This document shows positions 1-64,000 of a DNA stretch of 64,000 nt, one piece after another; the first letter of the stretch is position 1, and each line of letters opens with the position of its first letter. The DNA comes from Prorocentrum cordatum (Eukaryota; Sar; Dinophyceae; Prorocentrales; Prorocentraceae), in assembly GCA_963575745.1 (NCBI GenBank), contig CAUYUJ010006291.1, positions 99,501 to 163,500 on the forward strand. The letters run 5' to 3'. The notes beneath the pieces were generated by a model that worked only from the letters and a program-made list of their open reading frames with translations, had not been told where the DNA came from and did no database searches. The position numbers and the translations under genes were made by a program.

Positions 1-1210
1 GCTCCACCGAAGGTCTCAGTGGGTGTGCCCGCATGCGTCCCGCACACCCATTTCGGCACACGTTTCGTGGCCTCATAAGGAGCTCCACCGAAGGTCCCAG
101 TGGGTGTGCCCGCATGCGTCCCGCACACCGATTTCGGCACACCCCTCACACGTTTCGTGGCCCCATAGCGAGCTCCACCGAAGGTCTCAGTGGGTGTGCC
201 CGCATGCGTCCCGCACACCCATTTCGGCACACGTTTCGTGGCCTTACAAGGAGCTCCACCGAAGGTCCCAGTGGGTGTGCCCGCATGCGTCCCGCACACC
301 GATTTCGGCACACCCCTCACACGTTTCGTGACCCCATAGGGAGCTCCACCGAAGGTCCCAGTGCGTGTGCCCGCATGCGTCCCGCACACCCATTTCGGCA
401 CACCCCTCACGTGTTTCGTGGCCTCATAGGGAGCTCCACCGAAGGTCCCAGTGTGTGTGCCCGCATGCGTCCCGCACACTCATTTCGGTACACCCCTCAC
501 ACGTTCGTGACCCCATACGGAGCTCCACAGAAGGTCCCAGTGTGTGTGCCCGCATGCGTCCCGCACACCCATTTCGGCACACCCCTCACACGTTTCGTGG
601 CCCCATAGGGAGCTCCACCGAAGGTCCCAGTGTGTGTGCCCGCATGCGTCCCGCACACTCATTTCGGCACACTCCTCACACGTTTCGTGGCCCCATAGGT
701 AGCCCCACCGAAGGTCCAGTGGGTGTGCCCGCATGCGTCCCGCACACCCATTTCGGCACACCCCTCACACGTTTCGTGGCCCCATAGGGAGCTCCACCGA
801 AGGTCTCAGTGGGTGTGCCCGCATGCGTCCCGCACACCCATGTCGGCACATCCCTCACACGTGTCGTGGCCCCATAGGGAGCTCCACCGAAGGTCCCAGT
901 GGGTGTGCCCGCATGCGTCCCGCACACCGATTTCGGCACACCCCTCTCACGTTTCGTGACCCCATACGGAGCTCCACCGAAGGTCCCAGTGGGTGTGCCC
1001 GCATGCGTCCCGCACACCCATTTCGGCACACCCCTCACACGTTTCGTGGCCCCATACGGAGCTCCACCGAAGGTCCGAGTGGGTGTGCCCGCATGCGTCC
1101 CGCACATCCATTTCGGCACACCCCTCGCACGTTTCGTGGCCCCGCAGGGAGCGCCGCCGAAGGTCTCGGCACACCCTTCGCACGTTTCGTGGCCCCATAG
1201 GGAGCTCCAC
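1..1210. repeat. Minisatellite array 1, 90-bp unit with an 81-bp variant
   Basis: About 14 head-to-tail units, each holding GCTCCACCGAAGGT, CCGCATGCGTCC, CATTTCGGCACAC and TTTCGTGGCCCCATAGGGA. Unit starts measured at GCTCCACCG are 1, 82, 172, 253, 343, 433, 522, 612, 702, 791, 881, 971, 1061 and 1151, so units are 81, 89 or 90 bp. The first four alternate 81/90 and form a 171-bp dimer present twice (1-171 and 172-342), a small higher-order repeat. Because 81 and 90 are multiples of three, long open frames run through several frames on both strands; I treat these as by-products. The window starts inside the array. Arrays at 21230-22100 and 56375-57340 share its core. Confidence 0.95.
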
Positions 1211-1611
1211 CGAAGGGGCGACCTGCGCGCGTCGCTGGGACTCCGCGCTGCGCTGCGCCCGCAGCTTTGGACTTTTGAGTGCGCGGGCACAGAGGGAGTA
1301 AAAGAAGGGGAGGGAGCGGGCGCGATCCTCGCGGTGGCGTCGCGGCGCGCGGGCGATGCCGTCGGGGAGTCCCGGGGGAGCTCCTTGCGGCGGCCACGCC
1401 CGGCGTCGCGAGTACTCAGAGGCAGTCGTTCACAAACTAGTAGCATTCATATACACTTGCACCGTGCATGGGCATGCTCGCATTCATGCACGTAGATTCG
1501 CTCGCACGCAGATTCATTCACAGTCAGACGCGCTCGCGCTCAGATTCGCCCGCGCTCAGTCTCCCTACGTGCTCAGATCAATCGTTTTCGTTCGCGTTGT
1601 GCACCGCGCCA

Positions 1612-1733
1612 TTCATTTCGGCACGCCACTAGCACGGTTCGTTGCCCCATAGGGATCACCACCGAAAACGGGAATCACAATTGCGGTACTCACACCTGCA
1701 TATGGTTGGGTCCTTCGTCTGGCTAATTTTTTC
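1612..1733. repeat. Isolated array-type unit plus conserved terminal module of array 1
   Basis: About 400 bp after the array there is one degenerate core unit (TTTCGGCACGCCACTAGC, then a version of the CCCCATAGGGA core). It is followed by a module holding CACAATTGCGGTACTCACA and TGCATATGGTTGGGTCCTT, then a T-rich run. The same module closes array 2 (22097-22165) and array 3 (57340-57407). A shared right end beside three arrays with different units suggests one mobile or segmentally copied family. The bases from 1211 to 1611 between array and module are GC-rich and show no gene. Confidence 0.75.
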
Positions 1734-2622
1734 TCCGCTGTGGCATGTCAGGAACCAGGGGTCCGCTCCGACTCCGACCGTGTGCCACGTTCTAACCGCA
1801 TGCCGATGATAATAAAGGGACCCCCCCTTCAGTGTTTAGAGTTGATTATCGTCGCCCTATACAAAATTCAAATTGGGCGGCGAGCGCTGAGGCCGAACTT
1901 TATTATCACCTCGAAACGCTATGTTGAGATAGCAACATCAAGCGATGTTGATATAGCAACATCAAGCGAAGCGATCACACTTTTCAGGATGTGTCAAGCG
2001 AAACCAATAATTTTGGGAGGCAGACTCAAACGAAACGAGCAATGTTCTTATTATTCTTCTACTTTCTTCTTCTTCTTTTATATTTCTATATGTCCTCACG
2101 CTCGCCTGAATTTTTTTATCCCTGGGGTTGATTATCCATGGAAAATGAAGCACATGAGCTACCCTACACGAGCACTTAAAAAAATCAAAATCAATTTCCA
2201 TAAAGCGTTTGTAAATTAAAATTGATAGATTTGGAACTTTGGATTTTTCCTTTCTTCGTCCTTTTCTTATTCTCCTCTTCTTCTTCTTTCTTAGTGTTCT
2301 TCTACTGTATTATTCTTCTTTTATATTTCTCTCTGTCCCCACGCTCGCCTGAACTTTTTTATCTCTGGGGTTGATTATCCATGGAAATTGAGGCACATGA
2401 GCTACCCTACACGAGCACTTACAAAACAACAATTTTCATGAGAGATAAGCCATTATTGAGGATATTTCTATGAAAACTAAACGCCAAGGATGTCTCAAAA
2501 CGTGCTCGGCTTGGTCTCCTCTTGATCATCTCTTACTTCGAGATTATGCTGAGGCCTGCTGGGCTACTTTTATTATCTCTCCCTGAACCCCGAACTTTAT
2601 TATCCCCTAGTGCTTATTCTCA
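1734..2622. repeat. AT-richer non-coding stretch with a 111-bp direct duplication
   Basis: The base composition is more AT-rich than the rest of the window, with many stops in all frames and no convincing gene. Positions 2068-2178 and 2311-2421 are two copies of one sequence, each with TTTTATATTTCT, CACGCTCGCCTGAA, GGGGTTGATTATCCATGGAAA and GAGCTACCCTACACGAGCAC, differing at roughly ten positions. The centre-to-centre spacing is 243 bp. A 13-bp motif, ATGTTGATATAGC with near repeats, occurs at 1921-1960. Confidence 0.7.
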
Positions 2623-4225
2623 CGGGCATGAGGTTATTCTTGATGCGTCTCCTTGACTGGTGTTGTGTGGTGCCCGTTTAAATGAATGGTCGTACGGATT
2701 ATGGGGAACTGCACTCGCAACGCTTTGATGCCTTTTTCCCCTCTCTCTCTCTTCTCTTCCCCCTCATCCCTCCTCCTTGCCTCCTCTACCTGGTCCAGGG
2801 TTATTGCAGGTTGTTGATCTCCTTGCCCTGCGGTCGACTTCGATCGGCGATGTTTCGGCCACACTCGCAGGACAGCCTGTTGAGCAGGGTTGCTGCGCGG
2901 TCTCGGCAATATTTTTGCATTGTCTTGGTGCGTCGTCCTTGTCCGTGGTGCGGGATAGCCCCCTTGAGGGGCAGCGGGTTCTCCTTTGTGCTCCGCTTTG
3001 CTGCTGAAGAAATGTTCGTTTCTGAAGTTCGTAGGCCGATAATTGCGATCGCTGGCCCTGTGGTCGAGGCCACTGCCATTTCTCTTGTCATCAACTGCGG
3101 TGAAGCTGTTGTTTTTACTGGTCCCAGGCCTGCTGGCGACCTTGAGCTCAAGGGGCAGGCAACCATCGCCCGTCCAAAGTACAGGATCTGTGCGCAGCAG
3201 CAGGTGTTTGGCCCGAGATCGGCCGTGCGCCGACGTACGCCGAGAGGCACAGCCGCTGGCGCCCCCTTGTCGAGGGGCGCCGAGGCGTCGCAATGAGGGG
3301 GGAACCCCACATTTTCTACCAAGATCGTCGGAGCATCGGTCTCAGTGGAGCCGTACATGACCTTACCTTACCTCCCCTTCCTTCCTTTCTTTCTTCCTTC
3401 GCCTCCTCGAGCATCGTATTCTTCGTCGTCCTCCACATTCCTCTCCCCCCTCTCGCTTGTCCTCGCATCATCCGCCTCCACCCCCCTCCCCCATCCCCCT
3501 CCCCCCCTCATCCTTTTCGCTCCTCCTCCTCCTCCTCCTCCTCCTCCTCCCCGACTTTGATGATGGCGACGTCGCTCTCAACGTCGGTTGAGATTCGAGG
3601 GGTTTCTTTAAAGTTGTTTGAAGTGATTTGGCTCGGTTTTGATGCTTTTTATTTATCTAGGCCTCCAGGGGCCTCGTCGCCATGGCTGGGCTTCCATTCT
3701 GGTCAGAATGCCCACCCCAAGGCATGTCCATGAGCCGATGTTTGAGGGGGATCGGACATCGAGGTGCCAGGATCGAGTTTTGTTTGTATTGATTATAGCC
3801 TCATTCGGGGCCTCCAGGAGCCCTGGGAGGCCTCTGGCAGGAGCTTCCCGAGGCTCGCCACTCGTGCTCGACGGTGGAAGGCGACGCTGGCGGCGGCGAC
3901 GACGAGTCTCTGGATGCCCTGCCGAGGATGTCTGCTCCCCGGAGTGTCGAGGGTGCCCGCGGTTCCGTCGATTCGGCCGCGTCGGCGACGCACCCGTGGC
4001 GTGCGCGCCCCGCGCCCGCGACGCGCCGCCGCCCCGCAGGAGCCGGACGCCCCGGCGCCCGCCTCGGCGACGGAGCCCGCCCAGGGCGCCAGGCCGCCCG
4101 CCGGGTGCGCGGGGCCCGCGGCGGCGGGCGAGCCCGCGGAGCCAGTCGAGGCGGCCGCCCGCGCGCCGAGGTTCGGCCTCCAGCTTTGGGGGGCACCGTC
4201 AGGGGGGCTGGAAGAGGCTGCAGGG
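2623..4225. other. No recognisable gene; pyrimidine-rich and GC-rich low-complexity DNA
   Basis: Open frames exist on both strands (for example 2634-3293 on - and 2682-3296 on +). They overlap each other and carry no motif I recognise. From 3360 to 3560 the + strand is C/T-rich and ends in a (TCC)n run at about 3523-3552. From 3830 to 4200 the DNA is GC-rich with arginine-, alanine- and proline-rich frames on every strand, as expected of composition rather than selection. Nothing here supports a named function. Confidence 0.5.
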
Positions 4226-4281
4226 GGAGGAGGAGGAGGAGGAGGAGGAGGAGGAGGAGGAGGAGGAGGAGGAGGAGGAGG
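4226..4281. repeat. (GGA)n microsatellite at the 3' side of the LINE
   Basis: An almost pure GGA tract of about 18 units. On the - strand it reads (TCC)n and begins right after the LINE 3' untranslated region. A matching GGA tract lies on the other side of the LINE at 10351-10423. Either the element landed inside one (GGA)n/(TCC)n tract, or this side is the element's own simple-repeat tail. The pairing with the other side favours the first reading. Confidence 0.9.
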
Positions 4282-4285
4282 TATG

Positions 4286-4303
4286 GCGCTATGGCGAAAG
4301 CGC
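4286..4303 (-). other. Small stem-loop at the LINE 3' end
   Basis: GCGCT at 4286-4290 pairs with AGCGC at 4299-4303 around an 8-base loop, within 60 bases of the end of the element. Many LINE RTs recognise a 3' stem-loop of their RNA, so this is a reasonable candidate. The stem is only five base pairs, so it could be chance in GC-rich DNA. Confidence 0.3.
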
Positions 4304-4338
4304 GGATCCCGAGTGCTGGCTCGGCCGCATCAAACACA

Positions 4339-7300
4339 TCACTCACGAGGGAACGACATTCCCGACTTTGGCGGGAGCCCTCTCGCAAGCCGATCAAGCA
4401 CCTCCGACCCAGTGCGGGTAGGAGGCGCACACGGCCCCCGCAGGCCACGGACACTTTGGGCCGCAAAACGCCCACAGGTTGAGCAATACAAAATGCCACT
4501 CAACACGGACAAGGAATGGGTCTCGTGGCAGTGGATGGCCAGTGGGTGAGCGCCAGCACCCTCCACAGCAGGGCCCGAAACGGGGCCAGGAACCGAAACC
4601 TCATCCTCGCCCTCACTCGGTGGCGCAGCGAAGCGGGCAAAGCGGCTGCCCTGGCACTGATCAGGCCAGAAAGAGGCCAGCATACCACGTGTGCTAAACT
4701 TGCAGTGGCACAGGTTGCACTTGAGCAGCGTGCGGAGCACAACAGGGCAATGTCCCTTCGCACGCACACGCACGACACGCTCTTGCGCGAAGGACCGCCC
4801 GCCCCTCCGTCGCACGTGCTGGGGACTCTCATCACGCCCAACGCGCGCGTACACGCTGTCACGAGCACAAGTGGTGAACACATCCCGCTGGATGGCGACG
4901 AGCCGCCTGAGAATAAAAACATGCAGCTCATCTTGCAGCAAGGTGCGTGCCGAGCACGCCTCCGAGACCTCGGCCCTCTTGGCGCCCTCGATAGCACATG
5001 CATCAGCAGCACCATGCAAAAGGCGCTCGACTCGAGTGAGGTAGAGGGCACTGACTTGGGTTTCCGTGGGGTGGCTTTTTGTCCATCTGAGGTCAACCTC
5101 ACCTTCACGTTGATCCAAAGTTTGCCAGAGAACCACCCACAGATCAATCATACCACAACCACATAAGGCCGCTCGCGGCCTCCGAAAACCTCGCACCACA
5201 GGAAGGCAATCACAGAAAATCAAAACTCTGCCCAAGGTATACCTGAGTACGAAAATCAACGCGAGGAGCTCCGCGCGCGGGGACGACTGGTCGGGGCCTG
5301 GGAGGGCGCCTGCAAATCCACCGTCAATATCATCGAGGGTGGTGGACAGGCGCACGCACGCCCACCCGCACCTCCTTAGTCTGGCATCCTTAGCAAACCT
5401 CCCCCCCGATCCGTCAATCCCCCAAACTCCTCCTTCCTTCGCCTCACGATCAGCGAACGAACCCCAGAACCAGGTGCGATCCTGCGGGTCAGGAAGATGC
5501 CCAGTGGTGCGATCAAGCGGCATGAGCCCGCGGCACCAAAGAGCTGGACAATCATCCTGAGCAGCACGCTCAGCAAGGTGGGCCGAACCAGCCACCGTAG
5601 TATCAGGATTAAACTCATTCATGGGGCACTCCCAGAAGCGGTGGTACGGGGTCTCCATCTTCTTGCCGCACCGAACACAGATGCCTGCAGCAGAAGTGTC
5701 ATAGCCTGCATGGTGAAGCCGTGCTTCAGTCCAGGAGCCCCCCGATATGGTATTCAGTAGGATGGGCTGCCCTTCATAATCCAACACTCTTCCCATCCTC
5801 TGATACTCCTTCCGAATACAGGTAAAACCAACTCCTCCTTCAACACCTCCCCCTAGGTAGTGCTCAGAAGCCTTGCGCCAAATCAAGGCGTCACACGTAA
5901 GTTGAATAGAGCGGCGGAGGTGCACGCGGAAATCTGGCTGGGCCAACTGGAGCAGCGCGCCCCGATCGTCACGCCAGCGAGCAGGAGAGAGAGGCAGCCA
6001 TCCTAGATCAAGTAACGCCGCAATCGTGGCCGCCACTGGGCCACGCACACGTCGCCAAATCATATTAGCAGGTATGGTGGAGTACTCATGCACCTTACTC
6101 CTCCGCAGCACGGAAACTTTCATTTTGGACTCGGGATCCAGAGAGGCCCAAGCAGAAGCAAAACCTTCCAGGTATTCTCGCCGAAGTCGGTAGATGGGGT
6201 CACTCCGAGGTCCTCCGAAGGCCCCAAGAATGGTAGTAGAACAGGCCCCCGCATGCCAAGCACCAGAGCACACAGCGGCCTGGCCCCGAACGTTCTGGAC
6301 CTGAATAGGAGAAAGACCAACCACTTGGTGGCCCCAGGTCCCCACGGCCAAAACACCAGGTTTAAACAACTTTGAGGCCTTCTTCACCAACTTCGTTAAG
6401 TACCTAACTTTACGAGCCTTCTGGGCTGCAACGCGCCTACGCTTTATGATGATGTCCACGGCGCGCCGCTTGCCAGCGGTAGTCGAGGTCCCAAGGTCAC
6501 GGGTAGCACTTACCAGCTTCAACTAAAAGCCAGCTGCCCTGAGATCATTGAAGAGCAAAAGCGTAAGCGGCTGATTGTTACCAACAATAGCCGACCTATC
6601 AGAAAGAATCAGCTCCACTGACCCGAGAGAGTGGCCGAGGTGGACAGCAGCAGGGAGTAGCTGTCGGCGGACCTCATCCGCACTGCCTTGGGCCGCCTGT
6701 GACAAGTCATCGGCATAAGAACGAGTGGGTACTCCAGGGTGGTACCGATGATGCACATCATGAAGGATCTGATACAGATAGACCTTCATCCAAGACATGG
6801 ATTGCATACACCCTGGGAGCACACCAATGCCGGAAGCAATCACCTCAGAACAGAACCCATTGGACTCCAGCGTTCGAGGGGCCACGTGGATCAGGAGCCC
6901 GAGGTGGAGCAGGTGGGGCGGGAAATCCAAACGACAGGCCAGAGAGACTAGCCGCGCTGGTACCACCGTGTCGAAAAACTTAGTGAGGTCCCAGTGCACG
7001 GCCACGCTCTTCTGCCCTTCGAACATGGCAACCTCATGGCAGATCTCCCTCCGAAGCGCCGCCTGCGACGCAGAGCTCCCTCTGACAGCATCATCCCAGA
7101 ACTCCAAGTGGCCCTGGGGCCAGTCCTCCAAGAAAACCCTTAGGATCTTGCAGTAAACCCGATAAAGGGTGGGGCACTTACACGCAGGGCGCTCATCGGT
7201 GGCGCTTTTCGGGAGGAGGGCGATGATTCCCAAGAAAATCTGAGAGGGCCACATCATAGCCCGTTCACACGAGGTGTAAAGCTCAGCAAGGGCTCCGAGG

Positions 7301-8985
7301 GCCTGGGGATCCAACTGGAGGAAATCACGGCGCCTCCAGTGGTCCACACTGACAGCAGTGGTTTCAGAGAAAATACGGCTAGCAGCAAACACCCTCCTAG
7401 GCTCAATATCGGGGAGCTCAGGGGCCATCTCAAGGGCCCGCGCGCGAAGCTCATCCAACGCCTCCCCAGGCAACTCGATTTGGGATGGGCTGGCCGTCCA
7501 GAAACGGCCCCACTTCTTAGTGCGGTGTGCCATCATTTCCTCTGGCCACTGCAACGCGCACTCGGGCGCGACGAAATACGCTAGCGGGTCACCTTGGTCT
7601 CGCTTCAGCCACGCATGGGCCTTCTTAGCCCCGTGCGGCAAAGCCTTCAGGAGCCAGTCCTTGACAGCCTTAGCCGCGGAGCTCTTGGCCGCCTGCCAAG
7701 CTTTAGTGAGAGTGCAAGAGCACCGATCGATCAACTCCTGACATCGAGCGGGATCAATGCTCGTTAAGTCTTAAAGCTGAGCTCGCCACTCCGCAGCAGA
7801 CTGATCAGCAGGTAAGCGCGATGTATATCCATCAACACGCTGGCCAAGGGCATAGAGACGCCGAGCCAATCCCATACGCATATGATGGTACCCGTGCTGT
7901 ACTGCCACACGTAATTCATACAGCTTCTGGGAAACCGTGGACCAAAACATAAGAACTGGCTCCGAGAAACTGCCCGACGTGTTGCGATGATCAGTAAGTG
8001 TGGTGCGCCGCATGCTCATGTGTGTGCCACACCCAGTATAACATTCATACTCATGCTCATGCTCGATGTGCTCGTGCAACATACACATGTCTTCAGTAGC
8101 CCTGGACCATAGCTGATACGACGACGTCAGCTCACACGATAGGTGCTTGCAAACATGAGGGACGAGATGAGGGCACCGATGATGCTCCGAGCGCCACCGA
8201 GACAGAGCGGCGCCAAGATAATGAGTCCATGGCAAACGCGGGCCTTCAACATGAGGAAAACTGCGCGGTTTCACCCTCCTGCACAGCTGCTGCAGCAGAG
8301 CGGAGTGAGGCAAGCGAATGTCCAGAGCACAGTGCGTTTTGAAAGGGGACGCGTGATAATTGGTTACCTTCAGGAACGGCGCCAGAGTCTCACTGGCCAC
8401 AACATAATCAATCAGCGTACCCTTTCCCAGACTGCACGTATAGCTCACACCCACCGGTGGTAGGGCTCTGCTCTGGGTCATCTTCAGGAACCCGCAAAGC
8501 TCCATCAGCTCAATGTCAAAATTGAAATCCCCAACTCGGAGACACGGCATTCTGAGAGAATTCACAGAGTTACTGATGTGCCTCATCTTACGTATATTCT
8601 CCCCCGAGACCCCCAAGTCAGCGACCATAGACGACGCCTACAGCTATGGTACACCTGAGAGTTTTCAACTCCAGAAACATCCAACCGTTTCCAGCTCCTA
8701 CTTCACTGGTTGCACGATCATGCGCCAAGAAACGTTTAAATACAAACCTTTGCGCACAGCGGCCCCAACCCCCCCATGGGCCCCACCCCCAGGGGAAGGG
8801 GTGGCAGGGAGGAAATGGGGCCGCCAGTTCATGGCGGCCACATGCCGCTTAGCATCCTTCAGCTCAGAGGGGAGCTGGCGGTGTTCACAAAACAGGAAGG
8901 CGTCAGCCTTGCAATGTAAGCCAGCCAGAAAAGACTTAGCCAGCGCACTCCAACGGGTTATATGACAATACAGAAGCCTCACTTG
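4339..8985 (-). pseudogene. LINE ORF2: endonuclease, reverse transcriptase, RNase H (stop-interrupted)
   Basis: This is the replicase of the LINE. All recognisable parts share one - strand frame. The endonuclease begins near 8982 (VRLLYCHIT), has the catalytic Glu in FCEHRQLP (about 8880-8891), GDFN at 8521-8532, IDYVV and a final THCALDI. The Asn usually seen in the first motif (tyNv) is His here. RT follows with ALLPKS, VHWDLTKFFD, GVLPGC and YADD at 6706-6717. Counting from 6522: a knuckle CX2CX8HX4C at residues 282-299; RNase H with D370 (IDGSGG), E418 (PRAELL), D438 and D507; and two C-terminal Cys/His clusters (CNLCHCKF... and HCHETHSL...YCSTCG). Breaks: TAA at 7771-7773, TAG at 6523-6525, and a patch at 8629-8700 with four stops that is open in a neighbouring frame. 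It overlaps or abuts the ORF1 stop. Confidence 0.88.
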
Positions 8986-8989
8986 CCGC

Positions 8990-10201
8990 TCACTGAGAAA
9001 GCTCAGACTGTGGCATCTGCGTGGCCGCAGCTTTGAACATATCCTTGAACTGAGCTCCCACTGACTCCTGGGCACGTCGCATTCGCTTTGCAGCACGTGC
9101 ATGAGACTTCTTGGACATGGGCTCCTCCATGCGATGCTGGTCCTGCTCGCCGATGGCGCCCTCAAGGGGGCGCTTCTTGAGGGCGGCCAGCTCATCAGCA
9201 GCCCCAGCAGGAAGATCGCCAGCATCAGAGCCAGCATCAGACCCCGCCTCCGACGAAGGCACCTCGTAGATCTGCCGCTGCATCTCCACGAAGCGCTTGA
9301 CGAAATCGAGGGGGAGCTGCCGACCAGAACAGAACTCACGCAATTGTTCATCGCCATAGCCAGCGAGATCAGGAACGTAGTCATGCATGCGAACGTCACC
9401 ATCACCACGTCCACCAGCAGGACGAACCCATGCGCCGCCCGCCGCAGCTGCGCCGCCGCCGCCCCGCGCGGGGGCGCCGCCCGCAGGGGCAGCGCCAGGC
9501 GGGGGCTGCGGCTGGGCCGCCCTCGCGCCCGCGTCGCGAGCAGCGGCAGCAGCAGCGGCGAGCTCCTGCCGCTTGTTGGCGATCCAGTCGACCTCACGGA
9601 AGGCGGCCGCGGCCTCGTCCGCAGCTTTCTTCTTCGCCTGCGCCTCCTGCTCCTCGACCTGGGCCGCGCACATGGCAGCCTGCGCCTCCTCCAACTGCTC
9701 CTGCAAACGTTGAACCTTAGGGCTGCGCTGATGCAGGTCCTGGGACGCAAGGCGAACAACACGAGCTTGGTACTCCACTTCGCGAGTGAGCCGCGTGCGT
9801 TCAGTACATGCTCCATCATTGAGTTGAGCCTGGGACCACTCAACAACTTCTTGAGGTGGAGGCTGCGCGAACTCGCCCAGCTGCCCTTGCAACTCAGGAC
9901 GAGCAGCCAAGAGCACCTGCGCTGCCGCACGGAGGTCGGCACCATCATCACCTCCCTGTGCAGCCTGGACATGAGCTCCTCCACCCCCGCCAGGACGACC
10001 ACCAGGGGCTCCAGTAGCGTCTCCGATGTAGAGGCCACCACACTTCGAGCAACACCAGTTGCCGTAGGCCCGATACTCCCAGTGCCGACAGGCGGAGCAG
10101 ACATCATACTGCTTCTTCTTGCCACCGCCCCCCTTGGCGCCGCCGCGGCCGCGCCAGCCGCCGCCGCCGTTGCGCCATGGGGCGAGGTCGCGCCAGGCCA
10201 T
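8990..10201 (-). CDS. LINE ORF1 (nucleic-acid-binding, Gag-like), 403 aa
   Basis: The ATG at 10201 gives MAWRDLAPWRN and a stop at 8990. I chose this start because the frame upstream is proline-rich low complexity and leaves the element. In order: a Gly/Arg-rich, RGG-like N-terminus; a CxxC-type finger (CSACRHWEYRAYGNWCCSKC, about residues 37-56); a Q/E/A-rich region with coiled-coil character around VQRLQEQLEEAQAAMCAAQV; a Gly/Ala/Pro-rich linker; and a basic C-terminus (KKSHARAAKRMRR). The likely role is binding element RNA as a ribonucleoprotein, as for other LINE ORF1 proteins; the fold itself is not assignable by eye. The frame is intact, unlike ORF2. ORF2 starts at its end in another frame, so reinitiation or frameshifting would be needed. 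Confidence 0.75.
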   Translation of the reverse strand: MAWRDLAPWRNGGGGWRGRGGAKGGGGKKKQYDVCSACRHWEYRAYGNWCCSKCGGLYIGDATGAPGGRPGGGGGAHVQAAQGGDDGADLRAAAQVLLAARPELQGQLGEFAQPPPQEVVEWSQAQLNDGACTERTRLTREVEYQARVVRLASQDLHQRSPKVQRLQEQLEEAQAAMCAAQVEEQEAQAKKKAADEAAAAFREVDWIANKRQELAAAAAAARDAGARAAQPQPPPGAAPAGGAPARGGGGAAAAGGAWVRPAGGRGDGDVRMHDYVPDLAGYGDEQLREFCSGRQLPLDFVKRFVEMQRQIYEVPSSEAGSDAGSDAGDLPAGAADELAALKKRPLEGAIGEQDQHRMEEPMSKKSHARAAKRMRRAQESVGAQFKDMFKAAATQMPQSELSQ

Positions 10202-10328
10202 AGCAGCCCTGCGCAGGAATGGAAACCGAAAAGGAGACGGATAAGCACCTGTTGCAAGGGTGCCGTGACTGCAAAAATGGCCCCTCTGGCCGCACTCGAG
10301 CGAGGTTGGGAAGTTCAGGAGCAGGCCC

Positions 10329-10348
10329 CTTGAGCCAAAATGGCTACG
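10329..10348 (-). other. DinoSL relic at the 5' end of the LINE
   Basis: The - strand reads CGTAGCCATTTTGGCTC followed by AAG, which matches nucleotides 3-22 of the 22-nt dinoflagellate spliced leader. The first two SL bases are missing or changed, and a TCC repeat starts right outside. No GT follows, so it is not an SL RNA gene. It marks the 5' end of a trans-spliced LINE transcript that was reverse-transcribed and inserted. SL relics inside retroposed genes are known in dinoflagellates; finding one as the exact edge of an autonomous LINE is the notable point. Confidence 0.88.
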
Positions 10349-10350
10349 TG

Positions 10351-10423
10351 GAGGAGGAGGAGGAGGAGGAGGAGGAGGAGGAGGAGGAGCAGGAGGAGCA
10401 GGATGAGGAGGAGGAGGAGGTTT
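10351..10423. repeat. (GGA)n microsatellite at the 5' side of the LINE
   Basis: A GGA tract of about 24 units with a few GCA and GAT interruptions near its right end. It directly abuts the DinoSL relic and mirrors the (GGA)n at 4226-4281, so the LINE sits between two arms of the same simple repeat. Confidence 0.9.
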
Positions 10424-10623
10424 CTGGGAGGTTTGCGGAAGTCGTCGGAGATTTTCGGGGCACGGGGTCGCCACTGTCAGCTGCGCCTCGTCGAGAGCAG
10501 AGCATGCGGGGGGGTGCCCGATATCGCCCCCAACGGCCGCTGGAGGTTTGAGTTGTGGCCTGGAAGCCATTCGGATCAGGGCCGCCGACAGGGGGGTGGA
10601 CTGGCCCAGAGGGGGAGGCATCG
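10424..10623. other. Flank between (GGA)n and the TCTTGGGGCC repeat, no gene
   Basis: About 200 bp of GC-rich unique-looking DNA. Frames from the repeat run through it, but no motif or start suggests a gene. Confidence 0.5.
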
Positions 10624-11117
10624 ACTCCCTATCGCCCGTCTTGGGGCGTTCTTGGAGCCTCTTGGGGCCCTCTTGGGCCGCTCTTGGGCGCCTCTTGGGC
10701 GCCTCTTTGGGCCGTCTTGGCCGCCGCTCGGGCTGTCTTGGGGCCCTTTTGGGCCCGTCTTGGGAGCCTCTTGGGCCGTCTTGGGGCGGGTTCGTGGGCC
10801 TTTTGGGCTGTCTTGGAGCGTCGGGAAGCCGAAAAGGCGTGAACGCCACACTCCGTCAACAACCCAAGGAACATCACCGATTTTAGCCTCTTGGGGCCCT
10901 CTCAGGGCGCCTCCCGGGGCTCTCTAGGAGCGTCTTGGGGGCCTCTTGGGCCGTCTTGGCCTCTCGGGGGCGTCCTTGGCAGGCTCCGCGGCCACTTGGA
11001 ACCGTCTTGGGGCGGTCTTGGAGCCTCTTGGGGCCCTCTCTGGTCGCTCTTGGGCGCCTCTTTGGCGCTCTTGGGGCCGTCTTGGGCAGCCGCTTGGGCC
11101 GTCTTGGGGCCCTCTCG
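10624..11117. repeat. Degenerate TCTTGGGGCC-type repeat, copy 1 left part
   Basis: Built from variants of GGCCGTCTTGGGGCCTCTT, with a period near 20-24 bp and often a 3n spacing, so the - strand frames read as Pro/Arg/Lys/Gln-rich repeats. A less repetitive landmark of about 75 bp (GAAGCCGAAAAGGCG... GAACATCACCGATTTTAGCC) begins near 10830. It recurs at 19438-19500 and, more diverged, at 34138-34200. The stretch stops abruptly at 11117, where the copia element begins; it continues at 19349. Confidence 0.85.
11113..11117. repeat. Target-site duplication, left copy (TCTCG)
   Basis: TCTCG immediately outside the LTR beginning with TG at 11118. The same five bases occur at 19349-19353 after the other LTR. 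Five bp is the usual duplication length for Ty1/copia integrases. Confidence 0.95.
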
Positions 11118-11405
11118 TGCGAGTCGTCGGCGGAAATTGCGCAGCGGTATTGATCTCTGATCTTTTGTCTGAACTCCTCAAGTTCGGGCCCTGCTCACAG
11201 GGCGTCTAAACTCCCGTGCCTCTGAGCACAAGCGAGGGGGCGCTAGAGCCGAGACGGTAGCAGGCAAAATACACATGTCAAACTACACAATCAGTCACAA
11301 ACTGAAACCAAGCAACAATATGGAACATGGAAACAAATATGGAACATCTGCCACCCTGCTGGACTCACTCACTCATGCTCAGGCTTGCTCACCCTCGGAA
11401 TTGCA
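11118..11405 (-). repeat. 3' LTR of the copia element
   Basis: 288 bp beginning TGCGAGTCG and ending GAATTGCA on the + strand; I see no difference from the other LTR. The last ten or so codons of the RT-RNase H ORF run into this LTR and stop at 11379. The LTR contains a local duplication of ATATGGAACAT. Confidence 0.95.
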
Positions 11406-13586
11406 CGGATAAGGGTCCTCCAAGCTGAGCATCCTTGAGTCCGCCTCCTCGTCTGAACTGTACTCGGTCATGGCCTCATATGGCGGGAAGTCTGGGCACG
11501 CAGCTGCATTGACGTGGGCCATTGTCCCGCCTGGCGTTTTGAGGATGCCCGCTCCCACGTGCTCGAACGGCTGGATTCCAGCGGCCTTCCTCCTCCGTGC
11601 ACTCTGGTACTTCTCGTCGTAGACCAGCTTCCAGCGGTGCCCGTTGTTGAAATACATCCGTAACTGCCCTGGCTCGTGCCCCTTCGTCAGCGAGTTGGCG
11701 AGTTGGGCGTCCCCATGTACCCAGAGCATCCAGTTGTTCGCCGCCTGCGTCCCCTCCTTCAGGGTCATGGCCTCCACGTCGGTCCGCTTCTCCTTGCCCC
11801 GGAAGGTGTAGACCGTCGTCTGCAGCTTGTCGTACAGGCCCTTTGAATCTACAACCACTGCTCCTGGCAGTCTGCGTAGAATCCCCTCGGGCTTCCTCCA
11901 GTCGATGTTGTTGCCTAGGATCTCTAGCCATTGCAACTTGATGCCAAACAGCTCGTCCTCAGCATCAACGGCGGAGCGTGTCTCACATGCCACGGAACTG
12001 CGGCAACCACGATCGATCTTCCCGGACTTCCAGGATATGAGGCTCACGTCCGCCTCGTCTCCCCGGAGGATCCTCAAAGGGGCCAGCCCCGCCACCAGGC
12101 CCTTGGTGGACTTTCCGTCGGGACGGTTGGCCTCGGAGGAGTCGGACCACTCCACTGGCACCAGAACCTGTGCCTGAGAGTGGCTGTGTATTACTACGGG
12201 TAGATCCGCACACTCACGAACACGATCGACCAGGCGGTTGGTCTCGTTGATGGTCTGCACGGTGGACGATGGTATGGTGCTGAGCAGAAGGCTCGTGTCG
12301 GCCGAGTGCATAGGGCCTGACTGCTCGGATCTCCACCCGATGGCCCCTAAGATAGCCCTCAGCTGGCCCTTCTCCTTGTCGGTGGTCGGCAGGTCCTTTT
12401 CCTTCTTGCGCTCCGGGGTGAGGTACGCCTTCTCGATGGTCTTCACATACTCGCTCTGATCCATGCGGAAGCTCCTGTCGGGCTGCTGCTTGATCCGCAC
12501 CCCCGTCTGCATAAACTCCCCCGACTCCCAGGCTTTCCACTTGAAGCGCTTCTCTATCTGTTCCCGGGCGGTGATCCACCGGGGGTCCGTGTCGTTGCCA
12601 CCAAGCAGGAAGTCGTCCACGTGCGACCCCGCAATGGCTATGATCTCCATGTCCCCCTTCGCCGCGATCAGGTCCCCGAGCACCTCTGGGTTTGTGAAAT
12701 CCTTCAGCGCCTCCTTGGTGAAGCCGTTATCCCTGCCGTGGCCGTCACCGTAGAGCACCCACACGCAGGGGTCCATCTTCATCTGGGTCCAGCCGAACTC
12801 CTCCAGTGCCTCGCTCACGGTCATGAACCACTCGATCGCTGCTTCCACGAGCCCGTAGACCGCCTTCCTGAGCCGCATCGCAACGCCCTCGGGCATCCCC
12901 AGCGCTGCCGCGAGCTCCTTCACAGGCATCACGAACAGGTCATGCTGGATCTCTCTGTTCTGCGTGAAAGCCCCTGTCACGTCCGCTTTGTAGCCTTTGA
13001 AGCCCAACCACGCCATCGTCTGCAGCACCAGGTGCCTCGAAGTTCTCGTCATGGTTGGGGCGGTGGTCGGACGGTGCTCGTACTCGGGGTCCATATAACC
13101 CAGGACCACAATCCTTGCCTTCGGCTTCTTCGTGCCCGTGTTCTCGTCCACCTTCCACTCGAGGATCCACCTCATGCGCATGATGTCCTCGGGGGGCGGA
13201 GTCACGCCTGATGGGAGCGTCTCCAGCACCGAAGACACAATGTAGTTGTTCACCTCCGTGGCCTTTGCCTGGCCGAACTTCGCCACCTCGTCCGGGGTCA
13301 ACGTTCTTTCCGAGATCTCGCGCTTGCCCTTTCGCAGCTGGCTCGCCATGTAGGTACTCATGTGCCGCGTGGCCTGCTTGAGCGGCTTCCCCTCCAGGGG
13401 AACCTCAACGGAGACCTCCAGAGACGTGCCCTGACGAGCCCAAAAGGCCCGGGCGTCTGGAGTGGACTTCGCCATGAGGGCCATGTTCTCCTTCATCTGC
13501 TCCTCCGCCAGGGCTGCTCGAGACGCTCGGACTTGGTCGGCTGTTCCTCCTGGATGGTATCCTTTCTTGAGTATTTTCTTCCGCAC
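11379..13586 (-). CDS. Copia pol 3' half: reverse transcriptase and RNase H
   Basis: About 735 codons in the frame shifted by +1 from the gag-integrase frame. Motifs: MRWILEWKVDE with KPKARIVVLGY at the RT start; YKADVTGAFTQ (catalytic Asp, near 12985); LRKAVYGL; AGSHVDDFLLGG (the xVDD box, near 12610); then SLISWKSGKIDRG and SAVDAEDELFGIKLQWLE of the copia RNase H near 12000. The C-terminus is acidic and ends inside the 3' LTR. There is no good independent start: the frame overlaps the upstream ORF and takes over near 13585. The protein would therefore come from a frameshift, or the frame is broken by one indel. It copies element RNA into DNA inside virus-like particles, by analogy with Ty1. 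Confidence 0.9.
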   Translation of the reverse strand: MRKKILKKGYHPGGTADQVRASRAALAEEQMKENMALMAKSTPDARAFWARQGTSLEVSVEVPLEGKPLKQATRHMSTYMASQLRKGKREISERTLTPDEVAKFGQAKATEVNNYIVSSVLETLPSGVTPPPEDIMRMRWILEWKVDENTGTKKPKARIVVLGYMDPEYEHRPTTAPTMTRTSRHLVLQTMAWLGFKGYKADVTGAFTQNREIQHDLFVMPVKELAAALGMPEGVAMRLRKAVYGLVEAAIEWFMTVSEALEEFGWTQMKMDPCVWVLYGDGHGRDNGFTKEALKDFTNPEVLGDLIAAKGDMEIIAIAGSHVDDFLLGGNDTDPRWITAREQIEKRFKWKAWESGEFMQTGVRIKQQPDRSFRMDQSEYVKTIEKAYLTPERKKEKDLPTTDKEKGQLRAILGAIGWRSEQSGPMHSADTSLLLSTIPSSTVQTINETNRLVDRVRECADLPVVIHSHSQAQVLVPVEWSDSSEANRPDGKSTKGLVAGLAPLRILRGDEADVSLISWKSGKIDRGCRSSVACETRSAVDAEDELFGIKLQWLEILGNNIDWRKPEGILRRLPGAVVVDSKGLYDKLQTTVYTFRGKEKRTDVEAMTLKEGTQAANNWMLWVHGDAQLANSLTKGHEPGQLRMYFNNGHRWKLVYDEKYQSARRRKAAGIQPFEHVGAGILKTPGGTMAHVNAAACPDFPPYEAMTEYSSDEEADSRMLSLEDPYPCNSEGEQA

Positions 13587-16500
13587 TGGTGGTGTTGAAC
13601 TGCTCCTTGAGGCCTGGCTTCCTTCTGTGGCTTGTCCTTGTGCGGGCTTTCTTCAGTGGAGGGGCTGGTTCAGGTATTCCCTCCCAGGTCGAGACCTCCA
13701 TGTCGTCCTCGGTGGGGTCGTGGCCCGTGAAGTCCAGGTATTCGTGCTTCATCGCCTGGTTCATGAAGGTGTGGACTGTCCAGGGCGTGTCTTTGCCTCC
13801 CATCAGCTCTGCGTAGGCGATCTCCCGTGAGGAGGCTGCCCGGATCTGGCAGAGGTCCACCTTGATGATACGCCCGGCTCGTACAAGCCACACCACAGAT
13901 CCTGCACGCCCAGGGTGTAGGGCCCGTCCTTCGCCAAGGTCCCCGTCCACCGGCCGCGCCGTCTCTGTGGCCAGGACCCTCGCGAGCCCTTTGAATCGGC
14001 CCTTGGCTTCACCTTTCTCCTTCCGGAAGTAGCGCACCCACATGCCTGGCACCACGGACTTCACCGCCTGATTCTTCGCGTTCTCTGCCCTGCTGATGCG
14101 TCGCATGTAGACTTGCCTCAGGTACTCCTGCTCGGCAGCATACATCCTGGTGTAGTTCTCCCCGAACTCCTTGTCGACCCTCTGGGCCTCCACGTAGGGC
14201 AGTTCGTCGAAGTCGCTCTCAAAGAAGTGTCCGTCCAGGTCTGGTGCTCGCCCGAGGGCATGTTGAAGGGGGGAGTGTCCTCGGACATCTTCTCGTGAGT
14301 TCCCAGCTGCGGTCGCTCTGGCCAGGGCTTCCTCCGTCGTCATCTCGGGGTTCTCCGTCACCAACTTGTCCATGGTCCCCTTGGTGGCCTGGATGGCCTC
14401 CTCGGCGAGGGAGATGTGCCAGTGGGCCTGGCCAGGTATGGGTTCGTACGCGATGGAGTCGGAGTCAAAGTACTCAGCCGCCTGCTTGGACATCCAGGAG
14501 CCCTCGGGGTCCACTTTCACCCTCTGTGGTTTGCCGAAGTAGGGCATCCAGCGCTCCTCGTAGAACTGCTTGAGGTCGGCCCACACGGGATTCCTGTGCC
14601 GGTCCTCGCCAACCATGTGGTACAGTAGCTTGCTGACGCGCACCCGGCAGTTCTCGTCTATGATCAGGGATATCTTGGACTTAACCTTCGTCTGCGGGTG
14701 CTCCCATTCGAACTGGTCCGCCTGGATGTGCTTCCACTTCGGCGGGATGGCTTCCATGCTGACCGGCGGATGTGTGGGCTTGAACTTGTGCGCCTCTTCG
14801 CAAGCGTCGCAGTGGAAGTCCTCAGCCACCTGTAGCACCTGTGGGCTGGCGCCCTTCCTCCGAAGTGCGTTCAGCATGGAGGCCTTCGAGCTGTGACCTG
14901 AGCCACGGTGTATTGAGGTGAGCCACCTCATGATCTGCTGGTACTCCTTCGAGCTCAAGTCCGGGTTCATCTTTGCCTCCTCTTGGTTGGCTGCCATCGC
15001 CTGGTCGGCCGCCTCCCCGGGCTCCACCACGCACCTCATGAACTCGTGGTAGTCGGGCGCGGCCTCCTCGGTCATCGCCCGCACAGCTCGTCTGGCAAAC
15101 TCGTCCGGGTAATAGCTGGTGGCCGCAGTCAGACTGCCTCCCGTGAGTTCCCCATGTCGGTGATCTCCTGGGCATTCCAGGGACATCCGGGCTGCCATCT
15201 TTGGAGACGTCGTAGCGATAAGCCACTCCTTTAACAGCGGCAGGCCCTTCCCGTCCTTCACGCCGAGCTGGCAGCCTGCCACCTTCACCACCGTCATGGA
15301 GCAGTCCTCCACCATCTTCCTGATCATCGTGTGGCCCCAGCCTTCGCACTTGATGGGCCACTCCCAGTGTACATGCTTGCCTTGAGCCACCTGGTCATAC
15401 ACCAACTGCACCGCGCCCTTGTACTCCTTGATGGCCTGCAACCTGCGCTTCCTGGTGGCCTCGGCCCTGATGGGGTTGGAGCCGTTGAAGCCGAGGGTGA
15501 GGGTAGACAGGGGGCCGCACCTCGTACTGATCCACAGGTGGTCTGGTTCAGCCTCATCACGTGCCTCCCGAGCCCTCTGGTTGCCGCCAGGAGTCCCCAG
15601 CTTGAAACCGTTCCACGCACTGATGCGGCATACAGCGTCCTCGCCGAACTTCTCCGCCATCTTAGTGCTCAGGATGGATGTCGGGCTGCACGTGATCTCC
15701 ATCAACTTGGTACTGCCGTGGGCCATCAGCGCCTCGTAGTCCTCAACGTGGCCGCTCTCCTGGATGCACTTGGCAAGCCAGCGCTGCTTCCTGGGGTCCA
15801 GCTCCTTCGTGCAGTTCAAACCTCTGCCAGACCACTCGGACTGGAACCCACTTGTATGAAGCTCCCGGCGTTGGAACTGGCTGAGCTCGCCTGGCCCTCC
15901 AGCTGGCCAAGCCTCTGGTTGAGCTGGTTCAGCGCCGTCAGCATCTGCTCCTGGACCAAGCGGTTGGACTCCTTCTCCTCCTTCTGCATCTTGATCGCAG
16001 CCTCGAGCTTCTCCTGCTCCTCGATCTCGTCCTCCATGATCGCGTCGACCGTTCTCCTGCGGGATGACCTCGCGCCCCCTCGAGCCTTGTCTGGCTCTCT
16101 CGGGACCTCCTTCGGATCCCTGGTCACCCCGGCCTTCTTGTCGATGATCTCCTGCTCGTTGAGCCATGAGGCAAACCGGGCCAGCTCCCAGCTGCTCTCC
16201 TGGTTCGCCTCCTTCTGGCACCAGGCTGCGTAGGAGGGGTACTGGCTCCGAACCTGCTGGTAGGTCATGGCTCCGTGCTTCCCGAAGCCCATGTAGTCGG
16301 TCGGCTCCGGGGTATGCTTCATGAGAATGGCCTTGCGGATCGAGAGCTTGAGTGACGGATTCGTCATGCCCTGTGTCACGTGGGCGCCTACCTCCTCTGC
16401 CTTCGCCAAGAGCTGGGACTTCTTCATCGAGCTGAGACCCTTCATGGCCATCTGCACTGGCGTCTCGTCCTTCGGAAACATGTGCTCCTTGAGAACCTGC

Positions 16501-19020
16501 TTCAGCTCGTCCACGCCCCAGGCCGGACTGCATGGTAGGCCAAGCTCCTGAAGTAAGTGAAGCACCTCCGCTTTGTAGAGGCCCTGTACTGCACTGCGAG
16601 ACGTTGGCATCTGAAGTGGTCGCACCGCACGAGCATGCGATCCTGGCGCAGGTGAGCTGGACCGCTCCGCGGATGATGCTACCCCAGCGCATCTCTGTGC
16701 TGCCATCGACGGCCTTCGGCCTGGAATATGGGATATATGGAAGATCTGGTGGATCTGGAACTGCGGGTGGCTGGATGCCGTCGGTCGCTGTCGACTCGAG
16801 TGAACTTGCCTGACTCGAGCCCGAACGGCTATGGATCTGCAGCGGGACCCCCTGGTTCACCTGGGATGCCCGGTTCAGCTTGAACTGAGACTGGACACTG
16901 GGGCGGTCGCTGCCTTCAACTGCGGGACCCTCCTGAGGCTGTGGCCAACTGTTGTGATGAATGCTGCGGCCTTGGCCACATGACTGGCCTCGGCACGCCC
17001 CGGCTGAAGCAACTGGAGACGCATCGGTGACAATGCTGTGATCGGATTGAGATGGATACATGTAGCGCTCCAACTGCTGAGCCCGGTCATCCGAGCTGCT
17101 GTCCGGCCCCTGGCACACTGCGGCCACGGGCTGGCGGTCCCACTCACGCATGCTCTCACAGATGGTCTTGAAGTTCCGCAGCTGGCTCTGGTCCTTGACG
17201 CGCTGCTCCAGCAAGTCGTCGACCAAGCTCAGGTAGTAGTGGCCTCCGTCAGGTGACTCCTCCAGCTGCACGGGGATGTCCGGTGCGAGTTTCACGAACA
17301 CGGCCACCCCAGTCTCGCAGTCCACGACGGCCCCGAGCTTCTTCAGCACCTTCTTGGACACCAGGATCGGGACGTCCTTCGAGAAACCGTTGATGGCGAT
17401 GTCGCCTTCCACGCCCGCGCCCGTGATGCCGAACTTCACCTGTCCGTAGGCGCGCTCCTTCTCGCCATTCCCGAAGCTGTAGACTGGCCTGTAGTCCAGG
17501 TTCACGTCCAGCAGCCTGGTGTCGCCATACTTCTCCAAGTTCTTGCGGGCCACGATGTCCAGGGCGCGCTCACCACCCATGGCGTCCGTGCACCCTAAGT
17601 CGACGATGCCCTTGCCCTCGAGGATGGCCTGGTCCGCAAACATCGCCTCGCACTCCGACTCCCGGGGCTCCTGCTCGGCGACCAGCGAGGCCACGAGGTT
17701 GAACTTCAGCTCCTTCCTGCACTCTGCCACCTTCGCGCTCGCGTCTGGCGTCCCTGCAGCTCCCGGCCGTAGACGTGGGTCATGACGGTCCGGGCAGTCC
17801 TGAGCCCAGTGGGGTCCTCCACACTTCGCGCACCTCTTCTGCCCCTTGTTTGGTGGCAAGATCTTGCCTTTGCCTCCTACCTGGGGAGGAAGTGGTCGGC
17901 GTGATCCCGCTGGGAACCCCTTGCCTGACCCCTTCGGCGCTGGCCGACCTCCCCGGTAGAAGCCCCTGCTCAGCCTGCTGTCTGCCTGAGCTTCTCGAGC
18001 CTGGCGGAGGGTACGCTGGGCGGTGTGGATCGCCGCAAGCGCCTCCGCCTCCTCCTGCTGAGCCGCCAAGTAGCTCTCAATGTCATCATCGTTCGCCTCC
18101 TCTGGGCCTGGTTCTTCCTCCTGCCACTCGCTGTTCTCCATGTCGGCCACGAAGCTGCTCGCATCTGGTGCCTCATCTCCGTCAAGCCATGTGCGATCAT
18201 CTTCTCCGAGCTGGGCCGTGTACGCCTTCGGGAACCGTGAGTGCCCATCACGCTCCGCCAGGTCATCGTCCTCCCAGCTCGAGATCAGCTTCTCCCGGCT
18301 GGTGTTGACCTCCAGCGAGCCGCCGGTTGCCGTCATGATGGCCGCCCGCTCGCGCGAGTCAAGGCCTGACCGCACGAGCATCAACCAGCCCAGGACCAGG
18401 CTCGGGAACACTTCTGGCATGTCCCCGAGCTCCTCCTCGGCGTCCTCATCCTGGTCAGCAGCGCTCCAGAGGTGTGAGTCCTCTTTCTCATCGTCTGGCA
18501 GGCCGTCCGTGTACTCCCATGTCCATTCGCTACCCTCGAATGGCCAGCCACGTTCGACCTCAACCCAGCGGTATGGTCGCCCTGCCCGCTTCCACGCTGG
18601 AGCGACCTGGACCGGGACCGTGTGTCCCAGCGCGCGTGCCAGCGCGCGTCTGAGGTACTGGTAACCTGTCTCGAAGCGGTCCGTCCACTGCTGCATTGGC
18701 TCGAGCTTGCGGCGCTTCGTCTTGATCAAGAACGTCTCGAGCTCCTGGCCTACGTCTGGCACGGCTTGTCGAGAGCATCTGCGCTCCAGCCACGCCAGGA
18801 GCCTCTCCACGCCATCTGGTCTGGAGAGCCACCCAGCCTTGCAGCGCTCGACCGCGATCTCGGCCCGGCCCGTGAGCTTCGCCTCCAGCCGCGGGCCGCA
18901 CAGGTACCGGTCCTCCTTCTTGGTGCCCTCCTGGTACTGGAGGGCTTTCCGCCTGTATGTCCGCCAAGTCTTGGGATCCCCATCCCAGCTTGGCACCTTG
19001 CCTCGATGATCCTCGGTCAT
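13405..19020 (-). CDS. Copia gag, protease and integrase ORF (composite frame)
   Basis: The ATG at 19020, 41 bases inside the 5' LTR, gives MTEDHRGKVPSWDGDPKTW. Residue numbers below count from the frame opening at 19041. The Gag region is about residues 8-400, with a nucleocapsid knuckle CAKCGGPHWAQDC at 404-416, a CX2CX3HX4C form one residue shorter than the classical knuckle. The protease active site is probably IVDLGCTDAMGG (D481, near 17601). Integrase: HRGSGHSS...FHCDACEEAH zinc site (14910-14790), IQADQFEWEH, KVDPEGSWMS and SLAEEAIQA (D, D and E, about 14720, 14510 and 14405). Between about 16.7 and 15.8 kb this frame is Gly/Arg/Glu-rich nonsense although open; the meaningful protein there is in the next frame. 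It runs past the shift at 13.58 kb into nonsense up to 13405. Confidence 0.85.
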   Translation of the reverse strand: MTEDHRGKVPSWDGDPKTWRTYRRKALQYQEGTKKEDRYLCGPRLEAKLTGRAEIAVERCKAGWLSRPDGVERLLAWLERRCSRQAVPDVGQELETFLIKTKRRKLEPMQQWTDRFETGYQYLRRALARALGHTVPVQVAPAWKRAGRPYRWVEVERGWPFEGSEWTWEYTDGLPDDEKEDSHLWSAADQDEDAEEELGDMPEVFPSLVLGWLMLVRSGLDSRERAAIMTATGGSLEVNTSREKLISSWEDDDLAERDGHSRFPKAYTAQLGEDDRTWLDGDEAPDASSFVADMENSEWQEEEPGPEEANDDDIESYLAAQQEEAEALAAIHTAQRTLRQAREAQADSRLSRGFYRGGRPAPKGSGKGFPAGSRRPLPPQVGGKGKILPPNKGQKRCAKCGGPHWAQDCPDRHDPRLRPGAAGTPDASAKVAECRKELKFNLVASLVAEQEPRESECEAMFADQAILEGKGIVDLGCTDAMGGERALDIVARKNLEKYGDTRLLDVNLDYRPVYSFGNGEKERAYGQVKFGITGAGVEGDIAINGFSKDVPILVSKKVLKKLGAVVDCETGVAVFVKLAPDIPVQLEESPDGGHYYLSLVDDLLEQRVKDQSQLRNFKTICESMREWDRQPVAAVCQGPDSSSDDRAQQLERYMYPSQSDHSIVTDASPVASAGACRGQSCGQGRSIHHNSWPQPQEGPAVEGSDRPSVQSQFKLNRASQVNQGVPLQIHSRSGSSQASSLESTATDGIQPPAVPDPPDLPYIPYSRPKAVDGSTEMRWGSIIRGAVQLTCARIACSCGATTSDANVSQCSTGPLQSGGASLTSGAWPTMQSGLGRGRAEAGSQGAHVSEGRDASADGHEGSQLDEEVPALGEGRGGRRPRDTGHDESVTQALDPQGHSHEAYPGADRLHGLREARSHDLPAGSEPVPLLRSLVPEGGEPGEQLGAGPVCLMAQRAGDHRQEGRGDQGSEGGPERARQGSRGREVIPQENGRRDHGGRDRGAGEARGCDQDAEGGEGVQPLGPGADADGAEPAQPEAWPAGGPGELSQFQRRELHTSGFQSEWSGRGLNCTKELDPRKQRWLAKCIQESGHVEDYEALMAHGSTKLMEITCSPTSILSTKMAEKFGEDAVCRISAWNGFKLGTPGGNQRAREARDEAEPDHLWISTRCGPLSTLTLGFNGSNPIRAEATRKRRLQAIKEYKGAVQLVYDQVAQGKHVHWEWPIKCEGWGHTMIRKMVEDCSMTVVKVAGCQLGVKDGKGLPLLKEWLIATTSPKMAARMSLECPGDHRHGELTGGSLTAATSYYPDEFARRAVRAMTEEAAPDYHEFMRCVVEPGEAADQAMAANQEEAKMNPDLSSKEYQQIMRWLTSIHRGSGHSSKASMLNALRRKGASPQVLQVAEDFHCDACEEAHKFKPTHPPVSMEAIPPKWKHIQADQFEWEHPQTKVKSKISLIIDENCRVRVSKLLYHMVGEDRHRNPVWADLKQFYEERWMPYFGKPQRVKVDPEGSWMSKQAAEYFDSDSIAYEPIPGQAHWHISLAEEAIQATKGTMDKLVTENPEMTTEEALARATAAGNSREDVRGHSPLQHALGRAPDLDGHFFESDFDELPYVEAQRVDKEFGENYTRMYAAEQEYLRQVYMRRISRAENAKNQAVKSVVPGMWVRYFRKEKGEAKGRFKGLARVLATETARPVDGDLGEGRALHPGRAGSVVWLVRAGRIIKVDLCQIRAASSREIAYAELMGGKDTPWTVHTFMNQAMKHEYLDFTGHDPTEDDMEVSTWEGIPEPAPPLKKARTRTSHRRKPGLKEQFNTTSAEENTQERIPSRRNSRPSPSVSSSPGGGADEGEHGPHGEVHSRRPGLLGSSGHVSGGLR
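15816..16706 (-). CDS. Copia middle region in the +1 frame (SAP-like plus EXOX-like motif)
   Basis: A 296-codon frame, nested inside the long gag-integrase ORF, holds the plausible protein here. LYKAEVLHLLQELGL...GVDELKQVLKEH looks like a SAP-type helix-extension-helix motif (DNA binding). GKHGAMTYQQVRSQYPSYAAW followed by a helical stretch resembles the short motif found C-terminal to some exonucleases (EXOX-C-like). Next comes a Glu/Lys/Gln-rich coiled coil (EEQEKLEAAIKMQKEEKE and LNQLNQRLGQLEG). The frame ends at 15816, where the integrase-bearing frame resumes with LNCTKELDPRKQRW. Either two compensating indels separate it from its neighbours, or the element uses frameshifting. The domain names are inferred by eye. 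Confidence 0.65.
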   Translation of the reverse strand: MAAQRCAGVASSAERSSSPAPGSHARAVRPLQMPTSRSAVQGLYKAEVLHLLQELGLPCSPAWGVDELKQVLKEHMFPKDETPVQMAMKGLSSMKKSQLLAKAEEVGAHVTQGMTNPSLKLSIRKAILMKHTPEPTDYMGFGKHGAMTYQQVRSQYPSYAAWCQKEANQESSWELARFASWLNEQEIIDKKAGVTRDPKEVPREPDKARGGARSSRRRTVDAIMEDEIEEQEKLEAAIKMQKEEKESNRLVQEQMLTALNQLNQRLGQLEGQASSASSNAGSFIQVGSSPSGLAEV

Positions 19021-19046
19021 CGTAGTTCCTCTCCGTGTCAACCACG

Positions 19047-19060
19047 TGCTCCTGCTACCA
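19047..19060 (-). promoter_or_regulatory. Primer-binding site, initiator tRNA-Met type
   Basis: Directly inside the 5' LTR the - strand reads TGGTAGCAGGAGCA. The first nine bases are the complement of the CTGCTACCA 3' end found in many eukaryotic initiator tRNA-Met molecules. Its place, touching the LTR, and the common use of this tRNA by copia elements support the call. Confidence 0.85.
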
Positions 19061-19348
19061 TGCGAGTCGTCGGCGGAAATTGCGCAGCGGTATTGATCTC
19101 TGATCTTTTGTCTGAACTCCTCAAGTTCGGGCCCTGCTCACAGGGCGTCTAAACTCCCGTGCCTCTGAGCACAAGCGAGGGGGCGCTAGAGCCGAGACGG
19201 TAGCAGGCAAAATACACATGTCAAACTACACAATCAGTCACAAACTGAAACCAAGCAACAATATGGAACATGGAAACAAATATGGAACATCTGCCACCCT
19301 GCTGGACTCACTCACTCATGCTCAGGCTTGCTCACCCTCGGAATTGCA
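19061..19348 (-). repeat. 5' LTR of the copia element
   Basis: 288 bp, identical by eye to 11118-11405. It should hold the promoter and transcription start of the element on the - strand; I see no obvious TATA box, which is usual in dinoflagellates. Confidence 0.95.
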
Positions 19349-19775
19349 TCTCGGGCCGTCTTGGAGCCGTCTTGGGAGCCTCTTGGGCCGCCTTGGGGCG
19401 GTCTCGCGTGCCTTTTGGGCTGTCTTGGAGCTTCGGGAAGCCGAAAAGGCGGGAACGCCACACTCCTTCAACAACCCAAGGAACATCACCGATTTTAGCC
19501 TCTTGGGGCCCTCTGAGGGCGCCTCTCGGGGCTCTCTTGAAGCGTCTTGGGGGCCTCTTGGTCCGTCTTCGCTTCTCGGGGGTGTCCTTGGGAGTTTCCG
19601 CGGCCACTTGGAACCGTCTTGGGGCGGTCTTGGAGCCTCTTGGGGTCCTCTTGGGCCGCTCTTGGGCGCCTCTTTGGCGCCTCTTTGGGCCGTCTTGGAG
19701 CCGTCTTTGGGAGCGCGCTTGGGTGCCTTGGGGTCGGTCTTGGGGCAATCTTGGAGGAGATCGGTCAAAGAAGAC
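19349..19775. repeat. TCTTGGGGCC-type repeat, copy 1 right part, with TSD right copy
   Basis: It begins with the TCTCG duplication (19349-19353) and continues the repeat broken at 11117. The landmark near 19438 is about 90 percent like that at 10830, so the pre-insertion locus already held two tandem copies of a repeat of a few hundred bp. From 19776 the sequence becomes unique. Confidence 0.85.
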
Positions 19776-19953
19776 GAAAGCATGTATTTAGCCCCCCCGG
19801 GGCCACGATCCTTGTGAGGGGTGTGAAAAATTAGCTCCCCAGGGACCCACCCCCCGTCCAGGCCCAGTGGGAGGGGGGAGGGGGGGAAGAAGGGGATGAA
19901 CAGAGCGGGCTCCCTAAACCACTCGCGCCCAGAGGGCTGGTGGGATTCGGCGC

Positions 19954-20190
19954 GAGACCCCAACCAGAGCTTAGGCCGACGAGCACCGACATCGCGATTT
20001 TGGTGCGAAGCCCCAACCAGAGCTGAGGCCGTCGAACATCGAAATCGAGATTTCGGTGTGGAGCCTCAGCCAGAGCCCAGGCCGACGGACACCGAAATCC
20101 AGATTTCGATGTGAACCCCCCGCCGGATCGGAAGAGAGGAGGAGGGTGGAGAGTCGAGGCCGGCAAACACCGAACTCGAGATCTCGATGT
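19954..20190. repeat. 53-bp tandem repeat with a hairpin in each unit
   Basis: AGGCCGACGAGCACC-type unit starts at 19973, 20026, 20079 and 20157 give periods of 53, 53 and 78 bp. Each unit carries an inverted repeat around GAAATC/GATTTC, for example ACCGAAATCCAGATTTCGAT near 20091-20110, so each could fold into a small stem-loop. Confidence 0.8.
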
Positions 20191-21224
20191 TTCTTAAATC
20201 TTGGTTTCGAGCTCTTCCCACCTGAGGGACATCCATTCTTTCCGCATCCTCGGGCTCTCCTGGAGCGCTTCATGGAGTCCCCCTGGTCAGTCTTGAAAGC
20301 CTCTCCAGAACGGCTCTGGCTTCCCTTCTCCCGCTCTGCTCCATCAGGGGTGCCCGCCGCATTGCGCTCGCAGCGGGATTCACGGCGGGCGCCCAAGGGG
20401 GAAACGAGCACGCACATCTTGCAATCGGTGGGTCGAGTGCGTCGAATTGGGGATCTTTTGCAATCTTCGTGGGCCAGCTGCACGAAGTGCGTGCCGAAGG
20501 CCCCTCAAGCCGTTTCGAAGATCCAGCTCGGTGCCTCTGTAGGCCCAAGAGCTAAGAAGTTTTTGAGGAATGTGTGGAATTGAGGCTCCCATGAGCTATC
20601 CTGGGGGGGGGAGCATTTGAGGGTTTCTGCGGGTCCATGGGTCACGAGGTGTGCGAGGGGTGCCCCGAATTGGGGCTCCAGGCGCCAACCCATCGGATCT
20701 ATACGGTTGCAAAAAGCATGGGAACGCAGACTCACGTTGTTGTTACATGTTTTACCTGCCAATGGAGCCTGACAGCGCATATAAGTAGTAGTCTACGTGT
20801 CCCAGGATAACCGATCAGAGGAATTCGTGGAACCGCCCCTAAAAATTATTTTGCATGCGATCTTCATCAACCTCTCCAAAATTTCCAACTTCTCCATCTC
20901 TTGTGAAGTCAGACGGCTCTGTCCGCCCTGCTTCCGCTTCTCTCAAAGGGGGGCGCCGAGTTCAGTCGCTTCGTATATTTCGCCCGCCTGCACACCATTG
21001 TTGGCACTTGCCTTTATTGAGAAGGGCCGTGGACGAGCGCGTAAAGTCAAGAGAGGAGATACCTGTCAACGTGAAGCGACGAAGGATCAAACAGTTCGGC
21101 TCATGCGAGTTCGTTCAGGGTATTCGCTGGTTTCTCTTGTAGCCTGCACGTTGAAGTACAGTGTGTGCTGGCTGGTCGAAGGCATGATGTATTGGATTGT
21201 CAGGCGCTCTTCAATCGCATGCGT
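20191..21224. other. About 1 kb without a recognisable gene
   Basis: Moderate GC, short mutually overlapping frames, no motif recognised on either strand. Confidence 0.5.
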
Positions 21225-22096
21225 CGCCCCCGCCCAATACAGCATTTCGTGGCCCCAGAGGGAACTCCATCGAGAGTCCCAATGGCGCAGTCAGCATTCG
21301 GCTTCCCCGCCCGGTACAGCGTTTCGTGGCCCAAGAGAGAGCTCCACCGAAGGTCCCATTGGTTTAGTCCGCATGCAGTTCCCCCACCCAGTACAGCGCT
21401 TCGTGGCCCCATAGGGAGCTCCACCGAAGGTCCCAGTGTCGCAGTCCGCGTGCGGTTCCCCCACCCAGTACAGCGCTTCGTGGCCCCATAGGGAGCTCCA
21501 CCGAGAGTCCCAGTGGCGCAGTCCGCATGCGGTTCCTTCCGCCCAGTGCAGCGCTCCGTGGCCCCACAGGGAGCTCCACCGAGAGTCCCAGTGGCGCAGT
21601 CCGCATGCGGTTTCCCCGCCCAGTAAAGCGCTTCGTGTCCCCAGAGGGAGCTCCATCGAATGTCCCAGTGTCGCAGTCCGCATGCGGTTCCCCCACCCAG
21701 TACAGCTTTTCATGCCCCCATAGGTAGCTCCAACGAATGTTACAGTGGCGCAATTAGCATGCGGTTCCCCCACCCAGTACAGCGCTTCGTGGCCCCATAG
21801 GGAGCTCCACCGAAGGTCAGAGTGGCGCAGTTCGCATGCGGTCCACCGGCTCAGTACAGCGCTTCGTTGCCCCGTAGGGAGCTCCACCGAAGGTCCCAGT
21901 GGCGCAGTCCGCATGCGGTTCCCCCACCCCCATAGGGAGCTCCACCGAAGGTCCAGTGGCGCAGTCCGCATGCGGTTCTTGCGCCCAGTGCAGCGCTTCG
22001 TGGCCCCATAGGGAGCTCCACCGAAGGTCCCAGTGGCGCAGTCCGTATTCGGTCCCCCCGCCCAGTAAAGCGTTTTGTGGCCCCAGAGGGGGCTCT
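21225..22096. repeat. Minisatellite array 2, 77-bp unit
   Basis: About eleven units with starts at 21341, 21418, 21495, 21573, 21650 and so on (77-78 bp). Shared with array 1: TTTCGTGGCCCCATAGGGA, GCTCCACCGAAGGTCCCAGT and CCGCATGCG. Array-specific: GCGGTTCCCCCACCCAGTAC in place of the TTTCGGCACAC section. Some units are shortened, for example near 21915-21950. Confidence 0.93.
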
Positions 22097-22165
22097 ACCG
22101 AAGACGATACTTACAAAACCGGTATGCACAATTGCATATAGTTGGGTCCTTCGCCAGGCTTTTTT
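22097..22165. repeat. Terminal module of array 2
   Basis: It holds GGTATGCACAATTGCATATA and GTTGGGTCCTTCGCCAGGC followed by seven T, matching the modules after arrays 1 and 3. The array side and the T-run side are in the same orientation in all three. Confidence 0.8.
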
Positions 22166-22929
22166 TGTGAGGGATCGTAGTCCGGGGAGCGCGGACCCAT
22201 CGTTTTCCACTAGATTTCGTGGCCTCGGGAGGGGTTGGGATGCACGCAACACTCCGCTACCGGGAGAGAAGGGGGGGTCCGTTAGAAGATTACAGAAACC
22301 TTGTACCAGACAGCACATGGCATTCTGCCACGCCTCAATGTGCCAGGGGGCACGGTGGCGGATCTGGCGGTCCTGACAGCCTGGGTGGCCGTGTGGGTCG
22401 CGTCCTGGAGGCCTCGTTGGTCATTGCGGCGGCCGTCTGTCGCCTTTCAGGCCGCGCACGGGGAGTTCAGCTTCCCGCGGCGGACTTGCCCGAGGGATCT
22501 CCTGGTGACCTTCCACTCAGGGAGCCACGGGGGCTGGCACAGACGAGATTACAGTTAGCTATTGAGAGCTTCGCAGCGGAGATCCTTTGCACGCTTGTGG
22601 CGCTTCGGGCCAGCTCTTTTTGTTTGATCTCCGTTGGTCTTCGGGACCGCCGTTGGTTTTCGGGGCTCTCTGGAAGCCTCAGATCTCTGGGGACCCCAGC
22701 AGCAGCAGCAGGAGGACTGCTCTCGGGGTTCACTCTTCGTGTCCTTTCCCTCTCCCCCTCGTCGTCGCCATTGTCGTCTGAGTTCTCTTTCGCTTCTTGT
22801 CTTGTCCTTCCCCTCGTCAATGTCGTCTTCCTCCCATCCCGCCCCCCCTCGTTCTCGGCATCATTCTCGTTAGTGCCCTCCTATCTCCGCATCAGCTTCG
22901 CCCATTCGGCCGCCTGCTGCACACTGGAC
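22166..22929. other. Interval between array 2 and the LINE remnant, no gene
   Basis: Contains a CAG run at 22700-22714 and C/T-rich sequence from 22735 to 22870. Open frames overlap and carry no known motif. Confidence 0.45.
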
Positions 22930-23276
22930 CTGCCCACCTCATGGCCCTGATTCACGCGGCCATGGAGGCCACTTCTCGGTCCTGGGGCCAGGCCATTTTG
23001 GAGGATCTTCGATGGCTTCAGTTGCACACGGGGCGGTTCAGAGATTTTCCTGATCCAGGTGAGGATCTCAAAGTTTGGGAAATGGAGGCGAAGAAATCGC
23101 CTACCTCTTGGAAGCAGACGATCCGCCGAGCGTTGGAGCCTCACACTCGCCACCTGCAGCGCGACACACTTGCCAGTAAGATCTTTTACGTTCTCGAGTC
23201 CGCGGGCGTGCCGCCTGCGTGGGATGATGCTAGACACCGCCTGCGTCAACAGGATCTAGCTGATTCTAAGTAGTAT

Positions 23277-23588
23277 GTTTGCATATGGTGTGGGTTACCG
23301 TTCGCTGAGGTTCGAGGGCTGCGGGTACATATCAACAGGATGTATCATACCAAAGTCGATGTCATTCGAAATTGTCAGGGCCCTGAGCTTCATTGTCGTA
23401 CGTGTTCCCAGACCTTCGCGCATAGGTTGGCGTTAACAACACACCTGGCATTTGATGATTTGAAATGTGCAGTTGGGCTAGTTGTCTCCGAACCTCGTTG
23501 CACAGTGGCGGATGCCAAGCTGCTGCGACAAGCGGAAGACGCCAGACTGCGTGGACAACGCAAGGCTAGCCAAGGCCGCTGGCGCTGA
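23277..23588 (+). pseudogene. Two C2H2 zinc fingers inside the LINE remnant
   Basis: CX2CX12HX5H-type CIWCG...HINRMYH, then CX2CX12H CRTCSQ...TTHL, separated by about 20 residues. They are in frame with the 22797-23273 segment across one TAG. Paired C2H2 fingers after the RT thumb are a nucleic-acid-binding tail in several LINE families. The frame ends with a stop at 23586-23588. Confidence 0.6.
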
Positions 23589-23762
23589 GAAGTTCCAGCC
23601 ACTCGCATTCAGGGATTTTATCGACAACCGATTATTGAAGAGTTCGCCTGGCACCTTACCCCCCAAGATGCCCTGAATGTCTTCCTTGAGACAGACCCGG
23701 CCATCCCTAATGACAAGATAGAAGAGTATCTGAGCATCTTCAAGGACGTCGAGCCCCCACAG

Positions 23763-24660
23763 ATGCCCGACAAAGAGCCTCCCTTCTACCTCCGCAACCC
23801 GGGATCATTTCAAGGTATATCATCCGTGTCGGTGCCGATCAGGATCCGCAGATCTTGCTTCTTTGTGCTCAACCTATACTGCGGCCAGAGGCGCGCAGGT
23901 GATGTTCAGTGGCAGATAGAGTTCGCAGTCACGAAACCCACGGTCGAGATAGTGATACTCAGCGTTGACATAGCGATTGACCCCATCGGAGGCGATTTGA
24001 TTCGGGAGGCGACTATGCTCAAGTGGATTGAGCACATACGGTGCCACAGGGTTGTCAACACAGGGGGGAGGCCTCCTTGTGAAACCTGGTCGGCGTCCAG
24101 ATGGCACGAGGGAGGCCCCCCTTCTCAGGTCTACTGATTCTGTGTGGGGACTTCCGTGGGTATCGCAACGACAGTCGGAACGGTTACGGATTGGGTCTCA
24201 GCCATTGTACTCTTCGGCGCGTCTCTTGGCTGAACATCTGAGGGCAGGCGCGGGGGGGTGGATGGAACATCCAGCACCCCCCACGTGGGCCCCGCGGGCC
24301 CCCACCTCGTTCCACTGGCGGCCCTTGCAGGCCCTGGCTGGTGTTCCTTGCGCCTCTACCACAGAGTTTGACCAGTGCGAGCACCAGAGTCCGCGGGTGG
24401 ACCCCGGCACTGTGGGTGGAGCCCTTGCTTGCATCCGTTCCATTCGAATGGGCATTCTGCCCAGACTTCTACGGGACACCCCTGGCGTTGGCAGGTGCTC
24501 TCATGGGCGCCAAGCCCACAAGGTCCTCCTTGGTAAAACCTCAGAGGGCCAGTTTTTAACGGCTCAGAATAAGACGTACCCTGCAGGCTTGTGCAAAGCA
24601 CTAGCCACGGGAATAGTAGACAGCGTTGGCTCCCTCCTTACTCCGGTTGAGCCTCCCCCT
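23763..24660 (+). pseudogene. Methyltransferase-like module of the LINE remnant
   Basis: Frame 0 gives VLNLYCGQRRAGD (near 23865; glycine-containing motif I-like), VEIVILSVDIAIDP (acidic residue after a strand) and GGRPPCETWSASR (PPC at about 24072, like motif IV of C5-cytosine methyltransferases). The reading then shifts to PLLRSTDSVWGLPW, GGWMEHPAPP (about 24265) and FDQCEHQ, and briefly to GALMGAKPTRSS in the third frame. From memory, similar strings (GPPCETWS with RRxGDL and an EHP segment) recur in dinoflagellate retroelement proteins, but I cannot search. Fusion of methyltransferases to dinoflagellate retrotransposons has been reported for genuine DNMTs; this one is more divergent. It is broken by at least two frame changes. 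Confidence 0.45.
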
Positions 24661-25226
24661 TCCCCCTCCGATGGCGAAGTCGACGTTGTCGAGTACCCGT
24701 CCGACCTCAACGAGGCCCGAGAATCTTTAATGACCTTCTTTGTTTCTTCCGGCCGTGGGGTGGCCGAGGAAACGGTCCTTGCGCCTGATTTTGACAGTAG
24801 CAAAGTCGATCCTGAGCGCGCACGATTTTTTGATTCAGAATCCGAGTCCGAGGATCTTACAGAAGATGATCGGCATGCTCCTGCTGACCAGCCACACTCG
24901 TTCGAGGATGCTGTGGCTGAGCAGGAGGTGGCCGACCTTCTCCTTGGTAGCAAGCGGAATCCTGGCTGTTGATCCCCCCCTCGCCTCCCTCTTCTCCGCC
25001 TCCGCCGCCCCCCGCTCCTCTCCCCCTTGCCTCCCAACGACAAGCCAGGATTGCCGCCGACCGAGAGGCGGCTCGGCGCATTCGTGCTGAGAAGGCCGCC
25101 GTTGCCCGCCAGGCGAGGGTCATCATCCCCCCGCCGCCGGCCTGCTTTTGCGAGCCCAGCCCTGTGGAAAGGGTGGCTCGCGAGAGGGAGAGAGCTCGGT
25201 CTGCCTGGATCGACTACCTGGAGTAG

Positions 25227-27340
25227 GCCACGGCTCCTTCCTCTCTCTTTTTATGCTGCTGCTTTTCTGTTGCCCACTTTTTTTGTGCATATGAGGCGGC
25301 CTAGCAGTTCGATCATGAGCACGGATTCGCCCCATGCCAACGTTGAGCGAGCGAGCTGTCCTTCGTCCTCTTCTTCTCCTCAACTTTCTCCACCGTTTCT
25401 CCTCTATTCTCGTTTAGTGTTCTTCTCTTTTTCTTCCTCCTCCTCCTCGTCTTATCCCCTGTGACTGCCGAAAAGTCGGGCCACGGCATTCCTTCCAATA
25501 TGCTGCAGCGAGCAGCGCGCAAGCCCTGCCTAGACATATACCATTTAGGCGGATCCGCCCTTTTTCGTTCCAGCGGCTTGGTCGATTGGAGTTGGATCTT
25601 GTGCTGGAAGGTCCGTCCGTCCCGGAAAGGGGAGAGAAATTAGGCCTGGGGAAGTGGCCGGAACCTCGATGGCCGCGCAGTGAAATGCTCATCTTCGCCC
25701 TCGGCTTCGCCTCGTCTTCGTCCTCTCTTACTCGTCATCGTCGTCCGCATCCCCGTCCGTGTCTCTTTCTCCTCGACGTCCCTCCTTTTTGCCTCGTTAT
25801 CCCCCTCGCCCTCCTCTCTCGCTGTCCTCTCCTGCTCCTTCGCACCTCCGCCTACGCCGCCGCCGCCGACGGCGCCGCCGACATAATCTTCGCCGCCGGC
25901 AACCTGCGCCGCCGCCGCCGACGCCCCCGCCGCCGACGCTCTGGGCGGCCGCCCCCCCCCCCCCCGAGGCGGCGCTGGCGCTGGCGGCGGCGCTTTCCCT
26001 GCGCCGCGCGCGCTCGGCGCCCGCGCCGCGGAGGCCCCCGGCGCCGCGCCCCTGGCGGCGGCCGCTGAGCCTGCAGGCCGCCGCCCCGCCCCCCGCCCCC
26101 CTCTGGCGGTGTGCGGCGGGCTGCGGGCCGCGGCGGCGTGCGGCGGCGGCGTGCGGCGTGCCTGCGTGCCCGCGGCCAGCGGTTCCGCGCGGCGGCGGCG
26201 TGAGGTGGCGGCGGCGGGGGGCGCGGCGAGGGCGCCGTCGACGGCCACCGCATCTTGATTGTAGATCGCTCGCGCGCTGCTGCCATGCGGGGCTCGTTGG
26301 CGGAGTGACGAGCCCCACTGGCGAAGCTAGTCTCAGCGCAGTGACGTTTTTTTCCACCTTGAGATCGCCACGTCCAAACAAGGGCGGGGACAGGGGGATG
26401 GGACAATTATATTAGTGTGTAGAAGGACCAGGAGGAAAAATGACAGTTTTGGGCGAGAAGGACGAGGAAGAGGATGAGGACGAGGAGGACGAGGAGGAGG
26501 AGGAGGACAAGGATGAGGGAGAGGGCAAGTGTGACTGAAGAAGAGGATGGCCGAGATGACCGTGTAGGACGCGTCGTAGCATGAGAAAAGGACCGTGTAG
26601 GGCGAGGAGGAAGCGGGCAAGGAGGAGAGAGGAAAGAGGAGTGGGAGGAGGAGAGTGAGGCCGCGGGGGAGGGGCACGTGCCTGGCGTGCCACTTCTGCA
26701 TGCCTGCAAGCTGCCTGCCTCCGGCCCCCGCCCTCGCCCTCGTCGTCGTCGTCGTGGTCGTCGTCGTCGTCTTCATTAACTTTGTCTTTGTCTTTGTCAT
26801 TGTCTTTGTCTTGATCTGAGTCTTTGTCGTCGTCTTCGTCGTCGTCGGCGTCGTCGTCGTTGATCTCGTGATCGTCTTCTCGATCTTCACCCCTCCTCCA
26901 TCGTCCCGCCCCTCTTACTCCTCATCCTCCCTTCTTCTCCCTCCTCCTCCTGCTTCTCCTCCCCTCCTCCCTCTCCCCCCCTCTCCCCCCCCCCTGCGCG
27001 CGCTGCTGGCGCGCGCGCGCGTCGGCCACCGCCCAGGAACGGCCCCGGCCCCGGCCGCGCCGCCTGCGCCTTGGCGACCGCCCGGCCGCCGCCGCCCGCG
27101 GCGGCCCAGCGCCGCCGAGGGCCGCTGTCGGCGGCTGCGGCGCCGCGGCGGCATCGGGGGCGGCGCAGGCCGTCGTGCGCTGGCGGCCGGCGCGCCACGA
27201 GAGCAGATCTCCGACGATGTCCTCGCCGCAATGTCCTCGCCCCGACGTTTCTTACATCTCTCTCTCTCTCTCTATTTCTCGCTCTCTCTCTCTCTCTCTC
27301 TTTTCTTCCTATCTCCGCTCCTGCAGGGCAATTGGTAACT
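25227..27340. repeat. Low-complexity DNA: C/T-rich, GCC/GGC-rich and (TC)n segments
   Basis: 25380-25460 is C/T-rich. 25850-26240 is extremely GC-rich with GCC/GGC runs, giving Arg/Ala/Pro/Gly frames on all strands. 26460-26540 is a GA-rich strand with GAG/GAC triplets. 26720-26880 has GTC/TCG runs. 26930-27000 is CCT-rich. 27257-27302 is (TC)n. No domain or motif supports a gene. Confidence 0.7.
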
Positions 27341-27909
27341 AGGCAGCGTGCACATTGATGCTGACGCGAGTCTTGTCGAATCGAGTCGAGTCGAGTCTAG
27401 TGGAGGAGGAATAAGAGGAGGAGGAGTTACGGAGTTCCGGATGATGCGACTAGGTCGGTTACCCTCGGCCCCAGGCCCCTCTAACAGACTTGCCAGCGGC
27501 TGTACGCTTGCCCTGCTCTGCTCGACTGAAAAGCTTGGGCCACCTGCCCTTACCAATCTTTGCAAGGTGGTCATTCTGACTACCCTCCTTGGGATTACAC
27601 TCCTTGCCGAGTTTAGAAAGATGGTCGGAGGAGAAATGCCCATGCAGTGCACACACCCAACTCCCCTGTCCCGCGTGATGCTTGAGGGTGTGTGACATGC
27701 GCGCACCCCCCCTGAGATGTGCACGTGTTGCCCACGCGGGAGAGCCCAAACGACACCGTCAACAAATTCAAGCGGGAAACACGGAGTTCAGCTGGGCCGT
27801 CTTCTGGGCCTGAGACGTAGATCCCACGACCACATTCGGTGAGAACATACCGTGAGCCGAAGCTACGTGAGGACCTAGAGGGTGGACGGAGACCTACCTG
27901 CTTCACGCG

Positions 27910-29704
27910 TCACTTGGGTCCTTCAGATTTCTTCTCAGCCGCAATCGCTTCCAGCGTGCTAAGTATGATACGCATCCTCACGAAGTACGCCTTGCGCTCA
28001 CTGCCCAACACGCGTGCTCTGATACTTTGGTCTACTCGGGTCTCCTGAGCTCTTAAGCCAGCCAAGACATCCGCAACAGTATTTCGTGCCACAAGACTGC
28101 CTGCAGCGTTTCCAGCTGTAACGTCTGCCGCTTCCAAGTGTGAGTTGACGAAAGGAACAGACACCTGGATCGCAGCACCCTTGGTTCTCAAGAGTTTCCC
28201 GATCAACCACGCAACGTCAGCATTCTTTCCCTGGGGTTCGGCGGGCCTCCCTGCGTACCAGCCTGCACACACATACTTTCATTGTCCGTGACATACACCT
28301 CAACACTTTCGCGCAGACTTCTGATCATGAAGTACATGCTGTACAACTCTCTCCTGTCAACATTCTGACCCTCTCCGGGTAAACAGCCCCAGACTCCCCA
28401 ATCCATGGTCATCTCTGCATGCAGGCAAGCTATCTGGCCTACCGCTCGCATCGCCAAACACAACAGCTGGGTCTTCATTCGTACCGCCCACAAAACACTT
28501 ACCATGATACCCTTCAATGCCGCACCAGGTCCAGCGTTCCTCTTGTGGTGGTGGTGGGGGGTATCCAACCATGCAGACGGTATCAGCCCACGTGCCCCAA
28601 AACATGTTTCTGCTTCCCTGCCTGCTTGAGCTCGCGGTAGGGACTCGACAGGCATCTTATATATATACATATATATATATGTCTCATGACCCATTGGGTC
28701 GGAGCATTCCCATGCACGACACAACAGCACTCCTTCGCACCATGCCATCGAGGGTATCGCACGGAGAGGGGCTGCCTGGTACGCTCCTGTCTGCGTTCGC
28801 GCGGCCACAAGAGGTCCCCATTGCGGCTGCAAATTTGAGGCCTGCCCAATGCTGCCCCCCCCCCGCCCCCCTCCAGGGGCCGCCTCCAGCGTGCGTATCA
28901 ATTCCCTGCAGCAAGATGCGTTAGCGGCTCCTCCTTCCATGCTTGCCCCGCCGTAGTGCTCTGATTCTTCGCGCCACAGGCGCTTCTGCACCGTGGCCGT
29001 AGTTCACCAGCCTCGAACTTTTCCCTATCAATAAGATTGATACGTTCAAAGGCGATGACAATCTTAGGGATGCACCCTCAGAAACTGAGGACATCCCTAA
29101 GATCGCCATCGTGATGAGGCGATGCTCACCATAGGGATAGGGATAGGTTCCAGGCTGGTAAGTATACTCACCAACGAGGCTTTGGGGCATGTAAATATTC
29201 ACACGCTCCAGTCAGATTTTCCTTTCGGAATTATCAACTATGTTGCATGCCTCTGTCGTCGTCACGTACTTCCTATACAGACGGTGATTTAGGATTCCAT
29301 CCAATTTCCAGCAAATATGTGATCACAGTGCCTTGTGGACCGCGGATGTGACGATGACGATTGTTCCCAGGATATTCTCGCAGCTCCTTCGCGGGTGCCT
29401 CCCATGACCCGTTGCTTCCCGCACGTATGGTTGGCACCGTGGTCCAGCATGATCGCCGCAACCGCAGACAACTGATCGGCCGCCGATAGGCGAGCCCCCG
29501 TCGATGCGAGCGCAGGTCGAGCAGCGTAGTCAAGCATTCGCCTGTCAATTTCGGGATGCTTGCGTTGGTCAACTTACTTCCTTCGGACATGCAGCATCTG
29601 CTGTCCGATGCGACCGTGCACCTCGTGGCCGTGCGTGCTTGCTGCCTGCGCTCCTTGGAGCTCTGGCCTGCGGGTGAGACTGGGTCTGCGAATGGCGCGT
29701 ACAA
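27910..29704 (-). pseudogene. LINE remnant of the same family as the element at 4.3-10.3 kb
   Basis: Read on the -strand from 29704: GTVITYLLEIGWNPKSP parallels VAATIAALLDLGWLPLSP of the first LINE. LWREESEHYGGASMEGGA (from 28985) parallels IWRKASEHYLGGGVEGGV, a clear family match. Then comes RNase H in alternating frames: VVFGDASGR, VDRRELYSMYFMIRSLRE, VEVYVTDNESM (near 28265-28300), VNSHLEA and NTVADVLAG (28150-28060). All five acidic/His positions remain, but at least two frame changes and an insertion near 29.05 kb show it is dead. RT catalytic motifs are absent. Confidence 0.7.
29051..29107. repeat. Strong hairpin inside the LINE remnant
   Basis: ATCTTAGGGATG (29061-29072) pairs perfectly with CATCCCTAAGAT (29092-29103). 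CCTCAG/CTGAGG closes a three-base AAA loop inside it, and GGCG/CGCC pair outside. It lies between parts of the LINE that are much closer together in the first LINE, so it is probably within a small insertion of about 180 bp. Confidence 0.75.
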
Positions 29705-30029
29705 AGGAACAGCTTCCTGTTCATGCGATCATGATTCTGCGTTCTCGTTATGCGGGTCGCTCGAACCAGACGCTTACCACCGCCCGTGTCACACCCTAAC
29801 TACGGTGCCCGCGAAACTGCTGAAATCTGAACTCCTCGATGTCGCACTTCACCGCAGCCGCTTTGTTTGGCGTCGCTGATTCTAGCGCAGACCGCGGCAC
29901 TTGTTGCACCTGGAGTCCAGCGTTGTAAATGGCCGAACTTGTGCCCCCTGAGCATTTGCCCATCCTGGCAATTCTGCTCCTCCTGGGTGCACATGTACTA
30001 TGGCAGAGCTCGTCGATCCATAGACGATG

Positions 30030-30252
30030 TCACATGTCGTCGCATGCGGTGGTGGCCACCACCCGCCAAACCACCCCAACCCAACCCGAAGGCTCAAATT
30101 TGCCCTCGATTTCCAGTGGGGGGGGTCGGGAAACATCGACAACCACATATGTGGAACCCTTAGCCCCCCCAAACCCGAAATTCGGGTCTTCGGGTTGGGT
30201 TGGGGTGGTCTGGTAGGTAGTCAGGTGGTGGCCAACATGATGCGGCACGTGG
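30030..30252. repeat. Inverted-repeat (MITE-like) element with 45-60 bp arms
   Basis: The left arm, ending ACCACCCCAACCCAACCCGAAG (about 30069-30090), is the reverse complement of CTTCGGGTTGGGTTGGGGTGGT (about 30188-30209). The pairing continues outward through GTGGCCACCACC / GGTGGTGGCCAAC and a CACATGTCG / CGGCACGTG edge. The interior is about 100 bp and G-run rich. There is no coding capacity and I could not define a target-site duplication. The flanks 29705-30029 and 30253-31400 show nothing recognisable. Confidence 0.7.
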
Positions 30253-31414
30253 CACACTTCGCGAACCTCGCCCCGCCCTCGGCCCCTGCACGGTCGGACT
30301 TGCGGGGTCGAGCGGTGCAGAGCAGGCTCGCGATTGCCGTGTACAGCGTGCGGGCATACACTGCAACACTTTCGAGGCCTACTCTTGGTATCGCTCGGAC
30401 GTGTGCACTTTTTCTCGGCGGGGACTCTTAAGGAGCATTCTGGAGAATCCTGCGAAAAAAACACACGCACGAAACCGACACAAGCGCAGGGAATGGGCGT
30501 CCGAGTGATGGCGAGTTCGAGGCCTAACCACCCGGGCGGAACTTCGAGTCGCAAGCCCGCTGTGCCCAAATGCAACCATCCAATCGCATCATAACAGTTT
30601 GCCAACTCAATCAGACAATGTCCGACATTCATCGAGAGCCTCACCGCCAATTCTTCATTAATCGTTCTCAACAAAGTTATTTGATCGCTGCGCTCCCTCT
30701 GATCGCCGCATCCCAATGAGCTTCGCATGCATCGATCCACCGCCGCACGTGTCGCTCGCTTGCTGCAGGTCAGAGGAGGGCTGTGTGGGGCAGTAGGCCT
30801 ATGACCCGATCGCCTCGCAGCAGCTTCACGTGTAGTAACGTTTCAATGGTCCATAAAAAGTCGATGAGGCCAAACCTGCCGAGCTTCGCGAATACTCAGA
30901 CTTGTCTTCCATAGCATCCAAAGGCGGCGTGCTCTCACCTGCTGCTCGTGTACGGTAAACAGGCCATGCAACTCAGCGATCTGCTGTCCCGCATGAGGCC
31001 CACAAGGATACCCAGTGCTCTCGCTTGCGATCAAGGATATCCTTCTGGCGCACAGCCCTCTCGGTGTCGAGGACGAGTGTGTCGGCGACCTGCGGCGTCT
31101 CCTTGGCCGTGCTCGCCGTTGGTCTCGCCGCGAAGCGATCTCAGCTCGCGCTGCCCGCAAGTTGAGCTCCTCCAGCGGGCAACCCTCGAGGCCGTCAAGA
31201 AACCCAGACCATTGGGCCTGGGAAAAATCTGCTGGCCGAAGTAGCTGAGGCACGCGCTCAGGTGCGTTCTGTCGAAGGCGCTGCACTGCCTCAAGTAGAC
31301 GCTGCCACAAGTAGAAGACGTTGCTGCTTCTCTCCTGAAGGTTTGGTTCGATGCCGGTTCGAACTCGTGAGCGTGGTGGGTAGAAAGGCGAGTCCACCAA
31401 TTCGCTGCAAGATC

Positions 31415-31482
31415 CCCAAGGGCAACCTCGCATTTGGCCTCGCAAGATCCCAAGGACAACCTCGCACGGGGAACCAGACGTG
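31415..31482. repeat. Short direct duplication, about 34 bp
   Basis: GCAAGATCCCCAAGGGCAAC...CTCGCA is followed after TTTGGCCTC by GCAAGATCCCAAGGACAAC...CTCGCA. A recent local duplication with no gene attached. Confidence 0.6.
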
Positions 31483-32049
31483 GAACTCTGCAGTCCAACT
31501 CTCCGAGCGAGAGTGCCTCAATTGTGCAAGTTTTGGTTTTAATTGCCGCCTCTTAGTCCAGGATGAGCTTCCCTAAACAGCTGCTGTCCCTCTGCCTTGC
31601 CTCTTGGCCTTCCCCGCTTTTCTGTCCTCTTTGCTCCGCCTGCCTGTCCTCTTGCTGTTTTGGGTCTCTTGGAGGTCATACGTACGGGTGGGCCTGGCCA
31701 CCACTTCGAACTGCTCCAGGCTTGGTACCGACCGCCTTCTTTATGCTTGCATGGTGGGGCCCCCCTCCCATCAGTTGGGAAGTTGGCAGTGTTCATCATT
31801 GGGTTTTGCGCTGGAAACAACATTGGCCTCGCAACCTTCAATGATGCGGAAATCAGGTGCTGCACTCCTGAAGCGCCCGACTCGGGCCTGCCGGCGATGC
31901 GCGAGGCGCGCGGTCGCCTCGACAGCGCAGGCAGAAGTGCCGCACAAAGCTGAACTTGTGTTCGAACTTCTTGAGCCTGACCGGAAGGCTACAGGGGAAG
32001 CAGCAGCAGCAGCAGCAGGGGGAAAGACGTCGGCAGGTTGGCAGCCGAC

Positions 32050-32606
32050 TTCTCCATTCTGATTGCGCCACAGCTCCTGATTGATACAATGGGGATGCCT
32101 GGGCCCCCCTGGCCAGGCTCATCCTCATCCCTTATAGTTGTTGGCTCGCTCAGCTCGGGGGGCCCTGAACTCTCCTTAGACGGCGCGGGGGTCTCGGGGC
32201 TAGTGCGCAGCTGAGGCTCGCGCAGGGCTGCATTTGACTGAGACTGATCGTTCGAGGGGCGGGGGGGCCAGGCGCGGCGGCAAGTCCGAAGTTTGGCTCT
32301 CGGAGCCAGGGGTCCTCCTCCTTGGACTCGCTGCCCACCTCGCCGTCGGAACCGAGGCCTGCCTCGGCCTCGCTCCCTACCCTGCCCGATTCGTCTGGAC
32401 GCTCTTTTTTGACACGGGCTACTACGCTTCTCGAGAGGCCCAATAAACCGTTCGTGGACGTTCTGTTCGCGACGCTCATCCGCAGCACGTTTGGTCGCTT
32501 TCCTCTCAGACTTGACCCTGCTGGACTTGGGCCTGGGAAGGGCCTGCTTTGAGGGCCTGGTGACGCTAGGCGGAGGTTGAGGCTGCTCGAGCACCCCAGA
32601 CACCAA
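32050..32606 (-). pseudogene. Unrecognised disordered-protein ORF remnant
   Basis: Two overlapping - strand frames together read like a hydrophilic disordered protein: basic KSERKATKRAADERREQNVH, then in the next frame acidic VGSEAEAGLGSDGEVGSESK, then back to ALREPQLRTSPETPAPSKES. The smooth charge pattern across a frame change suggests a once-coding sequence with an indel near 32.4 kb. I do not recognise the family. It may equally be compositional. Confidence 0.25.
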
Positions 32607-33134
32607 TTGGCTACCCGAGGCTCAGAGCCCTATACTGAGACCTATGTGGGGTTTCCATGGCAAATCCAAGACATCCCTCACTTTTTTCAGGTACGGCCGC
32701 GCAGCCTCGTTTAGCACCGCATAGTTTATTCGGGAGCTGATCTGCTGCCCGCCTGGCGCGCATGTGTACACAGCATCCGACTGCCAAATGGAGCCACCGA
32801 CCCTTGCAAGCTTGTGCGGGCCAGCTCTGTCGAGCTTGTGTTCCAGTCGGCGTCATGAACAATGCTGTCCAACATCTTGAAGCGTCTTGCGTTCTCACGG
32901 TGGAAACCCATGGAGGAAAGACCGTAGAACACACACATTGCCAAAGTGAGGCCTTTCATATTGTAGTGGCCTTCGGCCAGTGCCGCCGATCCGGGTCGCT
33001 CGGGGTTATTCTCCAGACGCAGAAATTATGGGCGCACACTCAAACGCACACACACAGTCACACCACTTAACCTGCGCCGCAGACATGCGCACACAGCATC
33101 ACCCACACACACATACTAGTTGGGAAACGCACCT

Positions 33135-33141
33135 GTAGTAC

Positions 33142-33207
<66 letters not shown>

Positions 33208-33208
33208 C

Positions 33209-33255
<47 letters not shown>

Positions 33256-33298
33256 TAGTAGTAGTAGTGGTTGTGGTAGTAGTGGTAGTAGTAGTAGA
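33135..33298. repeat. (TAG)n/(GTA)n microsatellite
   Basis: About 54 triplets of TAG with a few TGG and CAG variants. It gives poly-Val, poly-Thr and poly-Tyr frames that should be ignored. Confidence 0.97.
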
Positions 33299-33364
33299 GG
33301 CCTCGTTCCGCGGCTTCTCTCGACTTCCCGCGGTCTCTCTCAAGTTTCGAGCACGCGGTGAGTT

Positions 33365-33620
33365 TCACGATATATGTGTGTGTATGTACGCGTGCATGCA
33401 TGTATGCATGCATTGATCATGTGTGCCTGTGTGTAGGTACGTATGTATGTATGTATGCTTGTGCGCGTATGTATGTATTTAGTTTGTATGTATGTTTGTA
33501 TGTGTGTATGATAATATGTGTGTATGTGTGTGAATGTAAGTATGTATGTCTGGAAGATTGTTTTTCTATGTATGCAAATGTGTTTAAATGTAGGTATGTA
33601 TGCATGTGTGTATGGATGTG
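33365..33620. repeat. Degenerate (TATG)n microsatellite
   Basis: TGTATGTATG-type tetranucleotide repeat, interrupted and diverged, on the + strand. Confidence 0.9.
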
Positions 33621-33824
33621 CGTTTGAAGAGCGAGGATGTTTCAAAGAAGAGGCACTCGGTGACGCGATCGTTGAGGGATAGGAGTGAGGTCGCAGAGGA
33701 GGAGGAGGAGAATGAGGAAGAGGCGATAACTTGAAGGAAAACGATGAGACGGAGGACATCCTGCCGGTGGCGCCCTGGGCGGTGCCGCGGAAGAAACCGG
33801 GGGCCTGCCGGAGGCAGTCTGGAG

Positions 33825-34315
33825 GCCTCTGGGGAGCTGTTTTGGGGCCTCTTGGAACCTCTTTTGGGCCTCTTGTGGGCTTCTTGGGGCCCCTTGGGGG
33901 TCTCTTGGGGCCTCCTGGGGGCCTCTTGGGGCGGAAAGCTCGGTTCTTTCGGTTCGTGGTCCCCCTCTTGGGCCCCTCTTGGGGCTCTCTTGGGGCCTTC
34001 TTGGGCTGTCCAGAGGCCCTCTTGGGCCGTCTTGGGGCCCTCTTGGGCCGTCTTGGGGCTCTCTTGGGCCGTGTTGGAAGCATCGTGGGCCGTCTTGGGA
34101 CGGACTTGGGGGCCTCTTGGGCCGTCTTCGAGCGTCGGACGCCCGAAAAGGCAAGAACGCTAAAAACCCTGGAAAAAACCAATGAAAATCAACGATTCTG
34201 GCCTCTTGGGGCCCTCTTGGGAGGCCTCTTGGAAGCTTCTTGGGGCGTCTTGGAGACACCTTGGGCCGTCTGGAGGCCATCTCGGGCGTCTTGGAGCGAT
34301 TTTTCGGCGACTCGT
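33825..34315. repeat. TCTTGGGGCC-type repeat, copy 2
   Basis: Same family and orientation as 10624-11117 and 19349-19775, with GGGCCGTCTTGGGGCCCTCT variants. The landmark (GCCCGAAAAGGCAAGAACGC...) at about 34140-34200 is more diverged than between the two copies flanking the copia element. Confidence 0.85.
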
Positions 34316-34439
34316 GAGGCCTTTCATATATACCGTGACTGGGGTGAAACCGTCCAGTGCATTGCCCTTGTTTGCGAGCAAGCCTAGATACTAGACACGA
34401 ATGCACTGCATGAAGTCTGCGAGCTAGGAGCCATTCACC

Positions 34440-35090
34440 ACCCTCATTGGCATGGGCAGCGTACTGTTCCTTCGCGATGTAGCGCGACTTCGGCCTGGCA
34501 CCATTGCGAAAAAAAACCTTGTGGGAAGATTCGCGCGCCTTGACGCTTCACTTCCTCATGTACTTCTTGCTCACGTGGGTCTCGCACGCGCGCAGGTTAT
34601 CATGGGTCTTGCTGATGTTCTGCAGGTAGCCCCACGCCTTGTCACCAATGCATGCCCAATGCGTTCCCAAGAAACCACTCGTAGTGACAGGAGGCGCCTG
34701 CGTTGGTACCCCGTCCGATGTACAGGTCGTAGAAAACTGAAATATAATTCGTGATGCGCCATCTGACTGGGCAACATCCTGGCCATTCCTCTCGCCAGAA
34801 TGCCTTTCTGGTTCCGCAGAATACCCATGCGCAGCTGAAGCGACATGCATCTGAGGGCTCACGCCCTCTCCCTGACTAGCGGACGCTGCCGAACTCGCCG
34901 AAGCCCTAGTGCCTGATGTGGCTTTGGTGTCTTTTGCCATTCCCCTTGGCCGCCTCTGCCTTCGTCGTCGCATCGAACTTGGCCTCGGAGATGCGCTCGG
35001 CCTCGCGATCTTTGGCGGCCTCATCGACTGCGGGCTGCTCAGCGGCTGGTGGCTGATGTGGCTCCTCCAGCCGGAGCCCCTTCGCCATTG
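34440..35090 (-). pseudogene. Unrecognised ORF fragments with coding-like texture
   Basis: On the - strand, AKDREAERISEAKFDATTK (near 35000), then GTHWACIGDKAWGYLQNISK followed by THDNLRACETHVSKKYMRK (near 34560-34680), then KSRYIAKEQYAAHANEGGEW (near 34460) appear in different frames and read like parts of one globular protein broken by indels. I cannot name the family. The order and strand suggest a decayed gene or retroelement. Confidence 0.3.
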
Positions 35091-35430
35091 TCCGTCGCGG
35101 CGCCCCCGCAACCCTCGAACTCCGTCCTCGCCCCGGCGCGCCCCAGGGCCTCCGCGGGCCGCCGCGGGGTGGGAGTTGGGGGGGGGCTAGCGCCGGAGAG
35201 GCCCCAAATGGAGCCCCAGGGGGGGCCGAGCGCGCGGCGAGCAGACCTCTTCATCTCTCCCCGAGCCCAGAGCCGAGCTCTCTGATGGTGTTTCTCTTGT
35301 TGCGGGCAGTTTTTGTTGTTCTCGGTTCAGGCCCGTGGGGCCCGCTGTCGGGCCCCGGGGCTACCTCCCGAGAGGAACAACGGATCTGGGACGAAGACTT
35401 GCCCCCTGGGGAAGGGTCTGGACCTCTGGT

Positions 35431-35575
35431 GATGGGCCTGTTTTCCACCACCACCATGAGTTGGATGGAGGGGGAGGGTGTCCTCCTCCCCCTCCTCCTC
35501 CTCCACCTCCTCCTCCTCCTCCTCCTCCTTTCCCCCCTCCAACTTATGGTGGTGGTGGTGGGAAACAGGCCCATC
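35431..35575. repeat. MITE-like inverted repeat, copy 1
   Basis: Left arm GATGGGCCTGTTTTCCACCA continuing CCACCATGAGTTGGATGG; right arm CCCCCTCCAACTTATGGTGG continuing to GGAAACAGGCCCATC. The arms are about 40 bp and the interior is a CCT-rich run. The same element recurs at 37304-37473. Confidence 0.75.
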
Positions 35576-35637
35576 ATCTGGGGCCACTGGCGCCAGCGCA
35601 TCATGCGTCGTAGGAGAACAAGCAGCGTGAGCACAAA

Positions 35638-35862
35638 GTGTCGGAGGGCCGCGCGGATGTTTCGAGTCGGCGCAGAGGGATTTCTTGGCGGCGACCTCGG
35701 CACCGCCGCTGGCGCGCTCCGCGAGGCTGGGGATGGGGGGTCCAGTACCGACCCAAGAAGCCCTCGCAGACTTCGGGAAGGTCTGTTTGTGTTGTTTGTT
35801 CTTCTGTACTCGCGGGGGCGTCGATCCAAGAAGCCCGCGTGGACTTCCGGAAATCATACGTA
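35638..35862. repeat. GC-rich hairpin element, related to 37042-37178
   Basis: GGAGGGCCGCGCGGATGTTTC near 35642 pairs imperfectly with GAAGCCCGCGTGGACTTCCGG near 35838-35858. An inner pair, AGGGATTTCTTGG / CCCAAGAAGCCCT, sits inside. The motifs GCGCGGAT and TTCTTGG with a GCGCTGG spacer match the perfect hairpin 1.4 kb to the right. Confidence 0.5.
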
Positions 35863-35869
35863 TGTTCTT

Positions 35870-37035
35870 AGTTTGTTCGCGGCGTCGTGAAATCAATCAC
35901 ATAACAATCACGAAGGATTTGTTGTTTGCCCCCCCCCTTCCAGCCATTCGGGGTGCCTTTGCTGGGTTCCCTAGGGCGTGAAACAACTGCTCCAGCTCGG
36001 GAAGAAGAGCTGATCACGGGAGAAGGGGTCGAGACTTTCAGGGGTTCACGCTGTGAAGAGGCTCCTCGTCGCCACGACTGAATTCGCTTCGTCCTTCTCG
36101 TCAGGACGCAACCCTGGAGAGGGGATGATTTCGAGTGGAGCAGGAAAGGTTGACGCGAAGGAGAGGGGTCCTGGGAGGAGAGGGACACTTGAGGGAACTT
36201 CACCATTTTCAGGCTCCAGAGGCCGTCTTTTGGCCCCGGGAGCGATCAAGACGAAAGGCTGGTCCTGAGGAGGGCCCCGGGGTTCCAGGCCTTGTTTCCA
36301 CCAGGAGGCCGTCTCCCTGGCAGTGGCGGGGGCGGGTCCGCTGCGCCCTGCCGCTGGGAGAGGGCGATGGTGGCACGACTCTTCGGAGCCCGGCGGATCG
36401 TACTTGTCTGCTTCGGCCGACCCAGCCCCCAAGCGATACTCCTCGTCGTTTGGTTATCGCGCCAGCTCGGGTCTTCGGCGGCCGTCAAGGGCGACTCGGG
36501 CGCCCCCACATACGCCCTCGGTAGGCGCAGCTGCGGAGGAGCAGATCAAGACCGCCGAGAAGCGAAAACGCCCACACATTGCCCGGTGGCCTTCCGCACT
36601 CCTGTGCTCGCTTGCGCGTAAATGTGACCCTGCGCTGGAGTGGCCTGTGGTGCTTGCCCACCAAGCCACCCGATCGCGATGCGATAGCGACGGCTGGCGC
36701 GCTTGGTTTTGCCTCCACGCCCCCCTCCAGGTGTCGCTCTTGCCAAGTGCCAGTCTTGTCACTCTTGCGTGTAGCCGATGAACTCAGACCAGCCGCTCCC
36801 CCTCCTGCCAGGCCAGCGCGACGTCGAGGTTCGAGGAACGAGGCTCTATTACTCTCTCTCTCTCTCTTGAACCCTCGGGCCTTCTCTGTGGAGGCTCTCG
36901 CCGCCGTGGCTGGCCTCTGGTCCGCCCCGAGATCCTGGCCGGGACGCGCCCTGGGCTCCAGGTTGAGGTCTGGGGGGCCGACCTTTCAGAGGGGGGCATC
37001 GAGCTAGAGACATCTGCACATCTGCACAACCATCA
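35870..37035. other. No recognisable gene
   Basis: GC-rich DNA with overlapping frames on both strands and no known motif. A (TC)n run occurs at about 36851-36867. Confidence 0.45.
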
Positions 37036-37041
37036 ACTTTC

Positions 37042-37178
37042 GGAGGTCCGCGCGGATTCTTAGGTTGGCGCTGGACCCGCATCCCCTCGCGCGCTGAGCG
37101 CGCCAGGGGCGGCACTGGGGGCGCCACCGGGGGGGGTGGGGGGGGCAGCGCCTACCAAAGAAATCCGCGCGGACCTCC
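37042..37178. repeat. GC-rich hairpin element with about 40-bp arms
   Basis: GGAGGTCCGCGCGGATT (37042-37058) is perfectly complementary to AATCCGCGCGGACCTCC (37162-37178). The pairing continues inward with CTTAGGTTGGCGCTG / CAGCGCCTACCAAAG at a few mismatches. A GC-rich interior of about 50 bp remains. Size and structure suit a non-autonomous element. Confidence 0.75.
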
Positions 37179-37303
37179 TGACATTTTACGTCATGCAGTC
37201 ATTTCCTTTCTCTGGACTAGACCTCTAACGTGTTGGACAGCTCCAGGCGGAGTTTTTGGCCGTTCCCAGCGCCTGGAGGCCGCTTTCGAGCTCCCGGGCC
37301 TTC

Positions 37304-37473
37304 CAAGTGGTGGTGGAAAACAGGCTGTTTTCCACCACCACCACCATACGTTGGAGGGGGGACAGAGGAGGAGGGCGAGGAGGAGGAGGAGGAGGAGGTG
37401 GATGAGGAGGAGGAGGAGCAGGAGGACCCCCCTCTAACTTATGGTGGTGGTGGTGGTGGAAACACACACCCAT
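37304..37473. repeat. MITE-like inverted repeat, copy 2
   Basis: Arms TTTTCCACCACCACCACCAT-ACGTTGGAGGGGGG and CCCCCCTCTAACTTATGGTGG-TGGTGGTGGAAA match copy 1 (35431-35575). The interior here is AGG-rich on the + strand while copy 1 is CCT-rich, so the interiors are inverted relative to each other, as expected for inverted-repeat elements whose middle can flip. A small palindrome, GTGGAAAACAGGCTGTTTTCCAC, covers the left edge. Confidence 0.75.
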
Positions 37474-37599
37474 CAAGCGGGCCCTGGAGAAGGGGAGCCC
37501 AGGCGGCCCGGAGGTCAGGCACTGAAATAGCCACAGCGTGCCCTGTTCGGGTCTTCCGCCGCCCGTAGTGTGGCCTCTGGGGACCCTCGGGGGCCCCGC

Positions 37600-38728
37600 T
37601 GCTCCTCCTGCCCGCCCTCCCCTCCCCTCCCCCCTTACCCCCTCCTCGTCCTTCTCGTCCTCCTCCACTCCCTTTCCCCTCCCCCTGCACTCGCCGTCCC
37701 CCTCGCCCTCGTCCTCCCCCTCACCCTCATCATTGTCGTCGTCTTCGTCGTCTTCGTCGTCGTCGTCTTGCCGCCGTCGTCGCTTTCGTCTTCGTCTGTC
37801 GTCCGTTGCTCGAATTCGGTCGTCCGTGGCCACTGCCACCGCCGCCGCCGCCCTCGTCGTTGCCCTCGTCAGTCGTCGCCGTCGTCGCCCTCTCCGTCCG
37901 TCGTCCGCGCCCGTCTTGTGTTGTCCGCGCCAATCGCTCGTTGCTCGTCGTCCGTCGTCCGCCGCCCACCATCCGTTGCCTGCCGCGCGTGTCAGAGTCC
38001 TCTCAGAATCGCCCTCTTGAACCCTCCTGGATTTCACTCTGTCCAGATCTTCGCGCTGCGCCCTGCTGTTGCGGCGGGGATGCCCCGAAACGCCTCCACG
38101 ATTTCGAAACGACGACGAGGACGTCGCCGCCGTCGTCCGTCGCCCGTCGTCCATCTTCCGTGATCTGTCATCGTCGTCGTCCTCCGCCGCCGCCGTCGCC
38201 GCACCAGTCCGGCCGTCGTCGTCGTCGCTGTCCGTCGTCGCTGTCGCCGCCCCATCAAATTTCCGACACGACAGCGGCATCGTTGCCGCTCCGCCGCCCG
38301 CTGCCCGCCGCTGCCCGCCTCCCGCCGCCCGCCGCTCCGTCGCCCGTCGCCGCCCGTCGTCGCCCTCTCGGAGGCCGCCGCCGAGCCACCCCCGCCGCCA
38401 GCGCGCGAGGCGCCCGACGCCCAGCGCCCAGGCCTCGCCGCGGAGACGCCCCGCGCGAGGCGGCCGTCGCCGCGTGAGCCGACGGAGGCCCTCGGGGCGG
38501 GGCCGTCGCCGCCGCCAGGTGCCGCCGCTGGCGCCGCCGCCGTCGCGGTCGCCGTCGCCGCCGTCGCGTGCGTTGGCGTCGTGGTGGGCGTCGGCGTATT
38601 CGTCCTCGTCGTCGTCGTCGTCGTCGTCGTATTCGTCGTCGGCATCGGCGCCGCCGCCGCCGCCATCTTCGTCTGCTCGAGGATCAAGGATCGAGGCTCG
38701 ACGCTCTCGCGCATGGCTCTTGTCAATG

Positions 38729-38822
<94 letters not shown>

Positions 38823-38830
38823 GCGGGGCA
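37600..38830. repeat. Triplet-rich low-complexity DNA ending in a (TG)n microsatellite
   Basis: 37600-38680 is rich in CTC, GTC and CGC triplets (GTCGTC runs at 37735-37770 and 38580-38640). 38728-38820 is an almost pure (TG)n of about 45 units. The arginine- and aspartate-rich frames are compositional. Confidence 0.9.
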
Positions 38831-39265
38831 TGCCCCCGATCTGGTGTGCCCCCCGTGCTCCCCTCGGCCCAAGACCACTCATGAAGAGGCCCTTCCTTCT
38901 CCTGCGCCCGAGCGGCGATTATATGGGCCCCTTGCGCGCGCATTCCTGGTGGGCGTCGGTCGGGTTTCGTATGGCCAAAGCCCAGACATCCATTGTTTTT
39001 CAATGCGCGCCCCCAGGAGTTCCCGACCCTTTCCTGGGGTGTAGTTCGTCTTCCGTTCGTCTTCCGGGATCAATTTTGGATGACCCCGCGGCCAGACAGC
39101 GGGCTCCAGATGCCGAAATCGAGGAGAAACGTCGGAACGTCAATCGGTCCCTGGACCCCTCCTGGGCCTGTCCATCTGGCCAGTTTTTCATCCCATATCC
39201 ATTTCCGACGGTCCCGGGCCCAGACTGTGACCCAAGAGGCAGAACTTAACGACAAAGAAGGTTTC
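38831..39265. other. Left flank of the YR retroelement, no gene
   Basis: Unique-looking DNA without a recognisable gene. The last bases before the element are GAAGGTTTC. Confidence 0.5.
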
Positions 39266-39499
39266 TTGCATGGAGGCTTGTGGTAGGCAGGGCCGGTGGC
39301 GTCCACATTTCTCATCGTACCTCCGATTGCTGCGTAAGGCGTAAGCCCTGCAGTTGCGGATTTGAGTGAGGCGCCGAATGAGGAGTCGGGGAGGGGCCGC
39401 GTAAGAACAGCGCAATATGTTGAGCTTCCCCAAAACTCTCAGTGAGGCCGCCTTCCGCCTTCCGGAGGGTTTCGGCTCAGAGGCAGAAGGACGCGTTTG
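39266..39499 (+). repeat. Split direct repeat A1 (left terminus)
   Basis: 234 bp beginning TTGCATGGAGGCTTGTGG and ending GGACGCGTTTG. Identical to A2 (41885-42118) except for one A/G change near the right end. Confidence 0.95.
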
Positions 39500-39538
39500 G
39501 CTCAAGGACTTTCGGCGGTAAGGCCGGAAGGACAAGCA

Positions 39539-41428
39539 ATGTCTGAGCTCGCGCCCGTCTTGTCGCCGAGACTGCAAGCATGTATGCCCACAGGGGTACC
39601 AGAAACGGGGGATCTAGAACGATATTTGGTGGCGAAGAACTTGTGTTCGATTCTCAGAGTGCATAGCTGGTTCGATTCACCCGACGACGCTGTCGCAGAG
39701 TTGGGCGGTGAAACCCGTTGTAGCCCGTCAGTGGCCAGGGAATTCTATGCACGGGTAGATCGGAATGCTTCGGCAGCCGTCAGGGGGCATGCTCGTGCGG
39801 AGTTGGCTGGAGGAGAACGAGTCCTTTGCGACCCCCAGGAAGCACTAGCGGTGCCCACGACCAGCTCTGGAAAGTTACCGTCGGTGGCCTTCTATCCGGG
39901 GAGGAAGAGGCACAAATCCGAAAAGGTGGAACAAAACTGCCAAGACCAGGAAGCTGCTGCGCTGTGCAGCCAGGTCGGTTTAGTGCTCGATCTCGCCGGC
40001 CACATCGGGGACGCATCGCCGAGACTCCGGGGATGGGCCCTCAAAGGCCTCAGCTGGGAGGATCAATCGGCTCTCTTGCGGCCTGTAGTGGTCAGGAGGG
40101 CTTCGGTGGCGGCGACGGTGCGATCCCACCTGCGAGTCCTTGCGCGGCTGCAGAAATGGGCAGAAGCGGCCGGGCTCCAGCCGTGGTCGTTAGATGCAAC
40201 AGATGTCGCGCTATTTCTCCGCGACGCCAGCGGTAGAGGGCCGTCAGTGCCGAAGGCGTCCTTTGCGTCGCTGGTGTGGGCGAAGGAAGTATTCCAGTTC
40301 CCGTGGCCGTTGGGGGACCCGCTGGTCGAGGCCCAGAGATGCATGTCAAGCAAGCAGACAGAGGAGCAGCGGCAGCAGGCGAGCCCGCTAACAAGGGCAA
40401 TCGTTGATTGCCTTCTGACCAGCTTCTTCGTGGCAGCTGAAGCGCACGACGCAGCAATTGTAATTGCTATTGGATTTGTGCTGGCCCTGACGTTTGGCTG
40501 CCTTCGTTGGGCTGACCTACAGAGATCCACGTCTTGCAATCTGTCGCGGGACGCACTGTACGCAGAATCGTGGAGGTCAAAGAAGAAAATCGGCCGAATC
40601 CCGTGGGCCGCCCCGCGGAGGGATTGGCAGGGGCGCGATTGGGGTGGACAGTTCCACGCCGCCGTGGCCGGCTACGTGGATCTTGCTGAAGCGGACTTTA
40701 TCGTCCCAGCGATGGCGGTGGAGTCTGGCAAGATATTCGTTCTGAGCCCAGTCCGCCCAGAGAAATATTCTGGCGCGTTGAATGTCATGAGGCGGGTGCT
40801 TCGCGCATTTGGCGGCGTGGCGAACACCGCCGAGTGGTCGTTGCACAGCCCCAGATTTTTCTTCCCGACGCTTGCCGGCCAGCTTCGCTTCCCCATGGAA
40901 GAACGCCGGACATTGGGCAGGTGGGGCCCGGGCTCGGGCATGCCCGTGCGCTACGATCGCGCGCGCTGTGTAACTGAATTGCTCCTCAAGTATGACATAG
41001 TGGGGCGTGTCCGAGATGGGTTCATGCCGGCGCGGGATTTTGAAGTCCCTGAGTCGCGCGCGCCCTCGGCGGCGGCTGCGGCGCCTGCGGTAAGGCAGAC
41101 GTCGCTAGTGAGCCGCGCCGTGCCTGATCAAAATATGGTGCTCAATAGGAGCAGCATGATGTTGCACCGCCAGTCCGAACAAGAGCCGCGCCGCACGCGC
41201 TGCTCTTTCTGGTGGGCGCAGTCGCGGGCGCCAGTAGAGGCGATTAGAGGCGCGCCTGGGGATTACGAAGACGGGTTCGTCAGATGCGAGCGCTGCTGGG
41301 GTAAAAACTCTGGCGGCGTCCCGCATTGGTCTCGGCCTGAATCCTCCGGCGAGGAGGAAGGAGCATCGCTTGTCCAGGATGCACGAGATTCCTCCGGGTC
41401 AAGCAGCTCCGCAGCCATCGAATCGTAG
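39539..41428 (+). CDS. Tyrosine recombinase (phage-integrase-fold) of the YR retroelement, 629 aa
   Basis: The ATG at 39539 follows the A1 repeat by 39 bases. The N-terminal about 150 residues are unassigned. A SAM-like core-binding helical region is likely around residues 170-270 (RSHLRVLARLQKWAEAAGLQ, a site-specific recombinase N-domain pattern). The catalytic domain has R323 (FGCLRWADL), H436-x2-R439 (SLHSPRFFF), W462 (LGRWGPGSG) and the nucleophile Y472 (PVRYDRA). That is the R...HxxR...H/W...Y set, complete. The C-terminal part (about residues 505-629) is Ala/Pro- and acidic-rich and includes SFWW and a CERCW pair. It should integrate the circular DNA copy. The frame is intact with no stop, so it may be functional. 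Confidence 0.9.
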   Translation: MSELAPVLSPRLQACMPTGVPETGDLERYLVAKNLCSILRVHSWFDSPDDAVAELGGETRCSPSVAREFYARVDRNASAAVRGHARAELAGGERVLCDPQEALAVPTTSSGKLPSVAFYPGRKRHKSEKVEQNCQDQEAAALCSQVGLVLDLAGHIGDASPRLRGWALKGLSWEDQSALLRPVVVRRASVAATVRSHLRVLARLQKWAEAAGLQPWSLDATDVALFLRDASGRGPSVPKASFASLVWAKEVFQFPWPLGDPLVEAQRCMSSKQTEEQRQQASPLTRAIVDCLLTSFFVAAEAHDAAIVIAIGFVLALTFGCLRWADLQRSTSCNLSRDALYAESWRSKKKIGRIPWAAPRRDWQGRDWGGQFHAAVAGYVDLAEADFIVPAMAVESGKIFVLSPVRPEKYSGALNVMRRVLRAFGGVANTAEWSLHSPRFFFPTLAGQLRFPMEERRTLGRWGPGSGMPVRYDRARCVTELLLKYDIVGRVRDGFMPARDFEVPESRAPSAAAAAPAVRQTSLVSRAVPDQNMVLNRSSMMLHRQSEQEPRRTRCSFWWAQSRAPVEAIRGAPGDYEDGFVRCERCWGKNSGGVPHWSRPESSGEEEGASLVQDARDSSGSSSSAAIES

Positions 41429-41516
41429 CGTCGCCCGGTAAGGGGCGCGCGTTGGGGCAGTGCGACGCGGTAATGCGGAGCCGAGAATGCCCAGCCCTGA
41501 AAGTGGGGGCGCGTTG

Positions 41517-41885
41517 GGAGTTAGGCCTGGGCAGATCACGAACGTGACTGTCGGGGCCCGACAAGTGACTGCCAACGAGAGCCCTGAGAGAAAAGAACAG
41601 GGCGACAGCGTGGACCCCTGACATGGGGCCGCCATAGTGCAAGCGCTGTTTGGGAATCGTGTGGACTCCAGACAGGGTCTGCGTGGCGTAGTGCAAACGC
41701 TGTTTGGGAGTCGGTGCAAGCGGCGCCGCCGCCGTCGCCGTCGTCGTCGTCGTCGTCGTCGTCTTCTGCCTGCCTCCTCTCCTCCCTCCTCCCTTGCCTT
41801 GTGCTGTCTCCCTCCTCCATCCTCAGTAGCCAGGTAGCAGGGGAAGTGGTAGCAGCAGAGCAGGGAATGTGCGGACGATGAGAAT
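41517..41885 (+). repeat. Split direct repeat B1 (internal)
   Basis: 369 bp from GGAGTTAGGCCTGGGCAG to GACGATGAGAAT, matching B2 (46246-46614) at all but two positions. It contains an inner duplication (GCAAGCGCTGTTTGGGAATCG and GCAAACGCTGTTTGGGAGTCG, about 50 bp apart) and a (CGT)n run near 41730-41762. Confidence 0.95.
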
Positions 41886-42118
41886 TGCATGGAGGCTTGT
41901 GGTAGGCAGGGCCGGTGGCGTCCACATTTCTCATCGTACCTCCGATTGCTGCGTAAGGCGTAAGCCCTGCAGTTGCGGATTTGAGTGAGGCGCCGAATGA
42001 GGAGTCGGGGAGGGGCCGCGTAAGAACAGCGCAATATGTTGAGCTTCCCCAAAACTCTCAGTGAGGCCGCCTTCCGCCTTCCGGAGGGTTTCGGCTCAGA
42101 GGCAAAAGGACGCGTTTG
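41885..42118 (+). repeat. Split direct repeat A2 (internal, abutting B1)
   Basis: 234-bp copy of A1. The B1A2 junction GAGAAT-TGCATGG is the template from which both termini of the element can be restored during replication, as proposed for PAT/Ngaro elements. Confidence 0.95.
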
Positions 42119-42727
42119 CCCACCCGACAGCGTCTCCCACCCTTTGCAACAAATAGTAGCAAAAGTAAACCTTGTGAGCATGTCTTGCGTAGAATATAAA
42201 GGGTGGTAGAGAGGTTGTTTTTGCCCCCCGGGGGCGCTCGAAACACGACCCTTGAAAAAGGGGGCCCGCGTATTCTCAGGACCAGCCGGCGCATCAAGCG
42301 AACCCGCTCCTGCGAGAGAAGCCGCCCGACGGCACAAAATGCACATTGTTGACGTTAGACGATAACTGCGCATCTGGGTCGTCGCCGTCTTAGTCGCTAA
42401 TTATGTATAATCAAGTGCCGTCTCAAAATTCCCCCTTGCCTTCCAACCCCGACCCCTTATGGAGGAAGAGGTGGAGGAGGATATCAAAGAAGAGAGACCG
42501 GCAGTGTCCCAGCCGTCGGATGTGGTGCCCCGGCGACTCGAAGGCCGCAAAATAGTGCCGGCGCGTATCTCTGTCTTCGCTCCTGTGCTGGACTTAATGA
42601 AGGTACTGGCGGCAACGGCTCTCGACCCCATCCTTTGCAAGACGGTGCCGGTGCACTGTCTGAGTTCTCGACCCCGTCCCAGGAGCTGAGGAGCCTTCCC
42701 ACCCCCTCATGCCCTCCCCCTCATACT

Positions 42728-42770
<43 letters not shown>

Positions 42771-43052
42771 ATATGCGATATCATTCTTCGCGCTCTGTGC
42801 AAGCTAGAGCGTAACAGTCTGTATACGTGTATAACATATGCCAGCTGTAAGGGTCCGGGAGCGACTACCGGCCACGCGGCCGGGACAGTTCGTATGGACC
42901 CATGCTCTTTCATCGTGTCAGAATTACGTTGTATGTTGCGGACTGTGCGCCAACCAAGCTATCCGGGGCCTTTGTGGCTCAAAGGCGCGGGCGGCGCCGC
43001 CCAAACACTACAGACTTACCAGGCGATAAGAACAAGCTTCTGTAAGCCAAGT
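42119..43052 (+). other. Leader between A2 and gag, with an (AT)n tract
   Basis: Holds a small frame (ATG 42459, 76 aa, acidic start MEEEVEEDIKEE) of unknown meaning and an (AT)n microsatellite at 42729-42762. An upstream in-frame ATG at about 42894 could extend gag, but the extra sequence does not look conserved in character. Confidence 0.5.
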
Positions 43053-44072
43053 ATGGCGTTGGAGCTGGATCCTCGTCTGGACAAGTTGCTTCGCAAGCAC
43101 GGTGTCGACGAGAAAGTGTTTGCGTACTTCAAGAGTACGCAGATGGTAACAATCTGCAAGTTCGCAGGCCTTGCGGACGCGAAGGCCGATGTGGGCGAGG
43201 GCATTTGTACCCCTGCGGGGTTAGATGCCTCTGACAGGCCGCTATGCCAGCCGGTAAAGGCTGCGTGGCAGGAGGCCGAAGCCCTGGTAATTGGTGAGCT
43301 GGAACTCATCAAGAAGGGTAAATTCGGCGACTGGGACGACCCAGTGGACCCAGAGGTGCGAGCCAAGAAGACCAACACTTTCGTGGAGTACTACCACATC
43401 CGCTTGCCAGCCCACCTCCTCGGAAACGATGCGTTGATGGGGCGCTTGGTGCGCGAGCACGAGCGCAGGGCCCCCACGGTGCACGACCTCCGGAAGGTGC
43501 GCCCTCTTGACAACGACGCCACGCAGTGCAAGCCCGAGGATAACAACATGTCGGCCCACACGTTCACCTACAAGCACCGCGTCCTCATGAACACGATGGC
43601 GTGGGCTGCTGCGCCCGAGTGGGCGGCGGCGGACTGGTCGGTATTGTTGGACTACCACGAGTGGGTCGTGCTCAAGATGTACGAGAAGAAGAACGGGCGT
43701 CTCCCCAGCGTGGAGGCCGTGCGGCGCGCAGACCAGCAGATGCGCGCGAAGTGGGTGGACGTCGTGCGCAACGACAACAAGACGCTCACGGAGGCCGTGA
43801 GGGAGTGCAGGACCGAGTGGGTCTCCCTCTTCGCAGAGCTCCACACCGACCGGGGCACGGCGGGGAGCCAAGGGGACGGGGCCCCTGCGCCCGCCAAGAA
43901 GGCCCGCGCGGCCCTCGAGACCGTCGCGGCCGACAGCTCGGGTAAGGAGTTCTGCAAGTTCTACAACGACGGCAAGTGCAACTACGGCAAGCGGTGCAAG
44001 TTCAAGCACGCCTGCAATGTCAAGGGCTGCGGGGGTGACCACCCGGCCTGCGACAAGGAGTTCCGCCCGTGA
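43053..44072 (+). CDS. Gag-like protein with CCCH and CCHC zinc fingers, 339 aa
   Basis: The ATG at 43053 gives MALELDPRLDKLLRKHGVDE. The first 60 residues resemble a small helical domain (AYFKSTQMVTICKFAGLADA). A helical middle with many Trp/Arg follows (WAAAPEWAAADWSVLLDYHEW). The C-terminus holds CX7CX5CX3H starting at C301 (CKFYNDGKCNYGKRCKFKH) and then CX4CX3HX2C (CNVKGCGGDHPAC). A CCCH finger followed by CGG-H-C is a pattern I associate with dinoflagellate YR-element Gag proteins (from memory, unchecked). It should package the element RNA. RT follows after 150 bases. The frame is intact. Confidence 0.8.
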   Translation: MALELDPRLDKLLRKHGVDEKVFAYFKSTQMVTICKFAGLADAKADVGEGICTPAGLDASDRPLCQPVKAAWQEAEALVIGELELIKKGKFGDWDDPVDPEVRAKKTNTFVEYYHIRLPAHLLGNDALMGRLVREHERRAPTVHDLRKVRPLDNDATQCKPEDNNMSAHTFTYKHRVLMNTMAWAAAPEWAAADWSVLLDYHEWVVLKMYEKKNGRLPSVEAVRRADQQMRAKWVDVVRNDNKTLTEAVRECRTEWVSLFAELHTDRGTAGSQGDGAPAPAKKARAALETVAADSSGKEFCKFYNDGKCNYGKRCKFKHACNVKGCGGDHPACDKEFRP

Positions 44073-44077
44073 TCCCC

Positions 44078-44108
44078 CGGTAAGGGGGGGTGCTCGCCTT
44101 CGGTAAGG
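44078..44108 (+). promoter_or_regulatory. Twin CGGTAAGG motifs between gag and RT
   Basis: CGGTAAGG occurs at 44078-44085 and 44101-44108 in the spacer between gag and RT. It also occurs at 39516-39523 (just before the YR ATG) and 41436-41443 (just after the YR stop). The location at every ORF boundary of the element suggests a processing, splice-donor-like (GTAAG) or translation signal; this is inference. Confidence 0.35.
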
Positions 44109-44222
44109 AGGGGCAGGCGATGCTCGAGTGAAGATGTTTCTGCGCCGCGCGCAAAGCGTCTGAGAGGGCAGTCGCCGCTGAGCCGCGGGGTGGGCTTCGG
44201 TGGCTCTCGCGACGCGCCGGTA

Positions 44223-46253
44223 ATGGCGCGCGCGGACCGCGCAATTGCAAGCGGCTTGCAGCCGCGGAGCGCCGGTGCGGCGCCTCTGGTGCCGGAAGGC
44301 GTTGGGCCTCGGGGGTTCCTGGAACACGTGACAACCCTGGAACGCCCGATGTGCGGCCCTCCCACCTTGCACGCTTCGGTAGAGGAAGCGTACCGGAGGC
44401 AGGCTGCCGATCCGGAGGTGGTGAAACGAACCAGGTTGCAAGCTTGTGCGCTCATCTCTGAATGGGCAAACGAATTGGAACCCGAGAGGGAGGCGTGGGC
44501 TGCCGCCTTGCATCCCGACGTGCGCCGGGTAATCGGCCACCTGCACGGGCCCCTCTTGAAAAAACTGGTCAGCGAGTCGGGGCACCTGGACAAGGCGTAC
44601 TTCGACTCCTTGTGCTCGGGGCGGCCGGCCTTGGGCGCAATCCAGCCTGCTGGCCTCTGGAGAGCGGCTGAGTCTGCGGCGTCAGTCGACCTGCAGGACT
44701 GGATCAAGGAGGCGCCAGAGAGGAACCGACGCATCGTCGCTGGCGTCAGGGGCTCGGGCGACGCCGCCTTGAACCAAGCAGCGTGGTCAAAGCGCGAGAA
44801 AGAGATTGCCACTGGCGCCGTTGAGGGGCCATTCTCTGTCTCGGACGTGGACCTCGCTGATGTGGCGGTGCACCCCAGTTTCCCGGTGTGGGAGCGCGGG
44901 CCCACCGGCTCCTGGAAGGCACGCAATATCGAGAACCTCAAATCCAGTGGCGCGAATGCAACCGTTCACACGACGGAAGCGTGCACGCCGGACGATTTGG
45001 ACACGGCGCGAGCCGCTGTGCGCTTCTCGAAAGAACTCTGGGGCGCTGGAGACCCCCTCGCGGGGTTTACAGCCGACTACAGCGGTGCTTTCCGCCAGAG
45101 TCCGCTGGCCCCGGAGCAGGTCCAGTGGATGTGGTCGGTGACGTGGCACCCTGGGCGGCGCGAGCCAGTCCTCCTGCGCAACTTGGGACAAGTATTCGGG
45201 GGCGCTGGGTCGCAGTTCAACTACGTCAGGGACCCGGCGGCGATGTGCGCCATAGCGAGGCATTTCTTTGCCATCCCAATGCGCCACTACAGCGACGACG
45301 CCTGGTGCGTGGAGCGCGCCTGCACAGCTTGCTGCGCGTGGTTCTGTTGGGCATGGCTTCACAGACAGGTTGGGTGGAGGCTCGATCTTCAGAAGTCGCC
45401 TCTGCCAGCTGGCGTGTGGAAGCTGCTCGGGGCGGAGCTCTCAGTGGACGTCCCCCGGCCCGTCGCTCGGTTGCCGGAACAGAAAGCAGCAGCTTTGATC
45501 GGTGACATCGACTACTACCTGCAGAGCTGCCGGTTGCCTGCTGCAGAGGCGGGCTCCCTCAGAGGCCGCTTGGGCTGGGCACGTTCGTTTCTCTGCGGCC
45601 GCTACGGCTCCGCAGCGCTGGTCCCACTGAGGCGTCGGCAGTTCGATGGCAGCGGGCGGATGGGCATGCCGGCGTCCCTCAGTGCCTCGCTGCGCTGGTT
45701 CCGGCACGCTCTGCACGAGCAGTCAGGCCGCGAAGTCCCTTTCGATCTTCAATCGTGGCCGCTCGTTGTCACGGTGAGCGACGGTGAAGGCACGGGGCGA
45801 GTGGCAGCGGGCATATGGAAGCCGCGTGACCCAGACTTCCGGCCAATGCTCACCGCCACTGCGGTGCCAGAGCCCTGGATGGAGCGGTGGCTAGGGCACG
45901 ATCGTGTGAACGCCATTCAGGAGATCGAAGCGGTGGGCCCTCTGCTGGCGTTGGCAACGTGGCCGACGTTGTTGCGCAGATGTGTGTGGATTCATTTCAT
46001 CGACAACGAATCCGCCAAGTACTCATTGATCAAGGGTTCGTCTAGAGCTGTCCACACGAACGAAATCGTGCACGCGACCTGGGAGGAATGCCGTTCCAGG
46101 TGCATTTACCCGTGGCGGGAACGGGTGGCCTCAGCAGACAATCCCGTCGACAAAGCATCGCGCGGAGATCTGGCCGACCTCTACGAGCAGCAGTGGGTCG
46201 TCGTGGACCCTGTGCTGCCGGACATCTGGAGGCGGGACGCAGGCCGGAGTTAG
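44223..46253 (+). CDS. Reverse transcriptase-RNase H of the YR retroelement, 676 aa
   Basis: The ATG at 44223 (MARADRAIASGLQ) is the first in frame; a GTG lies at 44190. RT motifs: DPLAGFTADYSGAFRQSPL (catalytic Asp), GQVFGGAGSQFNYVR, and RHYSDDAW with Y356-S-D-D, the DIRS-type variant of the YxDD box; then GWRLDLQKSPLPA. RNase H: D520 (VTVSDGEGTG), E569 (QEIEAVGPL), D594 (FIDNESAKYS) and a last Asp in SADNPVDKASRG. The stop lies inside B2. The order RT-RH without integrase or protease fits DIRS/Ngaro elements, where a YR replaces the DDE integrase. The frame is fully open. Confidence 0.92.
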   Translation: MARADRAIASGLQPRSAGAAPLVPEGVGPRGFLEHVTTLERPMCGPPTLHASVEEAYRRQAADPEVVKRTRLQACALISEWANELEPEREAWAAALHPDVRRVIGHLHGPLLKKLVSESGHLDKAYFDSLCSGRPALGAIQPAGLWRAAESAASVDLQDWIKEAPERNRRIVAGVRGSGDAALNQAAWSKREKEIATGAVEGPFSVSDVDLADVAVHPSFPVWERGPTGSWKARNIENLKSSGANATVHTTEACTPDDLDTARAAVRFSKELWGAGDPLAGFTADYSGAFRQSPLAPEQVQWMWSVTWHPGRREPVLLRNLGQVFGGAGSQFNYVRDPAAMCAIARHFFAIPMRHYSDDAWCVERACTACCAWFCWAWLHRQVGWRLDLQKSPLPAGVWKLLGAELSVDVPRPVARLPEQKAAALIGDIDYYLQSCRLPAAEAGSLRGRLGWARSFLCGRYGSAALVPLRRRQFDGSGRMGMPASLSASLRWFRHALHEQSGREVPFDLQSWPLVVTVSDGEGTGRVAAGIWKPRDPDFRPMLTATAVPEPWMERWLGHDRVNAIQEIEAVGPLLALATWPTLLRRCVWIHFIDNESAKYSLIKGSSRAVHTNEIVHATWEECRSRCIYPWRERVASADNPVDKASRGDLADLYEQQWVVVDPVLPDIWRRDAGRS

Positions 46254-46614
46254 GCCTGGGCAGATCACGAACGTGACTGTCGGGGCCCGACAAGTGACTG
46301 CCAACGAGAGCCCTGAGAGAAAAGAACAGGGCGACAGCGTGGACCCCTGACAGGGGGCCGCCATAGTGCAAGCGCTGTTTGGGAATCGTGTGGACTCCAG
46401 ACAGGGTCTGCGTGGCGTAGTGCAAACGCTGTTTGGGAGTCGGTGCAAGCGGCGCCGCCGCCGTCGCCGTCGTCGTCGTCGTCGTCGTCGTCTTCTGCCT
46501 GCCTCCTCTCCTCCCTCCTCCCTTGCCTTGTGCTGTCTCCCTCCTCCATCCTCAGTAGCCAGGTAGCAGGGGAAGTGGTAGCAGCAGAGCAGGGAGTGTG
46601 CGGACGATGAGAAT
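46246..46614 (+). repeat. Split direct repeat B2 (right terminus)
   Basis: 369 bp, two differences from B1. The RT ORF stop (TAG at 46251-46253) lies in its first ten bases. The element ends at GAGAAT; the flank GATTTGTTCG follows. Confidence 0.95.
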
Positions 46615-47275
46615 GATTTGTTCGAGCCCAGCGCCGACTCAGCGGCCTCTGGAAATCGTTCGAGGTCTCCATGAGGGCTCGGGATGCCTCCGGTGGCGCC
46701 CCCAGAGGCTTCTGGCAGCCTGCAGGGCTCTGCGTCAGCCTCCGAAGGGCCCCCCGAAGACGTCCCGAGGCCCCCCGAAGACGGCTCCGACGGGCCTTCC
46801 GAAGGCCTCCGAGCTGCCCCCCGGAAAGCTTTCGGAAGGGCCACCGCGTCTGGCAGGCTGGCGCCGTGCGGGCGCGCCCGCGCGCCGCCGCGGCGCTGGC
46901 CGCGGGGCCGCCGGGCGCCGCTGCCGCCTGGCCCGCTGCTGCGCGTGCTGTTGTCGCCGCGCCGGCTGCGGCGCCGGGCCGCGGCGAGGCTCCGGCGACG
47001 GTGTCGTCTCGCAGGGAAGGCGTCAAGGCGGAGGGTTTGCTTTCATGGCGTTCAAGTCGGGGGCAACGACAGGGAGGGATACAGTGGGCGCGCGCATCAA
47101 GAAACCATATGCTATTCGTCAGGGCACCCTGGGCTTCTCTGCTGCGCGCGCTGCGCGGAGGCTTTTCGTGGCCGTTGAAGGAGCTGCTGCGTCCGGGTTG
47201 CCTTGGGCTCCCCCCGATTTGCACCTCGCGCCTGCGGGTTTCATGGCTGGGTTTCTTGCGGCCGCGCCCACACTG
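46615..47275. other. Right flank of the YR element, GC-rich, no gene
   Basis: GC-rich sequence with several overlapping frames and no motif. At 47015-47056 it carries GCGGAGGGTTTGCTTTCATG-GCGTTCAA, which recurs at 47469-47500 on the far side of the MITE-like element. Confidence 0.45.
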
Positions 47276-47426
47276 TAGGCATAGGGGGGGATGCATCGAC
47301 CTCCAATCGCCCATTGTTCGCCGACAGGGGCACGATAGCCCCAGCCTGCCTAGGAAGGTGCAACTATCGCCGATCTATCGGCGATGTATCGCCGATTCTA
47401 GGTCGATGCATCCCCCCCCCATGCCA
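47276..47426. repeat. MITE-like element with 25-bp terminal inverted repeats
   Basis: GGCATAGGGGGGGATGCATC-GACCT at the left and AGGTCGATGCATCCCCCCCC-CATGCC at the right are near-perfect inverted repeats around about 95 bp. The interior holds ATCGCCGAT and ATCGGCGAT repeats (47347-47396) that form a second stem. Non-coding. Confidence 0.8.
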
Positions 47427-47649
47427 GTCCCCCCTATCGTTGCTTCTCATCCCGAAGGGAAGCCTTCAAGGCGGAGGGTTTGCTTTCATGGCGTTCAAGG
47501 CGTTCAAGGCAGTCAGGGCGTTCTTCATTACACGATGAAGCAGTCACGGCATTCGAGGCGGGTCCTAGTTTCTGGCCTGAGGCCGTGCTCAGTCCCCGTG
47601 GGCCCTGGGGGCATGGGTCAGGACTTCTGGGGGCCCCGTGACTATTGGC

Positions 47650-47740
47650 GATGCCGGCGGCAGCGACGACGACGACCGACGATGGTCGGCTGAGGACTAC
47701 GACGATCACCAGCGACGACGACGATGACGACGACGATGTT

Positions 47741-47771
<31 letters not shown>

Positions 47772-48000
47772 ATGACGAGGACGACGACAACGAAGACGAC
47801 GACGACGATTGACATCGACGGCAGCGGCGGCGTTGACGATCGGTGGCCGAGGATTGATGATCGAGGTTTTGGAACGTTTTCGGCATTTCTCGGGTTGTGG
47901 TGGGCAAGGCTCCAACGATCGAGGACGGTCGGCGCTCGAAGACGACGACGATTGACGACGGTGGCAGCGACGATCGAGGATTTAGGATCGAGGTGTTTGG
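47650..48000. repeat. Degenerate (GAC)n/(ACGACG)n microsatellite
   Basis: GAC and GAT triplets on the + strand, densest from 47696 to 47810; it gives Asp- and Thr-rich frames that I do not treat as genes. Confidence 0.85.
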
Positions 48001-48630
48001 ACGTTTTGGATGACTATCGACGACGATGATTTACGACGGCAAAGGTGGCGGTGGCCACGACGATCCACGATCAAGGGTCGATTATCGAGGAGGAGATTGA
48101 AGCACCCATGGAATTAAAAAGTGTCGGGCGGAGCAGGGGAGTTGGTGTCAAGGGGCAAGGGGGCAGGCGCAGCGGAGGCATTACAAAACTGATAGCAGTC
48201 ATGGTCGGTGGCATCACGCGGTGGTGTGGGGCGCGCCCTTCATTATGTTGATGGCGTGCTCGTCCGACGCCGCCCGTCGCGTGGACCTGCGGGCCGTTTA
48301 ATGGCCGCTATGTGGCCGCCAACGATGTCCCGTCGCCGCCTCGTCACACAAAGATTACACCCATAGTGTGCACCAAATGCGTTGCACCACAGCACCACAT
48401 ACACTGCACCACATATGTAGCACTGCATATATTCTCTTTTTTGAAAAAGAGAAGACTCTACCCCCCGGGATTATCCATTCCGACACCCCTTTTCGCATTG
48501 CAGTCTGCAGATGCTTTGCCCCATCGCCCATCCTATGTATGAGCTCTTACCATCCCAGCCCAACCGGTATCGGCTCCCCCCGTCACCCTCTGCATCACAA
48601 ATTATGCGCACGCACTCGTTTATCAAGAGA
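48001..48630. other. No recognisable gene
   Basis: Short frames only; ACACTGCACCACAT-type short repeats occur near 48397-48425. Confidence 0.4.
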
Positions 48631-48639
48631 CGAAGTGCA

Positions 48640-49200
48640 CACGCGCGCGTCGTCGCCCGCGCATGCCGAAATCCTTCAAAACCTTAGGTTGCGTAGAGAT
48701 TTGAAAATCGAGTTCCCAAACATCATATAAACACATGGTTTTGCAACACGGGTGTTCAACCAAACAACGTGCGCGCGCGCTCTTGCGAGTTCTTAAGACA
48801 ATTATAGTTTCATTGTTTTTGCAAAATCATGAAATGCTACCAAACGGGCTTCGCGCGCGCATGTCGAACTCGTTCGAACGCCCTTGCGCGCGTGCCGTAT
48901 CGATAATCACATGCAAAACATGTGTCGATGTCAAAGCAGAGTGTCAAAACAAAACGTCTGTTTCTCAACATCAGTTTTCTAAAAAAACGTGCGCTCGCGC
49001 TTTTGCGCGTTCTTGAGAAAACTATTGCTTTTCAGATACAACGCATGGAATTCTGCCAAGCGGGCCTCTGGCGCGGCATGCCGACGTCATTCGCACGCCC
49101 TTGCGCGCGTGCTGGGAGGGTACGATCCGCGTCGAGTCAAGCCATGCGGGCCACTCTCGCGCGTCGGCCGCTCGCGCATGTGGAACTCTTTCCAAAACCT
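48640..49200. repeat. Diverged tandem repeat, about 214-bp period
   Basis: Segments 48775-48898 and 48989-49112 share GCGCGCTCTTGCGAGTTCTT / GCTCGCGCTTTTGCGCGTTC, GGCTTCGCGCGCGCATG / GGCCTCTGGCGCGGCATG and CGCCCTTGCGCGCGTGC. Partial copies at 48640-48690 and 49150-49200 share CGCGCATG...TTCCAAAACCT. About 2.5 copies, strongly diverged. Confidence 0.6.
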
Positions 49201-49690
49201 TCATCACCGACGCGAGGGCGCCGTCATCGTCGACGGCATGATTAGCGTTGGCGCCCGCACTGGCCGCGCCGTCGTCTTTGTCAACAACGTCACCAGCATC
49301 GCTACTATCATCATCGTGTCTATCGTTGTCGACGTTGCCATGGTACCGCGCCCGCCCAAGTCGCCGAACCGCAGTGAAGTGCTGGCAGGGATGTGCCCAG
49401 CGGTCAGCGCCACTGCGGCCGCATCTGTCGCGCCAAACTAGTTGGCCGCCGCGCGCGCGCTTGGGTTGGCGCGGCCGCAGAGATGGACCAGCTAAAGCCA
49501 AGCACTCATCGCGATCGCCACCGGGTGGGTTTTTCAAACCAAGTTGTGGGTGGGTGGATGGGTTTTTTTGCAAGAGCATGGGATGTGTCATTTCGTTTGT
49601 TTGAACCAATTGCGCCGCTTAGATTGTACCGCGTATATTGTACCACCTATATTACACCACGTAGTATACGTAATCACATTGATTGGGGCC
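49201..49690. other. No recognisable gene
   Basis: A (GTC)n/(ATC)n-like stretch at 49225-49330 and otherwise unique DNA without motif. Confidence 0.4.
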
Positions 49691-50130
49691 CACGCTAGCT
49701 GACATTGTATGTACGTTCTCCTTCGTTCGATAGCCCAGTCTTAGTCCCCAGCGTTGCTCTTCACCTGCCCGTTTCTGTCCTTGCGTTTCTCCCGGTATTC
49801 TCATTGCCTCTCTTTCTGCCACCCCTTTTCTACCACTCGTCGCCTGTTTCTCTATCCGTCTGTTTCTGTATCCCTCTCCCTCCTGTTCTGTCTCTGTATC
49901 TCTCTCCCTCCTCTTTTCTTCCACAGAGTTTGCCCTCCCTGTCCTTTTTTCAGCCCTCACCTCTCATCCCACCCCTCTTCTCTCCCATCTCCCCCTCTTT
50001 CCTTGTCTCTTCTCCCCAACCCCTTCCCCCTCACTCCTCCCCCTATCCCCCCTCCTCCCTCATGGCCCCTATCTAGTCCTCTCCCCCTCATCCCTCCTCC
50101 CACATCCCCTCCCCTTCGCCCGCCCGAAGG
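49691..50130. repeat. Pyrimidine-rich tract
   Basis: The + strand is mostly C and T (CCCTCTCC/TCTCTCCC variants) for over 400 bp, interrupted near the left end. No gene. Confidence 0.8.
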
Positions 50131-50344
50131 GGGGATGAAAACGAAAACCGTTGCGTGCAGCTGGTTTTGGCGCCGCCGCCCTGCGCTTTTCTCGATACTT
50201 TGGCGCCTCTGGCGACGGGAGGCGCCAGGAACATTTGCTACATCCAGCGAATTCGCTAACACTCCGTTTTCCCCTAACTAGGCTTGCATAAGGGGGTCTT
50301 AGTTGTTTTGGGAGGGGTGCCGAGTCTGTGCTGGCAGGCTTCCC

Positions 50345-50645
50345 TGGGGGTGCTTGGTCTTGCTTCCTTAAAGTGGCGTTCCGCGGGGGTGCTTGGTCTG
50401 GTTTCCTTACCGTGGCGTTCCCCACGGTTGCTTTATCTCGTTCTCTTTCTGTGGGGCTCCCCGGGGTTTCTCGGTCTTGCTTCCTGGCTGCGGCATTCCA
50501 CGGGGTTGCTTGGTTTTGTTTACCTACTGTGGCCTTCCCCGGAGTTGTTTGCTCTTGTTCTCTTATCGTGGCGCTCCCCAGAATTGCTTGGTCTCGCTTC
50601 CTGGCTGCGGCGTTCCGCAGGGTTGCTTGGTCTTGTTTGTGTTGT
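50345..50645. repeat. 39-bp (13-codon) tandem repeat, about 7.5 units
   Basis: Starts of the TGCTTGGTCT-type motif at 50351, 50390, 50429, 50467, 50506, 50545, 50584 and 50623 give a 39-bp period. On the - strand an open frame reads 13-residue hydrophilic repeats such as ATVRKPDQAPPRN, ATLRKQDQAPPGK and ATVGKQNQATPWN. The period being a multiple of three and the conserved K/R-x-D/Q-Q-A pattern keep a coding origin possible. There is no clear start or flanking domain. Confidence 0.8.
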
Positions 50646-50656
50646 TTATAAGCTAT

Positions 50657-50972
50657 GCCAAGCAACGCCAATCATCGCCAAGCATCGCTATTCAACGCGA
50701 AGCAACTCCAATGAACGCCAAGCACCGCCAAGCACCGCCAAGCACCGCCAAGCAATGCCAAGCAATGCCAAGCAATGCAAGGTACGCAAAGCAACGACAC
50801 GCCAAGCCTCGCCAAGCAACGCAACGCATTGCCAAGCACTGCTAAGCACTGCCAAGCAACGCCAAGCAGCGCCAAGCGATCCCACTTACCCGTAAGCAAC
50901 GCCATGCGACGCCAAGTACTGCTAAGCACTGCCAAGCAACGCCAAGCACCGCCAAGCAACACGCCCATGTAA
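50657..50972. repeat. 10-bp minisatellite GCCAAGCACC
   Basis: GCCAAGCACC, GCCAAGCAAT and GCCAAGCAAC variants repeat with a period of 10 (sometimes 11-16) bases. It follows the 39-bp array and shares its AAGCA (reverse complement TGCTT) core, so the two arrays may be parts of one satellite. Confidence 0.85.
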
Positions 50973-51159
50973 TCAGAAGCTTTTCTCTCATATGGGCTGC
51001 CTTAGAATCATCCTACCCCCGTCTTTGTCCAGCCCGGTACTCTTCTGGAGGCCTTAACTACTTTTCTGGGGCGGACTGTTTGTCCCGAGCCGTTGTTGGA
51101 CGGTCCGCGGGCCCGTTTCGCAAGAGCACCCAGAGCGCGTGCTTCTTTCTCGACGCGAG

Positions 51160-51374
51160 GGGTCTGGGTCCCCATCTTCCCCCTCCACCGCCCTCTTCCG
51201 CCCTCCCCCTCCCCCTCCTCCCTCCTCCCCTCCTCCTCTTGCCCGCCTCCTGCCCTCTCCTCCTGCCCTCCTCTTGCCCTCCTCTTGCCTCCTCCTGTCC
51301 TCCCCCGCCTCCCCCCCTCCTCTTGCCCCCCTCCTCCCCGTCCATCCCCCTCCGCCCCTCCTCTCTCAATCCCC
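51160..51374. repeat. C/T-rich tract directly upstream of the DinoSL relic
   Basis: The + strand is CCCTCCTCCC-like for about 200 bp and ends ...CCTCTCTCAATCCCC, touching the SL. A second C/T-rich tract lies at 52240-52312 beyond the retrocopy. Confidence 0.85.
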
Positions 51375-51396
51375 TCCGTAGCCATTTTGGCTCAAG
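51375..51396 (+). other. Complete 22-nt DinoSL sequence
   Basis: T at 51375, then CCGTAGCCATTTTGGCTCAA, then G: an exact match to the dinoflagellate spliced leader (first base degenerate D). The next bases are CAGTTC, not a GT donor, so it is not an SL RNA gene but the 5' mark of a reverse-transcribed, trans-spliced mRNA. It identifies the host lineage. Confidence 0.95.
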
Positions 51397-52195
51397 CAGT
51401 TCGGGCCCAAGCCACCGCCAATGCAGGCTGCCTCGCGCCCCGCTCGACGCGGCTGTTGCCTGCGCGGACCCGTGGCCCGCGAGCCGTGCGGACCGTCACC
51501 GGTGTGATAGATATCGTCATCGTGTGGGCTCTGTGGATGGTGTTTCGTCCCGTCAGCGATACTCTTGCGATGCTCTCCTCGTGGCTGCGCGTGAGCTATA
51601 CACTCTTGGAGTTGTCCACCGTATCAAGCTCCCTAGGGATGACTCCCAGGCTTGTGACAGGGTCCATGGTGGTGGATTCTCCGAACCGAATTCTGGAAGC
51701 GGGCATGCAGTAATCGAGAGCGGGTTCATAAATCAAGAGATCGCCTTGCTATTTGATGGATTCGAATTCGGGTGGAACGTGGTCGCGCTGGCAGTATTCG
51801 GCATACATCTGATGGTGCTTGGGGTCGTAGTATCGCAAGCAAGTCCCAGCAGGACCACAGGAGAAAACGCGTAGCCGCTTGCTGGAGACCCAGCACAGGA
51901 GGCACGAGGAGGTGAAGTGCCGCCGAAGTGGCTGGCAGTGACGGGCGTGATCGCGGGAGTCGCTTATCTGACGGACTCTATTGGCACAATGATTTGGGAC
52001 CAGAAATCAACGTTTGCATTCACCGCCTACGGTGGATTTCTGGGTGAAGTGTTTCTCATGGTGTGGCTCCTGGTGCGTGGTGGCAGGATTGATGTGAGCA
52101 CCTGGGGACAGTTGTCGGATGATGTTGTGGAGAGTGGCGCGGATGGCCGCGTGAAGGGGGGCATTGATGTGAGCACCCGGGGGCAGGTGCCTTGA
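51397..52195 (+). pseudogene. Retroposed DUF4386-like membrane protein gene, frame-broken
   Basis: After the SL, three pieces follow the layout I remember for bacterial DUF4386 multi-pass membrane proteins. Frame A, ending 51713: RTVTGVIDIVIVWALWMVF with RPVSDTLAMLSSWLRVSYT (two helices). Frame B to 51874: INQEIALLFDGFEFGW then NVVALAVFGIHLMVLGVVV. Frame B again from 51917: VPPKWLAVTGVIAGVAYLTD and GGFLGEVFLMVWLLVRGG. The first two are in different frames; the last two share a frame but are separated by a TAG and about 26 extra codons. This is either an indel-broken pseudogene or a gene with one or two short introns (the extra segment ends in CACAG). The N-terminal helices are missing. The function of the family is unknown. 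52081-52190 holds a 27-bp duplication. Confidence 0.6.
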
Positions 52196-52239
52196 TGTGG
52201 CTCTTGTTGCAGGGGCAGCCGCAACTCAAACTCAAATCC

Positions 52240-52312
52240 TCCCTCACTCCCCTCATCCCCCCTCCTCACCCCCCCTGGCGCTCCCCTCTTCCCCCCCCCC
52301 TCCCCCCCGTCT
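52240..52312. repeat. C/T-rich tract downstream of the retrocopy
   Basis: TCCTCCCTCACTCCCC-like sequence ending in long C runs. With 51160-51374 it brackets the SL-tagged copy in the same way as the two GGA tracts bracket the LINE. Confidence 0.8.
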
Positions 52313-53200
52313 GCGCCCGAGGCCAGCGGCGTCTGCGGCGGCGGGGGCGCATGCCGCGGCACCGGGGTGACGAGCCTGGCGGACGTCGGGAAGGGGGCGC
52401 ATGAGGGCGGCGGCGGCGGTGGACGAGCAGCAGGGGGCGATGATAAGTACATAATGTGATGTTGAGGAAGAGGAGGAGGTGGAGGAGGAAGGATGAGCTT
52501 GTTTGTGCTTCGAACGCACACTGGACGCAGAGGTTCGCGCGCTACCTCGGCCGCTGGCGACTCCAACGGGCGCCCCATGGGGCCGCTTCGCCTCGGGGCT
52601 GGCGAAAATGGTCGCACGACCGATGCACGAACGGATTCTTCTTGGGGAGCTCTCACCTCGATGCCCACAGCAGATTCAGAACGCCATAGCAATCTAAGAG
52701 AGGGACTGTGGGCTGCCATTCGTCATGAAGATGCTTGAAGAGAAACAGTCAGCATAGGTTTTACAGGAGGGCGACCTCACATGCCCACCTGCTGGTGGGA
52801 GTTCCAAGCGATTCCATACACGCGCTCGCAGGAACCGCATACCACCAATGCAATCACATTCGGATGAAGGTGGTGGGCACGTGGTAGCCACCGATCGAAT
52901 TCGTGGTCTTGGTAGCCGTGAAGGTTACACTTGAGGGGGGTGGGGATTTCGCTACGCCCCGCTCGGCTTCTGGAGGAGGAGGACGTCACAACCAGTTCCC
53001 AACCCTACCATTTGAAGAACGGAACAGCACTTAAGACAGCCTAACGCATCTGGGTCGAAGCGGTTGTACATGGCAACGGCCTCTTCGGGATCCAGCAACG
53101 TAGACACACCAGCTTATTGATGTTTCCATCGAGTGTGCATGGAGGTCGTCGCTTAACCGTAGTCGCGTCACCAACATTCTTCGTATGGTAAGCTCCAGAA
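52313..53200. other. No recognisable gene
   Basis: Short frames on both strands, no motif recognised. Confidence 0.4.
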
Positions 53201-53217
53201 CGGACTCGTTTGAGGCT

Positions 53218-53340
53218 TTATGCGCTCTTCGGTGTCAGCTTTTGCCAACTCAGGCAGGGCTCTGCCAACTTGACCAGCCGATGGCTGGCCACACAACGTC
53301 CGCAATTCGTACAGATGTTGAGGCCCGTGTCATGTACCGC
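53218..53340 (-). pseudogene. Fragment of a LINE C-terminal zinc module
   Basis: On the - strand HDTGLNICTNCGRCVASHRL followed by VKLAEPC (53334 to 53256) has the spacing of HETHSLSVLSGILYCSTCGR...GLRGPC near the end of ORF2 of the LINE at 4.3 kb: His, about 6-12 residues, CxxCG, then Cys about 15 residues on. The match is short and by eye. Confidence 0.4.
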
Positions 53341-54075
53341 AATAGTGTGGTGTGATGGGTGGGTGCCCGCAAGTGTCGAGGACCGAGGGGATACCGTGCA
53401 ACCCTTTGGCAGGATGTACCGCCTGCTGTGGCTAATTTGTAGAGGTCGTTGAGAACGCGAATGACGATATAATTTGTTTACTCCCGCCACAGTCCAAGCA
53501 TCCCTGACGGTGACGTTGCCAGAGGAGATTCGAGCGGCCGGTCAACTCGAGACGGCATACTTCCACTTGTTTCGGTGTATCTTGCTTCTTGGATTCAGCG
53601 TGCTTGCCACAGTCCAAGAACATGTTGGTGAGATGAGAACGTATGGCTGCGCTGAGCACATCAACAACAAGCTCCATGGCGCTTGCCTCCGAGTCTGAGA
53701 CCGCGACGTGAGTAGGTAGTCAACAACGGCCCAGCTGCCTTATCCGCTGCGTCATTGGCCAGAAGGCGCACGGGATAAACGAATGCTCCAAGCGCTTCCA
53801 CTTGTGACGCGTGCGATTCAAGCTTGACTATCACCACTTTTCGGTATGTGTGAGTTGCTCATAATGATGGTGCCTCTGCTCACAGCTATCGGGTCATGCC
53901 CGACGCTCACCAATGTTGAGCAACCCGGCGCTGTACGTAGGCCGAGACTGTGATATATATGTAAGTTGTTGGCAATCAGTTGCTCGAGTAAGTGTTGCGA
54001 CGCAGGCCACCATTCCGCCAAGGTTGATTGTCTGACGGCCGTTTGCCGAGCTTTTTTCCTTCAAAAGAAGAGAAG
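53341..54075. other. No recognisable gene
   Basis: Low coding signal, no repeats of note. Confidence 0.4.
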
Positions 54076-55246
54076 GGGGATCACGACGATGATGATACTG
54101 ATGCTGATGATAATGGTACTGATGATGACACTGCTAATGATGATTGTGGTGGTGGTGATGGTGATGGTGGTGTTGTTGGCGATGATGGTGGTGGTGATGA
54201 TGATAATGCAGACGGTGCGGATGATGATGATGATGATGATGCTGATGTTGTTGATGGTGATGATGACGAAGATGTTGATGCTGATGGTGATGATACTGAT
54301 GATGATGACGATGGTGATGATGATGCTGCTGGTGACGATCATGAGTATGATGCTGCTGATGATGCTGCTGATGATGATGAAGATGTTGTTGATGATGGTT
54401 ATGCTGATACGGCTGCTGATGATGATAATGATGATGCTATTGCTGATGATGATGATTTCGCTGATAATGATGATGATCATGCTGACGATGGTGATGGTGA
54501 TGACGATGATGATTATGCTGCTGCTGATGATGTTGATGCTGATGACGGTGATGATGATGACGATGACGATGCTGATCATGCTGATGCTGCTGATGATGAG
54601 GATGTTCATGCTGACGATGCTGATGATGCCAATGTTGATGCTGACACTGATGATGCTGATGATGTTGAGGATGGTGGTTATGATGATGACCACGATGTTG
54701 CTGATGATGCTGCTGTTGATGATGGTGCTGATGATTTTGACGATGCTGATTATGCTGATGCTCACGGTGATGATGATGATACTGCTGATGTTGATACTGC
54801 TTAAGGTGATGATGATGATGACGCTGATGTTGATGATGATGTTGCTGATGATGACGATGCGGATCATGCAGGTGATGATGCTGATGATGATGCTGATGGT
54901 GGTGACGGTGATGATGATGATGGTGATGACTATGGTGATGGTGATGACGACGATGATGATGATGCTGATAGTGATGCTGCTGCTGATGATGATGAGGACG
55001 ATGCTGATGATGCTGATGGTGCTGAAGTTGATGCTGATGGTGGTGATGATGACGCTGACGATGAGTAGGATGATGATGATGGTGATGATGAGGATGAGGA
55101 TGAGGATGAGGATGACGAGGTGGAGGAGGAGGAGGATGAGGATGCTGATGATGACGAAGATGCTGATGCTGATGCTGCTGATGATGCTGGTGGTGGTGCT
55201 GATGATGCTGCTGCTGATGATGATGATGATGATGATGATGCTGATT

Positions 55247-55297
<51 letters not shown>

Positions 55298-55298
55298 C

Positions 55299-55337
<39 letters not shown>

Positions 55338-55465
55338 CGATGATTATTATGATGATGGTCATGATGATGATGCTGATGATGATGATGCTGATGATGATGA
55401 TGATGGTGATGACGATGATGATGATGATGATGCTGATGATGATGATGATGATGATGATGATGAGG
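54076..55465. repeat. Long (GAT/GCT/GAC)n tract, about 1.4 kb
   Basis: Nearly every triplet on the + strand is GAT, GAC, GCT or GGT. Open frames therefore exist on both strands as poly-Asp/Ala, poly-Met/Leu, poly-His/Gln and poly-Ile/Ser. No non-repetitive flanking domain joins the Asp frame, and it stops at 54804, so I call it a satellite rather than a gene. Confidence 0.9.
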
Positions 55466-55690
55466 AGGAGGAGGAGGAGGAGGAGGAGGAGGAGAAGGAG
55501 GAGGCGGAGGAGAGGAGGAACATGATGAGGAGGAGAAGGAGGCAGATGATTTGCGCACCTCGCGAGCAGGGAGGAGGAAGAGGAGGAGGAGGCGGAGGAG
55601 GAGGGATGAATATGAGCATGCGCAGAGTATGGGGAGGCAGGAGGAGGAGGAGGAGGAGGAGGAGGAGGAGGAGGAGGAGGAGGAGGCGGC
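55466..55690. repeat. (GGA)n tract
   Basis: GAG/GGA triplets at 55462-55500 and 55570-55685 with a mixed stretch between. It continues directly from the GAT tract. Confidence 0.9.
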
Positions 55691-56374
55691 GAGGGAGAAA
55701 AGGCGCCGCTGCAGCTGCTGCTGTTTCCTCCCGCAAGCTCACCAGAGATTGCACCAGATTGCACCTTGCGGTCGCTCTCAGAGCATGGATTTCGAACTTG
55801 AATGTGTTGGAGGGATGACCCCCCCCCCCCCTAGGGGTATCAAGGCCTGGCCCGAGCGTGATCCCCACTTACAGCCCGCACCCCCGATCGCCTCGTTGTC
55901 ATTGGAGGGATGGGGGGTGGGGGGGGCCGGGGGGCTGTAGCGGCTCATGGCTGGGGGGATCGCAGCCAAGCCGTGAGCAACAAATAATTGGACGCCCTTC
56001 TCCCCCGACATGTTCTATAGGGGCTCCACCATGTGGACTCCAAGTAGGTAAGAGGCGAGGGAGAGGGAGCGGATGATAATGATAATGAGGACGGGAGGAG
56101 GAGTGGGAGGTGGAGGAATAAGAATGCGTATAGAAGAGAGGACAGGGCAGTGCTGGGGGGAAGGGGACGCAGAGAAAACAGATGCAGGAGTGGAGACAGA
56201 GAGGCCACCCACCCTATCTTGCCGTCTCGTTCCGTTCCTGCGGCCGCGTTCTCTCTGTGTTTTTCCCAACCATCTTGTGGTGTTGGGTTCTCGTTTTGAA
56301 GAGACGGTCCCCGCGTTCCTCCCTCCCTCCTCCCTCCCCTTCTCCCCCTCCTCCCACCTCCCTGCGCTTGCACC

Positions 56375-57339
56375 CACCCACTATAGCGTTTCGTGGCCCC
56401 ATAGGGAGCTCCACCGAAGGCGCCAGTGTCACCGTCCGCATGCGTCCAGGAAAGATCCCCTTTGGCATGTTCACCCACCCAGTGCAGCGTTCCGTGGCCC
56501 CATAGGAAGCTCCACCGAAGCCCCCAGTGGGACCGTCCGCATGCGCCCCGGAAACCCAATCTGGCATTTTCACCCACCAAGTACAGCGCTTCGTGGACCC
56601 ATAGGGAAGGCCCCAGTGCCACCGTCCGCATGCGTCCCGGGGACATCCAATGTGGCCTCTTAGGGAGCTCCACCGAAGCCCCCAGTGGGACCGTCCGCAT
56701 GCGTCCCGGCAGTCCAATTTGGCATTTTCACTCCCCTGGTACAGCGTTTCGTGGCCCCAACGGGAGCTGCACCGAAGGCCCCAGTGCCACCGACCGCATG
56801 CGTCCCGAAAACCCAATTTGGCATTTTCGCCCACTCAGTACAACGTTTCGTGGCCCCATCGGTAGCTCCACCGAAGCCCCCAGAGGGACCGTCCGCAGTC
56901 GTCCCGCAAACGCAATTTGGCATTTTCACCCACCTAGTGCAGCGTTTCGTGGCCCCATAGGGAGCTCCACCGACGCCCCCAGTGGGACTGTCCGCATGCG
57001 CTCCGGAACCTTCAATTTGGCATTTTCACAAACCCAGTACAGCGCTTCGTGGCGCCACAGGGAGCTCCACCGAAGGCCCCAGTGCCACCGTCCGCATACG
57101 TCCCGAAACCTCACATTTGGCAGTTTCACCCAGTACAACGTTTCGTGGCCCCATAGGGAGCTGTACCGAAGCCCCCAGTGGGACCGTCCGCATGCGTCCC
57201 GGAAACCCAAATTGGCATTTTCACCCACCAAGTACAGCGTTTCGTGACCTCATAGAGAGCTCCACCGACGGCCCCAGTGCTACCGCCCGCATGCGTTCCC
57301 CCCCACCCAGTGCAGCGCTTCGTGGCCACATAGGGAGCT
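56375..57339. repeat. Minisatellite array 3, 88-101 bp units
   Basis: About ten units. Core shared with arrays 1 and 2: TTTCGTGGCCCCATAGGGAG, CTCCACCGAAG and CCGCATGCGTCC. Array-specific: AATTTGGCATTTTCACCCAC in the middle. Units alternate between GCCCCCAGTGGGACCGTCC and GGCCCCAGTGCCACCGTCC versions, so there is a two-unit higher-order period. A truncated unit lies near 56640-56680. Confidence 0.93.
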
Positions 57340-57407
57340 TTACCGAAGAAGATATTCACAATTGCGGTACCCACAATTGCATATGTTTGGGTCCTTCGCC
57401 AGGATAG
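57340..57407. repeat. Terminal module of array 3
   Basis: Holds CACAATTGCGGTACCCACA, TTGCATATGTTTGGGTCCTT and CGCCAGGATAG. It is nearly the same as the modules at 1665-1733 and 22097-22165, and has the same orientation relative to its array. Confidence 0.85.
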
Positions 57408-57547
57408 TTGTGCTTCTCTATGTTTTGGTGCGTCTTCTTCTCTCTCTCTCGCTATCCCTCCTTCTCTCTCTCTTCCTCTTTCCCTTTCTATGTTTCTTTC
57501 GTCTTCTCTCTGTTTATACATATGTATATAGTTATATATACATATTG

Positions 57548-57583
<36 letters not shown>

Positions 57584-58060
57584 ATCCCCCTCTCTCCATC
57601 GCCTCCCTTTGTCGCCTCTTCTTCCGCCCTCCTTCCTTCTCCAGCCGCTCCCACCGCCCTCCCCCCCACAACCTGCATGCGCCATCCTTACCTCTGGTTC
57701 CCTCGTCATGTTGCCTTCGCTCGCTCTCAGCCTTGACTCCGCCTGCAGGTCTACATACCGATGCCGTTCCCTGTGCTGGACGACGCCACGCTGCAGCTGG
57801 AGAGACTGGTGGAGGAGCTTCCTCGTCCTCCGCTTCCTCCGTTCTCCTCCCCCCCTCGCCCCCCCCACCCCCATCCTCCTCGTCATCCTCCTTTTTCCTT
57901 CATCCTCGATCCTTCCGTCGTCGTGTCGCCCCCTTTCCTCCTTCCCCCGCTTCTGACACCTCTCCCCTCCTTGTTATCCTCCGCCTCATCCTGTTGCTGC
58001 TGCGGCTGCAGCTCCTCTCCTCCTCCTCCTCCTCCTCCTCCTCCTCCTTGTCCTGCTCCT
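57408..58060. repeat. (CT)n, (TA)n and (CCT)n microsatellites
   Basis: C/T-rich from 57430 to 57510, (TA)n at 57525-57582, C/T-rich from 57583 to 57960, and (CCT)n at 58016-58050. No gene. Confidence 0.9.
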
Positions 58061-58069
58061 CGTTATGAA

Positions 58070-59160
58070 GATTTTGATGGCGACGATGCTGATTCTGATG
58101 CTGTTGCTGATGATGACGATCTGGTTATGGTGATGATGATGATGATGATGATGTTGCTGCTGGTGATGATGATGGATGTTGGTGAGGAGGATGCTGTTGA
58201 TGCTGATGCAGATGAGGCTTATGCTGTCAAGGATGGTGATGCTGATGTTGATGCTGCTTCTGATGATGCGGATTATGGTTTTGCTCATCAGGTTCATGAT
58301 CACGATTGTGATGCTGATGATACCGATGATGATGCCGATGACGACGATGATGGCGATGATGATGATGATGATGCTGATGCTGATTTTGATGTCGATGGTG
58401 ATAGTTATGACGCTGCTGCTGATGCTGATGTTGATGTCGATGGTGATGGTGATGATGCTGCTGATGGTGATGATGCTGCTGATGATACTGATGATACTGA
58501 TGATGCCGATGCCGATGATGCCGATGATTATTAAGATACCGATGCTGCTGCGTAGGATGATGAGTATGACGATGCTATGATGCTGCTGATGCTGATGTTG
58601 ATGCTGCTGATGATGATGACGACGGTGATGCTGATGATGACGGTGAGGAGACGTAGGGGGGGGATGCTGATGCTGATGCTGGTGGTGGTGGTTATGATGA
58701 CGATGCTGGTGATGCTGATGATGATGATGATGATGACGACGATGATGTTGCTGCTGAAATTATGACTATGGTGATGATGATGGTGATGATGCTGCTGATG
58801 ATGATGATGTTGACCATGACGATGCTGCTGGTGACGATGGTAATGGTGTTGGTGGTGTTGCTGATGATGCTGATGCAGATGCAGAGGTTGATACCGATGA
58901 TGCTAATGGTGCTGATGATGCTTATGCTGATGACCGTGACGAGGCTGCTGTTTATGCTGATGCTGATGATGCTGTCACTGCGTACGATGACGATGTTGCT
59001 GATCATGATGCTGGTGATGCTGATGATAATGGTGCTGGCGGTGCTGCTGCGGCTGAGGAGGATGATGCGGATGCTGCTGATGTTGATGCCGATGAGGTTG
59101 ATGCTGATGACGATGATGATGATGCTGATGCTCATGCTGATGCTGCGGTTGATGCTGTAG
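58070..59160. repeat. Second long (GAT/GCT)n tract, about 1.1 kb
   Basis: Same type as 54076-55465: GATGCTGATGATG variants with interruptions. The Asp-rich and Met-rich frames are compositional. Confidence 0.9.
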
Positions 59161-60925
59161 TGTTAGTTTCAATTTCCTTTTTCTATACGTATTATAAGTT
59201 TTGGTTTTCGCATCCGTATTGGTATTATCATGGCCTTTATATCGTTATTATTGTTCGGAGTCGTATCAGTATTATTCTGCGTATTCTCAGCATCGCTATC
59301 ATCATTATTGTAGTATAGCTCATGGCATTAATGGTATTATTGTTGTTATTGTTATTATTGTTATTCTTTTATTATTGCTATTACCGTGTTGGTGGTGAGG
59401 TTGTTGACGAAGCTGAAGGTGATGGTGCTTATGGTGATGGCGGTGGTGGTGCTGCGGTGGCTCATCGCAGCCCGACCCAGGAATATTCGACCTCCGTGGC
59501 CAGCGGTGGCGAGTGCCTAGGGATGGCCACACTCACCTTGCACGGATCCTTGGCGCGGAGAGTTTGGTTCATTTTGTCCACCCCAGCAGGCACCTGATGG
59601 AGAGCGGCAGGCTTCAAACGCGGCAGCCTCGCCCAGGGACTCCCTCTTGCTTCCACTAGTTGCAGCAGGTCTTCTCCTCTCCCCGCCGAGCGACCTGGGC
59701 ACGCGAGAGGAGGCGAGGCGAGGACAACGGAGACAAGCAATGGCAGGCCGCTTGCAGCCGCCGCAGGGGTGATCATTACGCTGCGGGCTGGAGGCTCGAC
59801 CTCCTCGGCCCACACACGCTGAGGCTCGGCCTCGGGCTCCTGGGTCAGGGTAGGCTGAGGTTCGGCCTCGGACCCCTGAGTGCGCACCCCACTGTGGCCC
59901 TGTTCCTCGGTTCATGAAGAGCAGGGGGTTCTACCTTCGCTGCGGCAGCCAGTGCAACACTTCGTTCGGGGGGGGGGCGTCACATGTAATGGCGTCAGGC
60001 GACAGAGATGGCTGGCGGACATGCTTAGGCTCGACCCCAGTCTACTGCTGCAGCAAATTCGAAGGCGCGGGGCTCGACCACAGACTCCTGGCACTCACGC
60101 TGGAGCTTTGCCTCTGGCTCCTGCTGTAGCAATCGCAAAGGCGCGGTCCCCGACACGTCTTCACATGCCAGGGCGCGACCCTGGTTGCCTGCGTCGACCT
60201 CGATGTGTGTGTGTGTGTGTGTCCTGACCGTCACATGGCGACGGACAGCGGGCGGCAGCTCATCGTCCTCTCCTGTCCCCGGTCTTGTCGTTGCGATGGC
60301 ACCTGGCAGGGGCTCTTCCATCAAGGCCGTAGACGCTCACCACGTCGATGTCACCGTCCACGTTGGGAACCATGTGTGCGTCGAGTCACGCATGGCCAGC
60401 ACAAAGTTTGGCGCCTCGTTGTAGGCGAGCTTACGTATTCGAATCCTGCGTGTCTGTCTATGCCACCGCCTGAAAATACAGTTCGCCCCAAGCCCTACCT
60501 TTCCTGTAACGGACGGGTGCGTTCTTTTCCTGCATCGGCTGGGAGGAGGTTGGGACGCCGTCGTTGGTGAAGGCAGGATTAGTTGCCGTCGTGTTCGAAG
60601 CTGTCTTGCACGACATGTTTGAGCTTCCGACATAATCGCGCCCTCGCCGCCTTCGCTCGTGCCGAGCAGCATCAGGAATGCCACCAATTGCCTTGTAAGA
60701 AGAATCGATGTAGACGCGAGACGCCATGGATCATGGGGGCCTCGTCATCTCCATCTGATGCCAGCGGTATCGTCGGTGTGGCCAGCGCGTCTTCCCGCCG
60801 CAGTGGACCCCCTGGGCGAGCTTCTTTGGTCCGTGAGCAGGGTGTGGGGCAGGAAGGCAGACTTTCTTGTCACGAGCGCGGCCAGAAGCTCTGCCCTTGC
60901 TGCCTTCTGCCCAGGGCCAGACGGC
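59161..60925. other. No recognisable gene
   Basis: TTATTG-type repeats near 59330-59385 and (TG)n at 60203-60220. Frames on both strands overlap without a motif. Part of it may belong to the LINE remnant to the right, read on the - strand. Confidence 0.4.
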
Positions 60926-60929
60926 GCTC

Positions 60930-61277
60930 CGAAGAAAACTGACGAAGAGCTGGTTGTGCGCGTCCATGGCCGCGAAGCCCCAGCCCGCTCACGCGCACAT
61001 CTTTCTGCCAGTGCTGGTATCCCTCCGCCGAGCGGTCGGTGTAGGCGCGGCCCGTCGCGACCGTCCGCGGGTTGCTAATGGCGCAGTAGAGCCTCCCCGT
61101 GCGATCGCGCGGTGGATGGGCTGGCAGTAGTTCGCTGGTGACCTGAGCGCGCGCCCAAAGCATGTCGTTCGGCGCTGCTGTCTGTGCCAGCTGGGTCAAC
61201 TGATCGGCCTCCCGCTCCAGCGATAGTCCCGTTTTGGAACGGAATCGCCTTGCATTATTCCAGCGATGTAGGCGCAA
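60930..61277 (-). pseudogene. RNase H-like LINE remnant
   Basis: The - strand reads NDMLWARAQVTSELLPAHPP, then RDRTG and GRAYTDRSAEGYQHWQKDVR (Asp at about 61037). It aligns with LINE ORF2 of this window, where ALWCRGL...PDPQDRT precedes IDGSGG. The shared LW-x-R...P-x-DRT...DGS spacing supports a diverged member of the same family; the later catalytic residues are not recoverable. Confidence 0.45.
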
Positions 61278-61559
61278 TACGAAAAGGTGGTATCACAAAT
61301 TTCGGCGACGCGTCCAGCGAAAACCTCTTTTCGAACAAGGTGCCCCCTCCAACACGTGGAGCTGTTGCGAAAACTTGCGCAGCTGGTCATGACTAATTGC
61401 GGAGCTTCAAGCGATGACTCTATGTTGAAAGAACAGCCCCCTTATACGTGCAGCTGTATAACATGTGCTAGTCTTCTGATTTTTCGACTCCTGCTGTTGA
61501 AAGGCACTGTCTTCCACCCGTGACGCTGCTGCAAGCTTTCAAGACGACTGTGCGCGGCG

Positions 61560-61855
61560 CTAAGGCGAGGGCCATTTATTGAACGGGTCTGCCCTCATAT
61601 GTGTAAATGCTCATTTCCCCAGCCCTCCGTGTTGGCTTCTCGTTTTGGGTTAGAGCGTTGTGGTCTCCAACCCAACCCGTCCTCTCCTCCTCTTGTCTCC
61701 TTCTTCCCCTCCTCCTGCTATATTCCCAAGCCTCCATGTTGGGTTCGCGTTGTGACCACAGCACTGCGGCCGCCCCGTCCTCCTCCTTCTCCTCGTCCTC
61801 CTCCTGCTTCTCGCTTTCTGCTGTCCTCCTCGTCTTCCACCTGGCGGGTCCCTGG
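61560..61855. other. No recognisable gene; C/T-rich flank of the 104-bp array
   Basis: TCCTCCTCTTGTCTCC-type pyrimidine-rich sequence, also duplicated weakly (TGTTGGCTTCTCGTTTTGGG / TGTTGGGTTCGCGTTGTGAC at 61630 and 61736). Confidence 0.45.
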
Positions 61856-62965
61856 GGGAGGGGGGCTGCAAACTGCATAACCGTCGCCGCTTTCGTGGGC
61901 TCCTGGGAGGTCCTGCGGAGTGGAGGTGTAAACAGATCGCGTTGAGACCTCGCGGGTCCTTGGAAGGGGGCTGCGAATTGCGCAACCGTCGCCTTTTTCG
62001 TGGGGTCTTGGGAGGTCCAGCGGAGTGGAGATGTAAACGGACCGCGTTGAGACCTCGCGGATCCCTTGGGGGAGGGGGCAAATTGCGCAAGCGTCGCCAT
62101 TTTCGTGGGCTCCCGGGAGGTCCAGCGGAGTGGTGTTGTAAACGGATCGCGTTGAGACATCGCGGGTTCCTGGGGGGGGCTGCGAACAGTCGTGTCACTG
62201 TCGTGGGCTCCCGGGAGGTCCAGCGGAGTGGAGGTGTAACCAGATCGCGTTGAGACCTCGCGGGTCCCGTCGAGGGCTGCGAACTGTGCCGCTGTCGCCA
62301 CTTTCGTGATCTCCCGGGAGGTCCAGCGGAGTGGAGGTGTAACCAGATCGCGTTGAGACCTTGCGGGTCCTTGAAGGTGCTGCGAACTGCGCAACCGTCG
62401 CCGCTTTCGTGGGCTCCTGGGAGGTCCTGCGGAGTGGAGGTGTAAACAGATCTCGTTGAGACCTCGCGGGTCCTTGGAGGTGCTGCGAACTGCGCAACCG
62501 TCGCCGCTTTCGTGGGCTCCTGGGAGGTCCAGCGGAGTGGAGATGTAAACGGATCGCGTTGAGACCTCGCGGGTCCTTGGGGGCTGCGAATTGCGCCGCT
62601 GTCGCCATTTTTTTTTTCTCCTGGGAGGTCCAGCGGAGTGGAGTTGTACACGGATCGCGTTGAGACCTCGCAGGTCCTTGGGTGGGGCTGCGAATTGCGC
62701 AATTGCCTAATTTTTTATGGGCTCCTGGGGGGTCCAGTGGAGTGGAGCTGTAAACGGACCCCATCGAGACCTCGCGGGTCCTGGGGTGGGGCTGCGAATT
62801 GCGCAATTGCCGCCACTTTTCGTGGGCTCTTGGGAGGTCCAGCGGAGTGGAGATTTAAATGCACTGCGTTGAAACCTCGCGAGTCCCTGGGGGGGCTGCG
62901 AGCTGCGCAACCGTCGCCACTTGCGTGGGCTCCTGGGAGCTCCAGCGGAGGGGGCTGTCACGCGG
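61856..62965. repeat. Minisatellite, 102-105-bp unit, about 11 copies
   Basis: Each unit has GGGCTGCGAACTGCGCAACC, GTCGCCGCTTTCGTGGGCTC, CTGGGAGGTCCAGCGGAGTG and GATCGCGTTGAGACCTCGCG. Starts of CTGCGAA at 62380, 62482, 62584, 62688, 62792 and 62896 give periods of 102-104. The first units are slightly longer or interrupted. Long frames on both strands (34-35 codons per unit) are by-products. Confidence 0.93.
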
Positions 62966-63558
62966 ACCTTGTCCAGACCTCGTGGCCCCCTGGGATGTCT
63001 GGGCCCTTCGCCTTCACCCCCCCCCTCTGGCTCATCCCGCTCTGGCTCCTCCTTCCTCCACCCTCCTCCTCGCTACTTTTCCCTCCCTCCTCCGCGGGGC
63101 AGGACACGCACCGGGCGCTGCTGCGGGACGGGCTAATCGGGCGCGCGGACGGGCCCGCGGGCGACCCTGGGGGAGGCGCTGCAGCGCTCCCGCGAGGGGT
63201 CGAGGGGTGCGTGGTCGAGGCGAGGGGTCGAGGCGGGAGGGGTCGAGAGGCCGTTGGGGGCCGAGTATCGAGGCGAGAGGTCGAGGTGGGAGGGGCGGAT
63301 GGGGTCGAGGGGGCCGAGGGGTCCAAGGGTGAAGGGGTCCAGGGCGCAGGCCCCAACGTTTTTGCACGTGCCTGGGCCCCGCGGGGGCCTGCGCAGGCGG
63401 ACGGAGAGCCTCCGGAGGCACCCGCGCGACACCTCAGGGGAGGCCTGCCGGAGCCTCCAGATATGCCAGGAGAGCTTCTGAGACCCCAGGGGTGCCTCCC
63501 GCTGCTCGTCGCGCCGCCGCCGCAGCCGCCGCCGTCGGCGTCGTCGGCGGCGGCGGCG
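62966..63558. other. GC-rich DNA without a recognisable gene
   Basis: GGGGTCGAGGGG-type runs at 63170-63340 and Ala/Pro/Arg-rich frames; nothing assignable. Confidence 0.5.
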
Positions 63559-63655
63559 GCGGCGTCGGCGTCGTCCGTGTCCGTGTGCGCGTCCGTGTCC
63601 GTGTCCGTGTCCGTGTCCGTGTCCGTGTCCGTGTCCGTTTCCGTGCTCGTCCGCC
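63559..63655. repeat. (GTCCGT)n hexanucleotide repeat
   Basis: TCCGTG repeats about 14 times with one TGTGCGCG interruption. Downstream GTC/GTT triplets continue to 63735. The last 260 bases of the window show no gene. Confidence 0.95.
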
Positions 63656-64000
63656 GTCTGCCGTCCGTCCGTCGTCGTTGTCGTCGTCGTAGGCATCGTC
63701 GTTGTCGTCGTGGGCGTCGTCGTGGTCGTCTGTCGAGGAATCGCAAGCGTAGACGAAGGCGCGTGGATTAGGACGCAGCTGGTCAGCTTTTCCGCGTTTC
63801 ACCACGGAGTGCTCGGTTGACTCGAGTGATGTTGCGATCGTCCCCTCCCTCTTGCCCCCCTTCTTCTCCCAAAATATCGCGCTGAAAAAAAGAAGGTAAA
63901 GGCGCGTGGATTAGCGGCGGGTCCCATTTCTCTATAGAATCGGCGCTCTCCTCGGCAAATCGGGCGGCATTGGCCTCGCGTTGTGCCAGGTCTTCGCATC

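Follow-up and report, generated by a model that had tools for sequence, protein, structure and literature searches.

Positions 39266-46614 of a 64,000-nucleotide stretch of Prorocentrum cordatum DNA (contig CAUYUJ010006291.1; hereafter the window) hold an element with the order A1 - YR - B1A2 - gag - RT/RH - B2. We think it fairly probable that this is a recently inserted, apparently intact dinoflagellate tyrosine recombinase (YR) retrotransposon, with PAT-type split direct repeats and the YR gene first, that replicates by the cycle proposed below. A sequence-only reading had described a YR retroelement in this order, and the repeats, open frames and gene order agree with it. The reading also held that an internal BA junction divides YR from gag-RT, which is borne out by B1/A2 at 41517-42118, lying between the two gene sets (Table 1).

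Table 1 Features of the element, with positions in the window
Feature	Position	Strand	Remarks
A1, left split repeat	39266..39499	+	element left end; 233/234 bp same as A2
Spliced-leader relic TTTGGCTCAAG, 11 nt	39496..39506	+	overlaps the end of A1 by 4 bases
GGTAAG hairpin, YR 5' leader	39510..39529	+	
Tyrosine recombinase ORF, 629 aa	39539..41428	+	open from ATG 39539 to stop 41428; conserved residues, weak Cre-like fold match
GGTAAG hairpin, 3' part of YR ORF	41082..41101	+	
GGTAAG hairpin directly past YR stop	41430..41449	+	
B1, internal split repeat	41517..41885	+	367/369 bp same as B2
Inverted repeat across B/A junction, candidate recombinase site	41875..41937	.	arms 41875-41887 and 41925-41937
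A2, internal split repeat	41885..42118	+	local alignment
Weak spliced-leader-like stretch upstream of gag	42963..42983	+	16/21; P = 0.002, 2000 shuffles of 42119-43055
Gag-like ORF, 339 aa, one CCCH zinc finger near C end	43053..44072	+	open from ATG 43053 to TGA 44072; PF00642
GGTAACA hairpin in gag	43138..43157	+	6-bp stem
GGTAAA hairpin in gag	43246..43265	+	
Two GGTAAG hairpins directly past gag stop	44072..44114	+	the second, with its G-U pair, falls outside the 8 perfect
GGTAAT hairpin containing first pol ATG (44223)	44212..44231	+	
Pol ORF, reverse transcriptase (HYSDD) and RNase H	44223..46253	+	open frame 44073-46253, first in-frame ATG 44223; profile match
Related hairpin, loop GGTAGAG	44371..44391	+	7-bp stem; identified later and left out of all counts
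GGTAAT hairpin in pol	44521..44540	+	
B2, right split repeat	46246..46614	+	element right end; local alignment; pol stop inside its first 8 bases

Split repeats of the element

Local alignment gave an A pair of 234 bp with one mismatch and a B pair of 369 bp with two. Repeats of these lengths with >99% identity are far beyond chance, and a second repeat search recovered the same pairs, one of them as a 300-nt mismatch-tolerant core. B1 and A2 abut, overlapping by one base (T). Together the pairs differ at 3 positions in 603 bp, indicating a similar repeat age. The B/A junction is spanned by an inverted repeat whose 10-bp perfect core was matched by 2 of 500 mononucleotide shuffles of 41836-41945. 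There is no target-site duplication, the two flanks having just a single T in common. Elsewhere in the window, blastn found no further copies of A or B (the hits being a CGT-rich simple repeat of B only) and tblastn none of the three proteins (the best remaining hits had E = 0.005 with gag and 0.42 with RT). An Rfam search of the whole window at gathering scores returned 0 matches.

Such a structure could also be a unique composite, formed when all or part of a circle inserted beside or inside a sister copy and subsequent loss separated YR from gag-RT. The element is seen as one copy, each half has A on its left and B on its right, and exact B/A joints would result if a circle integrated at the BA site of a resident copy. 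We regard this origin as quite improbable, since the A pair (1/234) and the B pair (2/369) are of similar young age, all frames are open, and the same gene split is, in the portions of the account available, a regular layout in PAT1 and Kangaroo (PMC4157794). The exact B1/A2 joint likewise looks like the outcome of one replication event, although a recent composite could look alike. Solo A-YR-B or A-gag-RT-B halves were rejected as a discriminating check because A1xA2 or B1xB2 recombination yields them, as with solo LTRs.

Recombinase, Gag and reverse transcriptase

The catalytic motif of YRs in the order DIRS is R-K-HxxR-H/W-Y. The YR of the element has it as R-K-HxxR-W-Y, with R323, K348, K350, H436, R439, W462 and Y472 invariant in all six aligned sequences. 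Pfam gave no match to the phage-integrase catalytic domain in this protein and only a weak SAM-like N-terminal domain, and a PDB sequence search with the YR alignment found no meaningful relatives. The YR structure model is of low confidence (mean pLDDT 57.1). Foldseek with this model returned 109 matches at E up to 10 and 0 at E up to 0.001, every E being >0.04; among the best 50 of the 109, ranks 1-27 were all Cre or its derivative Tre.

The zinc finger of the Gag-like protein matches PF00642 with E 8.2e-4 and 19.7 bits, slightly below the Pfam cut-off of 20.5. Gag and pol share a common frame and are separated by a single TGA. The RT and RNase H expected of YR retrotransposons were recognized by a profile-profile match to a group of four proteins (100% probability, E 2.9e-42) and not by a direct Pfam match, as Pfam reported 0 families for the window RT at E up to 1. 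The group includes the Symbiodinium protein P0015, which itself matches Pfam RVT_1 at E 2.7e-8; at 24% identity to the window RT it is a distant relative, from Symbiodinium though not necessarily a SymbioDIRS protein. For these comparisons YR and RT served as queries, with scores computed for the 7991-7996 candidates with most words in common. The RT alignment, in which the DD pair is nearly invariant, took in 11 of the 13 proteins found (P0009 and P0018 were left out), and a second alignment 4 of the 13. PDB sequence searches with the RT and with the wider RT alignment found no meaningful relatives; antibody matches to the RT were taken as chance, and its structure prediction (mean pLDDT 39.8) was too poor for use. 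No relatives were found in viral contigs or prokaryote genomes, in neither of which eukaryote copies are expected. Pfam found no methyltransferase in the three ORFs, a search that a divergent domain could escape, as the RT did.

Comparison with known layouts

In the available parts of the literature, nematode-form PAT1 and Kangaroo have their internal repeats between pol and YR (PMC4157794), and they share with our element the A1..B1A2..B2 arrangement in which these repeats separate the pol part from YR. The supposition in the sequence-only reading that the layout is new thus stands in part: a separation of YR and pol by BA is ruled out as a novelty in itself by these two elements, whereas the YR-before-gag-RT order is unusual. 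PAT1 and Kangaroo, as described there, have pol first and YR last (inverted in Kangaroo) and typically carry a methyltransferase; here YR comes first, in sense, and none was found in the three ORFs. The gene order is a circular permutation of the PAT1/Kangaroo layout, of the kind expected if one circle integrated at its other BA junction.

The element has the split direct repeats of PAT-like elements, and neither a methyltransferase domain detectable by Pfam nor pol upstream of YR. The methyltransferase is also missing from C. briggsae Pat1-like elements in the sections available (PMC4157794), and for the echinoderm Pat1 form the description at hand says only that the internal repeats are placed differently. 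The green-algal Toc3, by the account available, is a PAT element with a non-inverted YR, as here, and is said to be without a Gag zinc finger, whereas the Gag here has a CCCH finger. Ngaro and VIPER, in the portions consulted, share split repeats, RT-RH, YR and the lack of a methyltransferase with the element (for which the same Pfam caveat holds). Their internal repeats lie downstream of YR, as A1-[ORFs]-B1A2B2, so that all genes fall between A1 and B1, whereas here gag and pol fall between A2 and B2.

The Symbiodinium SymbioDIRS elements share with ours a dinoflagellate host, a divergent RT and a separate YR ORF. Our element could be an ordinary new member of this described dinoflagellate group (SymbioDIRS and their DNMT-less relatives), the repeat position having been oversimplified in print. 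We find this possible but doubtful; it is compatible with our preferred explanation. Its RT/RH is distantly related to a Symbiodinium protein, Symbiodinium DIRS RTs are described in the excerpts available as aligning poorly with Pfam, much as ours gave 0 families, and the same excerpts report shuffled YR/Pol orders, set beside the YR-first order here, and DIRS elements without DNMT. Against membership stand the identity of only 24% to P0015 and the lack of a Pfam-detectable DNA methyltransferase in the three ORFs. The DNMT-bearing SymbioDIRS families, moreover, are given in those excerpts with A-coding-B-A-B repeats and a Dnmt3 domain, neither of which is seen in our element.

Spliced-leader sequence at the A1/YR boundary

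An exact 21-nt spliced leader in the window identifies it as dinoflagellate DNA, and the A1/YR boundary of the element sits within the 11-nt leader relic (Table 1). This 11-mer is one of 3 in the window, where 40 shuffles gave a mean of 0.075 over both strands, and a leader suffix of 11 nt arose in 0/2000 shuffles of 39480-39541. Scored by whole-leader identity, the YR-side match is 12/21 (P 0.079) and not significant. The stretch upstream of gag also lies within a 7-bp hairpin; by exact 3' suffix it matches 5 nt (P 0.50), which amounts to nothing, and an equal 16/21 match occurs outside the element, at 16834 on the minus strand. Leader-core matches with up to 2 edits number 9 in the window, 4 of them in the element, and 10 mononucleotide shuffles gave 4-9. 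The weaker matches may be of chance origin.

Because the A1/YR boundary falls inside the leader relic, a trans-spliced RNA was probably reverse-transcribed in the lineage of the element, A1 being restored from A2 at the TTTG match. The relic may instead record a single event, in which a retroposed YR mRNA bearing the leader supplied the YR half; the relic would then be a fossil with no role in each cycle. Leader relics are common at the 5' ends of dinoflagellate retrogenes in the parts of the reports available (PMC12014239, PMC11453091), and a one-time capture falls only just short of an even chance. On the other side, the end of A falls within the relic, where the two match over 4 bases, and such a match would also be a fixed point for rebuilding A1 in every cycle.

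GGTAA hairpins on the sense strand

GGTAA occurs 14 times on the sense strand of the element, compared with 3.1 expected. Eight of the 14 sit as loops on perfectly paired stems of 4-6 bp that co-vary and are unrelated to one another, whereas 0.034 such hairpins are expected and the maximum in 500 dinucleotide shuffles was 1. All 14 sense-strand words entered these counts, and the GGTAGAG hairpin at 44378 was left out. Outside the element, none of 33 GGTAA words has a stem of 4 or more. For all 14 unselected sites, neither the number of paired cells nor the covariation score was attained in any of 500 shuffles or in any slid register; covariation counted as pairs with any change on both sides was no higher than in shuffles, 307 and 293 of 500 attaining at least the observed value. 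Folding energies of the RNA around these sites are unremarkable (z -1.16 and -0.36), and no separate hairpin forms at 41469 in the predicted fold. Low-P words (4.8e-6 and 6.7e-7 before correction) also turned up when loop words were scanned outside the element. A short covariance model gave a best match of E 0.07 and 17 matches at E up to 10, of which the ten best and 14 in all are in the element and 3 outside; as it was built from the 14 element sites, it shows only that little else matches.

These hairpins have the look of dispersed sites for RNA recognition, and the CCCH-finger Gag may be what reads them. They might instead be sites for host factors or for translation control at ORF edges, a plausible reading that we place somewhat below even. 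It draws on the 6 of 14 GGTAA words in 278 bp of ORF spacers, on the first pol ATG within one hairpin, and on the resemblance of GGUAAG to the core of the 5' splice site. Another 5 of the 14 lie inside gag (2 of these perfect), which speaks against it, and the loops also read GGTAAT, GGTAAA and GGTAAC, which a splice site would not favour.

Proposed replication cycle

In the cycle that we prefer, the element would be transcribed from A1 to B2, and B1A2 would splint the two cDNA ends and restore the parts absent from the RNA. The product would be a circle with two near-identical BA junctions, which YR would insert at one of them. The order observed would be one of two permutations available to the circle, integration at the other BA junction giving the second. 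As an intercistronic unit, B1A2 may provide a 3' end (B1) and a new 5' region (A2), which would allow YR and gag-pol to be carried on two different spliced-leader mRNAs. The RNA would lose A1 through trans-splicing, and copying would then regain it by jumping from TTTTG in the leader to the TTTG with which A2 ends. The GGUAAN hairpins of the sense strand would serve as RNA recognition sites, most likely for Gag.

The permutation may be rare or poorly viable, as both orders within one family were not found reported in the parts of the literature available. The element is known from one locus, no second full-length copy, isomer or transcript having been seen, and this counts against the preferred explanation.

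A more far-reaching version, unlikely in our estimate, would have Gag read many GGUAAN hairpins scattered along the genomic RNA, their loop fixed and their stems free to vary. Gag binding would direct assembly and also repress translation of pol, whose first ATG lies in one of the hairpins, in the manner of RNA phage operators and dispersed packaging signals. The split repeats would let the element coexist with trans-splicing through rebuilding of the lost 5' repeat at the leader/A microhomology, with the internal copy as template, and YR-first would be one of two isomers of a circle whose two BA sites are equivalent.

Together, the leader relic and the look-alike hairpins could explain the copying and assembly of the element. 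End restoration in split-repeat YR retroelements has so far been based on models. The edge of A1 inside a host leader relic is a sequence-level trace of a possible copying switch, and it makes the end-restoration model testable in a trans-splicing host. If true, one-loop hairpins with co-varying stems would bring to retroelements the idea of dispersed assembly signals known from RNA viruses, and the two-isomer reading would explain shuffled-looking gene orders in split-repeat YR retroelements.

Organization of the element

Repeat alignment and the positions of the open reading frames confirmed the split repeats and gene order A1-YR-B1A2-gag-RT/RH-B2 proposed in the sequence-only reading, where YR denotes the tyrosine recombinase and RT/RH the reverse transcriptase and RNase H of the pol ORF. 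B1 and A2 abut directly, with one T common to both. The gag and pol ORFs share one frame, separated by a single TGA (44070-44072), and stop read-through or restart at the first pol ATG are both conceivable for pol expression. The flanks of the element contain no target-site duplication beyond one T, and a similarity search of the rest of the 64-kb window found nothing resembling the element except a simple repeat within B. A2 and gag are separated by 934 bp (42119-43052) with an (AT)n run, lower GC and no copy of the GGTAA word described below; this spacer may represent an outron or sequence inserted later.

Features of the YR retroelement
Feature	Position	Strand	Description
A1	39266-39499	+	Matches A2, 234 bp, 1 mismatch (local alignment)
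Spliced-leader relic	39496-39506	+	At A1/YR edge; A repeat ends within relic
GGTAA hairpin sites	39510-44540	+	14 sites, co-varying unrelated stems
YR ORF	ATG 39539, stop 41428	+	Single open frame between A1 and B1
B1	41517-41885	+	Matches B2, 369 bp, 2 mismatches (local alignment)
A2	41885-42118	+	Matches A1, 234 bp, 1 mismatch (local alignment)
gag ORF	43053-44072	+	Between A2 and B2
pol ORF	Frame 44073-46253, first ATG 44223	+	Between A2 and B2
B2	46246-46614	+	Matches B1, 369 bp, 2 mismatches (local alignment)

The interval 41500-42200 contains two inverted repeats, one of which spans the B/A joint with 13-nt arms that are 92% complementary and 37 nt apart. Mononucleotide shuffles matched its 10-bp perfect core in 2 of 500 cases, and this repeat is a candidate recombinase binding site.

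Predicted proteins

The first protein is a tyrosine recombinase. Across the window protein and the 5/5 matches of a protein search, the arginine, two lysines, HxxR, W and Y are invariant (6/6 sequences), with a spacing close to that of Cre. Pfam recorded a weak N-terminal SAM-like domain alone (E 0.0077), and in a Foldseek search with a low-confidence structure model the first 27 ranks were all Cre or Tre, with E above 0.04 throughout. A C-terminal tail with cysteines (C-x-FW ... CxxC, 41190-41310) is common to five of the six aligned sequences; the sixth ends earlier.

The last protein, which comprises an RT and RNase H, matches no Pfam family at E up to 1. It is assigned as an RT because its RT/RH profile matches a group of four proteins over 617 columns (100% probability, E 2.9e-42), including the Symbiodinium protein P0015, which itself bears Pfam RVT_1 (E 2.7e-8). 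The middle protein is read as Gag from its position and a C-terminal CCCH zinc finger (PF00642, scoring 19.7 bits where the cut-off is 20.5). Pfam, which also missed the RT, found no methyltransferase (MT) in the three ORFs.

Gene order compared with known layouts

In passages of PMC4157794, the internal repeats of nematode-form Pat1 and of Kangaroo sit between MT and YR. These elements thus show the known order A1-gag-RT-B1A2-YR-B2, whereas the order here is A1-YR-B1A2-gag-RT-B2. A BA junction (the B1/A2 joint) dividing YR from gag-RT, previously proposed as new, is therefore already on record for Pat1 and Kangaroo in those passages. We infer that the YR-first and YR-last orders are the same molecule on a circle: closure of B2 to A1 would give a circle carrying two BA junctions, each of which would yield one of the two gene orders when used for insertion. 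Both orders could be transcribed, since each starts with A and ends with B. Literature passages on Pat1/Kangaroo and DIRS describe no family with both orders. For Symbiodinium, passages of PMC5890265 describe two DIRS structures with shuffled YR and Pol order, with repeats arranged A-coding-B-A-B in contrast to the A-YR-B-A-gag-RT-B of our element. The order found here is not described in the relevant text of PMC4157794 or PMC5890265.

Recombination between A1 and A2 is expected to delete YR and leave an A-gag-RT-B half, and that between B1 and B2 to leave an A-YR-B half. Solo halves were rejected as a test of a subfamily versus a composite, because these events would be expected to produce them in any element of such a layout.

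A spliced-leader relic at the A1/YR edge

The window contains an exact 21-nt leader at 51376-51396 (+), which we take to be the dinoflagellate-specific spliced leader that is trans-spliced onto mRNAs, and thus the host is a dinoflagellate. Passages of PMC12014239 agree with this spliced leader being that of dinoflagellates. A second copy with one change (20/21) lies at 10349-10329 (-). Neither has a GT splice donor after it, and both are probably 5' ends of retroposed mRNAs.

The A repeat of the element terminates in TTTG. The bases after the A1 copy complete TTTGGCTCAAG, the leader's last 11 bases, and those after the A2 copy do not. This 11-mer occurs three times in the window against 0.075 expected, two of these within complete or near-complete leaders, and is absent from all 2000 shuffles of 39480-39541. 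Scored over the whole leader, the relic matches at 12/21 (P = 0.079, not significant), as a truncated relic should. According to passages of PMC12014239, leader relics mark trans-spliced mRNAs that were reverse-transcribed. The repeat edge falls within the relic, where four bases match, suggesting a template switch in which the cDNA of a leader-capped RNA would leave the leader for the end of A2, so that A1 is regained. If A1 were rebuilt in this way in each round, every round would reproduce the joint observed. No paper in the collection searched joins dinoflagellate, spliced leader and tyrosine recombinase.

Other leader-like sequences are weaker. A stretch at 42963, ahead of gag, matches at 16/21 (P = 0.002) with an exact 3' suffix of just 5 nt (P = 0.50), and each A repeat contains TTTCGGCTCAGAG near its end. 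An equal 16/21 match outside the element (16834, - strand) counts against such weak cases, and the window's nine matches to the leader core, allowing up to 2 edits, fall within the range of 10 mononucleotide shuffles (4-9).

GGTAA hairpins on the sense strand

The element's sense strand carries GGTAA 14 times and its other strand three times; 500 dinucleotide shuffles gave 3.1 expected on the sense strand and a maximum of 8. At 8 of the 14 sites GGTAA begins a loop closed by a perfect stem of 4 to 6 bp (shuffle mean 0.034, never above 1), and none of the 33 GGTAA words outside the element begins such a loop. An extra hairpin at 44378 has the loop GGTAGAG and a 7-bp stem. When every 5-letter word was tested as a loop start, only GGTAA (P 2.3e-10 before correction; next word 0.0016) and TATAT/ATATA stood out on the element's sense strand. 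Low values also arose outside the element, for GCGGA (4.8e-6) and, in the right flank on the other strand, for CTCCG (6.7e-7), so that enrichment of a loop word can have other causes.

In sequence, the stems are unrelated to one another. Over all 14 sites, unselected, 75% of cells in the inner four pairs are paired (shuffles 45.7%) and covariation scores 0.687 (shuffles 0.233); 0/500 shuffles reach either value. Slid registers reach at most 50% paired and a covariation of 0.299, and a six-pair analysis gave the same picture. The count of cells changed on both sides was matched by 1/500 shuffles and that of further pair types by 13/500; pairs with any change on both sides showed no excess over shuffles (307/500).

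The sites gather at ORF edges, with 6 of the 14 in 278 bp of spacer; gag contains five, two of them perfect hairpins, and the hairpin at 44219 encloses the first pol ATG. Minimum-energy folds of two stretches contain the hairpins at 44079, 44102, 44219 and 41437 but lack the one at 41469. The folding energy of both stretches is ordinary, so the signal lies in loop identity and covariation, not stability. No Rfam family matches. Selection by a protein that reads RNA loops would be expected to leave this pattern, in which the loop is constant, the stems vary freely and the sites keep to one strand; the putative Gag, with a CCCH finger, is the obvious candidate reader. Dispersed packaging signals are described for RNA viruses (PMC6281560).

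Taken together, the element is a dinoflagellate YR retroelement with PAT-type split repeats in which YR comes first. The split between YR and gag-RT is ordinary in itself; the features that deserve follow-up are the GGTAA hairpins and the leader relic at the edge of the A repeat.
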